Positions 1 to 64,000 of a stretch of 64,000 nt of DNA are shown here, piece by piece. The position numbers were made by a program, and so were the translations under genes. Within the stretch, counting starts at the first letter, position 1. Each line of letters starts with the position of its first letter. This stretch comes from Brachycybe producta (taxonomy: Eukaryota; Arthropoda; Diplopoda; Playtdesmida; Andrognathidae): the NCBI GenBank assembly GCA_036925085.1, contig JAUPFP010000004.1:2308001-2372000 (forward strand). The letters run 5' to 3'. The notes beneath the pieces are model-generated. The model was not told where the DNA came from, did no database searches, and saw only the letters and a program-made list of their open reading frames with translations.

Positions 1-81
1 ACAGGCCATATTTTTTTAATTTAATCATTTAGTTTAAGATCAGTTTTCATATTTCGCCTTTTTTATTTTTTTATTCTATAT

Positions 82-131
82 AGGAGCCCCCTGGACATCA
101 GGATGCCGGATATGTGGGACCGCGCTACGAG
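82..131 (+). CDS. Possible exon (or last exon) of an upstream gene
   Basis: After a short T-rich tract ending in TATAG there is an open, relatively GC-rich block reading EPPGHQDAGYVGPRYE, followed by GAT-GTGAGT, which matches a 5' splice site. The same bases also read GAG ATG TGA, so this could instead be a terminal exon ending in ...GYVGPRYEM; an AATAAA lies about 200 bp downstream. If spliced directly to the block after CAG at 2209, the frame continues and ends in a TGA that overlaps the ATG at 2237. I do not recognise the protein. The block is only 50 bp, so the call is weak. Confidence 0.25.
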
Positions 132-459
132 ATGTGAGTTTTTTATTCGTGTTTTCTGTTTTCTATGTGGCGGCAAACGCGCGCACAATATGGCATTGGC
201 ACGCGCGATACTTTATGTTGTAATATATATGGGCAGTGATAATTATATGTATTTGAAATTGTTGTCTGTTGCATATAATTAAATATATTACAGGTCTACA
301 GGTTACAGGTTTAAAAATAATTTGTTTATATTGAAATAATAAATTTTAATTTTTTCTTCTTAGATTTCAGGTGATTTTAAAGCTGTAAACACCTCCGGAA
401 ATCTAATTATTTTTTCTTTCAGGTGCAAAACTGCAAACTTGGCTGTGTTTTACAAACTA

Positions 460-702
460 GAAGGGATATCTTTCATAAGAAACTTATGTCAGTTTGAAAA
501 TGATCGAATCTTACAAAGACGATATTTTTTTAATTTACGTCTATAAAAAGGTTATTTTGAAATATATCAACACGAAAATACCCTCTTAAGTGATTGAGCT
601 ACCCCTTCTAGTTTCTCTAAAACACTTTCTAGTTTCTCTTAATTTTGCTCTCCAGAAAAAGACAAAATAATCAGAGTTCGAAAATCAGCTGTTCATAAAC
701 CC
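460..702. repeat. Dispersed repeat, 'GAGAAACTAGAAAG' family (right-half copy)
   Basis: Contains the blocks ATTGAGCTACC, TTTCTAGTTTCTCTTAATTT and CAGAGTTCGAAAATCAGCTG, which recur at about 3735-3905, 11590-11830, 58080-58325 and 59615-59950. The 59.6 kb copy is the fullest and has inverted arms, so this copy probably represents one arm plus the centre of a palindromic non-autonomous element. Confidence 0.6.
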
Positions 703-930
703 ATCTTTATAGATCATAATTTTAATATTTACGTTTATTATATTTAATTACATTTAGGCAAATTAAATTTATTTATTTTACAGATTTTTTGATTTTGAAA
801 AGGTTTATTTTAATGTTTTCCCCATTAAATTATATTTAATACATGTATAAAGCGCAAATACCTGTGTATTTCCCCCCCCCCCCCCCCCGCGTTTGTTCGT
901 CAGTTTCGAAGCAGCCGATGGTATGAGACG

Positions 931-1071
931 ACAGGCAATTGTGCCCAGCACTAAAATTTCGTTTGCCCCGCCCTTTTATAACATCAGACCAAGTAACAAA
1001 GCAATTAGAAATTGATGGCGCTCATAATAAAGCGGTGCAAACAAAATTTTAGGGCTGGACACGCTTGCCTG
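931..1071. mobile_element. Palindromic MITE, ACAGGCAATTG family, copy 1
   Basis: Begins ACAGGCAATTGTGCCCAGCA and ends with a degenerate inverted copy (GGGCTGGACACGCTTGCCTG). It matches, end to end, the better preserved element at 44896-45037. It has no coding capacity. The degenerate right arm suggests an older copy. Confidence 0.7.
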
Positions 1072-1199
1072 AAAGTTGAAACTCTAAATTGACCCATTGA
1101 ACAGGTAGGTAGGCGTCGGCGCCGCCGATTTTATCGGTGAAGACCTTACGTCAAAAAGCACATTAAATATTGGCGGCATATATTTTATTTAATATCAAT

Positions 1200-1207
1200 T
1201 ATCGATA
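1200..1207. promoter_or_regulatory. TATCGATA (DRE-like) motif
   Basis: Perfect 8-bp palindrome TATCGATA, the core of the DREF-binding DNA replication-related element known from insect housekeeping promoters. It lies about 1 kb upstream of the 89-aa gene, so its role is less clear than that of the two sites at 2100 and 2123. Confidence 0.3.
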
Positions 1208-1817
1208 TAAGCTTAACTCGATACTTCTAATTTTTAATACCCTACTTTTAGCGCTGAGCGCCACAGTTGCGTCGATTTTTTGAATGGCACGAGTGCGGAC
1301 CGCCGATTTCATTTGGTCGTCAGTTCCCACCTGTATAACATTGGTTTCGTTTTGGCATGAATTACGAAATTTGACCGCTAGATGACAGCACTTACTAAGA
1401 ATTTTTGGTGTTATGGCGGTCATTTTTCAAAACAGCTCAATCTCTTTACAATTTAAATGAAATAACTGCGCGTAAAGATCAAACGACATCGACAACAACG
1501 CAGACATAACAAGCAGTAGTCGTAAACATGTAAAAAATTTTAATAAAAAACGATTGCAATTCAAATGGAACAAACAGCAAATGACTTCCGGGTCAGTTTT
1601 TAACTCACCAGATACTGAATGTTTCTTTTCGGTTAATAACATCAGATTAAACGTTCGAAACACAAATTTGTTGAAACTTTGGCGTATATGTTTGGCAAAA
1701 TATGTTTTTGATGTATTATTTTACAATAATACATCAAAAAGATATTTAGAAGTTAATCTAAACCTTGAACTGATCCGACAAAACGTCCCGCCATTTTGAA
1801 ATTAATAGTAACCGATT

Positions 1818-2021
1818 ACAGGCACGTAGAAAACGGGACAAACATAAGTTGGCTCCGCCCTTTGTATGACGAACGCAACTTCTAATTGGTTAGTTATGTA
1901 ATTGACGTTACATGCTCCGCTCTTTTCAACTTCGAACCACACAACAAACCAATTAGAAGTTGCCGTTCGTCATAAAAAGGGTGGAGCCAACTTCTGTTTG
2001 TCCCGTTTTCTAATTGCCTGT
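1818..2021. mobile_element. Palindromic MITE with probable 9-bp target duplication
   Basis: Ends are ACAGGCA and TGCCTGT. Long inner arms pair AAAACGGGACAAAC with GTTTGTCCCGTTTT, and CAACTTCTAATTGGTT with AACCAATTAGAAGTTG. Flanks are TAACCGATT on the left and TAACCGACT on the right, 8 of 9 bases alike, which suggests a target-site duplication. The outer ends resemble the ACAGGCAATTG family but the interior differs. Superfamily is uncertain (hAT or Mutator-like). Confidence 0.7.
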
Positions 2022-2099
2022 TAACCGACTCGACTATGTGATCGCAAAATAGTAACCGATTCAAATAAATCTTGTTTCACATTTTGACATGCAACATCA

Positions 2100-2130
2100 T
2101 ATCGATAAATCGATCAATAAATTATCGATA
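2100..2130. promoter_or_regulatory. Pair of TATCGATA (DRE-like) promoter motifs
   Basis: Two perfect TATCGATA octamers at 2100-2107 and 2123-2130, with an AATCGATC between them, sit 107-137 bp before the ATG at 2237. In flies this octamer is the DREF/BEAF-type core-promoter element of housekeeping genes. Placement directly upstream of a SENP8-containing unit fits a broad housekeeping promoter. Whether this organism uses DREF is inference. Confidence 0.45.
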
Positions 2131-2236
2131 TAGCTATACATTATTGATATATCGGTGTTTAATTTCGCGAATTTTTCAGTTATTTTTTCATTCACAGCTG
2201 CCGCAAAGGAGGACGTGCAACGTATAATGTATCATC

Positions 2237-2812
2237 ATGAATGTGTCACCAATTTCAGTGAATCAAGTTAAAAAGAACCTTTTCAACATTTCTGGCTCTG
2301 GAAACGCCGCTTCATCGTTCACTTCCGGTCTGTAAACAAGTTAACGGGAGAGTAAAGTAGAGCGAATGTGGCCCCTCCATAGATATACATGAGGGATCGT
2401 TTGTTATTAGATTCAACGAGAGGGCCACACTCACTGTATTTGCAACCTATAAGGTCAATATTTGAGTCTAATTATTATATGTGAATTTTTGTTACAGATG
2501 CCGCTAAGAATATGCTATTTAAATATCAGTCGGACAACGAAGTGGAATTAGCCTACAAAAAATTTAATAAAGGTTTTTAAAGTCGTCTTTCATTAATTTA
2601 TAGCGCCTTTAATGGCTTATAAGGCGTTTTCAGAGCTTACAAACCATTCTGAAAGATAAGAGTCGACATATTTGTTAAAAACAGAATTTTTTATGACCAT
2701 TTTCATAGTTCGTCATAAGCAAAGACTGAAGAAGCTGCGTAAAGAGCTTGATAACTTAAGCCAGGACGACTGGAAGTATCCTTCAGCAGAATCACTAATT
2801 GGCTTGAAGTAG
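2237..2812 (+). CDS. Unrecognised 89-aa basic helical protein, three exons
   Basis: Three exons, 2237-2327, 2498-2572 and 2709-2812, total 270 bases and read as 89 residues plus TAG. The start is fixed by an in-frame TAA at 2225 with no intervening Met. Both acceptors are good (TTACAG, TTCATAG); the donors are weaker (GTCTGT, GTTTTT). Using the better-looking GTAAAC donor at 2331 would put a stop in exon 2. The product has a serine-rich N-terminus (to about residue 30), then a probable helix rich in K, R and E (about 31-72) and a C-terminal LSQDDWKYPSAESLIGLK. There is no signal peptide or membrane segment. I do not recognise the family. The TAG is immediately followed, in frame, by the SENP8 ATG, so the two probably share an mRNA. 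The aligned phases across three exons make the gene model fairly safe even though its function is unknown. Confidence 0.75.
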
Positions 2813-3469
2813 ATGGAGCCGCAGTCCATTTCGACAGTGGATGATGATGATCCGATCGTCTTAAACTTCAATAATTCTTTACTTCGGCAATCGGATCTTT
2901 CGCTTTTAAATGGCCCTCACTGGTTAAACGATAAGATCATAAGTTTCTACTTTGAGTATTTGCAGGAAGTCGAATACAAAGACATTGAGGAGATATCTTT
3001 CGTCGGCCCGGAAGTCGTACAGTTTCTCAAGTTTGCAGAAGAAACGGATTTGAAGACTTTCTTCGAAGATATAGATATAACACGGAAAAAGTTCGTCTTC
3101 TTGGCCATCAACGATTCACAGGCATTCGATTCTCCAAGTGGATCTCATTGGAGTCTTCTCGTCTATCGTTCGCCGAATAAATTTGATCATTACGACTCTT
3201 GCGGTAATTTTAACGATAATTCTTCGAGAGGAATCGTCCGCAAACTTAAGAAACATGTGAACGAAACTTCTGATGTCGAATACGTCGCGTGCAAGTGTCC
3301 GCAACAAGTGAACTCTTATGACTGTGGAGTTCACGTGATCTTGAATACGATGATTCTAGCTCGACATTTCGTTCGCAATGAACCGATCGTATGGTACGAT
3401 CCTCACGATGTATCTCAACAAGGTCGGAGTCTGGTTAAGAATCTGATTTCTACTCTGAAAACGAAATGA
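2813..3469 (+). CDS. SENP8: SENP8/NEDP1 (DEN1), NEDD8-specific cysteine protease
   Basis: A 218-residue, single-exon C48-family (Ulp1-like) peptidase, close to the roughly 212 residues of vertebrate SENP8. This enzyme matures the NEDD8 precursor and removes NEDD8 from non-cullin substrates. The catalytic set is complete: His112 in SHWSLLVY, Asp128 in HYDS, the oxyanion Gln165 and nucleophile Cys171 in QQVNSYDCGVH. The N-terminal substrate-binding block LLNGPHWLNDKIISFYFEYL (residues 31-50) is typical of SENP8 rather than of SUMO-specific SENPs, as is the short length without an N-terminal extension. The start is the first ATG after the upstream gene's stop (TAG-ATG, no spacer) and is in the same frame. 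No introns interrupt the coding part. An AATAAA lies about 100 bp after the stop. It is probably translated from a bicistronic mRNA or from an internal promoter. Confidence 0.96.
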   Translation: MEPQSISTVDDDDPIVLNFNNSLLRQSDLSLLNGPHWLNDKIISFYFEYLQEVEYKDIEEISFVGPEVVQFLKFAEETDLKTFFEDIDITRKKFVFLAINDSQAFDSPSGSHWSLLVYRSPNKFDHYDSCGNFNDNSSRGIVRKLKKHVNETSDVEYVACKCPQQVNSYDCGVHVILNTMILARHFVRNEPIVWYDPHDVSQQGRSLVKNLISTLKTK

Positions 3470-3570
3470 TGCCATTTTAAAGCCGATTTGTTTAATTGTT
3501 AAAAATTGCTGGTTTTAAGTTTTTTACATCACTTGACTTGTGTTTGATATTTCAATGGAATTTATTTAAT

Positions 3571-3576
3571 AATAAA
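3571..3576 (+). terminator. Poly(A) signal for SENP8
   Basis: AATAAA about 100 bp after the SENP8 stop, followed by AT-rich sequence. It is the first canonical signal downstream. Confidence 0.6.
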
Positions 3577-3734
3577 AGGAAGTTACAATTTAAAATTGCT
3601 TATTATTTAACTTGTTGTGTGAATCTATTTTTTTTTTTTACAAACTTCGAATAGTTGAAAAATTCATTATTTTTATGTGAAGAGATATATTAAATCGTGG
3701 TCATTTATTAATATTTTTTTTAAATGTAAGGAAC

Positions 3735-3905
3735 CCTTGAATTCTGGTTATTCTGTCTTTCATTAATAAGATTGAGACTTGAATTTTCATGTTGATATCT
3801 TTTAAAATAAGCTTTTTTTTGACATTGATTTAACTTTAAGCAGACTATATTTTTTTTAAATTTTTGTCTATAAAAAGATTACTTTGAAAGATATAAACAT
3901 GAACT
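3735..3905. repeat. Dispersed repeat, 'GAGAAACTAGAAAG' family fragment
   Basis: Shares the blocks TTTTCATGTTGATATCTTTTA, AAGCAGACTATAT and TTTGTCTATAAAAAGATTA with the 58.1 kb copy. No arms are visible. Confidence 0.5.
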
Positions 3906-3964
3906 GGACCGGCCCGAATCGGAAAGTAAAATTCTGGATGGAATAAAAACCAAAGAATCGAATA

Positions 3965-4072
3965 GGTAAACCCACACTAGGCCCGGACATAATCAGATTA
4001 ATTTGAAGACAGCGACCGGTATACGTATGGCTCTGATTCCGTCCGATCAAGTCTAGTGTGGCGCAACCTTTA
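3965..4072. mobile_element. Degenerate short inverted-repeat element
   Basis: The left part CCACACTAGGCCCGGAC and the right part TCGGACGG...CTAGTGTGG (read on the opposite strand) pair imperfectly, with CAGA/TCTG continuing inward. It looks like an old MITE of about 100 bp. No target duplication is evident. Confidence 0.4.
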
Positions 4073-4655
4073 CACACTTTTAATTCAAATTTAATGTATG
4101 ATTTCATTTTAAAAATACTAGAATATTTGCACTTGTGTAGCTTTTTTTTAGAACTTCAAGAGGCCAGTTGAACCCTCTTGAGGCCTGTTCAGGACATTTA
4201 AATACAAGAACAATGAGACCTGGAAACATATGAAGCCATAATCTACAAAAGATAGTCGTTTTCAAATGGTAACAAAATCATTCATTGGATGGTCCACGAG
4301 GGTGCGTGAGATCTGTAATCCATTGATATTTATTCAATTTTATTGCTAATTGTGCAGTGGATTTTTCATAGATTTCTATGTTGAAATCTCGCCTGTGACA
4401 GAGAGTGCGCTGAACAGAAAAATGGCAGTTGTCAATTATTCCGGGGTGCATGCTACATTTTTTTTTAGTAAGTAGGAGTGCGGGACCAAAAACGTTAGGA
4501 GACCACTGGGCTAGAGAATACTGATTTCTCCACGCAAAAAAAAAGAATCAACTGTGTTTCCATAAAGTAACTTAAGTTGAAAATATAACTCACTAAATGG
4601 CGCTATCTGTTCTAGTGTGTCAGTCTCTACGTACTTTAATAAACCTTGGTGTTTT

Positions 4656-4700
<45 letters not shown>
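4656..4700 (+). repeat. (AG)n microsatellite
   Basis: About 22 uninterrupted AG dinucleotides. Confidence 0.95.
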
Positions 4701-4705
<5 letters not shown>

Positions 4706-6177
4706 CTTGATGCCTGACAATATAGGGGCGTGTTAGCTGTATTGATTTTCTAAGAAAACTCATATGGAAGTACCCGTTATAAAATTTTATATGTAATAAG
4801 ACTTAAAACGATTTTTACTGAAAATAACAAAATGTGTGCCCACATCCAGCAGCAATTCGGAAATGCAAAATGCTGATGTGAAGAAAAAAAAATAAGTTAG
4901 TGAAGAGGGGGGAGAAAAAAAAAAACAACCTAAAAGTGAAATTGAGCATAATAAAATTGGAACACAGAAATAGCTAAGCTCACTTTAAAGCTTTTCAAGC
5001 GACAAGTCGATTTCGAAGCTAATTTCTAAAATTATATATTAAAATTAGCAAATTTTACTAATTTAAGTTTAAATTTTATTATCATCATCATCATCATCTG
5101 ATTCTGTGTTTTAAATGTAATTTCCCTTTAAATATCAAGTTTGAATATAATTAAAATAAATAGCGCAATTAGTCTTATAATAAATATTCATCAGTTGTCG
5201 TGAATATTTTGTAAAATGTACAAATAATACAAAATGGACAAGAAAATAAGGGTTAAATTTACATAAATAAAATACCATACCCGTTCAAGTTTGTCGACAT
5301 TCTTAGAAAATAAAATCAGATGTAAACAACGATACAAGAAGGGCTAACAGAAGAGGCTAAAAACAGAATACATTTAATTCATGAAGTTTTTTTTCAAACC
5401 ATATTACTATATAATGAAATAAATTATAGGGTGTGTCTTAAACACTCCCCCCCCCCCCGCATCTCTCCAAACACTGAGAGTCAGTCCCAAATGTGGAATA
5501 TTCATGTAGTCACGACATTATACAAATTCGAATAATACATTAAACAAATGCAAAGTCATTCACAAAATTCATTTTTGTTGTGCAAAAAACAATGAATTAT
5601 TCATGAAATTTAGATAACGAAGAAAAATAGTAAAATGCAATAAAAAGGTAGAATGAATATGACAATTTTATTTTCTAAATAATTTATTATTTAGAACACA
5701 GCAAATATTATAAAAAAAATATAATGCTATTTTAGTATTTCTAATTGAAAGTGTTTTAATTATTATTCAGGTTCCTATTTATGATATTCTTTATTGTGTT
5801 TGCATAAAGCCAATTTTCAAACGTTGAAAGTAAGTCCGGTCGGTTTTTTTTAATTTTTCATTTCTTGAACAGATTGCTTAAATAGCACATCAAAACCGAC
5901 AAAAGCCTTTTACCCATCACTTCCTGTCCTAACACCGCCCTTCCATTTTAGCCAAGCACTTTGCCCTCCCCCCCCCCCTGTTTTATGTTGGTTTACTTGC
6001 TGTAGGGGGCCTATAGCTTTTGTTCCAAGCAAGTGTTAATTAGCATAATAATGTGACAGGTGGTTTACAAGCCATTTTCTCAAATACGAATGAGGAAATT
6101 GCATGAAAGGGGAGTGGGAGAGTTAAATAGAAGGAGAGAGAGAGAGAGAGATTGAGATTGAGAGAGAAAAGGACGAG

Positions 6178-6375
6178 TTAGGCCCTTGCCACATGGACCA
6201 CTTTTGGTGGTCGATCTCGACTGCAAAATGAAGTCGAGTTGTCGCCTGTGCAGGCTGTGTGCCAAGGTCCGGCTTCATTCCATAACAATACATTGAAACC
6301 ACAGCCCAAGCCACCTGCGACAACATTTTGCAGTTGAAATCGACCACCCAAAGTGGTGTGTGTACCAAGGACCTA
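6178..6375. mobile_element. Palindromic MITE, GGCCTTGGCNCA family, copy 1
   Basis: Ends read TTAGGCCCTTG and CAAGGACCTAA. Inner arms pair GACCACTTTTGGTGGTCGAT with the inverted ATCGACCACCCAAAGTGGT. A second copy lies at 12934-13123. The centre contains a further CAGGCTGTG/CACAGCC pairing. The end structure (TTA/TAA at the borders) is compatible with PIF/Harbinger-type insertion, but this is uncertain. Confidence 0.65.
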
Positions 6376-7082
6376 AAAACAAAAAACAGCACGCATACAA
6401 AAAAGACACACACAGATCACAAAACACAGAAAAGAACATGTGAACATACACAGGGAGAGTACACAGCACAAACACACACACATATGCCACACCCAAATAC
6501 AAACCACATAAACTAGCATAGATAACACACACACACACACTCTGAGACAAAGAGGGAGGAGGCTTAAAGTACTATGTTAACAAGACACAACATACACAAA
6601 ATGGAAAAAGTCAAAGCTTCATGGTTGGTAAATGTATTTTATGGGTTAATCTGTAAAGTGTATGTGTTTGCGGTGGGATGGAAACAAAAAACTAATGTAT
6701 ACTTATTGAGAGAGACTATATACATTATGTGTTTAAGGCGTTGCAGCTACAAATCGCCATGCACAAAAATCATTGTCTGTACACCAGATGTTATCAGTGG
6801 TACGCTTAACAGAGTAAAGATGAAACTAAATAAGCCCCCCTCCCCCCCAAAAAACTCTTTTGAAATATCTTTTTATCATCATATAAACATAAAATTATTA
6901 AATAGAGCCACACCAATGTTTCCAGTGATTGCCTACTTTCAGGCTAAAATTGTTATTTACATTTATGAACAAAAAAATCACGATAAAAAAATACCTTGAG
7001 ATTTATTTTTATTAAAACAGGAGATGCTTTTTCTCTCATATCTTTCTAATAAAATCTTAAAAAAAAGTCAAAAGACCGTTTT

Positions 7083-7111
7083 GACGTCACAAAACAAGAG
7101 TTTGTGACGTC
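7083..7111. repeat. Small perfect hairpin with CRE cores
   Basis: GACGTCACAAA and TTTGTGACGTC form perfect 11-bp arms around a 7-base spacer. The arm contains the GACGTCAC core also found in the large palindrome at 47.1 kb. Confidence 0.6.
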
Positions 7112-7989
7112 TACAATATTAGATATGCTTTCAAAATAATGCAATTTAAAATAAGACTGAAAGCTATTAAGGTGGTATTGTACAGTATGATCCTAAAATT
7201 AACTGCCACATTTAAAAATCACCTAAAACTTACAAATTTAAATAAACGTATTGATATTTAGGATTTGTCTATTCTATTTTTTGTTGTTGTTGGATGCATT
7301 ACTTTGTGAATGTTCCCATAACAATATAGATGAAAATGTGTACTGTTATTTTCGGTGCAAATAACATCCGTTCTGTCAAAACCAGTTATCTTAGTTGAGA
7401 CACTCTTTACACATCCACACAAGAAGAACATCTTGAGAGTAAAAGCAAAGTGTATGTAATGTTTGGAGTGGTATATGGAGAGAAAGAAGGAGGTGAGTTT
7501 GACAGTCCACAGACCAATCTGACCTTTTATTATTTCCATCATCGACCGTCCACCAAATACAATATACACGTAGAGCAAGCAAGCAAGCACACAACTATTT
7601 TTCGATTGACAGGAGAGAAAAAAAATGCAGTGGTCCGTGTTTGTGCGTGTGTGTATGTATGCTTTATTGCACATTCCAAACACTATTCCCATCAAATCGC
7701 ACTAGAGACTTTATGGATTTTCAAGTTGATGTCAAAAAAGTTGTTGAACATCTTTTTGACCTCTATTTATATAATGTATGTATCTAACCTTTTGAGCACT
7801 CCGATTAGAATTTAATGAGAAAAAGTTCAAACAATAGGTAGACAAAAAAAAATTAAAAACTGAATAAAATTTTCCATTTTTCAATATTAAGAATTTTCGT
7901 GGCACATCAACAGCTCAACTCCTTAAATTACAACAACAGCTTATGTAATTTGCTTTTGTGTGTTAAAAAAATAGGTTGTAGCTTTCGTT

Positions 7990-8400
7990 TTTTGCTGAAT
8001 TTTTTGTGCATATGTTACCGCCAAAATCACAGATTTGGCACATTCCATAGGCAATGTGAAAAACTACCAATTCGTTAGTAAATCTGCAAAGTTCAAAACG
8101 TTTTAGATAATGTGCAGAATTCCTGAAACAAACAGGCAATCACTAAAATTCACTAAAACACTATGTATTCTGCAAAGTAACAACCTACTGTATTTATACA
8201 ATGTGCATAATAATTAATATGCAAAATCACCAAACAACCAGGCAACTTGCGAATAATAATGAAAATAACATTTAGAGATTGTGAGCATTTCTTACACCAC
8301 TAGGTATTTTGCATATAAATTAGCATTGTGCAAAATAACGTAAAATTTTAAGTCATGTGCAGAATGACCCATTTCCTAGGCAAAGTGCAAAACACATTGG
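7990..8400. repeat. ATGTTACCGCCAAA repeat with iterated GCAATGTGCAAAAT-like motif
   Basis: Starts with ATATGTTACCGCCAAAAT, then carries many loose variants of GGCAATGTGCAAAAT(N)CC at roughly 20-40 bp spacing. A second copy begins GTATGTTACCGCCAAAGT near 19019, and similar motif clusters occur near 45.9-46.0 and 48.4-48.5 kb. Confidence 0.5.
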
Positions 8401-9143
8401 AGGTAATTCAACATACATACGACAACTTTACGACAACTTTGGCTTTTTTATACGTTTGTTACAATTTAGATTTTTGAATACATTCTTTGTTTTTTATTGT
8501 AATTGTTGTAAAATAAAAGTTGTTATAAAAAATGTTATATGCCACAAAACCTCTATTGAGACATGAATGCCTATTTTTTTTTGCTTTAAATAAAAAAAAA
8601 ACCTAAAGAATTTCAAACTTCTGACAAGTAAAACTTTTATTTTTTTTCTTCAAACACGAAGTCTTTACTAGTCAATAGAATTGATAAAAAATACAATAGG
8701 TAAGGTTGCATATATATTTTTTGATAAAATGCATTTGCAGTGTACTACATAACATATCAGTAAAAAAAACTTCCATTAAAAATAGAACGAAAAATCTATT
8801 GGTGGTTGTCTGATCAATATTTGATCGATTGAAAAAAAAAAGTTTCTACAATATTTTTTGAGCATATTTTCATTGAATTTTCAATGATTTCCTTGTTATT
8901 TTTTTCTATCTATTTTTTTTTTTGAATTTCGTATTCTGTTGAAATTCGGAATGTGTACAAAAGTGAAGATTTTCACTTCCCTCTAACTTTCTATCTATCT
9001 TACTTTTTTTGAGTGTGTTTTGTATTTTCTCATTGAACACGCACTATGTATATGTAGGCAGTAGGCCCTATGTGTTATTTACAAAATGGACATTTTATAT
9101 CCTGTCTGTGTTTTTTTGTTTTTGTTTTTCATTGAACACTATG

Positions 9144-9742
9144 TACAGGGTGGGCAAAAAAAAAAGATGAGAACATCTTGTAGCATACGAGTTATTTAAA
9201 AATATAATTTAATTAATTATATTGTTTCATGTAATTTCATTTGTATTTCCCGCGGACTTTTGTGACTGTGAGGATCATCATCTTGACTGCAGATCAGCCC
9301 ACTCACCCGCTCAATATTCTGTTGTGTTCTGGCAGATTTTGGTCTACCACTTCTGGGTTTACGTTCTGTTGTACCGTCGTTGTCAATTTTATTGATAACC
9401 CAACTAACACTAGCTATGCTCCAGACTTTGTTTGGAAACTCATTGGTCATTCTCCTAGCACCCCACTGTTTTTCAATTCGCAAATGTTTAATCAGAATAC
9501 GATCTTCCGCGGTAATTTTTGTCATTCTTCGTAAAAAAATTTAACCTGCTGATGTAAACAATTGGCATATTAAAACCAAAGATAGCGCCAGGAAATTGTC
9601 GAAATAAAGTCATCATATAGCTAAATAGGTAAGTAAGTAAATGAGTAAACAATTTAAGCTATTATGGATACAGTTAAACAAATTTTGATGTAATTATATT
9701 ACTTTTTACGCGATGTTCTCACTTTTTTGGCCCACCCTATAT
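9144..9742 (-). mobile_element. Internally deleted Tc1/mariner-like element
   Basis: Inverted ends (TA)CAGGGTGGGCAAAAAA and TTTTTTGGCCCACCCT(ATA), followed inward by GATGAGAACATC and GATGTTCTCAC, flank about 600 bp; TA borders fit mariner insertion. The only coding left, on the minus strand, is the N-terminal DNA-binding part of a transposase. The catalytic DDE/D domain is absent, so the element cannot move itself. Confidence 0.85.
9217..9525 (-). CDS. Truncated mariner-type transposase, N-terminal HTH region
   Basis: A 102-residue open frame inside the inverted repeats of the mariner-like element. Residues about 5-50 form the first helix-turn-helix (AEDRILIKHLRIEKQWGARR...), like the N-terminal domain that binds the element's own ends. 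RKPRSGRPKSAR (about residues 55-66) is the basic GRPR-type linker, and the rest begins the second helix-turn-helix (SPREIQMKLHET). The whole DDE/D catalytic region is missing. The frame is intact with an ATG, which suggests a fairly young deletion derivative; a bound but inactive product could in principle repress relatives. It may equally be untranscribed. Confidence 0.8.
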   Translation of the reverse strand: MTKITAEDRILIKHLRIEKQWGARRMTNEFPNKVWSIASVSWVINKIDNDGTTERKPRSGRPKSARTQQNIERVSGLICSQDDDPHSHKSPREIQMKLHETI

Positions 9743-10103
9743 GTATGCACGTATGTATGTGTTTGTTCCTTTCCTCTGTTTATAGAACAACGACAGGGCT
9801 AGAAATTTTGCTTTTATATTGTAGGCCTATTTACTCATACTGTATGAAAAAAAAATTCAATTGAACAAACTTTCTACAACGAAAGTTTCATGTTGTACCC
9901 ACACATATAAAAATTTGTCATCGATGTACCGATATATACATGTATATGTATGCCTTGCAGCACAAAATTATATTTATGTTTCATGTTGACTTTATCCCAA
10001 ACAATAATGCTTTGTTTCCCAATAAAGGAATAACAAAATATCAATCTTATGGGTATTATGAAATAATAAAATTCAATATTATAGCAAAATAACCTGCTTT
10101 GGC

Positions 10104-10107
<4 letters not shown>

Positions 10108-10138
<31 letters not shown>
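10108..10138 (+). repeat. (TG)n microsatellite
   Basis: About 15 TG dinucleotides. Confidence 0.9.
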
Positions 10139-10145
<7 letters not shown>

Positions 10146-11589
10146 TTTAGTATCGTTTCCACTTATACTCACGAGTCTCTATTCTTAAGACTGCAAACAT
10201 TTTCATTTCTAATGATTTTTGCATTTCCACTACAACATGTAGCATGTTTGACCATTGACAAATGCACATTTTAATGATATCTACATTCTTATCAATATTG
10301 CATTCTGAAGTCGTTTTTAAATTTTCTGCTCATTTGTTTCTAAAGAAATTAACATTTTAGATCTTGGATCTGGTGCATGAAACATAGAGACAAAGCAACG
10401 TTTCAATTGCTTTTGCAACATTTTTGTGTCTGTAAACGAAGTATTTTTGTTGTTGCATATATTAGCATGCAACATACCTGGACTTCTGAGTCTTAGTGGA
10501 ATCATTTCTTTTGAAGCCTTTTTTTTAACTTATTCATCAAACAACGTAAAATATCATGAACCATTTGAATCTCATTAGTAAACTCCAAAAAGAGAAGAAA
10601 AAAACACAAGTTGCTGTCAAACATCAAATTATGTGTTTGATCATCAAAAGTGGAAAGGCATGTTCTCATAAATAAATCCAATGTACTTTATATTTTAACA
10701 ACAAAAAAGTATTTTTCTACCCTGCAAGAATTATCGATTTATTTAGAAAACTAGCAAATATCACGGATAAATTTATACTACAGTATGAATATAATGGGTG
10801 TTTTTCTCTCTAAAACAAGTGTTATAAATAAAGATACGAAATTTTACATCTAGAACTATTTTTGAAATATTTATTATTCTCAAAATACATCAACTACTCA
10901 TCTTGTCAATGTAAAAAAAACAAATTTAGATTGACATTGTCTGTCTTGATTAATGTGGGGCTATTTTGGGTTTTCGAAAACTTTCTTGTCTCTTGAAACA
11001 CGTTTACTAATTTAAACTTGTTATTACTTCAAAAATATTCAATTATGAAAATCCTTCTCGACAAAGTTGTTATCCACCATCATTAATTAATATGTTAATT
11101 CATTATTATTTTTTCTTCTTAAAATCTTTCCTTAGAATCTTCAAAGTTAAAAATTCCATTTTGGATTCTTGCATAATTAGTGAGAAGATTTAAAAAAAAA
11201 AACTTAGATACTTCTTTTCCTTTATTTTAAAATAATTTCATCATTAAAAAAATACATACGGATGACGCAGGTAAAACGCATCCTGTTACAAAAACGAATA
11301 CCTCTGAAATTATAAAAAGCTACATATTTGAAATTTCATATCGTTTTTAACAATACAACAATAGTTTATTACACAAAAACTGAAAGATAATGAATAAAAA
11401 TAAATTAACATTTTGTAAAATAAAAATTAACAAAAATTATTGTATTATTGAATTTTGAATAAATTCACCAATATCAAATTCTAAATTATGAAAAGAAGCT
11501 TTTTAAAACAACGTTTTCGACATTGTTAATTCTTTAGCAATATATTTTAGTTTTTCTTCTAATAAATGTTGGTATATTGTTCAGGCGGT

Positions 11590-11830
11590 TTATCAAGAGG
11601 TCAATTTCAAAAATCCCATTATTCTGTCTCTCATTCGTAAAATTAGGAGAAACTAGAAAGTGTTTTAGAAACTTGGAGGGTAGCTCTATCAATCACTTAG
11701 AAGTATTGTAAGCTTTTTATAGTCAAAAATTTAAAAAAAATCGTTTACTTAACATTGGATCATTTTCAAACTCAAACATTTTGCACTTTAAAGACAGAAT
11801 AATAAGAGTTCGAGAGGCCGTTCATACTTT
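11590..11830. repeat. Dispersed repeat, 'GAGAAACTAGAAAG' family
   Basis: Contains ATTCTGTCTCTCATTCGTAA, GGAGAAACTAGAAAGTGTTT, TCAATCACTTAGAAG, then ACAGAATAATAAGAGTTCGA, i.e. both arms of the family. It is an almost full-length relative of the copy at 59.6 kb. Confidence 0.6.
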
Positions 11831-12933
11831 TAAACTACCAACTATGTAAAATCACAAATGTGTTTAGCTTTCTATAGTTTCTAAGATGGTCTTCTTTAAA
11901 CTGGACACGTTTTACCTGCTCCACAAAATGTATATATTTAGTAACTGCCTCTCATGTTACAGTGAGATTCTCATTTAAAACCTACGGAAAATATATGCCT
12001 TAACATTTCTATTATTTATATTAAATATATAATTGCAACTTGAAAGCATATTCATCTATGAACTTTCCACTAATTAACAGCAATTATTCTGCCAATTAGC
12101 CTTATTAATCACAAAGACTCACATATTCTACATACAAAAGAATATTTTTTTTTTAAATAAAAAACCGTTTTTCTTCTTTAATAATAAATGATGATGAACC
12201 CTTTACAATTGGAAAAAGAAAACAGAAAAAAAAAAGATTTCTAAATGAAATATACAGTACTTCGATAGACACACAGCTGCTTCTCGGTACAGGTACATTT
12301 TTACACTATAGGAAAGATTCAATTTATTATTATTGTGATTGCATTAGCATCCCGGTTGTCATGACAACGAGTCAGTTATCATTATTATCCAATATCTCCA
12401 TATAAAAAAACCAACAACACCACCGATCACACAGTATATATAACTAAGCCAGTTTTTTATGCTTGAACTAGCTCCAAACGCGCAATTTTTTTCATTTTCT
12501 CTTCTTCTTCAACTTTCTTAATAATGTTCATAAAAGAATGTTATTTATTATAATCGATTTTGAAAGTGTATAATTTTGTACGTGTCTTGTGTGTATGCGC
12601 AACCAAGTTTAAAAATTCAGTTTAAAATTGCACCTTAATTTGACTTTTGTTTGGTCATTTTACATAAATTACTCATGAAAGAGCCAAAACATTTTAAGAG
12701 AGAATTCCGTTTATTAATTATACAAGTGCGGGTTTACACACAGCTGTAATTTGCATTTTAAATGCATTTACTGACTAATACTGACAGTTGTGAATGCATA
12801 TGAATGCCTTCCAGAAAGAATAATAGTTAGCAAGTGGTTGAGTATAATGAACAAAGTTGAGAAAATGTTTATTGTACACGTCCAATGTTTCAAAAATTTC
12901 ATTAAATATGTTGACACTAAGGTGGAACATCAC

Positions 12934-13123
12934 TTAAGGGCCTTGGCGCACAGACCACTTTTTGTGGTCGATTTCGACTGCAATATGTTGTCGCAAGTCG
13001 CTGGGCTGTGTTTGCAATGTATTGCTGTTTAAAGAAGGCGGACATTGGCACGCAAGCTTGTCGACTTAATTTTGCAGTCTAAATCGACCACCGAAAGTGG
13101 TCTCTTGTGTGCCGAGGGTCTTA
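12934..13123. mobile_element. Palindromic MITE, GGCCTTGGCNCA family, copy 2
   Basis: Left end TTAAGGGCCTTGGCGCACAG and right end TGTGTGCCGAGGGTCTTA are inverted. Inner arms pair CCACTTTTTGTGGTCGATTT with AAATCGACCACCGAAAGTGG. TTA is present at both borders, consistent with a 3-bp PIF/Harbinger-type duplication. Confidence 0.65.
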
Positions 13124-16100
13124 TTCTGCACATTTACTAGATAATATACAAAACCACCAATTTGGTTGCAAACGCACTTAATTAATAACGTTTTATTGCC
13201 ATGTCCTGTGGCCTTTTCAGAACATATAAACATTTTTCGACTTTTGGCGATTATTAAAAAAAATCATTCAAGAGATTTTTTAATTTTTTCAAGGTTTTTT
13301 AAAGCTTTTAGAACTACTGGGACCCTATTGATGTCTTTTCATATACTTCCTTTTACTATTTAAATGTTCTGCAACATTTACACTTATCTACAATTTATTA
13401 AAACGTTCACAAACTTAATAGTAAAACATACAAGTTCTACAGACAAACTTAATATTCAATTGTGAAAAGACACAATATACACACAACCTTAGGTCATCAT
13501 GATTTTTTTTTTACTTTGAGTTGACAAGAATTCGATTTTGATCTTCGATTATTCTTAATATTCGTACGTGTTCATAAAGGAAAATCAATATCATGCGAAT
13601 AGACTGCATGTTCACAATAAAGAAATTAATTGGAGTGAAGTGAGAGCAAAATATAATATATATGATTGTCAACCAAGCAATAAATATATTGTGTGGGTAT
13701 AAAAAGCCATGAACTATAATATTTTTTATATTGTAAAGTTGGCAATTTTTAATATCTATGATTATAATTCGAGGCACTTCCACTCGAACTCTTTCAACTC
13801 TCTAAAAACACGATTTTTGAGATTCTAAAAAATTATTTTTATACTATTTTTCAATTTACATTTTATTTTAATTAAATATAATAATCATGGCTGAGAAATT
13901 CGGGAATAAAGATATAGCCCAGTTCAGGAGGAATTCGAGATTAAAAAAATACAAAAATCGAGGAAAAGAATTAGGGAAGAAATGACTATTTTTGTTGTTT
14001 ATTTCAAGTTATTTCGTTATTGGCGATTATTTGGTGATTATTTTCAATAAATGAGCGTATTTAGTAAATTGTTATTTTGAATAAACAATGTAAACAAGTA
14101 CCAAAAATTCACCTAAATTGTTCATTATACAAGTATATAACTTGTTTCAATGGGTTTTAATTATTTATAGTCTATTTTCAATGTAGATTGTAGCGAGATT
14201 AATGTTTAATAATTATAATAAATTACTATACATTTAAATACTTAATTTGAAAAGAAAAATTCCCATTTAAATAAAATATTTAATTTTTTTTTCAAAAATC
14301 ACGATTTTCTGCAACCCTGCTTTGACATCTTCTCAGAGGGTACTAGAAGTTGGGCCTAAAAATGAACTTCACTTGAGAAAGAAAAGGAAATAACTTTATT
14401 AAAATGAATGACATTCATTCATTTCGATCTGAAACGTGTCTCTCATTTTATTTTCTGAAGCTAAAAATTAATACTTATACAGTATTTATAATATTACTAA
14501 TATGAGCCTCTCATTGAGAACTGCCATGTCACAGGAATTGTAATTTCCTCTTTTTGACACAGATGTGCGTGTCGCTAAAAAAAAAACAGAATTCTTCTTA
14601 GACACGCACTTTTTGTCCATTATTTTCAATAAACCTCGGGTCAAAAAGACGATTTCCAACAAAAACGTTTATATTAATATTGTTACATATAATGGAGAAA
14701 AACACAAAGTCTGAATGAACATTATGCACTCATTATGTACTAAAAAGAAACTGCAATTACTGACTTCTCTATACGCTATATATTAATTGGATTCCTTTGT
14801 TTATGTTTGTGTTTAATTATGATTTTGAAACATAACAGGAAATAAGCTAGCTCAAAATCTCCATTGGTGTCCACCACCCACAAACACATACTTAAATGTG
14901 TTCATATAACCCATTTTTGTAATAGGCTTGATTATTATGGTAGAACTGAAACCACAAGAGAAGAGATTTATTAATATTTCAGTGGATTAAAATGGGTAAT
15001 GAAGTTAGAAAATTAAAAAACAATCAATATGCTAAAATTTACAATTATTAATAAAAAAATGTTTGCTTTTTTTTGGTAGAATACAGAACACCAGCAGCAA
15101 ATGTCTGGTTACCCTTTACAACCATAATATACTGACACAGACAAAAAAAGATAATATTCCTGTACGTTTAAGGTGTTATTAGACACTGGGGAAGCCATCA
15201 TTTCCACAACAAATAAACAACACAAGTTTGCTGCAACTCTTCCACCACCACGACATTACAAAGACATGAGGCTGCACAATAATAACAATAAAAAAAGCTT
15301 TTTTGTGTGTTTGTTATTGTTTTTGTACTTTAATCCACTGTATAGATAACTTATAGATATATACAGTTCCATTTCTGGTTGTTTTTTGTTGTGGATGGAA
15401 GTTATACTGTATAATGTGTATATACATGTACTGTAGTTCAGACAACATAAACATACACGTATACAAACATCAACATATGACATCAGTTCAGATGAGCCAT
15501 ATCAACATATTGTACATGCTATTTGCCAATTCAAGAATACTTGACTAGTTTATTCAAATGAAGTTCACTTTTTTTCTCTCTTGGGAGATTGTATTAATAT
15601 GCTCATATACAACAAAGAACAGCACGGGCAGAATAAAAAGAAACAGGGCTAAAGTTAGAAATACATTTTAAAAATTTTTTTAAAAAAAAACTACACACAA
15701 AATCTCTATGAATACGAATTTGCAAGTATACTATAATCTATTCATATTATGTTTCTTCTATAAAAATGATTAGAGCTGAGGTAATAGTCAAAGTTCAACT
15801 TTTTTTTTTAGGTTTTTTTTTAAAGTTTGCAACACTCATATCAAATAATGGTACCATTTGGCTACGACAAAGCCTATCTATCTTTATTATTTGAAGTAAT
15901 TTTCCTAGAAAGTCCTCGCAAAAAAATAACATCTCAAGAAAGTCATCTATTCTTTTTCGATTATGTCCACTGAAGATTTTACTTTGTGTTTGCCACCATA
16001 GATATGACCAAAAACGACTTTCGAGTAAATAAAAATCTCTATATACAAGAGGTTACACACTAAAGAATTACGTACATTCTGTGTGTTTGTATATGTTTTC

Positions 16101-16607
16101 TTGAAGATTTTCTCTTTATGTTCATGGAATGTCACGTCATGTTCATAACACCTAAAAATAGCAAGATCCCTTATATAGCCTAAGATTACATTTGATGTAC
16201 CAAAGAAAACCTCATTAAAGGAATAGCACCCCTGACAGTTATTACATTTTACTTATTGCAAGACGTTTATTATGCTTACTCATGTCTTCTTCAGTTGTAT
16301 ATTAAACCAAGAACAACAGAAGGGACCCTTTAAAATTACCTTACTCAGTATACAACATTATACCTTTATGAAATCATGATTTCAAAAGATACAGACTGTT
16401 TTAGAAGAAAATTTGCCAATCGAGATTAGAAAAAATAAATCAAAGTTTGTTAGCAAGTAGAAGTAGATATTTTCAATATATCTTCAAAATAAACTTTTTA
16501 TGGTAATTTAAATATCATTTCTCATCATTTTCAATAAAATCGCTACAAAATAATTATTTACAAATATGTTATCGTAGAAAAAACTAAATTTTAGTGTTCA
16601 CTTACAG

Positions 16608-16760
16608 CCCCCCCCCCCCCAATAGCCTCTCAAAACTCAGATGCACCCGGGGACCTCGTTGAAACTGAGAGGCCCCCAGGAACCTCTTAAAAACTGTGAG
16701 GCTTTTGTGAGGTTCTTGAATCACCAGGAAGTTTCTCAAAACTGGGACCTAAAAATTTAC
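16608..16760. repeat. C13 run followed by iterated CCTCTCAAAACTGAGAGG-like units
   Basis: After the C run, short loosely repeated units follow (CCTCTCAAAACT, CGTTGAAACTGAGAGGC, CCTCTTAAAAACTGTGAGGC, TTTCTCAAAACTGGGACC). The stretch is more GC-rich than its surroundings. It looks like a decayed short tandem repeat of unknown origin. Confidence 0.4.
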
Positions 16761-16958
16761 ACTTTATGCTGTTAATACCACAATAATTGATATTAAAATG
16801 TAACTATGTTAACAGAGAATTTTATTAGAATACTTTAATATTTAAAAAAAAATGCCTCGCTTAATAAAATAATAAAAACATAATGAAAACAAAAAAAGAA
16901 TGGGGATATATGAATATCGTTCTAAAATTTTCTTTTAGAATTATTAGATATTTATAAT

Positions 16959-17271
16959 TAGGGCTCGGATTTTGATGCAATATCAACCGGAATGTTTCTC
17001 AATATGTGGCCCAAGTGCCAATTGTGAAGTAACAATCTCGATTAGATAAAAAAAATGTTCTTTCTAATTAAAAAAAATAGTTTGAGGCTAGAACTCTAGT
17101 TGACAACTGATAGTAACCAGACATCTAGCCTCTCTAACCAGCCTTTTCTGATTAGAAAAAGCATAATTGCAGTTTCCTCTAATAATGATGATGATGATTA
17201 CTTTACAATTGGCACTTGGGCCACAAATTGAGAAACGTTCTGGTTGATATTGCATCAAAATCCGAGCCCTA
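16959..17271. mobile_element. hAT-type MITE, TAGGGCTCGG family, with perfect 8-bp TSD
   Basis: Ends are TAGGGCTCGGATTTTGATGC and its exact inverse, with about 65 bp of near-complementary arms. It is flanked on both sides by TTTATAAT (16951-16958 and 17272-17279), the 8-bp target duplication typical of hAT. It carries no coding. Two more copies lie at 21816 and 45483. Confidence 0.88.
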
Positions 17272-18601
17272 TTTATAATATAGGCCTGAAATAAAATATT
17301 GTCTGATGCTATTATTCATCAGCTGTAACAATAGGCTAGTCTAACATCGTTAATATTTATAAGCCACCAATTGGTGGAAAAACATCATTTCATAATGATA
17401 AGTTGATAACGGTTAAATTAATCACATAATAATGATACTGTGATAATTTTTCAAATTTATCAATCAATATTTACAGCATTTTTGTTTGCAGCATAAAAAT
17501 ATCGTATAAAAAATAGTATAATTAGCATATAAGCGGTAAATTTGAGAAAAAAGAAGAACAAAAGGCATTTTAAGAGATTCAGCAATCTTCTGACGAAAGC
17601 AAGAGAGTCAAACTCACTATAGACTTTTGCTGTTTCATTAATTAGATATTAGACGATATCACTAATTCGATGTATTTTTTATATAATTAAAAGTGCTCCA
17701 AATCGCTCTTATATAACACTCTTACATTACATAACCTGTAGTATGCTAGTAGTATACTTCTTAAGAAAATATGCACTTATTTGTTTTTTTGGCATGAACA
17801 TATAATAACAACGTCTCAAACAAAGAAATCTGCATGACTTCATTTTTCTTTGTTTTTTGAGTTGTTCAACCGCATTTATCCATCCATCCTGAAATTTGGC
17901 ACATTTTGTCCATAACATGCGTATTAAAACTTTATTGTTCTAAAAAGCAACACAGGTCTAAAATAGGCTCTAAAAATCTTGTGGAAGTCTCCCATAATCA
18001 TGAGGCTAGGGGGTTATGTCCACTTACTAACGACCCTACCTCCACCCTCTGATACGTATACAAATATTACTGAACATATAAAATTCACGTTTATTACAAA
18101 ATTGCACTTTCGAACCATCCCTATGGAAACATTATGAAGCAATCGATGAAGCCAATACTATGAAGACCAAAACATGAGGAAAAAAAAGGAAGGCGGAGGA
18201 GTTTAGAAATATCCCTCCTCCTTCTTACCATATACCTGAAATAGGGACTTTTTCAAACGAATTAGGAGAATTAAGTCCACTCATGCATCAAATAGATAAC
18301 CCCTTTGACAAATGAAAGTTTTTCTAATCAATACAGTACTTTTTAAAGTAAAAAAAAAATCATTCCACCATTCTTGAAAACCTACAAGTTTTTTTTTCCT
18401 CTTAAAAATGAAATCTCAATATTTTAAACATTTTCCTAATGGAAGATGTTTACATTCACTTTTATATATCTAAAAGGGCCTTTTACTCTTAAGTACAAGC
18501 CCCCCCCCAGGAGCTTATATATTAGCTAAAAAAATAAAGCAATGAACTGAAATTGGCCTAAATGTAGGACATCCATTTGATATGCAGGTTGGAAATAGAA
18601 A

Positions 18602-18612
18602 GGGGGGGGGGG
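18602..18612 (+). repeat. G11 homopolymer
   Basis: The only long G run on the + strand; all other long C/G runs in the window are C runs. Confidence 0.9.
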
Positions 18613-19018
18613 AGAGGAAGGTTGACTATAAGCAATAATCGATGGAAGTTTGTCATTGTCAAAGTAGTTTTCAGAGTGAAACAAGTAACACAGAATGAAG
18701 AGAAATTTAAACTAATCGATAAAATCCATGCAGAGAAAGAGTGAGCTTATAGAAGACATAGAGAAAATATGACAAAAATAAATTATAAACCTCTCATAAT
18801 AAACAAAACAACAGCAACCAAAAAAAAAAAACTTAATCGAGATAAAATTGCTCATTAAATAGCAAAATAAAAAAAAAGAAGGAAGTTCAAATATAACCCT
18901 CCAAACTTCAGTACAAATTCGTGTTGTTTGTTTTAATATTTATTAATCAATATAACATAAAATAGATTTTACAATATTATGAAGGTTCCAGCTAATTTAT
19001 ATCTGTGTGTTTTAGGTG

Positions 19019-19160
19019 TATGTTACCGCCAAAGTAAAATCAATTGATTATTCTATAAAATAACTAGACATTGTGCAAATTCAAAAACATGCTTGTAAAT
19101 CTATACTGTTAATAGCATTATAGGTAATGTGACAAAACGCCTAAAACATCAAGGCAATTT
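19019..19160. repeat. ATGTTACCGCCAAA repeat, copy 2
   Basis: Starts GTATGTTACCGCCAAAGT like the copy at 7990 and continues with ACATTGTGCAAATTC and GGTAATGTGACAAAACGCC motifs. Confidence 0.45.
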
Positions 19161-19408
19161 AAATAATGGGTGCGTGTTGTTTCTGTGCGCTTCCTAAGTG
19201 GCTGCATGGAGATGCCTTTCAGGCGCCTTTTATGTCAAAATGTCAGTAATTCAAATTTCTGATCAATTAAATCAAATTTTTACATGATTTGCACTTCCTT
19301 TACTGTACATAGCAAGCTCCATGAGCCACTTCAAAAGTGCTTTAAAATTGGACGCACTAACAAGTAAGCTTTAAAAAAATAGCTCGTTGCTGTTTACATT
19401 CTACACAT

Positions 19409-19747
19409 CAGGACCATAACAAGGGTACAAAAGGCCCTGGTTCAAAATATTTTGCAGGGCCTTTTCAGCGCATTCTTTTCTGCTCCTTTATTTGACAAAA
19501 AAATTTAAATTGTTTTTGACTAAAATAAATAAAGTTTAAAAATTATATGAAAAAGAAATGGTTTATAAAATTAATTTTAAATGTTGCAATATATATATTA
19601 CAGTAGATTTTGCAATCATTTGTAAATTATAAAATGATTGATGAAGTTTATCAATTTTTGTTGTAGATTTTTATGAAATTATTATTTTAAATAGGCTCTA
19701 ATCTGGAGGACCAATTAACCCCCCACCCCACTATAGTTACGGCTCCG
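19409..19747. mobile_element. hAT-like element, CAGGGCCNTAAC ends
   Basis: Left end CAGGACCATAACAAGGGT, right end inverse CGGAGCCGTAACTATAGTGG. Flanks CTACACAT and ATACGCAT agree at 6 of 8 bases, suggesting an eroded 8-bp duplication. The interior is non-coding. Confidence 0.6.
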
Positions 19748-21815
19748 ATACGCATAGTCTAAAATTCTACACATATCTATATATATATATATATATATTG
19801 TTCCTATTTAGTACTTACTACCGAATATGTGGTTCTCTGCACATAGTCTACTAACCGTGCAAAACAACTTGATTTCCCACATTGGCAGTAAAATAATCTC
19901 TGTCAGTGTTAGGCAGACATGCGTGTGTGTGTTGTTGTCTATCTTTTCATTCAGCAATGACACTAAATGAAGATAGACAGCACAAGTACACACAGTGTAC
20001 AGACAAAGAAATAGGTGGCTTTGTGTTTCACGCTTTCTGCTAAGAATAATTTGACAATTATCTATAAGAAATTCTTTATTTTTGTCCTATGTGTTTATGT
20101 ATGTGTGAGGTCATTATCTATAATGATGCAGCCAATGCAAACATATCTTCTGTCAATGTGATGATGGTAAATGAGAGTGAGAGAAATAGAAGAAGAAGAA
20201 AAAAAAATCTAAGACTCTCTTTCTGAATAAAAAAAACAGCAAGCAAGCAAAATAGATGATCCATCCATACATCCCATCCATCTACCCTTCAAATCCATAA
20301 TACAAAATAGAACATCTCCTCCAATTCCAATCATTTGACAGTCAACTTTATATAACCAAAAAAGCCCCCTCTTCATCAGAATTTTGCTTGACAAAATCTA
20401 TTTTTCATGCTTTAAAGAACAATTACGGTATAAGGTTTATAGGTAAGATTAATGACGTCAGGAGACACCAAACTAGAATCTTCTTCAGAACTGTGTGTCA
20501 TTCTCATCCATCACAAAATTCACTTGGAATAAAAACAACAGTTTTTTATTTAAAAAAAGTAACTTTTAAATTGTTAGAAGAAAAACAACCTTAGGATATT
20601 TTAGCATGCGTATCTTCTATAAATATATTCTGCTTTTTAGAAAGCAACTCCTAAAAAAAACAAATTAAAAAGTTTGTTTAAAAATATAACAAAAAAAATT
20701 GCTCAACATTTTTTTATGAAAATAAGAATATTTCAAAATATACTTCTACTTTTTAAAATGAATTTTAAATTTCTTTTAGACGTAATCTAAAAAGGTGAGA
20801 ATTTAAATGTAGATTTTCGACCATACTCGAAGTATTATTATGGACAAATAAAATAAAAGTTTCTAATAGACATTGGCATCATTTCGTTCAAATGGCAAAC
20901 AGTGAAAACTGAACCACAATCTATTGAGGCCAAAAAATTTGTACAAAATGTACAAAATGCACAAAACATATAATCACAGTGCAACTTCTTTTGGAAACAC
21001 TACTGTATAGTACCATATCCGTGCAATTTGTGCAATAATAATCAGTTTAATAGAAAATAAAAATTCACAATACACAAATTGCATTGTCTTTGAAATATGC
21101 ATAACCTTGCATAGTTTCACTTATTTCTTAAAAACACTTTCTTGGTTAAAAAAAAATCTTAAACCAAACTGCTTTAATTTTACATTTATTGCCATTGTTT
21201 CTGACAGTTTTAGGTATTAATTTTTTTTAAATTGTTTTATTAAATGTGCTATTACTACTGTATATAATACACATTTTTATTTGCACAAAATGAATAATGT
21301 TTTGTAGGCCTTTTGCATGTACAGTATTTTTCATTTTTGTTTATTTTCTATTGGCATAAAACGTACATTTTCTAAAAAAAAACATTACAAATTTGCAGAA
21401 TTTTTATTTGCATAAAAGTTTCAGCATTAATAATTATAATGTTATTAAGTTGAAGTTGTACAGAAATACCTTCAATGGTGCCTATTTTTAAACACTTTTA
21501 AAAAAAGCAAATCTCTGCCTAACACATGGCACCACCTGTAGCAACCTATTCAACACAAACATTACCTACATAGATCTTGCAAAGTAATTCAAAAACAACA
21601 CAACATCGAAAAATATTTATATTTTCACTCAATAAAAAGATATGAACTTACGGATTACTGTATAAAACGGAGGTTTTTACTTATGCAAAACCATTATTAT
21701 GTGCAACCATATTTAGCTTCTTCATATATTGTTGCAACTGAAATTTACAATCAATTATCACACTGCTTGTGAACAACACTATAGCAAATACAAGTTGTTC
21801 TATATTGTATGAGTA

Positions 21816-22115
21816 AGGGCTCGGATTTGTATGCAATGCCAAGCATATGTGTTATCAATCGGTGGCCCTAGCGCCAATTGTGAAGTAACAATCCCAATTA
21901 GATTAACCAACAATTATGGTTTTTTTTTTTCAATCTAAAACACTGGTTAGAGGCTAAAACTCTAGTTGACGACTAATAGTAACAACACATCTAGCCTCTT
22001 TTGAGGCTTTTTTATGAAAAAGTATAATTGCTGTTGCTTTAATGATGATGGTTGTACTGTACTTCACAACTGGGACTTGGGCCAAAGATTGAGAAACATT
22101 CGCTTGATATTTCAA
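21816..22115. mobile_element. hAT-type MITE, TAGGGCTCGG family, right end lost
   Basis: Starts AAGGGCTCGGATTTGTATGC and shares the interior with 16959-17271 (GCCAATTGTGAAGTAACAAT, CTAGTTGACGACTAATAGTA, TTGAGAAACATTC), but the last 30-40 bp of the right arm are missing. Confidence 0.75.
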
Positions 22116-22784
22116 CTCTAAATGGATAGCAGAAAAGTTAAAAATTAATGAAAAATATACAATTTTCACTACAACGTGCTGGTCTGTTTAATATCATAAA
22201 TCTATTGAATATTTAAACTTTAAAAGTGTAGTAGTGCCAATTTAGAAAGAGACCTTTTATAATATATTAATAAGATAACAAGATAGCTAAAAACGAATAT
22301 AATTTCGTTACAAACACGTAAGTTACTGACCACATTTCCTAAAGTGTTTGAATTCCAATTTAGAGTTTATCCTACTAAATATTTCACAAGCAAGAATGTG
22401 TTTTTGTATATGCATCTTATATCATATGAGATAATGTGAAATGGAAAAGAGAACATTAAATATTAAGCAAAGGAATGAAATTTGTTTTAGACTGGTATTT
22501 TTTCCCCCTTCTTCTGGATGCTCATGAGATGATAACAGGCATTCATTACAAAACCACAGAAATGAACATAAAGAAAAATGTTTGTAAAAGTATATAAGTA
22601 TGCATGTACAGTTGTGTGTGTATATGTATTTGCATGCATGCACATGTATTTGTGTGTTTGCATCATCATGATTCTGCCAATTTTCTGTGACATGAAAAGA
22701 GAACACAAACCAACATGCAAATTTATGTAAGCATGTATGTGTGTGTACATCAGTGTTATTATTATTTGTACATCACAGACTTTA

Positions 22785-22962
22785 CAGTGGTCCACAAACA
22801 GTTTTTTTTTGCTCACTGCGTGAAGAAATCGCGAAAACATTTTTCGGAAACTGTGCTTACATCTAATAGAAAAATTATGGTTTTTTCCTCCAATAAAGTT
22901 AAAATTTATTTGAAAATATTAAATTTTATCATTAAAAATTACGTGGCACACTAGTGTTCCAT
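22785..22962. mobile_element. hAT-like element, CAGTGGTTCNCAAACT family (decayed)
   Basis: Starts CAGTGGTCCACAAACAGTTT and ends near CGTGGCACACTAGTG, blocks shared with the elements at 43194, 60084 and 61614. The ATTTGAAAATATTAAATTTT interior block is common to them. Confidence 0.5.
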
Positions 22963-22969
22963 AGAGGTG

Positions 22970-23285
22970 TAACTAGCTACTTTTGAGCCCAAGGCAAGAA
23001 TAAAACTGGCACCGCCTTAGTATTATCATTCTAGTTATTTTGGACATATATTTCTGGCGCCTCTGAAAACTGGCGCTCCGTTTATATAATATTTCTAGTT
23101 ATTTGGCGCCCTCAGCTGAGCCTTGTGCCCATTTAATAATAAAATTCATTTAATAATAAAATTGACACCCCCTTAGTAAGCTCTTATTACCATTCTAGTT
23201 ATTTTGTGAACCTATTTCCGCGCCCTGAGCTTTTGCATTCCAGGCTGGTGCCTCACTCGCCTTGTCCTAGTTATGGCTCTGGGGT
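22970..23285. mobile_element. hAT-like element, CAGAGCCATAACTAGG ends
   Basis: Left end AGAGGTGTAACTAGC and right inverse CCAGAGCCATAACTAGG. The interior contains three loose repeats of TTAGTATTATCATTCTAGTT-ATTTTG and several GGCGCC-type boxes. A related end (ACTAGGACAAGGCAAGTGAG) occurs at about 51828-51960. Confidence 0.5.
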
Positions 23286-23871
23286 TGCACTGGCACACCG
23301 TTTGAGAATCACTGGATATAATGCATACTAGTTTTAACAATATAAGTCTTATAAGATGACAGTCAGTGGGAAGAGTGCTAAATACAAAAACTGCTTGTAT
23401 TTCATTCAACACTTTCATTCGTCGTTGGAGTGCGCAAGAAGAAATATCGTCATTCAGTATTTATTTACACATACATACTCCATCCCACCCACATAGACAC
23501 AGAGAAACAGAGACACACACAAGAGAGAGAGACAGAAAACAGCATAGAAAAGTAGGCAAAAGTAAAGCAAGCAACATCCAGCCACACACACACACATTCA
23601 GCAGCGCTTTTATATATTATAGCAAACCCTGCTAAGGTTTTTACTAATACACATAGATCTACCTACTCTCACTGTCTCACATACTGTACATTCACTCGCG
23701 GTTGCCTGTACAACTTCAGAGAGACATACACACCAGAGAGATAGAGAGAAGAAAAAAAAAGCCACAAATCTGAAGTCAAGTGAGGCGTACAAATATTTTC
23801 AAATGAGAACATAAAACTTTTTATTTAAAAAAAATACATATAAGTCTCCTAATAGACATAAAAAAATCACA

Positions 23872-24001
23872 ATGGAAACGTCAAATGAAGTTAATTCTGC
23901 AGAACGGATAACAAATGTTTTCCGCGGAAATGCTTCATCTGAAAAAGAGCTCAATGTTTATACAAATCTTGTAAAGATTTTTGTCTCATCTTCTGGTTCA
24001 G
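23872..24001 (+). CDS. NWD1/2-like NACHT-WD protein, exon 1
   Basis: First coding exon, 43 codons plus one base. The ATG has A at -3 and G at +4, and an in-frame TAA at 23812 with no Met between fixes it as the first start in this reading. The donor is GTAAGT. It encodes a polar N-terminus and then VKIFVSSSGS (residues 34-43), the opening beta strand of the DUF4062-like N-terminal domain of NWD1/NWD2/TEP1-type proteins. The sequence continues in phase 1 into exon 2, about 26 kb away (SGS-D-FPHERQRL). The family contains large cytoplasmic STAND-type NTPases with NACHT and WD-repeat domains; those domains are not in this window. Closest family member is uncertain. Confidence 0.8.
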
Positions 24002-24439
24002 GTAAGTTGTCATTATTACTTTTTTGTATCAGCATTAACTATTTAAACTAGCAAAACTATTTAAGCAGGTCATTGGACTCAAACACCTTTGACACCTAAA
24101 ACCCCTCATTGGTTTTTCTTTTCTGTCTTTATATTTATAACTATATTTTTCATATAATGCATTGTTGTAAATGTGTTTTGACTTATGGTTATATGAATAT
24201 TCTGTAGCACAAAGAGATCAGCTTTGAAAGTAAGTTCTCTTGTAGTTGTAAATACCAATGTCACTTTGATGAATTCGCATTTTGACATCTCACATTCTGA
24301 AATCTCAAATCACAGAATTACTTTTATGATCTGGCTTAAAAAAACATACCGAATCATAAGTGTCAAATATCATTCATACCTGTGCATATAACAAACACCC
24401 TTTGCAATTTTATAACACGGAAGTAATGAAAATCTTGTA

Positions 24440-24458
24440 CCCCCCCCCCCCCCCCCCC
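24440..24458 (+). repeat. C19 homopolymer followed by A9
   Basis: Uninterrupted run; the longest C run in the window. Confidence 0.95.
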
Positions 24459-24988
24459 AAAAAAAAATGCAATAAATTCAAACCCAAAGTAAATCCTTTA
24501 AATCTAGACTAGACAGATGAGAGATTTCCTAATATGCATTATTACACTAATCAACACATTTTTTTTGCTTTCTTATTAATATTAACTAATTTAGTAAATT
24601 CAACCTATTTCCATAAAAACAAAATATTTTTTTTTAGAAAATTCATCAGAATTTTTTGTTTATTCTTTATTAACTTAATAAGTTTTGAACCTATTGTCAA
24701 GTTTATAGTTAATTTATAACCAACATGCAAAAAAAAAATAGATAATTAACAAAATTGTGTGAAGAGAAAATTATGCTCGGAATGTTTTTATGAATGTCTG
24801 TATTGACTTCACATTTTATATTGTGGTGCAATTTGTAGAAGGTGGTAAGGACTCCTAATTTGTTAGCAACTCAAAGTAGAAGAAAAAAAATTGCTTTCAA
24901 AATGATTCTCTGTTATGGTTACAGCCTATAAAACTAAACATAAAATAATATAGGCGTTAAAGCAAACAAATATGAAGGTTACATAGCC

Positions 24989-24992
<4 letters not shown>

Positions 24993-25049
<57 letters not shown>

Positions 25050-25076
25050 TGTATATATATATATATAATATATATA
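24993..25076 (+). repeat. (TA)n microsatellite
   Basis: About 80 bp of TA repeat with one CTG interruption; likely length-variable. Confidence 0.95.
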
Positions 25077-25323
25077 CACAATGTATAATGTGCCAAAGAA
25101 GAGTGAAAAACATTCTATGCGTAATTATGGGATTGTCAACAGTTTGAGCTATCAATTCAAAAAGTCACGAACTCTTGTAATAATTAGAAGAGTGATTTCC
25201 ATTTTAAAATAAAGCCATCTGTATTTTTTTTATTATTATTATTCTCATGAGATGAGATGGTGATGATGGTTGTATATTGTCTTATGATGTGGTTTTATAT
25301 GATTAGTAAAAACCATTTTAAAG

Positions 25324-25352
25324 TGATGATGATGATGATGATGATGATGATG
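25324..25352 (+). repeat. (GAT)n microsatellite
   Basis: Nine or so GAT trinucleotides. Confidence 0.9.
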
Positions 25353-26029
25353 GCTGAGTGGTGGTTGATGTCAAGGACTCCGATAGATTCAACATTAATC
25401 ATAATATAACCCTTTAGAGACACATCCACCAACACACATTAATGGTTGTCATGTTCCTGTTTATGACCACGCAGTTCTGGATCCATAAATGAAACTCCTT
25501 TGATGGAGTCTCGGATACACAGACAAGAATTTTAAAGTCAAAGCAATTTGTTAAAATCAACAACAAAAAACCCATTCATAAATCAAATTAATATGGTATT
25601 TCAATGAATGTAAACATACTATGTGGAAATTTCAAAATAATAGCCATAAACATTTTTTCTTAAAAATAGCATCATGCTATTACTTTTATGATAACAAGAA
25701 ACAATGTAAAGAAATGAATTCTGATAGTGTAAACACTCATGTTATGAACTACAATGGAAATTTTTCATTGTACAGCAAAAGAAAAACCTTGTCCTTTCTA
25801 TAGCATTCACTAAACTCAAAGACCAAATCTCGTGTTAGTAAATGCTAAACTGGTACTTAGCATATGCTAATCCCACATTTGGTATTCTTCTGTGCCTTGC
25901 AATACCAATTTTGACAAATTTACGTGAGATTTGCTCACATTTTATTAGCTACCTAGGGAACTGGCTCAACAATGTGAAAAAGATAAATGCACTTGACTGT
26001 AACAATAATAAACATTTTAAATAGTGGAA

Positions 26030-26785
26030 ACAAGTTCTTTAGAATGTTTGGAAGTAATCTGTCAAAAGTAATGAATTACTGTAATGATATTACTTTTACA
26101 GTAATTATAAATTCACCTTGAAACCTTGAAACCTTTTGAAAACATGTAATTTGTAATTGTAATTATTTTTCATTAGAATTGTTGCTCTTGATAGAATTGG
26201 GAAGACTTTCACGTATTCCAAAGCTTCAAAACGATCTTACACTACACAGTTCCACTACATTTCAGTGTAATTTCACTCTGAATAAATTGAGATTAAATAG
26301 AAAATTGATATTTTGTCAGAACCCGATAAAAACTCAGAAATAACATTGCATTTATGAATGGGTAGTTCAGTCAAGGTGTATTTTTATTTTTGACCCTTGC
26401 TTCATCCTTCACGGACGTGAAGGATGAAGGAGCCCTTACCATTATATGATGTTTTTTGTAGATGTGGCGGAAAAAGGTTCAAACATTAAACTGAAGTAAA
26501 ACGTAAACTTTAAAGTTCTACAAACAAGAACACTCCAATGACTCCATTACCATCCTTTGCCTATGTTGAAAGTCTTTTGGCAGTGGCCTGTAATGATGTG
26601 GACGACTTGTCTCATAAAAAGTTGTGATGCACACTTGCTCAAACGTATTATATATCTATTTTGAAAATTAATTACTTTGAGAAAAATAAGTAATTGTAAT
26701 TAATTACGATTTACTATTGTAATGAGTAATTACGCTTCATAAAATTCATTATTTTTAAAAGTAGTTTGTCCCAACACTGCTAAAT
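26030..26785. mobile_element. Inverted-repeat element with GTAATTACTTTT-rich ends
   Basis: Left part has AAAAGTAATGAATTACTGTAA and related blocks; right part has GTAATGAGTAATTACG and ends TTAAAAGTAG...CCCAACACTG. The CAGTGTTGGG-AAGTACTTTT-AAAGTAAT pattern is typical of widespread hAT non-autonomous elements. A related right end occurs at 49430-49505. Borders are approximate. Confidence 0.5.
26400..26429. repeat. Perfect 14-bp-arm palindrome
   Basis: CTTCATCCTTCACG, a 2-base spacer, then CGTGAAGGATGAAG. It lies inside the element at 26030-26785. Confidence 0.7.
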
Positions 26786-27099
26786 AGTAACAAAACATTG
26801 CTAATTTACACAGAGCTCTATACTTATCATAACAAATGCCTCATGGCACAAGCTGAGTATATAAAACACACCTAGTTTTATTACTTCCATTGAGTTAAGA
26901 TGACCCTGAGGTTAGATTAGGTTAGTTTAGGTCACGTTAGTCTGGTGAGTTTAGAATTAGAGACAGCTATCATTAGCAGTTGCTCATATTCTATTGGAAA
27001 TATAAAACTTGAGTTGAGCCAGGTCTCAGCTAAGCACTTTCTTAACTAAGCTATACAAATGCTCATCTTCAAGCACCCATTAAAACACCACCCTAAAAG

Positions 27100-27310
27100 C
27101 CTAGACTTTCTAGAGTTACACGCAGCATAAAACATGGTCAATTTTTCAGCTTTAAAGTTGCTCAAATCGAAATTTTGGTTAATACTTCTTTTAAAAATAT
27201 ATTTAGACTATGGAATTTTCTTCCTGTAGGCAGCTATTATTTGCTAGGGTGATTTCAAATTGACAATAACAGAAAAACTTTGTCAAAATGGCAGTTATTT
27301 ATGCATTTAT
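27100..27310 (+). pseudogene. LINE reverse-transcriptase C-terminal remnant
   Basis: Contains a stretch reading NIFRLWNFLPVGSYY, then a stop and FQIDNNRKTLSKWQLF. This resembles the conserved C-terminal R-WN-LP...F motif that ends many non-LTR reverse transcriptases. The same DNA recurs at 54.88 kb (TATTTAGACTATGGAATT). Interrupted and not functional. Confidence 0.5.
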
Positions 27311-29878
27311 GATTGAAAGTTATCTCGAAGGCCACATTGACTCTCGAGCTGATTGCCGGTGTACATAAGTTCAAAAGTTGAATAGAATTTTCACCAACCA
27401 GCCTAGCAGTTATTCTTTAAAGTTGGTTTCCTAAAAAAGTGCATATTTAATTAAATGTACATTTTTGTTTGCCAATTTTGTGTTAACAACTATAGGAGTA
27501 ATTCTTTTCCTAACTGCTTAACATTTTAGAGTCCTATTCTTAATGACTGCTTGGTGTCAAAGGTAGACCTAAACTCACGAACCTTTACATGAGACTTTAA
27601 TATGTAAAGTTCGTAAGTTTGGCGACCCTTAATTATTTCAGAAAAATATTAACTCTTACTTGTCGCAAGCATAATAGGGGCTACTGGTGTTGTTCTCGCT
27701 AAATTAATTATAAATGACTAAACTCATATTTCTTAAGATTCAGAAGATGTTGCTAATGGAGTTAATATTGTGTTGTGAAACTGACAAGACAACCGACAGA
27801 CATTTTATATAATCATTTGAGTCCTTTGCAATTGCAAACTTAGCATATTTTGGATGGCAAACATTTAAGCAACAATGGACATCCTAGTCCCGTTCTTTGT
27901 CTAACTCCCACTCCAGCTACTTGTTAATGTATTTCTGTAATTCTAATTTTAACATATGCACAATATGCATAGCATACAATATACAAACGGTGCATATTAT
28001 GCAGAAACCATATAAAAGTGGAGAGACAGTTAACAAAAATATCTCTGGTGAATCTTTATTCCATCCAACCCTTCAAGAACCGTTTTAACATACAGAAATT
28101 TTAATAACAAATGCAACAAAAATCTAGTTAATCCAACCGGATAAAAATTATTTGCAGAGAATTAACAAAAACACAGAAGAGAAAGGTTTTTTTTTAATAA
28201 TTTGAAAAATAAAATAAAAAGTAATCTTTAAATAATACCGTCATCTAGCCTCATCATTTCACAGAGAGATAATTGCAATGTAGATCCATCATTTATTTCA
28301 AAGCTGAGTTCTAGTTAATCATGCATAAATCCTAATTAATTAGGCATTAATCCAAATTGCATGTTTTATTAATATTAGAATTTTTTAATAATATTAATAG
28401 TTCATGTTTCCTATGAATTTACTTCAATATTTTCTTGCATTATATTTCTATCTATCACTGTTTTGTTCTTGTTAATCACAAGTTTTCCTTGACATGAATG
28501 ACGAGGCAATAACAATTGTTAAAGTGTGAATTTCATGAATAGAAATTTACATAAAATGTACAAGAGACATACATATACACATTCAAATAGAGTTATTGTT
28601 ATTCTTATTTTGTTATAGAAGAGCGACTGTCAACAATAACCTTTATATTTATTTCTTCAGGGGGTCTTGAAATTTATAATTTTCACATAATGTAAAGGAA
28701 ACTGTTTCAAAATAAAAATGTTTCCGTTTCCATTTGGTAGGGCAAGAGAAATGAAAAACAAATACAACCTTCATGATCATCACGGTTGAGCTAAATAAAT
28801 AAAGCTATCATCTGAATAAGAACTAATTAGATAATGCAGTTCTTTAACGATTAAACTTAATTTACATTGAGGCCTGGAGTCTATATACTCAAATTCTTAA
28901 AACTAATTAACGGAAAACGCAAGAACTGCTCCATAAAATGAAAATCGTGAAATTTTCCCTATTTCTATAGTCTAACCTTATACACATTTGAAAATCACCC
29001 AATTTTAAGCAAGAAGATATGATACCATTCTAGTTTCTAAAAAAAATACACATTCAGTTTCTACTTAGCTTTTCTACTTCTATAGCTATTCATAAAACAT
29101 CTAAAGTTACAGGAATTGAGGTCCTTAGTTTCATCATCTTTAATAAGATGTTTTTTGTCTAAGGAAATCGATGTTTTTTGTCTAAGGAAATCTACGTTTT
29201 TGATCAGCAATTGATCAACTTTTTTTTTTTTATAAATTGCCCAAAAAACGTTTATTTTTAAAGATATCAATAAACTTTTAATTTTTCATAAAAATTCATT
29301 GAAGACCTCAATCTGCGTTCCATTTCACCTATGCTGTATTTAATTTTTTAAGCAACTTGTTGGTGTCCATTCAAAATAAAACTTATGAACCAGAATGGGA
29401 TTTTCAATAAAAAAACTACAATTTCTACCAAACATGTTGTATGTCTTTTTATAAAAGTCACTTGCAGTAAGGACGAACATACAATACCTCAAACAATTTT
29501 ATTTCTAATTAAGAACATTAGTATTATCCTAAGTACTTTTAAATTTCCTTTTAAAAAAAAACCCTTTTTAAATAAAAAAGAAAATACCAGTGCAACAGAA
29601 AGATAAATGGAACCTTCTGTTTAGAAGTCTCACATGAATTCTTTTCTTCAAAATCTTTGCTCTGATCTTCGAAATTCTCAAGGCATTTCTGCTCTATATG
29701 AGGTGTTGCAGTTTTTTTCTTCTTCTACTCCTCCTCCTTCTCTTTTATGATTCACTGGTTCCTTTTGTGACACACACCTTTTACTATTTGAATCCTCCAA
29801 AGAATATACTGAGGTTTATTTTGTTAGAAACTCAAAACATTTCAAAATATACATAGAATATAGTATATAGGATTAATA

Positions 29879-30598
29879 TACAGGATGATCATTTTAGTTG
29901 TGTACCATTACAAAATATTAATACCTTTTTACAAAATAGTTTTTATTATTTTTTCAACTAGAAATACAAATAAATACAAGAAGTTTTTTTTAGTTTCAAC
30001 TGTTTCAACGGTATAATTAAAATAAATGCTCAAACTATGAATTAGTTACGTGTTTAATTAGCTACTTTTAGGGCTGATTGAGCCCTTTTGGTGCATTTAT
30101 CTGGCATTTAAATCCTTTTTTGATTTTTTAAAGACAAAAGATTCGGCTTTATTTTTTTCATTTTTTTACAATTTTGAAATTGTTTTCATTTTTCTAATGA
30201 TTTTTGGGCCAGTTGAGCCCTTCTAATGGCTTTTCAGTAAATTTGAATTATTTGGTATTAAGAACATTTATAAACTTTTTAAATTTTGGACATTTTTTTG
30301 AAGAAAAAACAAAAACAAAAAAACAACAAAGGCTTGAATTTTGCATTTTTTTTTCGAATTTTAAAACGTCTTGAATTTTAGTATTTTTTAAGCATTTGAG
30401 CCCTAATTTCTGAAGTATCCTGAGCCCTTTTTTGGCAAGAAGTTTTGGCAATTTCGGATAATATTCGATTTTTTTGTCTTAAATGAAGCTTGAAATAAAA
30501 CTTCTATTGTGCTTTCCTTTGACGTTTAAAAACCTTTTATATATAAAAAAAGGTATTAGATTTTGAAATTATGCACAACTAAAAATGGCAACCCAATA
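29879..30598. mobile_element. Tc1/mariner-like inverted-repeat element (decayed)
   Basis: Left end TACAGGATGATCATTTTAGT-TGTG; right end, read on the opposite strand, TATTGGGTTGCCATTTTTAG-TTGTG. Between the ends are four loose copies of TTGAGCCCTTTT. No transposase frame is recognisable. Confidence 0.45.
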
Positions 30599-31949
30599 AA
30601 TACAGGGTGTACTAAAGAAAGTTATTATGAAGAAATTGATATTCATAAATTCGTAATCTTCTAAGAAATGCTTAGAAAAAAATGGCATAAAATGAAATCT
30701 TTCTTATTCATTTATGCACTGATGGATGAGAGAAAGGGTATTCAGTGTTAAATATACATATATATTGAATATTTGTCCTCGTAAATCTAGAATACATATA
30801 CATAGGAGGCTATATACTCAGGTTTCAGGCATTCCTTATTTTTTTTTTTACTTTCTTCTCATCATTATGTTATGATGAGGATCTATAAATTCAAAGAAAT
30901 CTCCATGAGAATGCTGAATATATAACAATAGAGTTCGACAACTATTGAAGCAACACACATATACATATTATACACACACATACATTCTTATGCAAATTTA
31001 GTTTAAGCTTTTGTATTCACATTGCACATCATGTCATTTTATTTATATATACATGTATATGTATATATAGGAAAGACAATTTCAGTGTATTTTTTTTTTA
31101 CTTATTTAAAACACAAACGATGAAAATGGAGATTACGGACTCATGAATTTGCTTTTATGAACTTCCATAAAGAGATCGACCTAGAAAAAAAAATAAGGGA
31201 AGCCAACAAGCACAGAGTAGGGCCTAATGGATATTTTAAAAGGCAGACAAAACATAGAATGAAGGTCTATTGTTAGTTATATTTTATACGTACAACATAC
31301 ATATATATAAATTTACAATACAATTGTCTCTTAGGGAATAAGCTGCATTTCTGAAGCTCATAAAATGAAATAAAGCAATCATTTCATATTTTTTTTTGTG
31401 TGTGTGTTCATTAGATACAGTCTAAATATGCAGTTCTATTACATAAACACGCACACAAAAATACATACACACACAAACAATATATACTTACACAAATTGT
31501 ACAAACATTGTGTGCACCATTAATTTGCATTAGAAAAATTCTTAAAGTTCTCTTGAGGTTCGCCATTGTTACTCTACAACACCCCTTTATTTCAGCTTGA
31601 AATACATTCAAACTAAGTCCTTTTGTTCATTGTTTTTAACTATATTTTGATTTACAGATGAAAAAGTTAAACAAACAAAAATCAACACCATTTATAGGTG
31701 CAAATGAAGTTAAAACTAGATTTACAGCCCTCTTTTTGAATCCAAAAAGTTATTTATTAAAAAAAAAAAAAGGTTCAAAAGAGCCAAGTGATGCATAATA
31801 GGGTTAGTTCTTTTTCAATATACACTGGTCCTTTTACTCAATTACACGGACTCACAACTTTGCATAATTGATTGTATTCACCTTCAATGCAAAATCTTCG
31901 TGAAAGGTTTCTACTAATCTTCTACAATAAAATTGTAATTTACTTCTAG

Positions 31950-31975
31950 AAAGAAAGAAAGAAAGAAAGAAAAAA
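31950..31975 (+). repeat. (GAAA)n microsatellite
   Basis: Short AAAG/GAAA tetranucleotide array within purine-rich sequence. Confidence 0.85.
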
Positions 31976-32886
31976 AGAAAAAAAAAACATAAAAGGGCAA
32001 AGGTTGAAACCTATTTAGACTTGTATAAACTTAAAATAAAAAAGTTGTTAATAGATTATTTATCTACAATTAAAACCTAATTAGAAAAAAATGTTGCATT
32101 AAAATGTTTTCATTTATGATTAATGAAATGCAAGCGCGCAACTGCTACACACACACAAAAATAGACACACACACATAAATGTATACAAAAACACACGCAC
32201 ATTAAAAAAAAACCGACTGACACACGCAAAAACAGCAACATGGACACACACACATTGAAACACCAACACAAATTTGGCAATTTTAAAGTAAAATTTCTTC
32301 ATTTTATTAATTGAAAAACAATAATGGATCAAACCATATAATAATAAAGGACTTAAAGGGTTCAAATTGTTGAAAAAGAACTGAAATTAGTCAAAAATAA
32401 TGAAGAACAATTTAATGAAATTCACATGCAATTTCATAAATTCATCAGCTGTTTAGTCAAACCACGGTTTTCCAACCACTTTCAAATACATTAATTCCTA
32501 CGTAATTCATTATTTTTCATGCATTTCATCAATTTAGGCAAATTCAAGGTTTTTTTTTCTTCTGTTATTTTATCAGTTTCATCAATTTATAGTCACACCC
32601 AAAAATGCTTTTTGCGCAAAATGCAATCCGACATTTCAGCCATTAGCAAAGATTTAGCATAAAAGTTATGTTACAAATGTGTGCAATAATTGTGTACACA
32701 ATTTCAACAGAATATAGCTTGAACTTGAATTATGGCTGTCATAAAATAAGATATTGATTCTGTTCCACCCAGTATGAGTCTATAAAAATAGGCCACATAC
32801 ACACACAATGTCCAAGCTAGTGTTTCTGTATGTTTCAGTGAAGGTTACTAATAGTTTACAAGGCAGAAGAAAAAATAGCCATGAAT

Positions 32887-32888
<2 letters not shown>

Positions 32889-32936
<48 letters not shown>
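32889..32936 (+). repeat. (AG)n microsatellite
   Basis: About 24 AG dinucleotides. Confidence 0.95.
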
Positions 32937-32939
<3 letters not shown>

Positions 32940-35900
32940 AACTATTCACAATCGACAACAGAAAACAACCAACACACAATACATTCATAAATAATAACCA
33001 AAAATTATCGCTACAATAATTCCTTTTATGCACGCCATATAATACTGTATTACAGACTTTTAGCTCGGTCACTCGAACATTTATTTCTTTTCAGTTGCTT
33101 TCAAATTGAAAGCACGAAAGGACAGCAAATACTGAGTGACATACACATACATACACACAAAACAAGGTTTCACCCACTGATTATTAGACAAACTATCAAC
33201 CAAAAACAACAACAACAAACAAAAAAATAAACCATTTGTTCTGTACTCTTTTTCTCTAAATTAACGAATTTATATTTTTGACTGTCACACATTTTCAAAA
33301 GGAAATGAAGACGCCCCTAAAGTTTACTTTCTCTGTAAAACACAGCTGTTATCATGGTTCGTGTATTTACAAGGGGAGAAATAAATCGAAATATTTTTTT
33401 AATGTATTTTTTTTGGGTGTCAATAAAAGATTGTCACAACTAAATTTGTCACAATATAAAAACACCTGCTGTAATTATAATACGACAGTAAATATAAAAT
33501 GAACTAGGACAAAAATTATTTATATTACAAAATAACACTATCTAGAATGAATTTATTTTCATTTTCCTGAAGAATAGATTCAAAGCCACTTCTTTACACC
33601 CACATCCGGTCTTCATAACTATTGTATAAACCTATCTGATTAGAGATAAAAAAATAAATTGCCTACTACATACATCCCACCTCCAATTATATGAACCTCC
33701 TATTGAGAGAGATATAAATAGGAGGGAAAGAAAGGGGTTTCTATTGTGTGTGTAGTAAGTCTCGTTAAAAACAACTCCTCCCATTCACTATATGTGCATG
33801 CCATGTATTGAATCTATAAGCTTAGAACTTTTTTTTTGGTATATACCTGTCTGTTTGTACCCTATATGTATACATGTATATAATATAAACCTATCATCAG
33901 TCACCATACATAGTATAGGTATTGATTTTTTTTTTCTCTCCACCCAAATCCTCAAAAAGCCACGAAGAGTAAAATCTGTATATAACAAGTTTTTTTTTCT
34001 TCTTATTTTTCTTCTTCTTATTCTCTTTTTTTAGAACTTTTTTCCCTTTTTTTGCTTTAGGTCAAAGCTTTATAACCACCTACAAAACCTCCACCTTACG
34101 TCTCAAGAAAACACAAATACAATTTATAGTGAATGCTATTTTTTTACTCTTCTTCTTCCTTCTTTATGGAGGTCTTTTTTTTGTTGTTGTAATGAAAAAA
34201 AAAATAGTTATCATTGTTTCTGAAACAGTAAAAATAATTCTAAACATCTCTTTGTGTCCTTATTTATATTTGTTCTTTTTAAAAAAAATATTATGTACAT
34301 TCATACTAAAGAAACCCATTATTTATAATGCCCCCCACCTATCTCACTCTTTCTCTCCATTGGTTGCGTTTTTAAAAGCAATCTTCCTTTTTTCTTATAT
34401 ATATATACTGTATTATATTCTTATATATATATTTTAAAAAAACTTATTTATGTTAGATATTCCAATTTGAAATTTGTTTTTGTATTTAAATTTTATACTA
34501 CATGTATAGGAAAATCTTACAAAATTCATTTCTTTGTAATTTGAATTCTGTCTGAACCAGTCAACTCCTTATAAATGAATGAAACGCGGTAAAATGGAAA
34601 AATGGTCAAACATTTTTTTTTCTTTATATTTAATGAAATCGTCGAGATAGAAAAAGTTCGTGGGAGGTAACGCAGCTTTTTTTTCCATCTCAAAGTTTTA
34701 ATTAAATAAAAAATTGATTGACCATTTTCCATTAAACAAACACCGTAGCGAAATTGCAGCATAAGAATTATTTATTTACTGCCGCTTAATAGATAGGTGA
34801 TTTATTTTATCATTTAAAATAGTAGTCTTTAATTCTAACTGACATCAAGAATAAAACGAAATTATTTAATATATGTTCATGGTTACGTAATATTATCCAG
34901 ATTATATAGCATTTATAATTAATATTTATTTCATGTAGGCCATCTATTAGGAAGGGGTCATTGTCAGTATTAGACAATATATACCATTGTCTAATTTCAG
35001 CTAATAAACAATTGTATATGGAAAAAAAAATTTCTGGTCGTTCAGTTTTCTAGTCATTAAATTTTAAATGGATGTGGTTACTGTAAAAAAGTAATCCTGT
35101 TCATCAGAAGTAAATTCTAGAAGAAATTCAAAGTAACAGTAACAGGACTCAGACCAACCTGGAAAGATACTGAAAGTATACGACAATTATTTTTGTAAAA
35201 AAAAACCCACAAAAAGTCAGGAAGTTTTTTCCCCAAACGTCAAGTATTTTTTTTACATTTGTAATGTAACTTGCAAAAGCAACCTTACTTGTATAAAATT
35301 TGTGAAATTTAACGTTTTTTTTATACTCATTAGCAATTTTCTTTGCAAAAATCTTAGGCTCTCGGTTCCCTGGCCACAATATTAGCAAGATTATACGAGC
35401 TCGTATATTGCACTCATAACACTGATGTTTCATATTTAGGTAGAATTATTCATCACTCATTTGAACATTTTAACAAAATATTCCTTAAGAAGTTATGCAA
35501 AGCAAAAATATAATTGAAAACACTAAAAACCAATAGTACAGTAGTATAAGTGAAATTTATATTAATCAATGAAAATAAGTACCTCATTTTGCCAAATTTA
35601 TAATAATGAACAAATTTCTAAACAAGAGGAATAAATGACCTACAGCAATTATAAAATTATGTATGGCGATCTCTGTACTTTGAATTCAATTTACTCAGAA
35701 TTACTCAGAATTTTGGCTTCTAGAGCTCTCAACTGCAATTAGTCAGGAAAATGAACCCTTGAATGGTTAGGAATACTCATGGAAAATTAGAGAAATTGTT
35801 TGTTTTTGTCTGATCCATGTCTGATTCCATAAGGAAACAAATCAAAATAAATTAATTTCAATTATGAAATCTTTTTCATCATCTCTAGTTCTCAAATGAG

Positions 35901-37778
35901 GGGCTTAGAAGCCAAGAGGAATAAGTAATGAATGTAATTTTTCTCACTAAAAGACCTCTATAGACATCAATGTCAAAGTTCTACATTTTGACACTAAAGC
36001 AGCAACAAGCAGCCTTTTCATTTATTTCTATTGTCCACCAAATTATTAATTTTATTAAAAAAAAATGTGGTACTTTAGCTACATGTATTTTTAATATAAA
36101 AAATGTCACTTATCTCTCTTGGCTTGTAAGCCCCTCAGATAAAATCTTGCTCATCTTGTTTAGTCTATCTATGCAGTGTGTTTTCAATGTATGACAAAAC
36201 AAATGGTAGCATCAGTTTGACTAACATTATTTACAAATAAAGGCTAGACCCTACACACGCAACAGTAACTCTTATGTATGGTATAAACAAGTCTCTTAGA
36301 TTTTTTGTTCAATCCACAACTGAGATTTATCAAAAGTTCACTCGTTTTTTGCCTCTTTTTTTTTTTCTCTCTCTCTTTCTCAATTCCAATCTTTCTTGAG
36401 GCGCCTTCACTAACAGAGTACGAACTTATTGAATTCCTTTCTAACTCCTCGAATATATTCGGTTCATTTCACATTTAACCATTTCCAGAGCCACATACAC
36501 ACATTCGAATCAACTGACGAATGAAATCCATAGAAAATAAAAATTCCCCCCCCCAAAAAAAATACTGTTGCAGTCGTTTGAAAATATCTGATGAAAATGA
36601 TTCCACTTGGAAGGAAGCATCAATAGAAAAATTCACTCAATCGTACTACTTTCAAAAAAGATTTAAAATTAGAATGCATTTTTGGTTGTCTTAAAAAAAA
36701 AGATCAAATGAAAAGCTGTCTTTAACATGCGGCTGATAAACAGCGTTTACATGAATGGCATGCAATTAGTGAAAGAATTTATATATTTTATATATAAATT
36801 GGAAGTTTTATTATTTTAGAATAACATCATACAGAGATAGAGATGGAAGTAGTTTTTCAGCATAAGGCATAAACAGTATATACAAATAAATACACTGCCA
36901 TACATCTCTCTTTATAAGCTTCCTAACTGTATATTTTCTGTAGCATTTTCTGTCTTCTTCTAATCATGCTACTGTATATGCGATTGGCAAAACATTGCTA
37001 ACAAATTACCTTCATAACTATGATATTTTATCAGACAACTCAAATAACTTTCAAAGAAAATGGGCTCAGAAAGAAGAAGAAGAAAAAAATACGAAAAAGA
37101 AAGTTTTATTACATGTGTTGTAGATTGAAAAACAGTAGTATCATAAGTAATAGTGCTGATCCCATATATCTTACAATGAGAAAATGCAATGCGAAACATC
37201 CCAGAAATGTAATTTTTTTTCCAACTGGATCATCATAAACATAATATGGATAGTGGATACCTTGAATATTGCATCCTTGCCAATAGAAATACTGTCCAAT
37301 AAGCTCTCATTTATTATAAATAAACATATTTTTCCAAGTATTTTTTTTTTCCTTTCATAAAGTCCTTAAGCAACAAATGTGTACAGTAAGTAAACATTCT
37401 AGAATTTTGTTAAACTTCTTTTTATAGCATTAAAAACAGCAATTAAAAATTCACCTAAAATTAATAACTTTGAAAATAATACAGTTGAGATGTATCCAGA
37501 TTATTTTTATTTAAACAACTTTAAGTATAAATGATATTTTGTTATCTACATTTCTTTGAATAGAATTTTTTTTATAACAGTTTAATAACGACCATTTCGT
37601 TTACAAAATGGAAAAAAATTCATTAAAAACATCAATTTTTGTTGCTGTCATTTTTAAACTATAATAAATACTGTATTAAATCTTAAAGATATACAATAAC
37701 AAGGGATTCAAGGAACCCTATAGACCTCCATTGCTTTAATATATGCTTTCATATATCAATAACCAACTTTTTTTCATT

Positions 37779-37963
37779 GTGCGCATGTGTACGCACATGT
37801 ACACTTGTGCGCATGTGTAGGCACATGTACACACGTGTGCGCATGTGTACGCACATGTACACACGTGTGCGCATGTGTACGCACATGTACACACGTGTGC
37901 GCATGTGTACGCACATGTACGCATGTGTACGCACATGTACACACGTGTGCGCATGTGTATATA
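37779..37963. repeat. 30-bp GC-rich tandem satellite, strictly alternating purine-pyrimidine
   Basis: Units are built from the decamers GCACATGTAC, ACACGTGTGC and GCATGTGTAC. There are four 30-bp units and one 20-bp unit, preceded by one imperfect unit. From 37821 to 37963 purines and pyrimidines alternate without a break over 143 bases. The array has no stop codons in several frames on both strands, which creates spurious repetitive open frames; none is a gene. Confidence 0.95.
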
Positions 37964-38506
37964 GATAATCACACATGTATGTACTCATGTACATGACATA
38001 GTTACATGTGATGCGCATGCGTCATTCATTTGTAATAATATGGGTTTAAAATGAAAATACGTCACAAAAATAATAACAGAACATAAAAAGGAACACCCCT
38101 CCTAAATAATAGAAAAGTCCCCCCTTTCGAATGCTACAACTGGAAAGAGGAAGATTCTCGATTTTTTGAAAAAAAAATTACGTTTTTAAAAAATCGAAAT
38201 TTTATATATCGAATCGCTCTAAAATTCCAATTTTTTTCCAGTTTCATCGTCAGAATGTTTACATCATTTTAAGTCTGATGACATTTTATTGTAGGTGGCC
38301 CCGTTTTCGAGTTGTTCGACCCACTAAAAATTATGACCAAAAACTCAAAATTTGTTTCTAAAAAATTCATAAAAAAATAACCCCTGGGTAAAATTTTCTA
38401 ATTTTTTGTCAGGAGCTTCATATTGACCCACGGAATCAAATAAAAAATACTGCATGTCTTTATCTCATACCGTTCTTGAGTTGTTCGAGGAACTAAATCG
38501 GGTTCC

Positions 38507-38511
<5 letters not shown>

Positions 38512-38537
<26 letters not shown>
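38512..38537 (+). repeat. (AC)n microsatellite
   Basis: About 13 AC dinucleotides following GGGTTCCGG. Confidence 0.9.
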
Positions 38538-38612
38538 GCCACACAGACATCCTTTTTTGCCCCTTTTCTTGCATGATCCTATATACCTCCATTGCTCTTT
38601 AGAGCAATGGAG

Positions 38613-38757
38613 GTCAAAAACCGTTTCTTATCTGAAAAAATGGATAACACGAAATATATTTTAGGTCGGTTCGCTTAGAATAGTAAAGGCTATAAAAATT
38701 CTTTCATTTAACACGAAAAAAAATATTCCGGTCTCTGACATTTCTTGTTAAACAGTT
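38613..38757. mobile_element. pogo/Tigger-like element fragment
   Basis: Shares with 49823-49980 the blocks AAACCGTTT, ATGGATAACACGAAATAT, TCGGTTCGCTTAGAATAG and TTCTTGTTAAACAGTTT. The end sequence with GTTTAACNC resembles Tigger-type ends. Confidence 0.5.
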
Positions 38758-40104
38758 TCCCTACTGTAGTTATGAAAATAAAATTATGATATTCTTTTAT
38801 TATTCTGATTTTAAATTAAATTTTTAATTTATTTTAAAATATGCTCTTTTTTTTTTTTTAAAAAAAGGGCTAAATACATTTCTCAACCATTACAATTAAA
38901 TTGTCTTGAATTGTAAATTGTTGCGTCTTAATGTAGTTCTACTTTAGAAAATACTATTTTTTTTTTGCTTTTTACACTTGGCATTTGTGAAATAACAATA
39001 AATGCAAACATAAAGCAGTGGACAATTTTCTTGACTTTCCACTTAAGAGCCTTAAAATAACATCTCATTTTTAGTACTCATTTATGAGTACTAAAAAAGG
39101 GCACACACATACACTTATGTGTTTTCTAGGCCTTCATTAACGTCGTTCATTAAAGAACTTGAACATTACTTTTATAGATAAAACGATATCAAATGTCGTT
39201 TAGAGATGAAATTACAGTGCAGTTTATTTCAGAACTAACTTAAAGAAGGAAAAAAAAAAACGTAATACCACCACAAAAGATACTTTAAAAAAATACTTAA
39301 CATGTGATGCAGTGAACTACAATACTTTTTTTTCACAACTTTATCTTTAAGCTTCTATAATCTGTTTATCACAACTGGACATTTAAAGCAAAAAAAAAAA
39401 AACTAATCTTATGAAAGCTTTGCAAAATAGTGCTGAAAAGGAAGGGAAAAAAAGCTATTGGACAGTCTGACCAAGGATTTGTTTTATATGTATGTTTAGA
39501 TACTCTGGGAACAAAATATCTGTTTGGCATCCAGCCCAATTCATGCAGAAATTATCTCAGACTTCAGACACACTTGATGAAGATATACCCTAACATGTGT
39601 TAAAGCTATATATGTATATAAAAAGGCCACAAGAAAGCCATGATGGACCCGTATTTCTGGTTAAATTCAGAGTTGAAGTTCAGTCTAAGATCATCTTGTT
39701 GTTTGAAATGAAAATACATTAAAGGATGCCTTTGAAGGTCCACTAGGGACATCAGTACCAATTAGTGGAAAACGATGGCTACAGTATTTGTAACCTCATA
39801 CATCCCATATACATGTATACTTGTACATTGTACATTGTGTATTGTATATAACATACCGCAAAAAAGAACAGAAGAACAAATTTTCTCCATTCAATATCGA
39901 CGATTGCAATTGTTCTCTTCTGTTTCTAACTATTGCCTTTTAGCCAGGAACATTTTAAGACAGATTTTAATGGACTATAAAATGCATACATTCGACAAAG
40001 TATACTAATAATGGGGCATAATTTAGTACCTTTTTAACTATTTTGGCTTTTCATGTCGGATTTAACTAATGACTGAACACTATGTATAGGTACAAATTTG
40101 TATG

Positions 40105-40527
40105 TACAAGGTGATTCAAAGTTTCTATATATATAATATAGAGAATAATGTTTCTTTAGTTGAAAATTATTTTTTAAAAAAAAATCATGATTTTAAAAAT
40201 AAAAAAAAAAATAATCGGATTTTATTTCTTTAAATCACAATTTAGAAAAGAAGTACTTTCCATTAAAAATTTAAAATATATATTACAATTTACATGCACA
40301 ACAAAAACAATATGAAACAATTTAAGTTTCATCAAACGTGCCTTTTAGTTGTTTATAATAACAAATTATTACTTAACAATTTTCTATAAAAACGTAGTCA
40401 TTTTCAAATTTAGCTTCAGTTTATCTTTTTTTTTAAATCATGTAATTTAAATCAATCCAGCCTCCATTATTCACAAACACAAGAAAGATTATTAACTATG
40501 TATGGAGGACTTTTGAATCATCTTGTA
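40105..40527. mobile_element. Tc1/mariner-like MITE
   Basis: Left end TACAAGGTGATTCAAAG, right inverse TACAAGATGATTCAAAAG, with TA at both borders. No coding; interior is AT-rich. Confidence 0.65.
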
Positions 40528-41321
40528 TAATAAATATACACTTTAAAAATACAACAAGCTAAAACTAATTATGAGCGTAACATAGATAATTTTTATTATT
40601 TTTTATTAAATATATACATTAAAAATTGTTATTTAATAATTAATATAAATAAACTTGTCTAAAAACTGTCTAAAAAGTCAATTTTCAGTACCATAAAAAG
40701 TTTATTTTGAAAGATATATGAAAATTCTCTCTTCACTTTTCTGTTCCATGCCATTTAAACATTTTAATAAAGCCCAAGTTAATATAATATGAAAATTTCA
40801 TAATAGAACTTTTACAAACAACATACAAAAAAGGTCACTTGGAAGCAGCAAAAATTTCAGGCAACTTATCAACAGCTGACCAAAATAAATCATGGTCTTA
40901 TGATCATTGGTCATTGGTCAATTAAGATTGATTTTCACTGAGAACGACCTTAACTCTGGAAAATTTTCTAAATATATACAGTATATATATAGTGTATTAT
41001 TATGATGTACAGTATACTCTTTTGCTTATAAATCACAACACCATATGTACATGATATAGAAATTATAATAAACTCGAAACCTCACATTCATATATATTAT
41101 TAATCACATGCTAAAAACAGTAGTGGACAAGTGTTGTTTTATATGTGTATGTATATTTTACAGTGTAGCAAATAGAAAGGTAGAAAACAGCCAAAGATCT
41201 TTAAGTCTGTCATGATTTTAAATGAAGAAGAAAAAAACCCTGATAAATATAAACAGAAGCAGTAGTAGAATAAATAAATGAATGGTGAAATATGGTATTT
41301 CAACTGTGTTGAATAACAGAT

Positions 41322-41344
41322 CACCACCACCACCACCACCACCA
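41322..41344 (+). repeat. (CAC)n microsatellite
   Basis: Seven to eight CAC/ACC trinucleotides. Confidence 0.9.
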
Positions 41345-42734
41345 AGAAAAACTTAGAACTTTTTTTTCAAATATAACAGATGGTAGAAAACAGAACAATA
41401 TACAGAGTGGAGTTGCAATTTTAAAATATTTCATTTCAGGGTCACAAAAAAGGCTAAAAGGAGTTTAAATACTATTTTTTTTTCATGACTACTAAAGCTC
41501 TAGACTAATGAAAATAAAATGAAAATTACAAATTTATGGCTTGATAAAAAAAATGCAATGCAAATTAAATTTGTTCCATTGATAACACCTTGTTTTTTTT
41601 TTTGCATTAGAAAGACTAATTAACGAACCGACTTGTTTGTTATATAGATAAAAAAAATTGCTATTTAAACGTTCCCTAAAGTAAAGCCAAGCCTCTGATT
41701 AATCGAAATTCCATACTTGAGCCTCCGTGTTAAATGTAAATTATCTTTTAAATTCTATTCCTCATTAATTCAGAGATAAAATAGTAATTAGGGAACTTTT
41801 TTTTTCGTTATAATTTTTACTTCTAATGTGAAGTTTAGTATCCATAATCAAATTATACCACACCAAAGTGAAAATATACATCTCGACACTTACTTATATC
41901 GGCCATTTTACTTATAAGAATCTGAAATTATTTAACTTTTTTATACTTATTTATCGCTGTTTATGGTGTAGTAAAATACGATTTTCAATACTATAATTTT
42001 TAAATATTAATTGAAGACCTAGAAAATTATTAACATATATTCGCACCCTATTTTGCATTTCGCACTTTTTCTCCCCACTCTCTCCCTCCCTCCCCCTCCT
42101 ATAATGTATGCTCATGAAATTCATGAATTAATGATGCATAACGTTTAAATATACTGTATACCATGTATATGTTAGGCTTACAGTTGTGCAATAAGGATCC
42201 TTTGTAGCCCTTAAATACTGTATGTATATATTGAAAAATGTAGATGTTTTTTGCCATTTAATGCACGCAAATACTCAATGATTATTTTTTTTGTAGCTAT
42301 GCATGCAATATTGCCATAAGCAAAACTACTCATTAAATACCTCACAGTGTGAAACTTTATTGGGGAAATAATTTTTTCTAGAAAAAAAAATGAGAACTAT
42401 AGACAAAAAGAAAGCATTTGATGACTTTAATAATAATAATAATTAATGATGGTTCATAGATTCGACTCAAATAAATAAAACCAATCAACTATGAATTTGC
42501 TCTAAATGGCATGCAAATAAATGTTGGAAAATTCCAATAAAACCAATGACAATTTGGCTTGTAGGCCTACATTTAGATCTTTATAGTAGATTCTGGGTCA
42601 TTTCCAAATTCTTGAATTAGATACTTTGCCAACGTCTGCATATCTTTTAAGATAGAATTTTGACATTTTGCCAATCCAAATCATACATTTACATAGGCTT
42701 ATCATTTCTTCTTGCCTAACAATCTTTTTTTTAA

Positions 42735-42907
42735 AGCTGAGTACAGACGACAAACTCTGGCTTTTCAGGGCGGCGAGCGCAGATGACAGACAGTCCGTCA
42801 GATGTCTGAGGTTGGTTGGTGGTTGTGCAAGTGCGTGGATGTCTGAAAAAATCTAGGGTTAACAAGCCAAGGAATGACTAGCCAGAATTGATCGTCTGTA
42901 CTCAGCT
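42735..42907. mobile_element. PIF/Harbinger-like MITE with TAA duplication
   Basis: Ends AGCTGAGTACAGACGAC and inverse AGCTGAGTACAGACGAT, then inner AACTCTGGCT/AGCCAGAATT pairing. TAA flanks both sides (42732-42734 and 42908-42910), fitting the 3-bp TWA duplication of PIF/Harbinger. The GC-rich centre is non-coding. Confidence 0.8.
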
Positions 42908-43193
42908 TAAGTAAATTAATGAGCACTTTAAAAAAAGTTGCATTTTTTGAAACACAGGAAACTGAACTTGGAAGTTACAACCTTAACATTCTTGCCAATA
43001 CTTGAAAAAAGTGTTTAGCAAAAGAAAAATTGATATAAATGATTCAAATATAGCCAGGTGTATATCTATGTCAAGACTGTCAGTGTGAGTTAACATCAGT
43101 TGTGAGCATTCAAAAGAAAAAAAAAGTATGAGGAACACTTTTTTTTTTCAATCATATTTTTTATCATTCAACTATAGCTACATACTTGTAGAA

Positions 43194-43443
43194 CAGTGGT
43201 TCACAAACTTTAATGGCTAACGGGCACAGTATTTTTGTCCACAGCAAACCTAGAAAAACATATGGCGCACTAGTGTGCCACAGCAGACCCTTTGGAAACC
43301 ACTGATTTAGCGTATAAATTTAGAATAAAAAGGTTTATACTTTTTCTAATAAAGTTTAAATCTAATTGAACACATTCAATGTAACATTCCAAATGTCGTG
43401 GCACACTTAGCAATTCTGAACGCACATCCTTTGAGAATCACTG
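43194..43443. mobile_element. hAT-type element, CAGTGGTTCNCAAACT family
   Basis: Left end CAGTGGTTCACAAACTTT, right inverse CAGTGATTCTCAAAGGATG. Flanks TTGTAGAA and TTGTAGAT match at 7 of 8 bases, a near-perfect 8-bp duplication. Interior includes GTGTGCCACAGCAGACCCTT and GTGGCACACTTAGCA motifs typical of this group. Non-coding. Confidence 0.8.
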
Positions 43444-44688
43444 TTGTAGATAATACAATTGTATCTCTTCATGCATCTTGTCACACACACATATCATTGA
43501 ACTAATAATCGAACTCGAATTTTTGAGTGACATGGCTCATACAGTATTAAAAACGGAAGTGACCCCCACCTCATATTTGAAGAAAAAATAACTTCAATCA
43601 TTTAAAAAAAAAAGAAAGATAAACTCAAAGCTCAACTTAAAAAATGATGATTCGATGAATCTCAATATATAAAGAAAAATCGAAAATAAGTTTCCCATCA
43701 AATATCACTTTGAATAATGCAAGTAAATAATTAAATATAAATGTAATATGCATCCTATGCTAAGTATTTACACGTATATTTCAGACGACTTTGTCACTAA
43801 TAGGAAAACTTCATTTAAAAAGACAATTAATTGAATGTTGGAGTTTGTGTTCTTTTTCTATTGAGAACTTTGTGAGGCTATAAAAAGTTAATTACCAAAA
43901 AAAAGAAAGGCTTATATTTCAATGTTCACAAAACTAAATTGCAAATATTTATAAAGCTCTTTTATAATGATATCTACAGTATTCTATTAATAACTTGTTC
44001 TTCGTCGTCGAATGTTTCTTACTAGCCCCACCCAACAATTCCACCATATAATCCTCGACCTTTTTTCGCCTTATTATTATATTACATCGCAAAGTTAATT
44101 AAACTAATGAATGATGTACATTCTACACAAAACGAAATTCATCTTGTTCACATTAAATAAAAATTAAGTTTCTAAAACTGCATTATCTAGTCTGTATAGT
44201 GATACTGCGTAAGACTTTGTTGTTGTTAATTACATATCAAAAGTGTATTGACTTTTTAAGCTTTTTTTAATACACAAGTAAAATAATGAGGAAAGTCCAG
44301 AAGAAAGAAACTAAGAAATCGATTTCAATCATGACGATATTTTTTCTCAACGTAATACATAAGAAAAAAAATTTTTTTAACCTAAGGCAAATTAAATTTA
44401 CAATCAAGTTTTGATGAATTAATTTTCAAGTTTAATAAGTACAGTTATGGGTTCTATAAAAAATTGAAAAAGAAATAACACAAATTTATTACTTTGCATC
44501 AAACGGTGTCATGAATTTCATGACTCAATCACTTATATATATATTAAGCCAGGTCTGTATGTGTGTGTGTGGTTAACGCTGTACAATTTATATAAATTTA
44601 AATGAATAAATGAACCGCTTTTTTCTCTCTCAAGGTCAACTATATGTTGCACACTCCCCATCCAAGAACCCCATGATATTAAATTGGA

Positions 44689-44758
44689 GAGGGGGAAGGT
44701 TGGAAAGTGTAGACGGGGGAGAGAGTAACGTGGAGGGGGAAAAAGTGGGAGGGGGTGA
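44689..44758 (+). other. G-rich polypurine tract with G-quadruplex potential
   Basis: Runs of five G at 44691, 44715, 44735 and 44751 plus a GGG at 44747, separated mostly by purines, in otherwise AT-rich DNA. Structure not proven. It precedes the MITE at 44896. Confidence 0.5.
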
Positions 44759-44895
44759 CTGAAATTGAAATGAAAGGATTAAAAAAGGAACAAACGACGC
44801 GCATGCGCACACCAGAGAAAATGAAAAACTCATTTTCTCTTTCAAATATAAAAAGGGGAGGGGCTAATAGTAGCAAAATTAAACTACAGTTTATT

Positions 44896-45037
44896 ACAGG
44901 CAATTGTGCCCAGCATTAGAATTTCTTTTGCTCAGCTCTTTTATGAAAGTCATCAATTTCTAATTGGTTTGTTACTTGGTCTGACGTCATAAAAGGACGG
45001 AGGAAAAGAAATTCTAATGCTGGGCACAATTGCCTGT
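44896..45037. mobile_element. Palindromic MITE, ACAGGCAATTG family, copy 2 (well preserved)
   Basis: The arms beginning ACAGGCAATTGTGCCCAGCA pair exactly over about 35 bp with the right end. Interior AAATTTCTAATTGGTTTGTTACTTGG-type sequence matches copy 1 at 931-1071 in inverse. The near-perfect arms suggest recent activity of the family. No clear target duplication. Confidence 0.8.
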
Positions 45038-45482
45038 GAATTTTGCTCCCGTCATTTATGACGGGTTACCCCACTAGTATCTTATTGCTTTTCCTATCAT
45101 TTACTGTATAAAATAATGTAAAGCAAGGTAGGCAGAGGGTGTTTTATGCAAAACTTTCAAAAAAAAAGCTTTCAGTCTCTTTGGTTAAAACTTTTAACAC
45201 TAAACTGTTGTTGTAAAACAAATTTTAAAGTAAGATTTTTAAAATATTGTAAACAGTATTTATTCCGTACAAAACCCAAACAAACAAGTTAGCATCTCAT
45301 TATCATGAATTACAATTAATATTTTATATCACAAATTGTCTTTGGCGACACATTTACTTTGTTTCAAGAACCATTTCTCAAATTTCTCAATGCTTGTAAA
45401 TAAGTATGTTATTACTTATTAATCTGAAACTGCATAATACGTTACAACTAAAATAAAATGCAATTATCTTAACAGCGATCAG

Positions 45483-45768
45483 CAGGGCTCGGATTTTTAT
45501 GCATTATCAAGCAAATGTTTCTGAATCTGTACCCCAAGGGCCAATTGTGAAGAAACATTCTGGTTTAGATCAACCAAAAATAATACGACTTTTTTCAATC
45601 AAAAATAATGGTTAGAGGCTAGATAGAACTCTAATTGACAACTGATAGTAACCAGACATCTAGCCTCTAACCAGTCTTTTTGATTAGAAAAATCATAATT
45701 GCAGAACATGCTCTAATGATCATGACTGAGAAACATTTGCTTGATATTTCATGAAAATCCGAGCCCTA
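45483..45768. mobile_element. hAT-type MITE, TAGGGCTCGG family, copy 3
   Basis: CAGGGCTCGGATTTTTATGC at the left, AAAATCCGAGCCCTA at the right, with the same interior as the 17.0 kb copy (ACTGATAGTAACCAGACATC). Flanks share only ATCAG, so the duplication is eroded. Confidence 0.8.
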
Positions 45769-46336
45769 TTAATCAGTACTACTAATCACATGCACCTGAA
45801 ATTTTTACATTAGTTTAGAACAAAATACATTGTAGATTAAGCACCACTTTCACTGCTTGAATCGTGATTTCGGTGAATACTAACACCCATATGGGAAAAC
45901 ACAGATTGTGATTTGCATATTCAACATTATTGTGTACAAATACGACCTGCAGCTAATTTACGACAACATCTGATGTGCAAAAGGTCACACATTCTACACA
46001 ATGTTAAATATGTAAATCACCCTACATTAACCCTACATTAGAATTTGGTCTTAAAAAAAGCTTTTAAAACAATGGCATATAATTATTTCATTAAAAACAG
46101 GTTTTTCTTAAAGATAAAATGGATATTTTTTATTTAAATAAAAATGTTTTCCAACTTCCAAAATTTATTACTTTATAATGAATTAATTTAATAATTTATT
46201 TAAACAGTTACTACAATTTTTTGATAATAATTTATTTTAAAGAAGTGCATTATTTTGTTTTGAACGTTGTGAACTTGTGATACTTAATTTTAAAAAAATC
46301 TGCCAGTCAATACGTCCCAATACAATGGCACACTGG

Positions 46337-47024
46337 CAGTGGCGCAACAACGAGGAGGATGGGGGAAAGTTCCTCTCCGGGCGCCAACAAACAGGGGCGC
46401 CAAATGCTTAGAAATTAAAATTAAAAAAGTTAAAACTTTGAATTTCTACTTTTTTCTCCACTATTTTCCTTATTGTACATAACGTAGTAGTTTTCATGTA
46501 TTGTTCAAATTATTCACACTAGTTAGTAAACCCGTCGTGCAATTTGCAAAATTTACAAAAAGTTGTACTAAGCTATACCTACTAAAGTGAATATAGTAGT
46601 TTTTGATTTTAAGCTAATACATTGTAAACACACGAGTTAAATGAATTCAAATGAAATGTGTTTAGGTGAATTACACGGAATCCAGTTAAAGACACATGAA
46701 CACCAAATAAAAATTGACTTTTAATTATTAATATTTTAAAATTGAAATAATAAATTAATATTTTAATGTCAATAGTTTATATATTATTTTGAAGTATTAA
46801 CTTAATATTTTCAGATTATTAACTGAATAAATTGAATTCGACGACATATTGTTTGTTTGTCCTTCACAGGGCTCTGTAGAACACATTTATTATTTAAATG
46901 CATTTAAATTATCAGGTGTGCACTAGGTATAACAGTTGCAAACCTAAAAATTCCCATTTATTCACACTAAGGGGCGTTCGCAGTAATGTAGTCTCCGGGC
47001 GCAAAATTCCTAGTTGCGGCACTG
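46337..47024. mobile_element. 688-bp hAT element with perfect 8-bp TSD
   Basis: Left end CAGTGGCGCAACAACGAG, right inverse CAGTGCCGCAACTAGGAAT; both sides flanked by CACACTGG (46329-46336 and 47025-47032). Sub-terminal GGGCGCC and TCTCCGGGCGC boxes occur at both ends. No transposase frame remains, so it is non-autonomous. Confidence 0.9.
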
Positions 47025-47033
47025 CACACTGGA

Positions 47034-47190
47034 CAAAAGGATTCAATAATTCTTTTGTTAAAACTGTTTAGAACGTTTCATAACATTCATTTTCTGACGT
47101 CACAAGCTTTATCTTACGATGTGACGTCAGAAAATGAATGTTATGAAACGTTCTAAACAGTTTTAACAAAAGAATTATTGAATCCTTTTG
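47034..47190. repeat. Perfect inverted repeat, 70-bp arms, 17-base spacer
   Basis: 47034-47103 is the exact reverse complement of 47121-47190, without one mismatch. The inner ends carry TGACGTCA (47095-47102 and 47122-47129). The outer ends are CAAAAGGATTC and GAATCCTTTTG. A loosely related GTCGTCACAAGCTTCATCTG block follows at about 47229. No coding. It lies 1 bp after the hAT target duplication. Confidence 0.95.
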
Positions 47191-47796
47191 TTATGACACA
47201 GGCCTAAAATTGTTTTCAACCCCTCTGTCGTCACAAGCTTCATCTGATGGTGAGGCAACTATAGATTTCGTGAATTTCTTCTGAGCAATAAGAAGTTAAT
47301 GATGTTAGATAGATAATTTAACTTATATTATAATTTTAACGATTACAATAGAATATTCAAAAGTAATCTCTGACAGTAAAATTAATTAGAATCTAAGCGA
47401 TGGTGTCTTGCCAATAATTCATATAAGTACTTTTTTGTGATGATGAATTGTAGGTTTATTATAAAAAATGAAAAAAAAAATCAATAATTTTCTCATTTTA
47501 ACAAAACTCTACAAAAGAAATATTTCTTTGTTCGAAAAAAAAAATACTTCAATGCTAACTAGTTGCCAGGCAGATTAATGTGCACAACAAATAAACACCA
47601 ATATATTTATTCAGAAAACAAAAAAATATATAATTATTAATTTATTATTGTTTTTCTCGCGAAGAAATCCATATAATCTAATGATAGAGCACAGATCAGA
47701 CAAACTCAGACGTCTCTTTTTTGTGTATACAAAATTGCAATTTCTAGAATGAATGTTAGAAAAAAAAATTGTGAAACTAATGAAAGTGTCATTAAG

Positions 47797-48034
47797 TACA
47801 GGGTGTTTATTGAAATCATTTCAAGAAAATATTATACTACACTTCAAATTTCTTATGTGTAAATTTAAATTGTAGAAACTTTATGTAGAAATTGTAGAAC
47901 TTTAGTGCCATTGCCAAAAAATTGGGATATAGGTTCTTTAAAAACTGGGCTCAAGAGTTCCATAAATGAATTTTTGTTTAGAAGTTTCTAGTTTTCATCA
48001 GTAAGTTTGATGTTATTTTTAGCTACACTCTGTA
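47797..48034. mobile_element. Short Tc1/mariner-like element
   Basis: Left TACAGGGTGTTTATTG, right inverse TACAGAGTGTAGC, TA borders, 238 bp, non-coding. Confidence 0.5.
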
Positions 48035-49822
48035 ATAAAACAACAATTCTACGCCCTTTAGAGCTTTGAGACAGATTCTATTACAAAAAAACAAAACAAG
48101 ACTAACTACTTATACTTGTTAGTACTTTCCATTGTTATATGTGTAGATATAATCTTAATTAAATTAATATGGATTTTTAAACCAAGTTTGTGTGTGTATA
48201 TGTGGATAAAAATAGTAGCAGAGTAGATATTACTTCTTTTATGTTCAGCTATCAAAAGTATCATAAAACTGCTAAGTACTGTACTTGTATATGTAACTTA
48301 CGTCTTGTGACTTTGTAAAAGTAAACTTAATGTCACTCTGTAAACGTCGACTTGAAAAAAACGTCATTTTGATAGATTCACTTGGACAAAGTACATAACA
48401 ACCAAATTGCAACAATTTCGTATAACACATTTAACAATTTTCCAGGTGGTTTAGGCAATGTGCAAAATGCTCCTATCAACAATCCAATATAGATTCATTA
48501 TGTATATTTATTTTAGACATTCTGCATATTGACTTAAACACTAATAAATGTGCTGATTTCCAATGGAATTTATGAATGAACATATATCGCCTAGTAATTC
48601 AAGTCATATTGTGATTTTTGTCATTTTTTTTTTTGAGCTGCTCATTATTTTTTATAAGTCTGATGTATTTTAGCTAATAAACAAAAGCTTTAATTAGTTT
48701 CTGTTTCTCTCTCTCTAATCTCAATACACATATTAACAAAAAAAGCTATATACCTGGCTTATTGAAACTAATAAAAGCTCATTATTTTGGTTAACCTTAG
48801 AAATTGAAAACAAAAGGTTTTTTTTTTCTATATGTAAGTTAAAAGTTACTTTCGATTGTTTCTTATATGGGTTTTATTTCTGAGAGAAGAAACCCTAATA
48901 CCAATGAGATTATATTGCATTATATTTTCCATCAGTCTGGCTCAAAGCAAATTCTATCTCTCTCTTTTCTTTCCTTTTCTTTTCTTTGTCGTATCCTTTT
49001 GCGATGATTATAATTGTGTAATTTTCAAATCACTTTCTTCGTCTGTTTGTATAGGGTCGGTAAGAAATATGTAATTAATTTTTTTAAGATCACAATTATG
49101 TATATAGTTAATGCAAACATTTTTAGATGAATATTTATAGCCATTGATCGGGTAAATAATAAAAAGAAAAAATATTTATTTAATTAATTATTTTAAAGTA
49201 AAACTTAATAATTGAATTATGTCTTATGAAACGAAGCTGCGAGTTAAAAGAAAAAAGGTTCATATTCTCAGGAAAAATTCTCCAAAAATAAATTCCCGAG
49301 AATTTTACGACACTAGTTATAAATGTACATGGCAAATTCAAAAATGCATTGCACGTGAACCGGATGAGCGACAATGGACATATTGAGTGGGCAATATTAT
49401 AATTCATTTCTTTTTTAAATCTAGTAATTGCATATGTAATTAATTATTTTTACTGATGTAATTGTAATTCATTACTTTTAAGAGTAATTTTTTCCAACAC
49501 TGTCTTTAATAGCAGTTTGCAAAAGACAAATTTTGAAGTTTTCTTTTCTTTTGACTAAATTAAATTTGAATTGCCATAAACTTCATTTTAAAGATGTCAA
49601 CATGACAATACATTAAACGTGATTCAGTTTCTAGTCTAAGTATCTAAAATACTTGAACTTGATTCACAAATACTGAGTATTCAGTCTTCTAGTAAATTTA
49701 ATTTTATTAATATTCTTTTCGCGTATTTTGCCATAGCTGTGGTGGCCACCCAACTGTGAACCATTACAAAGCTTATAAATTATTTATATATGTATACAAT
49801 TATTATTTTTAAATAAATTACA

Positions 49823-49985
49823 CAGTGAAAACCGTTTAACGCCAAAACGGATAACACTAAATATTTTTTTTCAGTCGGGTCCCTTAGAATAGCATAAACG
49901 TTCTTTTATTTCAGTCAAAATTTCGTTTAATGCAAAAAAATATATATTCTGGTCCCTTTCATTTCGTGTTAAACGGTTTCAAAAA
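49823..49985. mobile_element. pogo/Tigger-like element, left part
   Basis: Starts CAGTGAAAACCGTTTAACGC. Internal ACGGATAACACTAAATAT and CGTGTTAAACGGTTTC match 38.6 kb. The matching right end (GTTAAACAGTTTTCACTGTA) appears at about 50997-51016, so exon 2 of the NWD-like gene may lie between ends of one old element, or these are separate copies. Confidence 0.55.
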
Positions 49986-50069
49986 TATATGTTATCATAT
50001 TATTTTTTATGTATTATTATTATATTTTAAACTATTCATAAATTATTATTTTTGTTTGTCTATTTTCAG

Positions 50070-50299
50070 ATTTTCCTCATGAAAGACAAAGATTATTTAG
50101 TGTGGTGTTGCCAGCCCTACAAAACCACTTTCGTCCACATGGTCTCGATATCCAGTTTGTGGACAGTTTTTGTAGTAATTACACCAGTTTGGCTGATTCA
50201 ATAACATTAGAAGACCACTTGTTGAAGGCCCAACTACTTAATGATCAACTAACGGAAATTGCAGAATGTCATCGACTTTCTCCAACCTGTTTTCTATTG
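50070..50299 (+). CDS. NWD1/2-like protein, exon 2
   Basis: Acceptor TATTTTCAG, donor GTAAAA (weaker), 230 bases, phase 1 in and phase 0 out. Gives residues 44-120: DFPHERQRLFSVVLPALQNHF and onward through DIQFVDSFCSNYTSL to AECHRLSPTCFLL. This has the order seen in the DUF4062-like region of NWD and TEP1 proteins: a D-x-x-x-ER-x-x-L helix, then a strand with V-D, then a variable insert, then a hydrophobic strand. The usual W-G after the second strand (DLxWGV) is replaced by DSFCSN, so the fit is by pattern, not identity. Confidence 0.85.
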
Positions 50300-52319
50300 G
50301 TAAAATAATGAATCATCATCATAATTACCTCTCATTATTTATTAGTAGTGGTGGCTGCTTAATTAATTGCCTCACTATCGACGGCACAATAACTTCGAAT
50401 AAATCAATAGATTCTATGCTAGGCTTTTAATAGGCCACCGATTATATTAATGTGAGTTTCTACCTAATAAAAAAAATAGTGGTGCCCCAATCTCTCGCTC
50501 TCTCTCTCTCTGCCTGTCTCTACATAGCTTTTTATTGATCATATATTTAAGAATCTCGAGCACAAAGCAAACAGTAAAATAAACCGTTAAACCCATATTT
50601 ATGATTATTAGAAATCATTTTTTGTGTGGAAGAAATTCAAAGTTTATTATAGAAACTAGAAAAGTACAGGAATTATATAAAAGTAGTTTCATGGCGATAT
50701 TTTTCCAAATAAATGTTTTATGTCAAGTTACATGTATAAAACGACTCACAGCATTGATTTTGCATTTTTCTAACAAAGTTTCTAAAAAAAAAATTTTTTT
50801 TTTAAATTACCATGAAATACATAAAATTATTTTTTATGTGATTTCTTTTATAACTTATCTAGTTTTCAAAAAAAAAAGTTGATAAAACATTTCTGATTAT
50901 CATTTTAATTTCACAGACGTAAAATTTTAATAAATTTCTTAAATACACTATACAGTGGATCGAAAAATATAGTTTGGATGTTATACGTTTTCGTGTTAAA
51001 CAGTTTTCACTGTATATGTCACATATGGCCAAATTGCGGCTCACGAGCCACAAAATAAATTTCATTTCCTTGTATGTGGCTCGTAGTGACATGAAGTTTA
51101 GACACACCTGGTATACACACATATATATAAATATATATAAAATACGTTGTGTGTTCATACAAGCAAAAGTGATGTGTAAAAAAAAGTAAGAAAGAAACGC
51201 TAAAAAGGTGAATTTATACAACAAGAGAATTTTAAAAAGAACACAAGAGAGAGTATACACTGTATAATATATAGTATATAAAAAAGTAAGATGTTCGCAC
51301 GGTTGCTTCTGATTTATTCGTCGTGTGTGTGTTTACAAAGTGGAATGTTTCATACTTTCACACTAAAGTACACTCCTAACATCTTCATATTTACTCAACT
51401 TGAATTTTTCTTTTATACTTGCATTGCATGAATACATGAGGTTTCATTCGAACATGACTACTTTAATGAAAATCCCTTTTCTTGTCACGAAAATTGTCAA
51501 AAACTAAACTTCTTATAGCAAAAATCAACTACAACGTTACATAGAATCCTTTAATCAGTAGGAGTTCCAAAATCAAGCAATGTCTATTGTTCTTCGCAAA
51601 TACAAAAAAATGCCACTACAAACGACCAAAAATCAAAAAGCTTTCTAAATGCCCTAAAAAGCCTCAAGAAGGATCAAATGGTCTGTAGTGCCAAAAAGTT
51701 TCAAAAAGTCAAGAAAATCAATAGCAGTAAAAAAAAAACAGTTTAAACCGAAAAATCGAATCACCCGGAATATAGGTTCGGTCCGGTATCCGGTTCGGAT
51801 AGGTTTTTTTATCCGAAGCCCTAACTAGGACAAGGCAAGTGAGGAACCTACCTCGGGCGCAATGCTCAGAGGTAGGCTTACAGTCACTGAGGCGCAAAAT
51901 AACTAAAAATGTTAATTAATACGAAGAGGGAGCGAATTTTATTTTTGCGACAGGCTCTGTTTCCATCCATATGAATTCTTTTAAGACGAAACTGATAACA
52001 AAAACATTGGTTAACACAACATTTCTTTTTGGATTTCAACACGAAATAAAGTTAAGGCCTTGTTTTTCATATTCCCTTTGGGATAGTATGTTTGTAAAAC
52101 CCTTTTTTCATACACGAAAAACACTTAAATCAGTGAGAAGGTTTTCCAAATTCGCTTCATTTCTGGAAAATAAATTTTCAAAAATGGACAAAGAATCAAA
52201 AGTGTCCTAATTCACTAAAACTGTACCCTACTGGTTCTACTGGAATTCATTTCAACCACAAATATTAGTAAATGATGTGACTAGAGATTAACGAGTGATC
52301 TTTGCTAAATTGTGCATCA

Positions 52320-52610
52320 CACATATAAGAATCTAAAACAAAAAAATTGCACAACCTAATAGACAATTCTTTTTTTTTTAAAAAAAAAGTATTTCCGGGT
52401 GTGCTTGATTCTGTCATTTTCATATCAGACACGAGGCGATAGAAAACCTCATATAAAGAGGTCATACATGGTGCAAACATACAACATACTTTGAAGGTTT
52501 ACATATTAAATATTTAATCTTCTCTAGAAAGAAAGTAGATAAGATGCTTTCTTTCTTGAGAATGGTCTAGCTAACATTGATAGTTCACAAGCCACACGTT
52601 GGTTCCGGAT
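52320..52610. repeat. CCATAGAAAACCTC repeat family, copy 1
   Basis: Order of blocks: AATTCTTTTTTTTTTAAAAA, ATTTCCGG, GATAGAAAACCTCATAT, then a hairpin TAGAAAGAAAG...CTTTCTTTCTTGAG. Same order at 54.1 kb. Confidence 0.55.
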
Positions 52611-54114
52611 GCTGGTTTTTCGATATATTTTTTACAGATAGCTTTTTTAAATTTCTGGACACCACATTTACTTGTTCAAGAAGTTACCAAAAGCAAACTT
52701 TTCTCAAAGAAATGCTTCTCTCTACAGCATAAAATACAAAGTAAAAAGATTTTTTTTTATCATGTGTGGCAACTTGGCAAAGAACATGCGGTTCATTTTT
52801 CATATAAACATTAGACAAAGAAGATGAAAAAAAAATGCAGGAAATATTTTCGACATCTGTCAAAAAAAAAGAGGTAGCAAGTAAAAGCAAAAGCAGAAAG
52901 AAAGAAAAGTAAAAGATATGTGACTATAATTCAAAAGTATGTGGCATAACAATTCCATGCATGTTCTTGCCACATATCTCGAATTGTCTCGCGTTTTTCG
53001 ACAGGAAGCACCATTTTGGCAGATAGCAGACAAAACGCTAGCTGATATATAGAACTAAACTTTTAGAGAGCAAAAAAAAAACCAACAGACAAGTTGCACA
53101 CGGAATACAGATTTTATTTCCTATATATTTGTATGTAAGAAGACAACAAAAAAATGCCTTGAGACTTGAGAGTTGAAGTGCTGCTAAGTTTACTTAGATC
53201 TTCGTTTATGCTCAACTCTTGGTGTTGAGAAGAAGACAAAAAAAACCTCAGCAACACTTTGGATCAATATGCTTGTTTTTTATACATTTTTTTTTGTTTA
53301 AAGTGACATTCACCCATTGCTATATATACTTGTATAAAATATATACAACGACAGGCAATTTCATATTTGTAACACATCACATACTGGGCGCAATCGGAAA
53401 CTTAAGATTGTGAGACGTTTCCTCAGCCGTGTTGATTTCACCTCCCTCCAGTTATCTTGAAACATTGGGGCAAATCATTCAAGCTTGTCTTTCATAAAGG
53501 TGTGAAGTCGTCCCCCCCACCAATACCAATCACATTTTAGATCAATATACAAGGCTTTTATTTGTCACCGTTCAAATAGAAAATTTGGGGGTTGGATAGA
53601 TGTAATCTCCCTGTGTAAGCATCTTCCGCCTTAAAGCGCGTCTTTGGCGCAGCAGCACTTAATATGCTGCACTCATTAAACATTCTCCACAAAAGAAATT
53701 CAACACTGTTCAAACAGGAACCCTTGTTTATAACATTTAAAAACATTTTCTAGGCTACAAATATAAACAGACATTGGTTCTTATTTGTAAAGGCGTAAAA
53801 ACTTAAGTTATTTTAAAGGAATAACAACAGTCGAAATTAATTCCTTTAAAATGACTCAGTTTTATGACGTTACAATTAAGAACCAATATCTTGTTTAAAA
53901 CTTTTATTTATCTATTAGTTATCTGATAGAAGCTTTGCTTATTGCTGTGAAGAGTGATCGATATTATTAGTAAAGAGGGGAACATCATATTTGGTGACAG
54001 CACGAGGAAGACATGCTTGAATGATATGCCCCCAAGATTTTAAGAAAGTGGGGGAATCGACATGGTGCGGGAAACATCCAGATCTCAAAATCTAGAAGCG
54101 TGATAGCTCTACGT

Positions 54115-54320
54115 CCTAGGCGATTCTTAAAAAGAAAAAAAAATTCCGGATGTAGAGTCGACTTCATTTTACATATGAGGCCATAGAAAACCTCATATGA
54201 GTAGGCTAGGGTGTCAGCATATTCAATTTATTCTTCTCGAGAAAGCAAGCACATATTGATTAGTTGCTTACTTTCTTGAGTAGAGTAGGCAGAGCTAGTA
54301 AAATTACTGGACGCGTTTCC
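54115..54320. repeat. CCATAGAAAACCTC repeat family, copy 2
   Basis: ATTCTTAAAAAG...AATTCCGGATGTAGAG, CCATAGAAAACCTCATATGAG, then GAGAAAGCAAGC...GCTTACTTTCTTGAG hairpin. Closely parallels copy 1. Confidence 0.55.
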
Positions 54321-54769
54321 AAAGCGCTATTTTTTCCTTTTTCTTTACAGAAAATACTCTTTTCATTCATTTCCGAATGCGCCCATTGTGTTCCAATAGG
54401 TTATCTTTTGTCTTAATTTACAATAGATACACATTCTACTATATCCTACTAAAAACTAAATAAATAAAAAACAAGATTGAGGTGGATCTCTTCTGTATCT
54501 AATGTTTGAAAAAATCAATGAATTATGTCTTCATATTAGATACTAGCATTTATTTCAAAAAAATAATAAAACTATTCGTTTCTAAATGTGTATCACGTTT
54601 TTGTAGCATTTTTTGAGATTTGGAAATTGTTGAATTCGGTCAAGTTGAAGTTAATTTTAAATGCTACACTTTCTATAATTGCTATTTTAATGTTCTAAAT
54701 CCCTACTGAAGAAAAAAATAGCCTTGCCCATCTTGAAAGTTTGCTAGCTGCAGAGAACAGGGCATTTTG

Positions 54770-54975
54770 TTAGAAGGAATTCTTACTAGAAACCCCCCTA
54801 TAAGAAGACATGGCCATCCAAAGCTTATTAAAGAAATAAGAGCTAGAACAACTGATGCATATTTGTGGTCTTTCTTTCCAAAATGTATTTAGACTATGGA
54901 ATTCTTTTCCAGTATCATAGTTCTGTCTTAAGAAGAATTCAATTTGACGATGACGTCTAAACTTTGTCTAAATGA
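54770..54975 (+). pseudogene. LINE reverse-transcriptase C-terminal remnant, split by a solo LTR
   Basis: Reads RRHGHPKLIKEIRARTTDAYLWSFFPK and, after a frameshift, VFRLWNSFPVS followed by stops. This is the typical basic R-GHP-K...SFFP-R-x-WNSLP ending of non-LTR retrotransposon reverse transcriptases. The remaining few tens of bases lie beyond the LTR (from 55533), where CAATCATTTATGACTGA parallels the 27.3 kb copy. Confidence 0.65.
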
Positions 54976-55528
54976 TGTAACAGTGTAGAGCCCCTGTTAC
55001 GGGACTCAGGTCTCGATTCTTTTCATTTGGGACGTGGACTGCATTGGGCTGAGAGAGTGTTTGACTAGTCCTTTTTCCATACGGTGCCGGGGTCGTTCCC
55101 TATGGTACTTCCGTTGAACACAATTGCAAAGGAGAGAAATGGTAATAACATGCGAGACGAATACATGTTGACGATGTTACTTGTTTAATGCACACAACCA
55201 TTAAAATACAATAAACACAGAAGAGTTACAATGTGTGGCATTGCTTCGCCACCGGACTATTGAATGAATTATTTCATGTTTCGATATCAGAGAATGGACC
55301 CTGAATCAATCAAGACACGGGCCTTTATATCTTTGGCCTGTGTGTGCTTACACAGGTGCACCCATGCCCAAGGGACTGTGCCTTGATAGGTATCCATCCA
55401 TCCGCCGATTCCAGAACCAGGATGTGATTTATACTTTGGGGTCTTAGATAGCAGAGGGAAGGGCGGAGGGGGTACGAGGAACCACAAGGCTATGATTCTA
55501 AAGTCAAGGCAAAATACAGGATGTTACA
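54976..55528 (-). mobile_element. Solo LTR (Ty3/gypsy-like), 553 bp, 4-bp TSD
   Basis: Bounded by TGTAACAGTG and GATGTTACA (TG...CA with short inverted ends) and flanked by ATGA on both sides (54972-54975, 55529-55532). Much more GC-rich than its surroundings. No internal retroelement sequence adjoins it, so it is a solo LTR left by recombination. Minus orientation is chosen because a TATAAAGG box is readable on that strand near 55320-55330; this is inference. Confidence 0.8.
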
Positions 55529-55634
55529 ATGACAATCATTTATGACTGAGAATACCACATGAAATAATTGAGGTTAATCATCATTTATTAATTTATCTTA
55601 AAATTCACTCTATCTCATTATTAATCTCCTCTAG

Positions 55635-55840
55635 TGTTTGATTGGAAACAAATATGGCCACCGTTTACTGCCTCACCAATTGTCATCTCGTCTGGTCAGT
55701 CAACTAGTTGAAATGGCTCAACTGCAAGGAGACCTTTCAAATGTCAATTTCCTCAGTGATTTGTACGAAGAGGACACTAATGCATTGCCAGCTGTACACT
55801 TGTTAAAAACGACTCCTCATGACACTGATGACACTGAAAG
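55635..55840 (+). CDS. NWD1/2-like protein, exon 3
   Basis: Acceptor CTCTAG, donor GTAAAG, 206 bases, phase 0 in and phase 2 out; residues 121-188 plus two bases. Begins CLIGNKYGHRLLP (121-133), which matches the LGDKYGYRPLP-like strand and loop that closes the DUF4062-like domain in NWD1, then a helix (SSRLVSQLVEMAQL). FLSDLYEEDTNALPAVHLLKT resembles the WY-x-x-DENAVP-x-x-Y-x-L segment of NWD proteins. This exon gives the strongest family signal in the gene. Confidence 0.88.
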
Positions 55841-57385
55841 GTAAAGCTGAATGTCCCTATGCTATGAGTTAAATTTATTGATGGGTTCAATCGGAAACTT
55901 AAAAGACTCTTTTTGCGCTGTAAAAAAATCTAGAAGGAGGTGTTTGCTCCAGTGCTCCACCTCCTACACAATTCTTTTTTTTTTAAAAAGAGAATTTCCG
56001 GAAGTTTATTTTACAATTTTATTCTTAAATATACAGTGATGCCATAGAAAACCTCTATGAGAAGAGTTTACTTTACTAATATTAGCTTTTTCTTTTCGTT
56101 TCCAAATGCACCCCACTATTATAATGTTTTGTTTCAATCATGTGAATGTTCATTATTGTTATTATTATTAGTAGAAAAAAAATCAATGGATTATTTAGTG
56201 ACCATTTACTATCATTCAAAAGCTAAAACACACAAACTGGAACCAAGTAAATTTACTCAAAAGATTTAAGATTAGCCTACATAAAAATGTAAACATTATT
56301 AGAAGCAACTTCAAGCGAAAATACGTTTGTTATAAACTAGAATAGCAGGTGAATTTATTAAAATATTATTTTTTAAAACCGTACTTTTTATGGAAGCTTT
56401 AAAATCATGTTTTCATTAATCATTTGAGAAATTTCACTGCAAGAAAATAAGCTAGCCTGTGGCAGAGGGACAAGATTCCAATGGCAGTATGTGAAATACA
56501 TTGTCAAAACACCATTCATAAAAATCCTCATTTAAAGCATGTATATATTCATCTACATGTATACATTTCTTAGTTTCTTAGAAACTTTGACTTTTTTCTT
56601 AAAGTTGCTTCAGAAAGGTGAAACATGGCTGAAATTAATTAACTGTTGTAATAAAATTAACTTGAAAAGGTCTTCTAAATAAAAGATGGACCTAATCGCC
56701 ATATAGGAGACACTAAAACTGAATAACATAAGCCTGAGCAATTGGGCTAAATATATTTTAAACTAGAAAGTTCAGACATTTTGATCAAATATTTTTGGCA
56801 GGTTTACACCATTCTCTTGGAGACATAGAAACAAAAAAACTCGAAACGTGGAAACCTTTTTTTCCCCAAATATTCGCACCATTTTTATTCATAGTGAATA
56901 TGATTTTTTTCTTTTATTTCAGTGGTAAAACCACAATTCGTTTTTTATGTGCCATATGGCTGTAAGGTTCCAGTATAAAAGCACTAAACCGTTCTTATTA
57001 CACGCTATATTCTATACATGAATAGAAGAAATAAAATACAATTTCTAGTCTTTTTTTTTCTCCCTTTGTTTCTCTCACTCCAATTGTTAAGACTAGTGAA
57101 CACGTCCATCATATTATTATTGTATATACACATACCTTGAAACACAGACCCCCCCCCCCCTAAAAAAACGCAATTCAGAACAAAAACAATTCAAAAACTG
57201 AAAGAAATGTTTGGAAAGAGATGTGGATTTTTTTTTATTATGATATAAAAAGAAATCTACCCTTACTTATATTGGCTAAAAACATAAGACCCATCCCACC
57301 CTTTTTTCCCTCCAAATTTAAAATGGATTTCATTTTTTGTATATTGCTCACTATTTTTGTAATGTAATGTTTTGTCTATTTGCAG
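55841..57385 (+). other. Intron 3 of the NWD-like gene
   Basis: Phase 2, GTAAAG to TTTGCAG. Contains a third copy of the CCATAGAAAACCTC repeat (about 55960-56110) only some 120 bp after exon 3, and a C12 run (57149-57160). Otherwise AT-rich with nothing recognisable. Confidence 0.7.
55960..56110. repeat. CCATAGAAAACCTC repeat family, copy 3
   Basis: ACAATTCTTTTTTTTTTAAAA, GAATTTCCGGAAG and GCCATAGAAAACCTCTATGAG in the same order as copies 1 and 2; the terminal hairpin is lost. Confidence 0.5.
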
Positions 57386-57507
57386 TTCTCATAACGAAGA
57401 AAAAACCGAGAAAAAAGAAAAATACAATGTTAAACATTTTTTTAAACTTTACAACAACATTGAGACAGAAGATGAAAAAGATCAAGACCGAATTCGTTTA
57501 AAATCAG
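57386..57507 (+). CDS. NWD1/2-like protein, exon 4
   Basis: Acceptor TTTGCAG, donor GTGAGT, 122 bases, phase 2 in, phase 1 out; residues 189-229. Encodes SSHNEEKTEKKEKYNVKHFF and then KLYNNIETEDEKDQDRIRLK, a highly charged Lys/Glu-rich segment without a known motif. In NWD-type proteins the region between DUF4062 and NACHT is helical and variable, so this could be a lineage-specific linker. It is accepted because both splice sites are good and the frame joins exactly to exons 3 and 5. Confidence 0.75.
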
Positions 57508-58079
57508 GTGAGTTCACATTTAATTAACGTAATATCCTGTCCGGAAAAAAAAATATTCAAAATTAGAGTCACCTACAGAGTGAACTTCATTCATCATTTT
57601 AATGCAATCAGTAAATCCTATTTAAAATAGGAGCTTAATGTCACATAGCTTCTTAGTTAATTAATTAATTGTAACCTCTGTAAGCTATATACATGTGAAT
57701 GCATTATATTTGAATCTATATGGGTATATATTATTAAATGAAAAAGTTAGTTGTTCAGAAATGAAAATTGGTAACATTATTACCTTTATTTCGAAGTATT
57801 GAATTTTTATATATAAAAAAACCAGGGATTCAAAGAGTAAGATAGACCTTTGTTGCATTGAAGTAATGTTTTGCATATGAACCGTTTACACTACACTCAT
57901 TCTAAAGGGTTCATAATTATAAAGAATAATATTTATTAAATCATAAAGATTGATTTAAACAAGCATTGCAATTAAGCATGCAAAGAAATATAGGTCCTTA
58001 CAAAGTGCTACACTGTCTTGTAAACACTAGCAAAATCTATACAAAGTGTTTCATTTGTGTTGCAAAATTAAGAGAAATT

Positions 58080-58325
58080 TGAAAGTCTTTCAGAATCTAG
58101 AAAGGTAACCCAATTAATTAAGGGTATTTTCATGTTGATATTTTTTTTAAATAAGCTTTTTATGTCAGTTTTAAAAATGAACCGAGTCTAAGCAGACAAT
58201 ATCTTTAAATCTTTGTCTATAAAATTTTTTATTTAGAAATAAATCGACTAATAAGTGATTCATTTATCGTTCTAGTTTCTAATACACTTTCAATTTTTTT
58301 CTTAGAGTTGCTTGTTAAACGTAGA
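58080..58325. repeat. Dispersed repeat, 'GAGAAACTAGAAAG' family
   Basis: TTAAGGGTATTTTCATGTTGA, AAGCAGACAATATC, TTTGTCTATAAAA, TAATAAGTGATTCA and TTCTAGTTTCTAATACACTT blocks, in family order. Confidence 0.55.
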
Positions 58326-59614
58326 ATAACCCCTGATATAAAACATCTCAAAGATACAAACAAACTTGTCTTAAAAACATATTTAGACCTAATGTACTAA
58401 GATAAAAAGGTTTATTTCCGTTAAAATGACACAACCATATATTTGATGTATATTTAATAATATCATAAACCTTTTCATTATAATCATCATTATTATTATT
58501 CAAAACATAAATCATATGGTAACTATATGATCTCAATTTTCATATATCAAATACAAGAATTCTTAGCAATGCAACTACGAATAAAGGAAATTGCAAATTT
58601 TTTCGAAAAATATGCAGACGAATAATATTTAATATAACTGAAGAGAGAAAAGAAAAATTCAATAATAAGTAAAAATTCAAAAACAAAAATTGACTTTTTT
58701 TGTTATATGATAGAAACCATATTATTGAACATAAGTAATGACATACTTACACAATTACTGTATTATGTACGGTACCCACTATATAATGCATTACAATATG
58801 CCTGCTGGGTACCCTTATATTGTTTATATAATGCAATGAATATAAAGAATCATTCATTTTCTTCTATTTGATAAACAAAACTTTCTTTTCATTGGTTAAC
58901 TCTAATAAGAAGAAATCAGTGGCAGAAAATCGATGTAACTTCTTAAAGCACTTAGCACTTGAAGCATTAGAACACTCCCCCTTCATATAATAGACTATGA
59001 AGCATCTTCTATCATTTTGTTAGAACTTTCTCTTTCAAAAGCATTTTCTTTCCATATTAAAAAAAAAGAGATGGACTGACTGTATAGAATTTTGAGTCAA
59101 CTAAAATTACATCATAATCTTTTTCACAACATAAGAAGAAGAAGAAAAAAAAATGTTTACTTAAAAAGTTAAATTAGAAATAAGAAACGAGTAACAGAAC
59201 AGAGCGAGAATAATACATTTTTATGAAAAAAAAACTCATCAATAAATATGAGCTAAAAAAAAAGTGAATTATATAAGCTAAACCGAATAGGCCTATTTAT
59301 CTTTTGTTGTTTTTGTTGTTGTTATTGTTGTTGCATACTGTTGTTGTTTTCTTAAAAGCTTTTTACGATAAAATTAAAAACAAATCCAACATGAAAAAAG
59401 ATTTACTCAAATCATGTCATTGAACACACGTAACTTAACTACATAAATTATCCAATGTATATACCGTTTGTCAACTCAAGGTTACTTATTAAGTTATTTT
59501 AATCAGCTGCATTAAACTGCTCTGATTGGTCAATAAGATATCTAAACTCTCTGATATGAATCTGCTCCTTTTATTTATAATGTGGTTTTAAAGTGAACTC
59601 GCCTCTAAAGCTGT

Positions 59615-59950
59615 CAGTTATTCGTTCTTTCAGGAGTAAAATAAAGAGAAACTAGAAAATGTTTTAAAAACTAGAACGTTAGCTCTGGGTACTTTTCTTA
59701 TTTTATATCTTTTAAAAATAAGATTTTTATGTGAGTTTGAAACTGAATCAACTTTTAAGTAGGCGATATTTTTTTAATACATATAAGAAGTTCTATTTTG
59801 AAATGTATCAATATGAAAAATACCCTTAGGTGATTGAGCTACCGTAATAGTTTTTAAAAACACTTTCAAGTTTCTAGTTTCTCTTAATTTTGCTCCTGAG
59901 AGACAATAATCAGAGTTCGAAAATTAGCTGTTTGTAAACGATCTTTTAAG
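59615..59950. mobile_element. 'GAGAAACTAGAAAG' family, full copy with inverted arms
   Basis: Left arm TCAGGAGTAAAATAAAGAGA-AACTAG pairs with right arm CTAGTTTCTCTTAATTTTGC-TCCTGA. GTTTTTAAAAAC-type and GTTAGCTC/GAGCTACC blocks pair inward. About 300 bp, non-coding: a palindromic MITE of unassigned superfamily, the best-preserved of five copies in the window. Confidence 0.65.
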
Positions 59951-60083
59951 GTGTGTCCAAAATTCAATTCGAAAAAAGATTGGAATTATCATTATGCGTT
60001 TTGAACACTTTATGCAAACTTTTGGCCTTAAACATGATATCTACTCTTCTAGTTTTAAAGATATATATTCAATCTTTAGATTA

Positions 60084-60360
60084 TAGTGGTTCCCAAACTT
60101 TTTTTTTGGCCATATGAGACTCATGACAGTATTTTTTATTTTTGCCTAGAGAAATCGCGGCACACCTAGTAAAATTCACAGCACACTAATGCCACACAAC
60201 ACACCCTTTGGAAACGGCTGACCAGTGTAATAGCTTTTCGAAATAAAATGAAAGTTTAATTGAAAATATTAAATTATATTAACATATGAAATATGACATC
60301 CAAAATTTCGTGGTACACCTGGCAAAACTCACGGCACACCCTTTTTTTTGAAAATCACTG
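60084..60360. mobile_element. hAT-type element, CAGTGGTTCNCAAACT family
   Basis: TAGTGGTTCCCAAACTTT at the left, inverse CAGTGATTTTCAAAAAAA at the right; flanks CTTTAGAT and TCTTAGAT suggest a slightly altered 8-bp duplication. GTGGTACACCTGGCAAAAC and GGCACACC boxes are shared with the 43.2 kb copy. Confidence 0.7.
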
Positions 60361-61613
60361 TCTTAGATAGTGCATTTTAGTAAACTATACACAGGTCCAT
60401 CCATACTTACAGCAGATGTCTATGTTTATTTTAGAAACTGTCGCTATAGAAATGTATCTGTGACGTGTTCAATCTCAAAATAATATACTATACACTAGTA
60501 ATATACTGTATATTAAGGGAGAGAAAAAAAGCACACTGACAGCTGATTCTATCTTTTTAAAAACATGAGCTCTCTTATACATTATATAGATTCTTGTATA
60601 TGTAAAATAGTAAACTCAAAAAGATGCTCAAAACACACATACAAAAAGGATGTTGCTGTCATCTTATTCCAAGTTACAACCCTCTCTCTCTCTCTCTCTT
60701 ATAAGAAAGAGAAAACTTCTTCATTATATTTTGCTTCCTAACTACTTTTCATCATTAGGATAAAAGCTTTTATTTAGAAAATGTCATGTACTATCTGTCA
60801 GCGATTCTTTACATATGCAAAAATATATTTCTATGCAAACAAAAAATTATGTTTAAATTATGAAACATATATTACAATTGAAGAACTTTCAAAAGATGGA
60901 GAAAAATATATATATATATATGTATATACTTTTTATCTTTTGTACGAAAAAGTTTTTTAACATCTTTATTCTTATCTATTGTTTCGTTTTAAATGAAAAT
61001 GTTATTAGCAAATTAGATTATCGAACAATAGAATCTTTGAATACACTTTCAAAAGAACATGAAATACAAAACTTTTTTTTATGATTATTTGGGCATATTT
61101 TATTTCATGTTATTTTTTTGTGTCTTTCTATTCGATCAATAAAACCACATTAAGAAATTATTAGAGCATATACTATGTATTCAGAATTAGGTTTCGCTTC
61201 ACTTAGCTCCTTGATTTTATTGACAGGACATCGAGTAAAAGATAAATTAAACTCCAACTGTATACCCCCCATATAGAAATAAAGAGATTACAAGGACGAG
61301 AAACAAGAAGAATCCATATTGTTTTATAATAAAAGAGTTAGGTGACGAAATTCGCAAACCAAAATTCACATTTAATTGGTAATTATAACACTGATCCCCT
61401 GAAGTATAGCAATCACTGCTAGCATGTTTAAGCACTCTACGTTGACTAAACTCGACTCTCGTGGGACCGTTTTTTTTTAACAGTTTTTAAATTCTATTCG
61501 TCTTGCACTTTTTCATTTTTCATTTTTCATGAGATTACAATATTGTATTTCATCTCAAACGATTGCAGCTCATACGACGCTGAAGGCTGGAGGTAGAGGT
61601 TAGCATTAATTCT

Positions 61614-61833
61614 GAGTGGTTCCCAAACTTTTTTTTTTGCTCACGGCACCACGGGCACTCGAGAATTATTTTTACAACTAGCAAAACTCATGGCACCCGG
61701 TACACAATTTGGAAACCACTGGTCTGATTTCGCTGTTCCCGATAAAATGAAAATTTAATTGAAAATATTAAATTACATAAACACAATCAATATAACATGC
61801 AAAATTTCGCAGCACACTCCTTTGGGAATCAAT
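61614..61833. mobile_element. hAT-type element, CAGTGGTTCNCAAACT family
   Basis: GAGTGGTTCCCAAACTTTTT at the left, GCAGCACACTCCTTTGGGAA at the right, with the shared interior TTTAATTGAAAATATTAAAT. It is flanked further out by an inverted pair GGAGGTAGAGGTTAGC (61590) and GCTAGCCTCTACCTCTAACC (61928), perhaps an older element into which it inserted. Confidence 0.6.
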
Positions 61834-62947
61834 ATTCGAAGTAGTGTAGTTGAAGAATACTGGTTGTGGAGGATGTTAATTTGGTTTCTGGTACATTATT
61901 GAATAATCTAATAAAATCCTCTAACAGCTAGCCTCTACCTCTAACCTTTGTCATCGTTACAGTGCAAAACGAATGATCGTTAAGCGAAAATTGAACACAT
62001 ATTAAACAGCTATACCAGGTATTGCATCATACCTGGCACCAGCCATGTAGTGAGTCAGCTAAACAAAAAGCTCTTCCATATTATATTGAATCAAAAACAT
62101 ATAATTATCAGAGTGCTAAATATGCCAGCATACGTCTGACGTCATACCATGGCCTACCGTATTTTTTTATTCTTAAAATAATTATAGAAATTCATAACTA
62201 ATTAATTACTGCACAGATTCATTTGTTTTTTGACAGTAGCATATTATAGTGATAATGTATCAAACAAAAAACTTGCATGTCTTAAATTTTCTCTGTTATC
62301 ATATTGTTCCATCCATTTTAAAATTTGGCCTATTTTGTTCAATCAATCAAAGTTATATAAAACTGTGTTGCAATGCAACAAAGGTCTAAAAATCTTAGCT
62401 AAAAAGTTCCATTTCATTTGTCTATGATTCACCATGAATCCTACTGAAAAAAAGTACTTTTCTAAAACACACAGCAACAGAAAAAAAGGTTGATATACAA
62501 GTTCCATAATGAGATATACTAGTACAGTATAAAACAAAACTAACTGTAATAAAAGTTGAACTCTATTGAGTTTATTTACCAATAGTATTTTATAACAATA
62601 AATTGTAATTTACGCAACACAATAATGATCATCACGACAAACAGCAGGAATCCATTGTGTCATTCTCAAAATAACTCTTTACATTCATAAGTTGTTGGGT
62701 TTTTTTTTAGTTTTGGATGTCATTTCTTTTTTTTGTACATTTAATAGCAAAAGTGTCATCCTTCTTCTCATCCTTTTATTTTGAAACAAAATTTACTATC
62801 AGAACTATTTTCCTCACCTCCTAATTCAAGTTCAACTATGTTCTTTTTTTTTTAATAAGATTGGGTATTGTGTGTCTAAAAAAAGCTTCTAAAGACATTG
62901 TCTTTCTATTTTTATTGCATATTCTTCCAATAACGTCATACACTCAG

Positions 62948-63034
62948 CCGTTGATGCTCACCTTCACTATGCCATAGACCATCTAACAAAGGGTTCATCA
63001 CAACCTATTCTATGCGTTCAAAGACTCATTGAAG
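62948..63034 (+). CDS. NWD1/2-like protein, exon 5 (gene continues beyond the window)
   Basis: Acceptor CACTCAG, donor GTAAGG, 87 bases, phase 1 in and out; residues 230-258. Reads AVDAHLHYAIDHLTKGSSQP and ILCVQRLIEG, a predicted helix followed by a hydrophobic strand. This fits the helical segment before the NACHT domain. The pyrimidine tract before the acceptor is weak (CATACACTCAG), but the frame is open and joins both neighbours' phases. No Walker A motif has been reached; at least several more exons must lie to the right. Confidence 0.7.
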
Positions 63035-64000
63035 GTAAGGATTTTCTGTTGGGGGTTTTTTTTTAGAAAAAAAAATGGGATTGAGGGGTAAGTGCATCTC
63101 TTTGCGTCTATCTACCTCGAGAGAAATTACTTTTTGTCTTCTTATTTCCTTTTTTTTTTTTTTTTTTGGTATATTTTCTCTTAAATTAATCTGTCAGACA
63201 TCAAAGCTGAAAAACAGAAGAAAAACACTTTGATAAAAAAAAATGTTAGATCTATAAGTAAACTTTGATCTCTACACGTTTAAGTTGAGTGCTTTCTTTT
63301 GATTAGATGTGGTGGAAGCTAACTTATTACTTTTTTTTCCACCCTTTAAACTTACAAAAAAAAAACACAACCCTAAAAACTACTAAGTTTCCTTTCTAAC
63401 CTAGAAAACCACAGTAAGGAATAGATCACACATACGGAAATAAAATTCCAATGAAAAGAGAATTTATCTAATTTGAATAATTCTATTTATATGGCTGAAT
63501 ATCTGCAGGAAAAAATGGTGACATTGTTTTATCTTGCCACATAGGTATTACATGCTATCAGCCAATAGAAAGGTTCAAATTAGAGCTGGCGATTTGTGTT
63601 TTGAGTCTGATTCGATTTCGTGTTTGATGCCAATATTAACTGATAAATTGGAAAATCCAAAATCGAAAAAATTGAAAAAAAATCGATAATCGAAAAAAAT
63701 CGAAAAAATACCAGAAATGAGGAAAAAAACAAGAGTCAAAGAGCCCTAATAAAGAGCTTTGTATGTGTTCATTGAAACACTGTTAGCGATTTTATTCTTC
63801 AGTTTTTTTCCACATTTTTTTCCCACAAGTAGATATTTTCGATTACTTTTGATTTTCGATTATTTTTAAATTTTTCCGATTTCGATTTTCTATTTTCATC
63901 GATTTTTTTCTTCCAATTTTTTGATTATTCCGATAAAACAAAAAAAATTATATTTGGGTTTAGTGAAATCGATATTTTCCAATTAATCGAAAAAAATCAC
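63035..64000 (+). other. Start of intron 5, with a GATTTTCGATT inverted-repeat region
   Basis: From about 63580 a GAGCTGGCGATTTG start leads into many ATCGAAAA units, with the opposite-strand TTTTCGAT units from 63830. It is a low-complexity inverted-repeat structure like common non-autonomous elements, cut by the window edge. A run of about 19 T lies near 63150. Confidence 0.5.

What the first reader, a model, noticed from the sequence alone, without database searches (positions are those of the whole stretch)
2709..2830. Stop codon of the 89-aa gene abuts the SENP8 start codon (TAG-ATG) in the same frame
Exon 3 of the upstream gene ends AAG TAG and SENP8 begins ATG GAG with no spacer and with no separate UTR or promoter. 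This implies a bicistronic mRNA (reinitiation or leaky scanning), operon-type trans-splicing using the stop's own AG, or readthrough of one TAG to make an 89+218 residue fusion tying a small helical protein to a deneddylase. Such physical coupling often marks a functional link, here with the NEDD8/cullin pathway.
Basis: partly seen in the sequence, partly recalled or inferred. Interest (0 to 1): 0.75.

Follow-up and report, generated by a model that had tools for sequence, protein, structure and literature searches.

The report
ANAPC16-like stop abuts SENP8 start
In an unnamed arthropod genome, a small gene that looks like a subunit of the cell-division ubiquitin ligase APC/C ends exactly where the gene for the NEDD8-removing enzyme SENP8 begins, so both proteins may well be made from one messenger RNA, which is unusual in animals.

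Summary
A three-exon gene model (coding 2237-2327, 2498-2572, 2709-2812; 89 aa) ends in TAG at 2810-2812, and the ATG of an intact SENP8 gene (one match in the genome) follows at 2813 in the same frame. SENP8 is certain (PDB 2bkq, E 1.8e-44). SENP8 has no other Met before its catalytic core, and 42 nt separate the two conserved regions, leaving no room for separate UTRs there. Two TATCGATA boxes lie before ANAPC16 and none inside it; a poly(A) signal follows SENP8. Best reading: one bicistronic mRNA, SENP8 translated by reinitiation at the abutting UAG-AUG. A splice acceptor formed by the stop codon is not excluded. Leaky scanning, readthrough and an internal promoter find little support. No RNA data or relatives' genomes could be examined, so the transcript is inferred. 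The host is an arthropod, probably not an insect. Bicistronic animal mRNAs are known; this pair was not found in the papers searched.

The parts
2100..2130 (.). Two TATCGATA boxes (DRE-like, 2100 and 2123) in the putative promoter of the shared transcript
   Evidence: 3 TATCGATA in 64 kb (1200, 2100, 2123; 0.77 expected). ATCGAT 3 times in 2081-2237 against 0.025 expected, but also 18 against 10.34 in the whole window. Meaning of DRE recalled from Drosophila; region chosen after looking.
2176..2193 (+). Two initiator-like TCAKTY motifs (2176, 2188): candidate transcription start
   Evidence: consensus recalled. A third copy lies at 2526 inside exon 2; none in 2573-2812.
2237..2327 (+). ANAPC16-like gene, coding exon 1
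2498..2572 (+). ANAPC16-like gene, coding exon 2
2709..2812 (+). ANAPC16-like gene, coding exon 3, ending DDWKYPSAESLIGLK-stop
   Evidence: Pfam PF17256 E 0.041 over residues 32-88; PDB 4ui9_E E 0.16
2810..2815 (+). Abutting TAG stop and ATG start, same frame
2813..3469 (+). SENP8 (NEDP1/DEN1), intact intronless ORF of 218 aa; H112, D128, Q165, C171 present
   Evidence: PDB 2bkq E 1.8e-44; Pfam C48 E 2e-14; invariant columns of alignment A2; residues checked
3571..3576 (+). AATAAA, first poly(A) signal after the SENP8 stop
   Evidence: others upstream at 2566 (end of exon 2) and 3176 (inside SENP8)

Best explanation
One promoter just before 2237 drives a three-exon mRNA that ends after 3571 and carries two proteins: ANAPC16 (89 aa) and, directly after its stop codon, SENP8 (218 aa). 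A ribosome that terminates at UAG 2810 has AUG 2813 as the next codon; a fraction of post-termination ribosomes (80S or 40S) reinitiate there, so SENP8 is made as a low, fixed fraction of ANAPC16. Shown: both ORFs, the abutment, the lack of space for separate UTRs between the coding ends, and the position of promoter-like and poly(A) words. Inferred: the single transcript, the splicing, reinitiation and its efficiency.
For: TAG-ATG abutment in one exon with 42 nt between the two conserved regions. SENP8 has no other AUG before its core. Two TATCGATA boxes and two of three TCAKTY motifs lie before ANAPC16, none of either in 2573-2812. Poly(A) signal about 100 nt after SENP8. SENP8 has one match in the genome, so this is its likely only source. 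A precedent for the layout: in an activated yeast strain UAAAUG without spacer allows second-cistron translation, ascribed to 80S reinitiation, which falls as the spacer grows (PMC11952965, passages). A cellular bicistronic mRNA with UGAUG is cited for mouse GAD (PMC5972666, passages).
Against: Reinitiation after long ORFs is presumed very rare (PMC5972666, passages), and upstream ORFs over 55 codons were predicted to prevent it (PMC4705651, passages); ANAPC16 has 89. No TURBS core TGGGA before the junction and no unusual RNA structure (z -1.24, 20 of 200 shuffles fold as well). A 14-codon overlapping uORF starts at 2227. A TCAKTY motif at 2526 could start a shorter transcript, and AATAAA at 2566 and 3176 could end one. 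No RNA was seen.
Confidence: 0.55

Rival explanations
1. The pair is co-transcribed, but a splice acceptor formed by the AG of the TAG stop (2811-2812) makes a separate SENP8 mRNA, by spliced-leader trans-splicing or by alternative cis-splicing from an upstream exon.
For: Ciona operon genes abut without intergenic DNA (PMC2760879 section 10; PMC7986045 passages). A CTAAT branch-like word lies 17 nt before the junction. Spliced leaders occur in copepods and amphipods, where operons have not been reported (PMC7986045 passage).
Against: Pyrimidine-poor acceptor: 8 of 16 pyrimidines, 5 T, against 10-12 of 16 and 9-10 T at the three other candidate sites examined. The Ciona leader has no exact match in the genome (one leader, no mismatches allowed). 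The genome looks like an arthropod's by its mitochondrial gene blocks, so the tunicate precedent is distant.
Confidence: 0.2
2. SENP8 has its own promoter inside the upstream gene (2498-2812), so the two genes merely overlap.
For: A TCAKTY initiator at 2526 and weak YYANWYY initiators at 2593, 2644 and 2697; the stretch is AT-rich and motifs cannot exclude a promoter.
Against: No TATCGATA and no TATAWAR in 2498-2812, while two TATCGATA lie before 2237.
Confidence: 0.15
3. SENP8 is reached by leaky scanning past the upstream start codons.
For: Exon 3 holds no ATG before 2813.
Against: Five ATGs precede 2813 in the modelled mRNA, three of them with A at -3. ATGs in the ANAPC16 CDS are not depleted: 4 observed, 4.12 expected from 5,000 synonymous shuffles.
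Confidence: 0.07
4. Readthrough of the single TAG makes an ANAPC16-SENP8 fusion of about 308 residues.
For: One stop, same frame.
Against: Stop followed by A, not a known readthrough context (recalled). SENP8 has its own Met. None of the 120 listed SENP8 relatives (of 243 found) exceeds 264 aa, though lengths up to about 381 aa were eligible, and none of the 120 had a [DE]W.[FYW] word before the core.
Confidence: 0.03

Closest known systems
Abutting-ORF bicistrons translated by reinitiation (yeast UAAAUG construct, PMC11952965; mouse GAD UGAUG, PMC5972666; passages only)
   Same: Stop and start contiguous or overlapping, two proteins on one mRNA
   Different: Here two conserved genes in an arthropod; stop UAG; no RNA or protein evidence yet; the yeast case is an engineered, activated strain
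Ciona SL-resolved operons with no intergenic DNA (PMC2760879 section 10; PMC7986045 passages)
   Same: Tandem same-strand genes without a spacer
   Different: Host looks like an arthropod, no exact Ciona leader, poor acceptor; in Ciona the genes (mRNA ends) abut, here the coding regions themselves abut
ANAPC16 (APC/C subunit 16)
   Same: Best match in Pfam and PDB; C-terminal DDW.Y...E.LIGL motif; the human protein is helical over 52-110 and sits in the TPR lobe (PMC5717348 table, passages)
   Different: Scores below Pfam's cut-off; shorter than human (89 against 110 aa)
SENP8/NEDP1/DEN1 deneddylase
   Same: 36-49% local identity to the 120 listed relatives, catalytic residues present
   Different: Start codon directly follows another gene's stop

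Membership tests
ANAPC16 (PF17256) | Score over the curated Pfam cut-off (25 bits) | tested here: not met
   14.7 bits, E 0.041, yet the best of 24,736 models, covering 23-79 of 80 positions
ANAPC16 (PF17256) | Similarity beyond composition | tested here: met
   0 of 20,000 shuffles reach the pairwise score against human residues 46-105 (61, best shuffle 55). Profile of 56 of the 120 listed ANAPC16 proteins, query left out: 14.8 bits, best shuffle 9.9, 19,061 of 20,001 sequences scored
ANAPC16 (PF17256) | Only such gene in the genome | not tested
   The family search of the own genome did not complete
ANAPC16 (PF17256) | Sits in the TPR lobe of the APC/C | not testable with these tools
   Needs biochemistry
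SENP8 | Closest to SENP8, not to SENP1/2/5 | tested here: met
   2bkq and 1xt9 E 1.8e-44 and 4e-44; next Ulp1 8.6e-11
SENP8 | His-Asp-Cys triad and oxyanion Gln | tested here: met
   H112, D128, Q165, C171 invariant in 15 rows, residues checked; roles recalled
Bicistronic mRNA | Two intact ORFs without room for separate UTRs between them | tested here: met
Bicistronic mRNA | One mature transcript spans both ORFs | not testable with these tools
   No RNA data held
SL-resolved operon | Spliced leader in the genome | tested here: inconclusive
   Only the Ciona leader tested: 0 exact matches; arthropod leaders not tested
SL-resolved operon | Functional acceptor at the downstream gene | tested here: inconclusive
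   AG present, CTAAT at -17, pyrimidine-poor

The most novel reading that the evidence does not exclude
A conserved arthropod bicistron in which an APC/C subunit and the NEDD8 protease are translationally coupled by 80S reinitiation at an abutting stop-start, fixing their ratio; ANAPC16 would be easy to overlook in such lineages because it lies upstream in SENP8's mRNA.
Probability: 0.2. Interest if true: 0.75.

Novelty: new member of a known kind. Interest (0 to 1): 0.5.

Why it matters
Animal cells rarely translate two full proteins from one mRNA, and a stop codon abutting the next start is the layout at which ribosome reinitiation can be tested directly. The pair would join an APC/C subunit (a cullin-RING ligase) to the enzyme that removes NEDD8, the cullin modifier. 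It also suggests an APC16-like subunit in an arthropod. How widely APC16 occurs is told differently: a 2011 survey found it only in its two jawed vertebrates (PMC3195147 passages), while another paper speaks of homologues in multicellular eukaryotes (PMC3372440 passage); the paper titled 'APC16 is a conserved subunit' was not held.

Tried and rejected
Tunicate origin, suggested by the zero-spacer layout, was rejected: the mitochondrial contig reads under the invertebrate code with the blocks COX1-COX2-K-D and ATP6-COX3-G-ND3-A-R-N-S-E (COX1 by Pfam, other genes named by me from their translations, ATP8 not looked for; arthropod meaning recalled), and the Ciona leader has no exact match. An insect host is not favoured: in a SENP8 tree of the window and 29 of the 120 listed relatives the window falls outside the insect group (99/96), though on a long branch and with no named chelicerate, myriapod or crustacean in the tree; trnL2 is not between COX1 and COX2. 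A geophilomorph centipede was considered; the Strigamia order described in PMC4368715 (passages) differs.

A search for relatives of the 89-aa protein alone found none. A search with an alignment of it and human ANAPC16 listed 120 of 299 hits, vertebrate wherever the row named a species, so it says nothing about arthropods. Looking for the pair elsewhere failed: viral contigs gave 5 distant matches at 28-31% identity, and prokaryote genomes gave 114 relatives, 80 kept, titled Rhizobium, Bradyrhizobium, Sinorhizobium, Ensifer or Mesorhizobium; no animal. Papers (listings only): one paper, on stroke, for ANAPC16+SENP8; none for APC16+NEDP1; none for dicistronic+Den1+Drosophila; one, on antibody-driven protein degradation, for SENP8+bicistronic; none for spliced leader+operon+ascidian+Styela. 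No tRNA and no Rfam family over its threshold in the window. The bacterial promoter scan is not relevant to an animal and was ignored.

Full report
What is there. The window lies at G000:C4:2308001-2372000 of a 295.3 Mb genome in 442 contigs. The sequence at 2801-2820 reads GGC TTG AAG TAG ATG GAG CC, so a TAG stop is followed without spacer by an ATG in the same frame. The ATG opens an ORF of 218 aa that is SENP8: PDB 2bkq E 1.8e-44, Pfam Peptidase_C48 E 2e-14, 243 relatives at E <= 0.001 among 331 candidates, 120 listed. H112, D128, Q165 and C171 are present. The ORF is intact and has one match in the genome.

The upstream gene. Splicing 2237-2327, 2498-2572 and 2709-2812 gives 89 aa ending at the TAG. 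The best Pfam match is ANAPC16 (PF17256, E 0.041, 14.7 bits, below the 25-bit cut-off), and the two best PDB matches are ANAPC16 chains (E 0.16 and 0.31). The score of its alignment with human ANAPC16 residues 46-105 exceeds all 20,000 shuffles. A profile of 56 of the 120 listed ANAPC16 proteins (those of 90-135 aa, query left out) scores it at 14.8 bits, with the best shuffle at 9.9 (19,061 of 20,001 sequences scored). A global alignment matches both an N-terminal block (SGS...SF.SD.A..K.LF.Y) and the C-terminal block ending in DDWKYPSAESLIGL, 32% identity. I take it as ANAPC16 with about 85% confidence; the absolute scores are weak and a search with the protein alone found no relative. Whether the genome holds a second copy is unknown, because that search did not complete.

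Is the abutment real? SENP8 has Met only at residues 1 and 180, so AUG initiation must be at 2813. The last conserved ANAPC16 residue ends at 2806 and the SENP8 core DPIVL starts at 2849, 42 nt apart. There is no room for a 3' UTR and a 5' UTR between the two coding regions. Both donor sites look poor (GTCTGT, GTTTTT), so the splice junctions rest on homology.

Promoter and end. TATCGATA occurs three times in 64 kb, at 1200, 2100 and 2123 (0.77 expected). TCAKTY initiators lie at 2176, 2188 and 2526 of the stretch 2000-2830; the first two precede ANAPC16, the third is inside its exon 2; neither motif occurs in 2573-2812. Against this: the region was picked after looking, the motifs are recalled from Drosophila, and ATCGAT is somewhat common in the whole window (18 against 10.34 expected). 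The first AATAAA after SENP8 is at 3571; others lie at 2566 and 3176. Together these suggest, but do not show, one transcript from about 2180 to about 3590.

How SENP8 would be translated. Its ATG is the sixth in the modelled mRNA, and ATGs in the ANAPC16 CDS are not depleted (4 against 4.12 from synonymous shuffles), which speaks against leaky scanning. Reinitiation at an abutting stop-start has a precedent: in an activated yeast strain the UAAAUG junction allows second-cistron translation, ascribed to 80S reinitiation that falls with spacer length (PMC11952965, passages). A review presumes reinitiation after long ORFs to be very rare (PMC5972666, passages), and another cites a predicted limit of 55 codons (PMC4705651, passages). 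I found no TURBS core TGGGA and no strong structure (z -1.24). Readthrough is not favoured: none of the 120 listed SENP8 relatives (of 243) is a fusion.

Trans-splicing. In Ciona, tandem operon genes abut without intergenic DNA (PMC2760879 section 10). Here the candidate acceptor is pyrimidine-poor (8 of 16 against 10-12 of 16 at three other candidate sites), with a CTAAT at -17. The Ciona leader has no exact match; arthropod leaders were not tested. Spliced leaders occur in copepods and amphipods, but operons have not been reported there (PMC7986045, passage). This remains the main rival.

Host. A 15,359-bp mitochondrial contig with arthropod gene blocks (meaning recalled) and a SENP8 tree that leaves the window outside insects (99/96, long branch, 29 of 120 listed relatives used) point to a non-insect arthropod. 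The species could not be named and no relative's genome could be compared.

Verdict. The bicistronic reading is probable, not shown. Bicistronic animal mRNAs are a known kind, and this pair was not found in the papers searched.

Noticed in passing
window 1818-2021 and 932-1071: Two hairpin elements with long inverted arms (58 nt at 91%, 48 nt at 81%) bounded by CAGGCA/TGCCTG, MITE-like, upstream of the ANAPC16-like gene.
   Followed up: partly
G000:C1:12697416-12698753 and G000:C17:4027703-4029047: COX1-like copies with TGA codons, and one with a TAA, on other contigs than the mitochondrial one: probable nuclear copies of mitochondrial DNA.
   Followed up: no
G000:C442 (15,359 bp): Rearranged arthropod-like mitochondrial genome, with ND4L-ND4-H-ND5-F on the same strand as COX1 and no trnL2 between COX1 and COX2 (protein genes other than COX1 named from their translations).
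   Followed up: partly
window 2227-2271: A 14-codon uORF that overlaps the ANAPC16 start codon in another frame.
   Followed up: no
window 2566-2571: AATAAA at the end of ANAPC16 exon 2, beside a poor donor site; could allow a truncated transcript.
   Followed up: no
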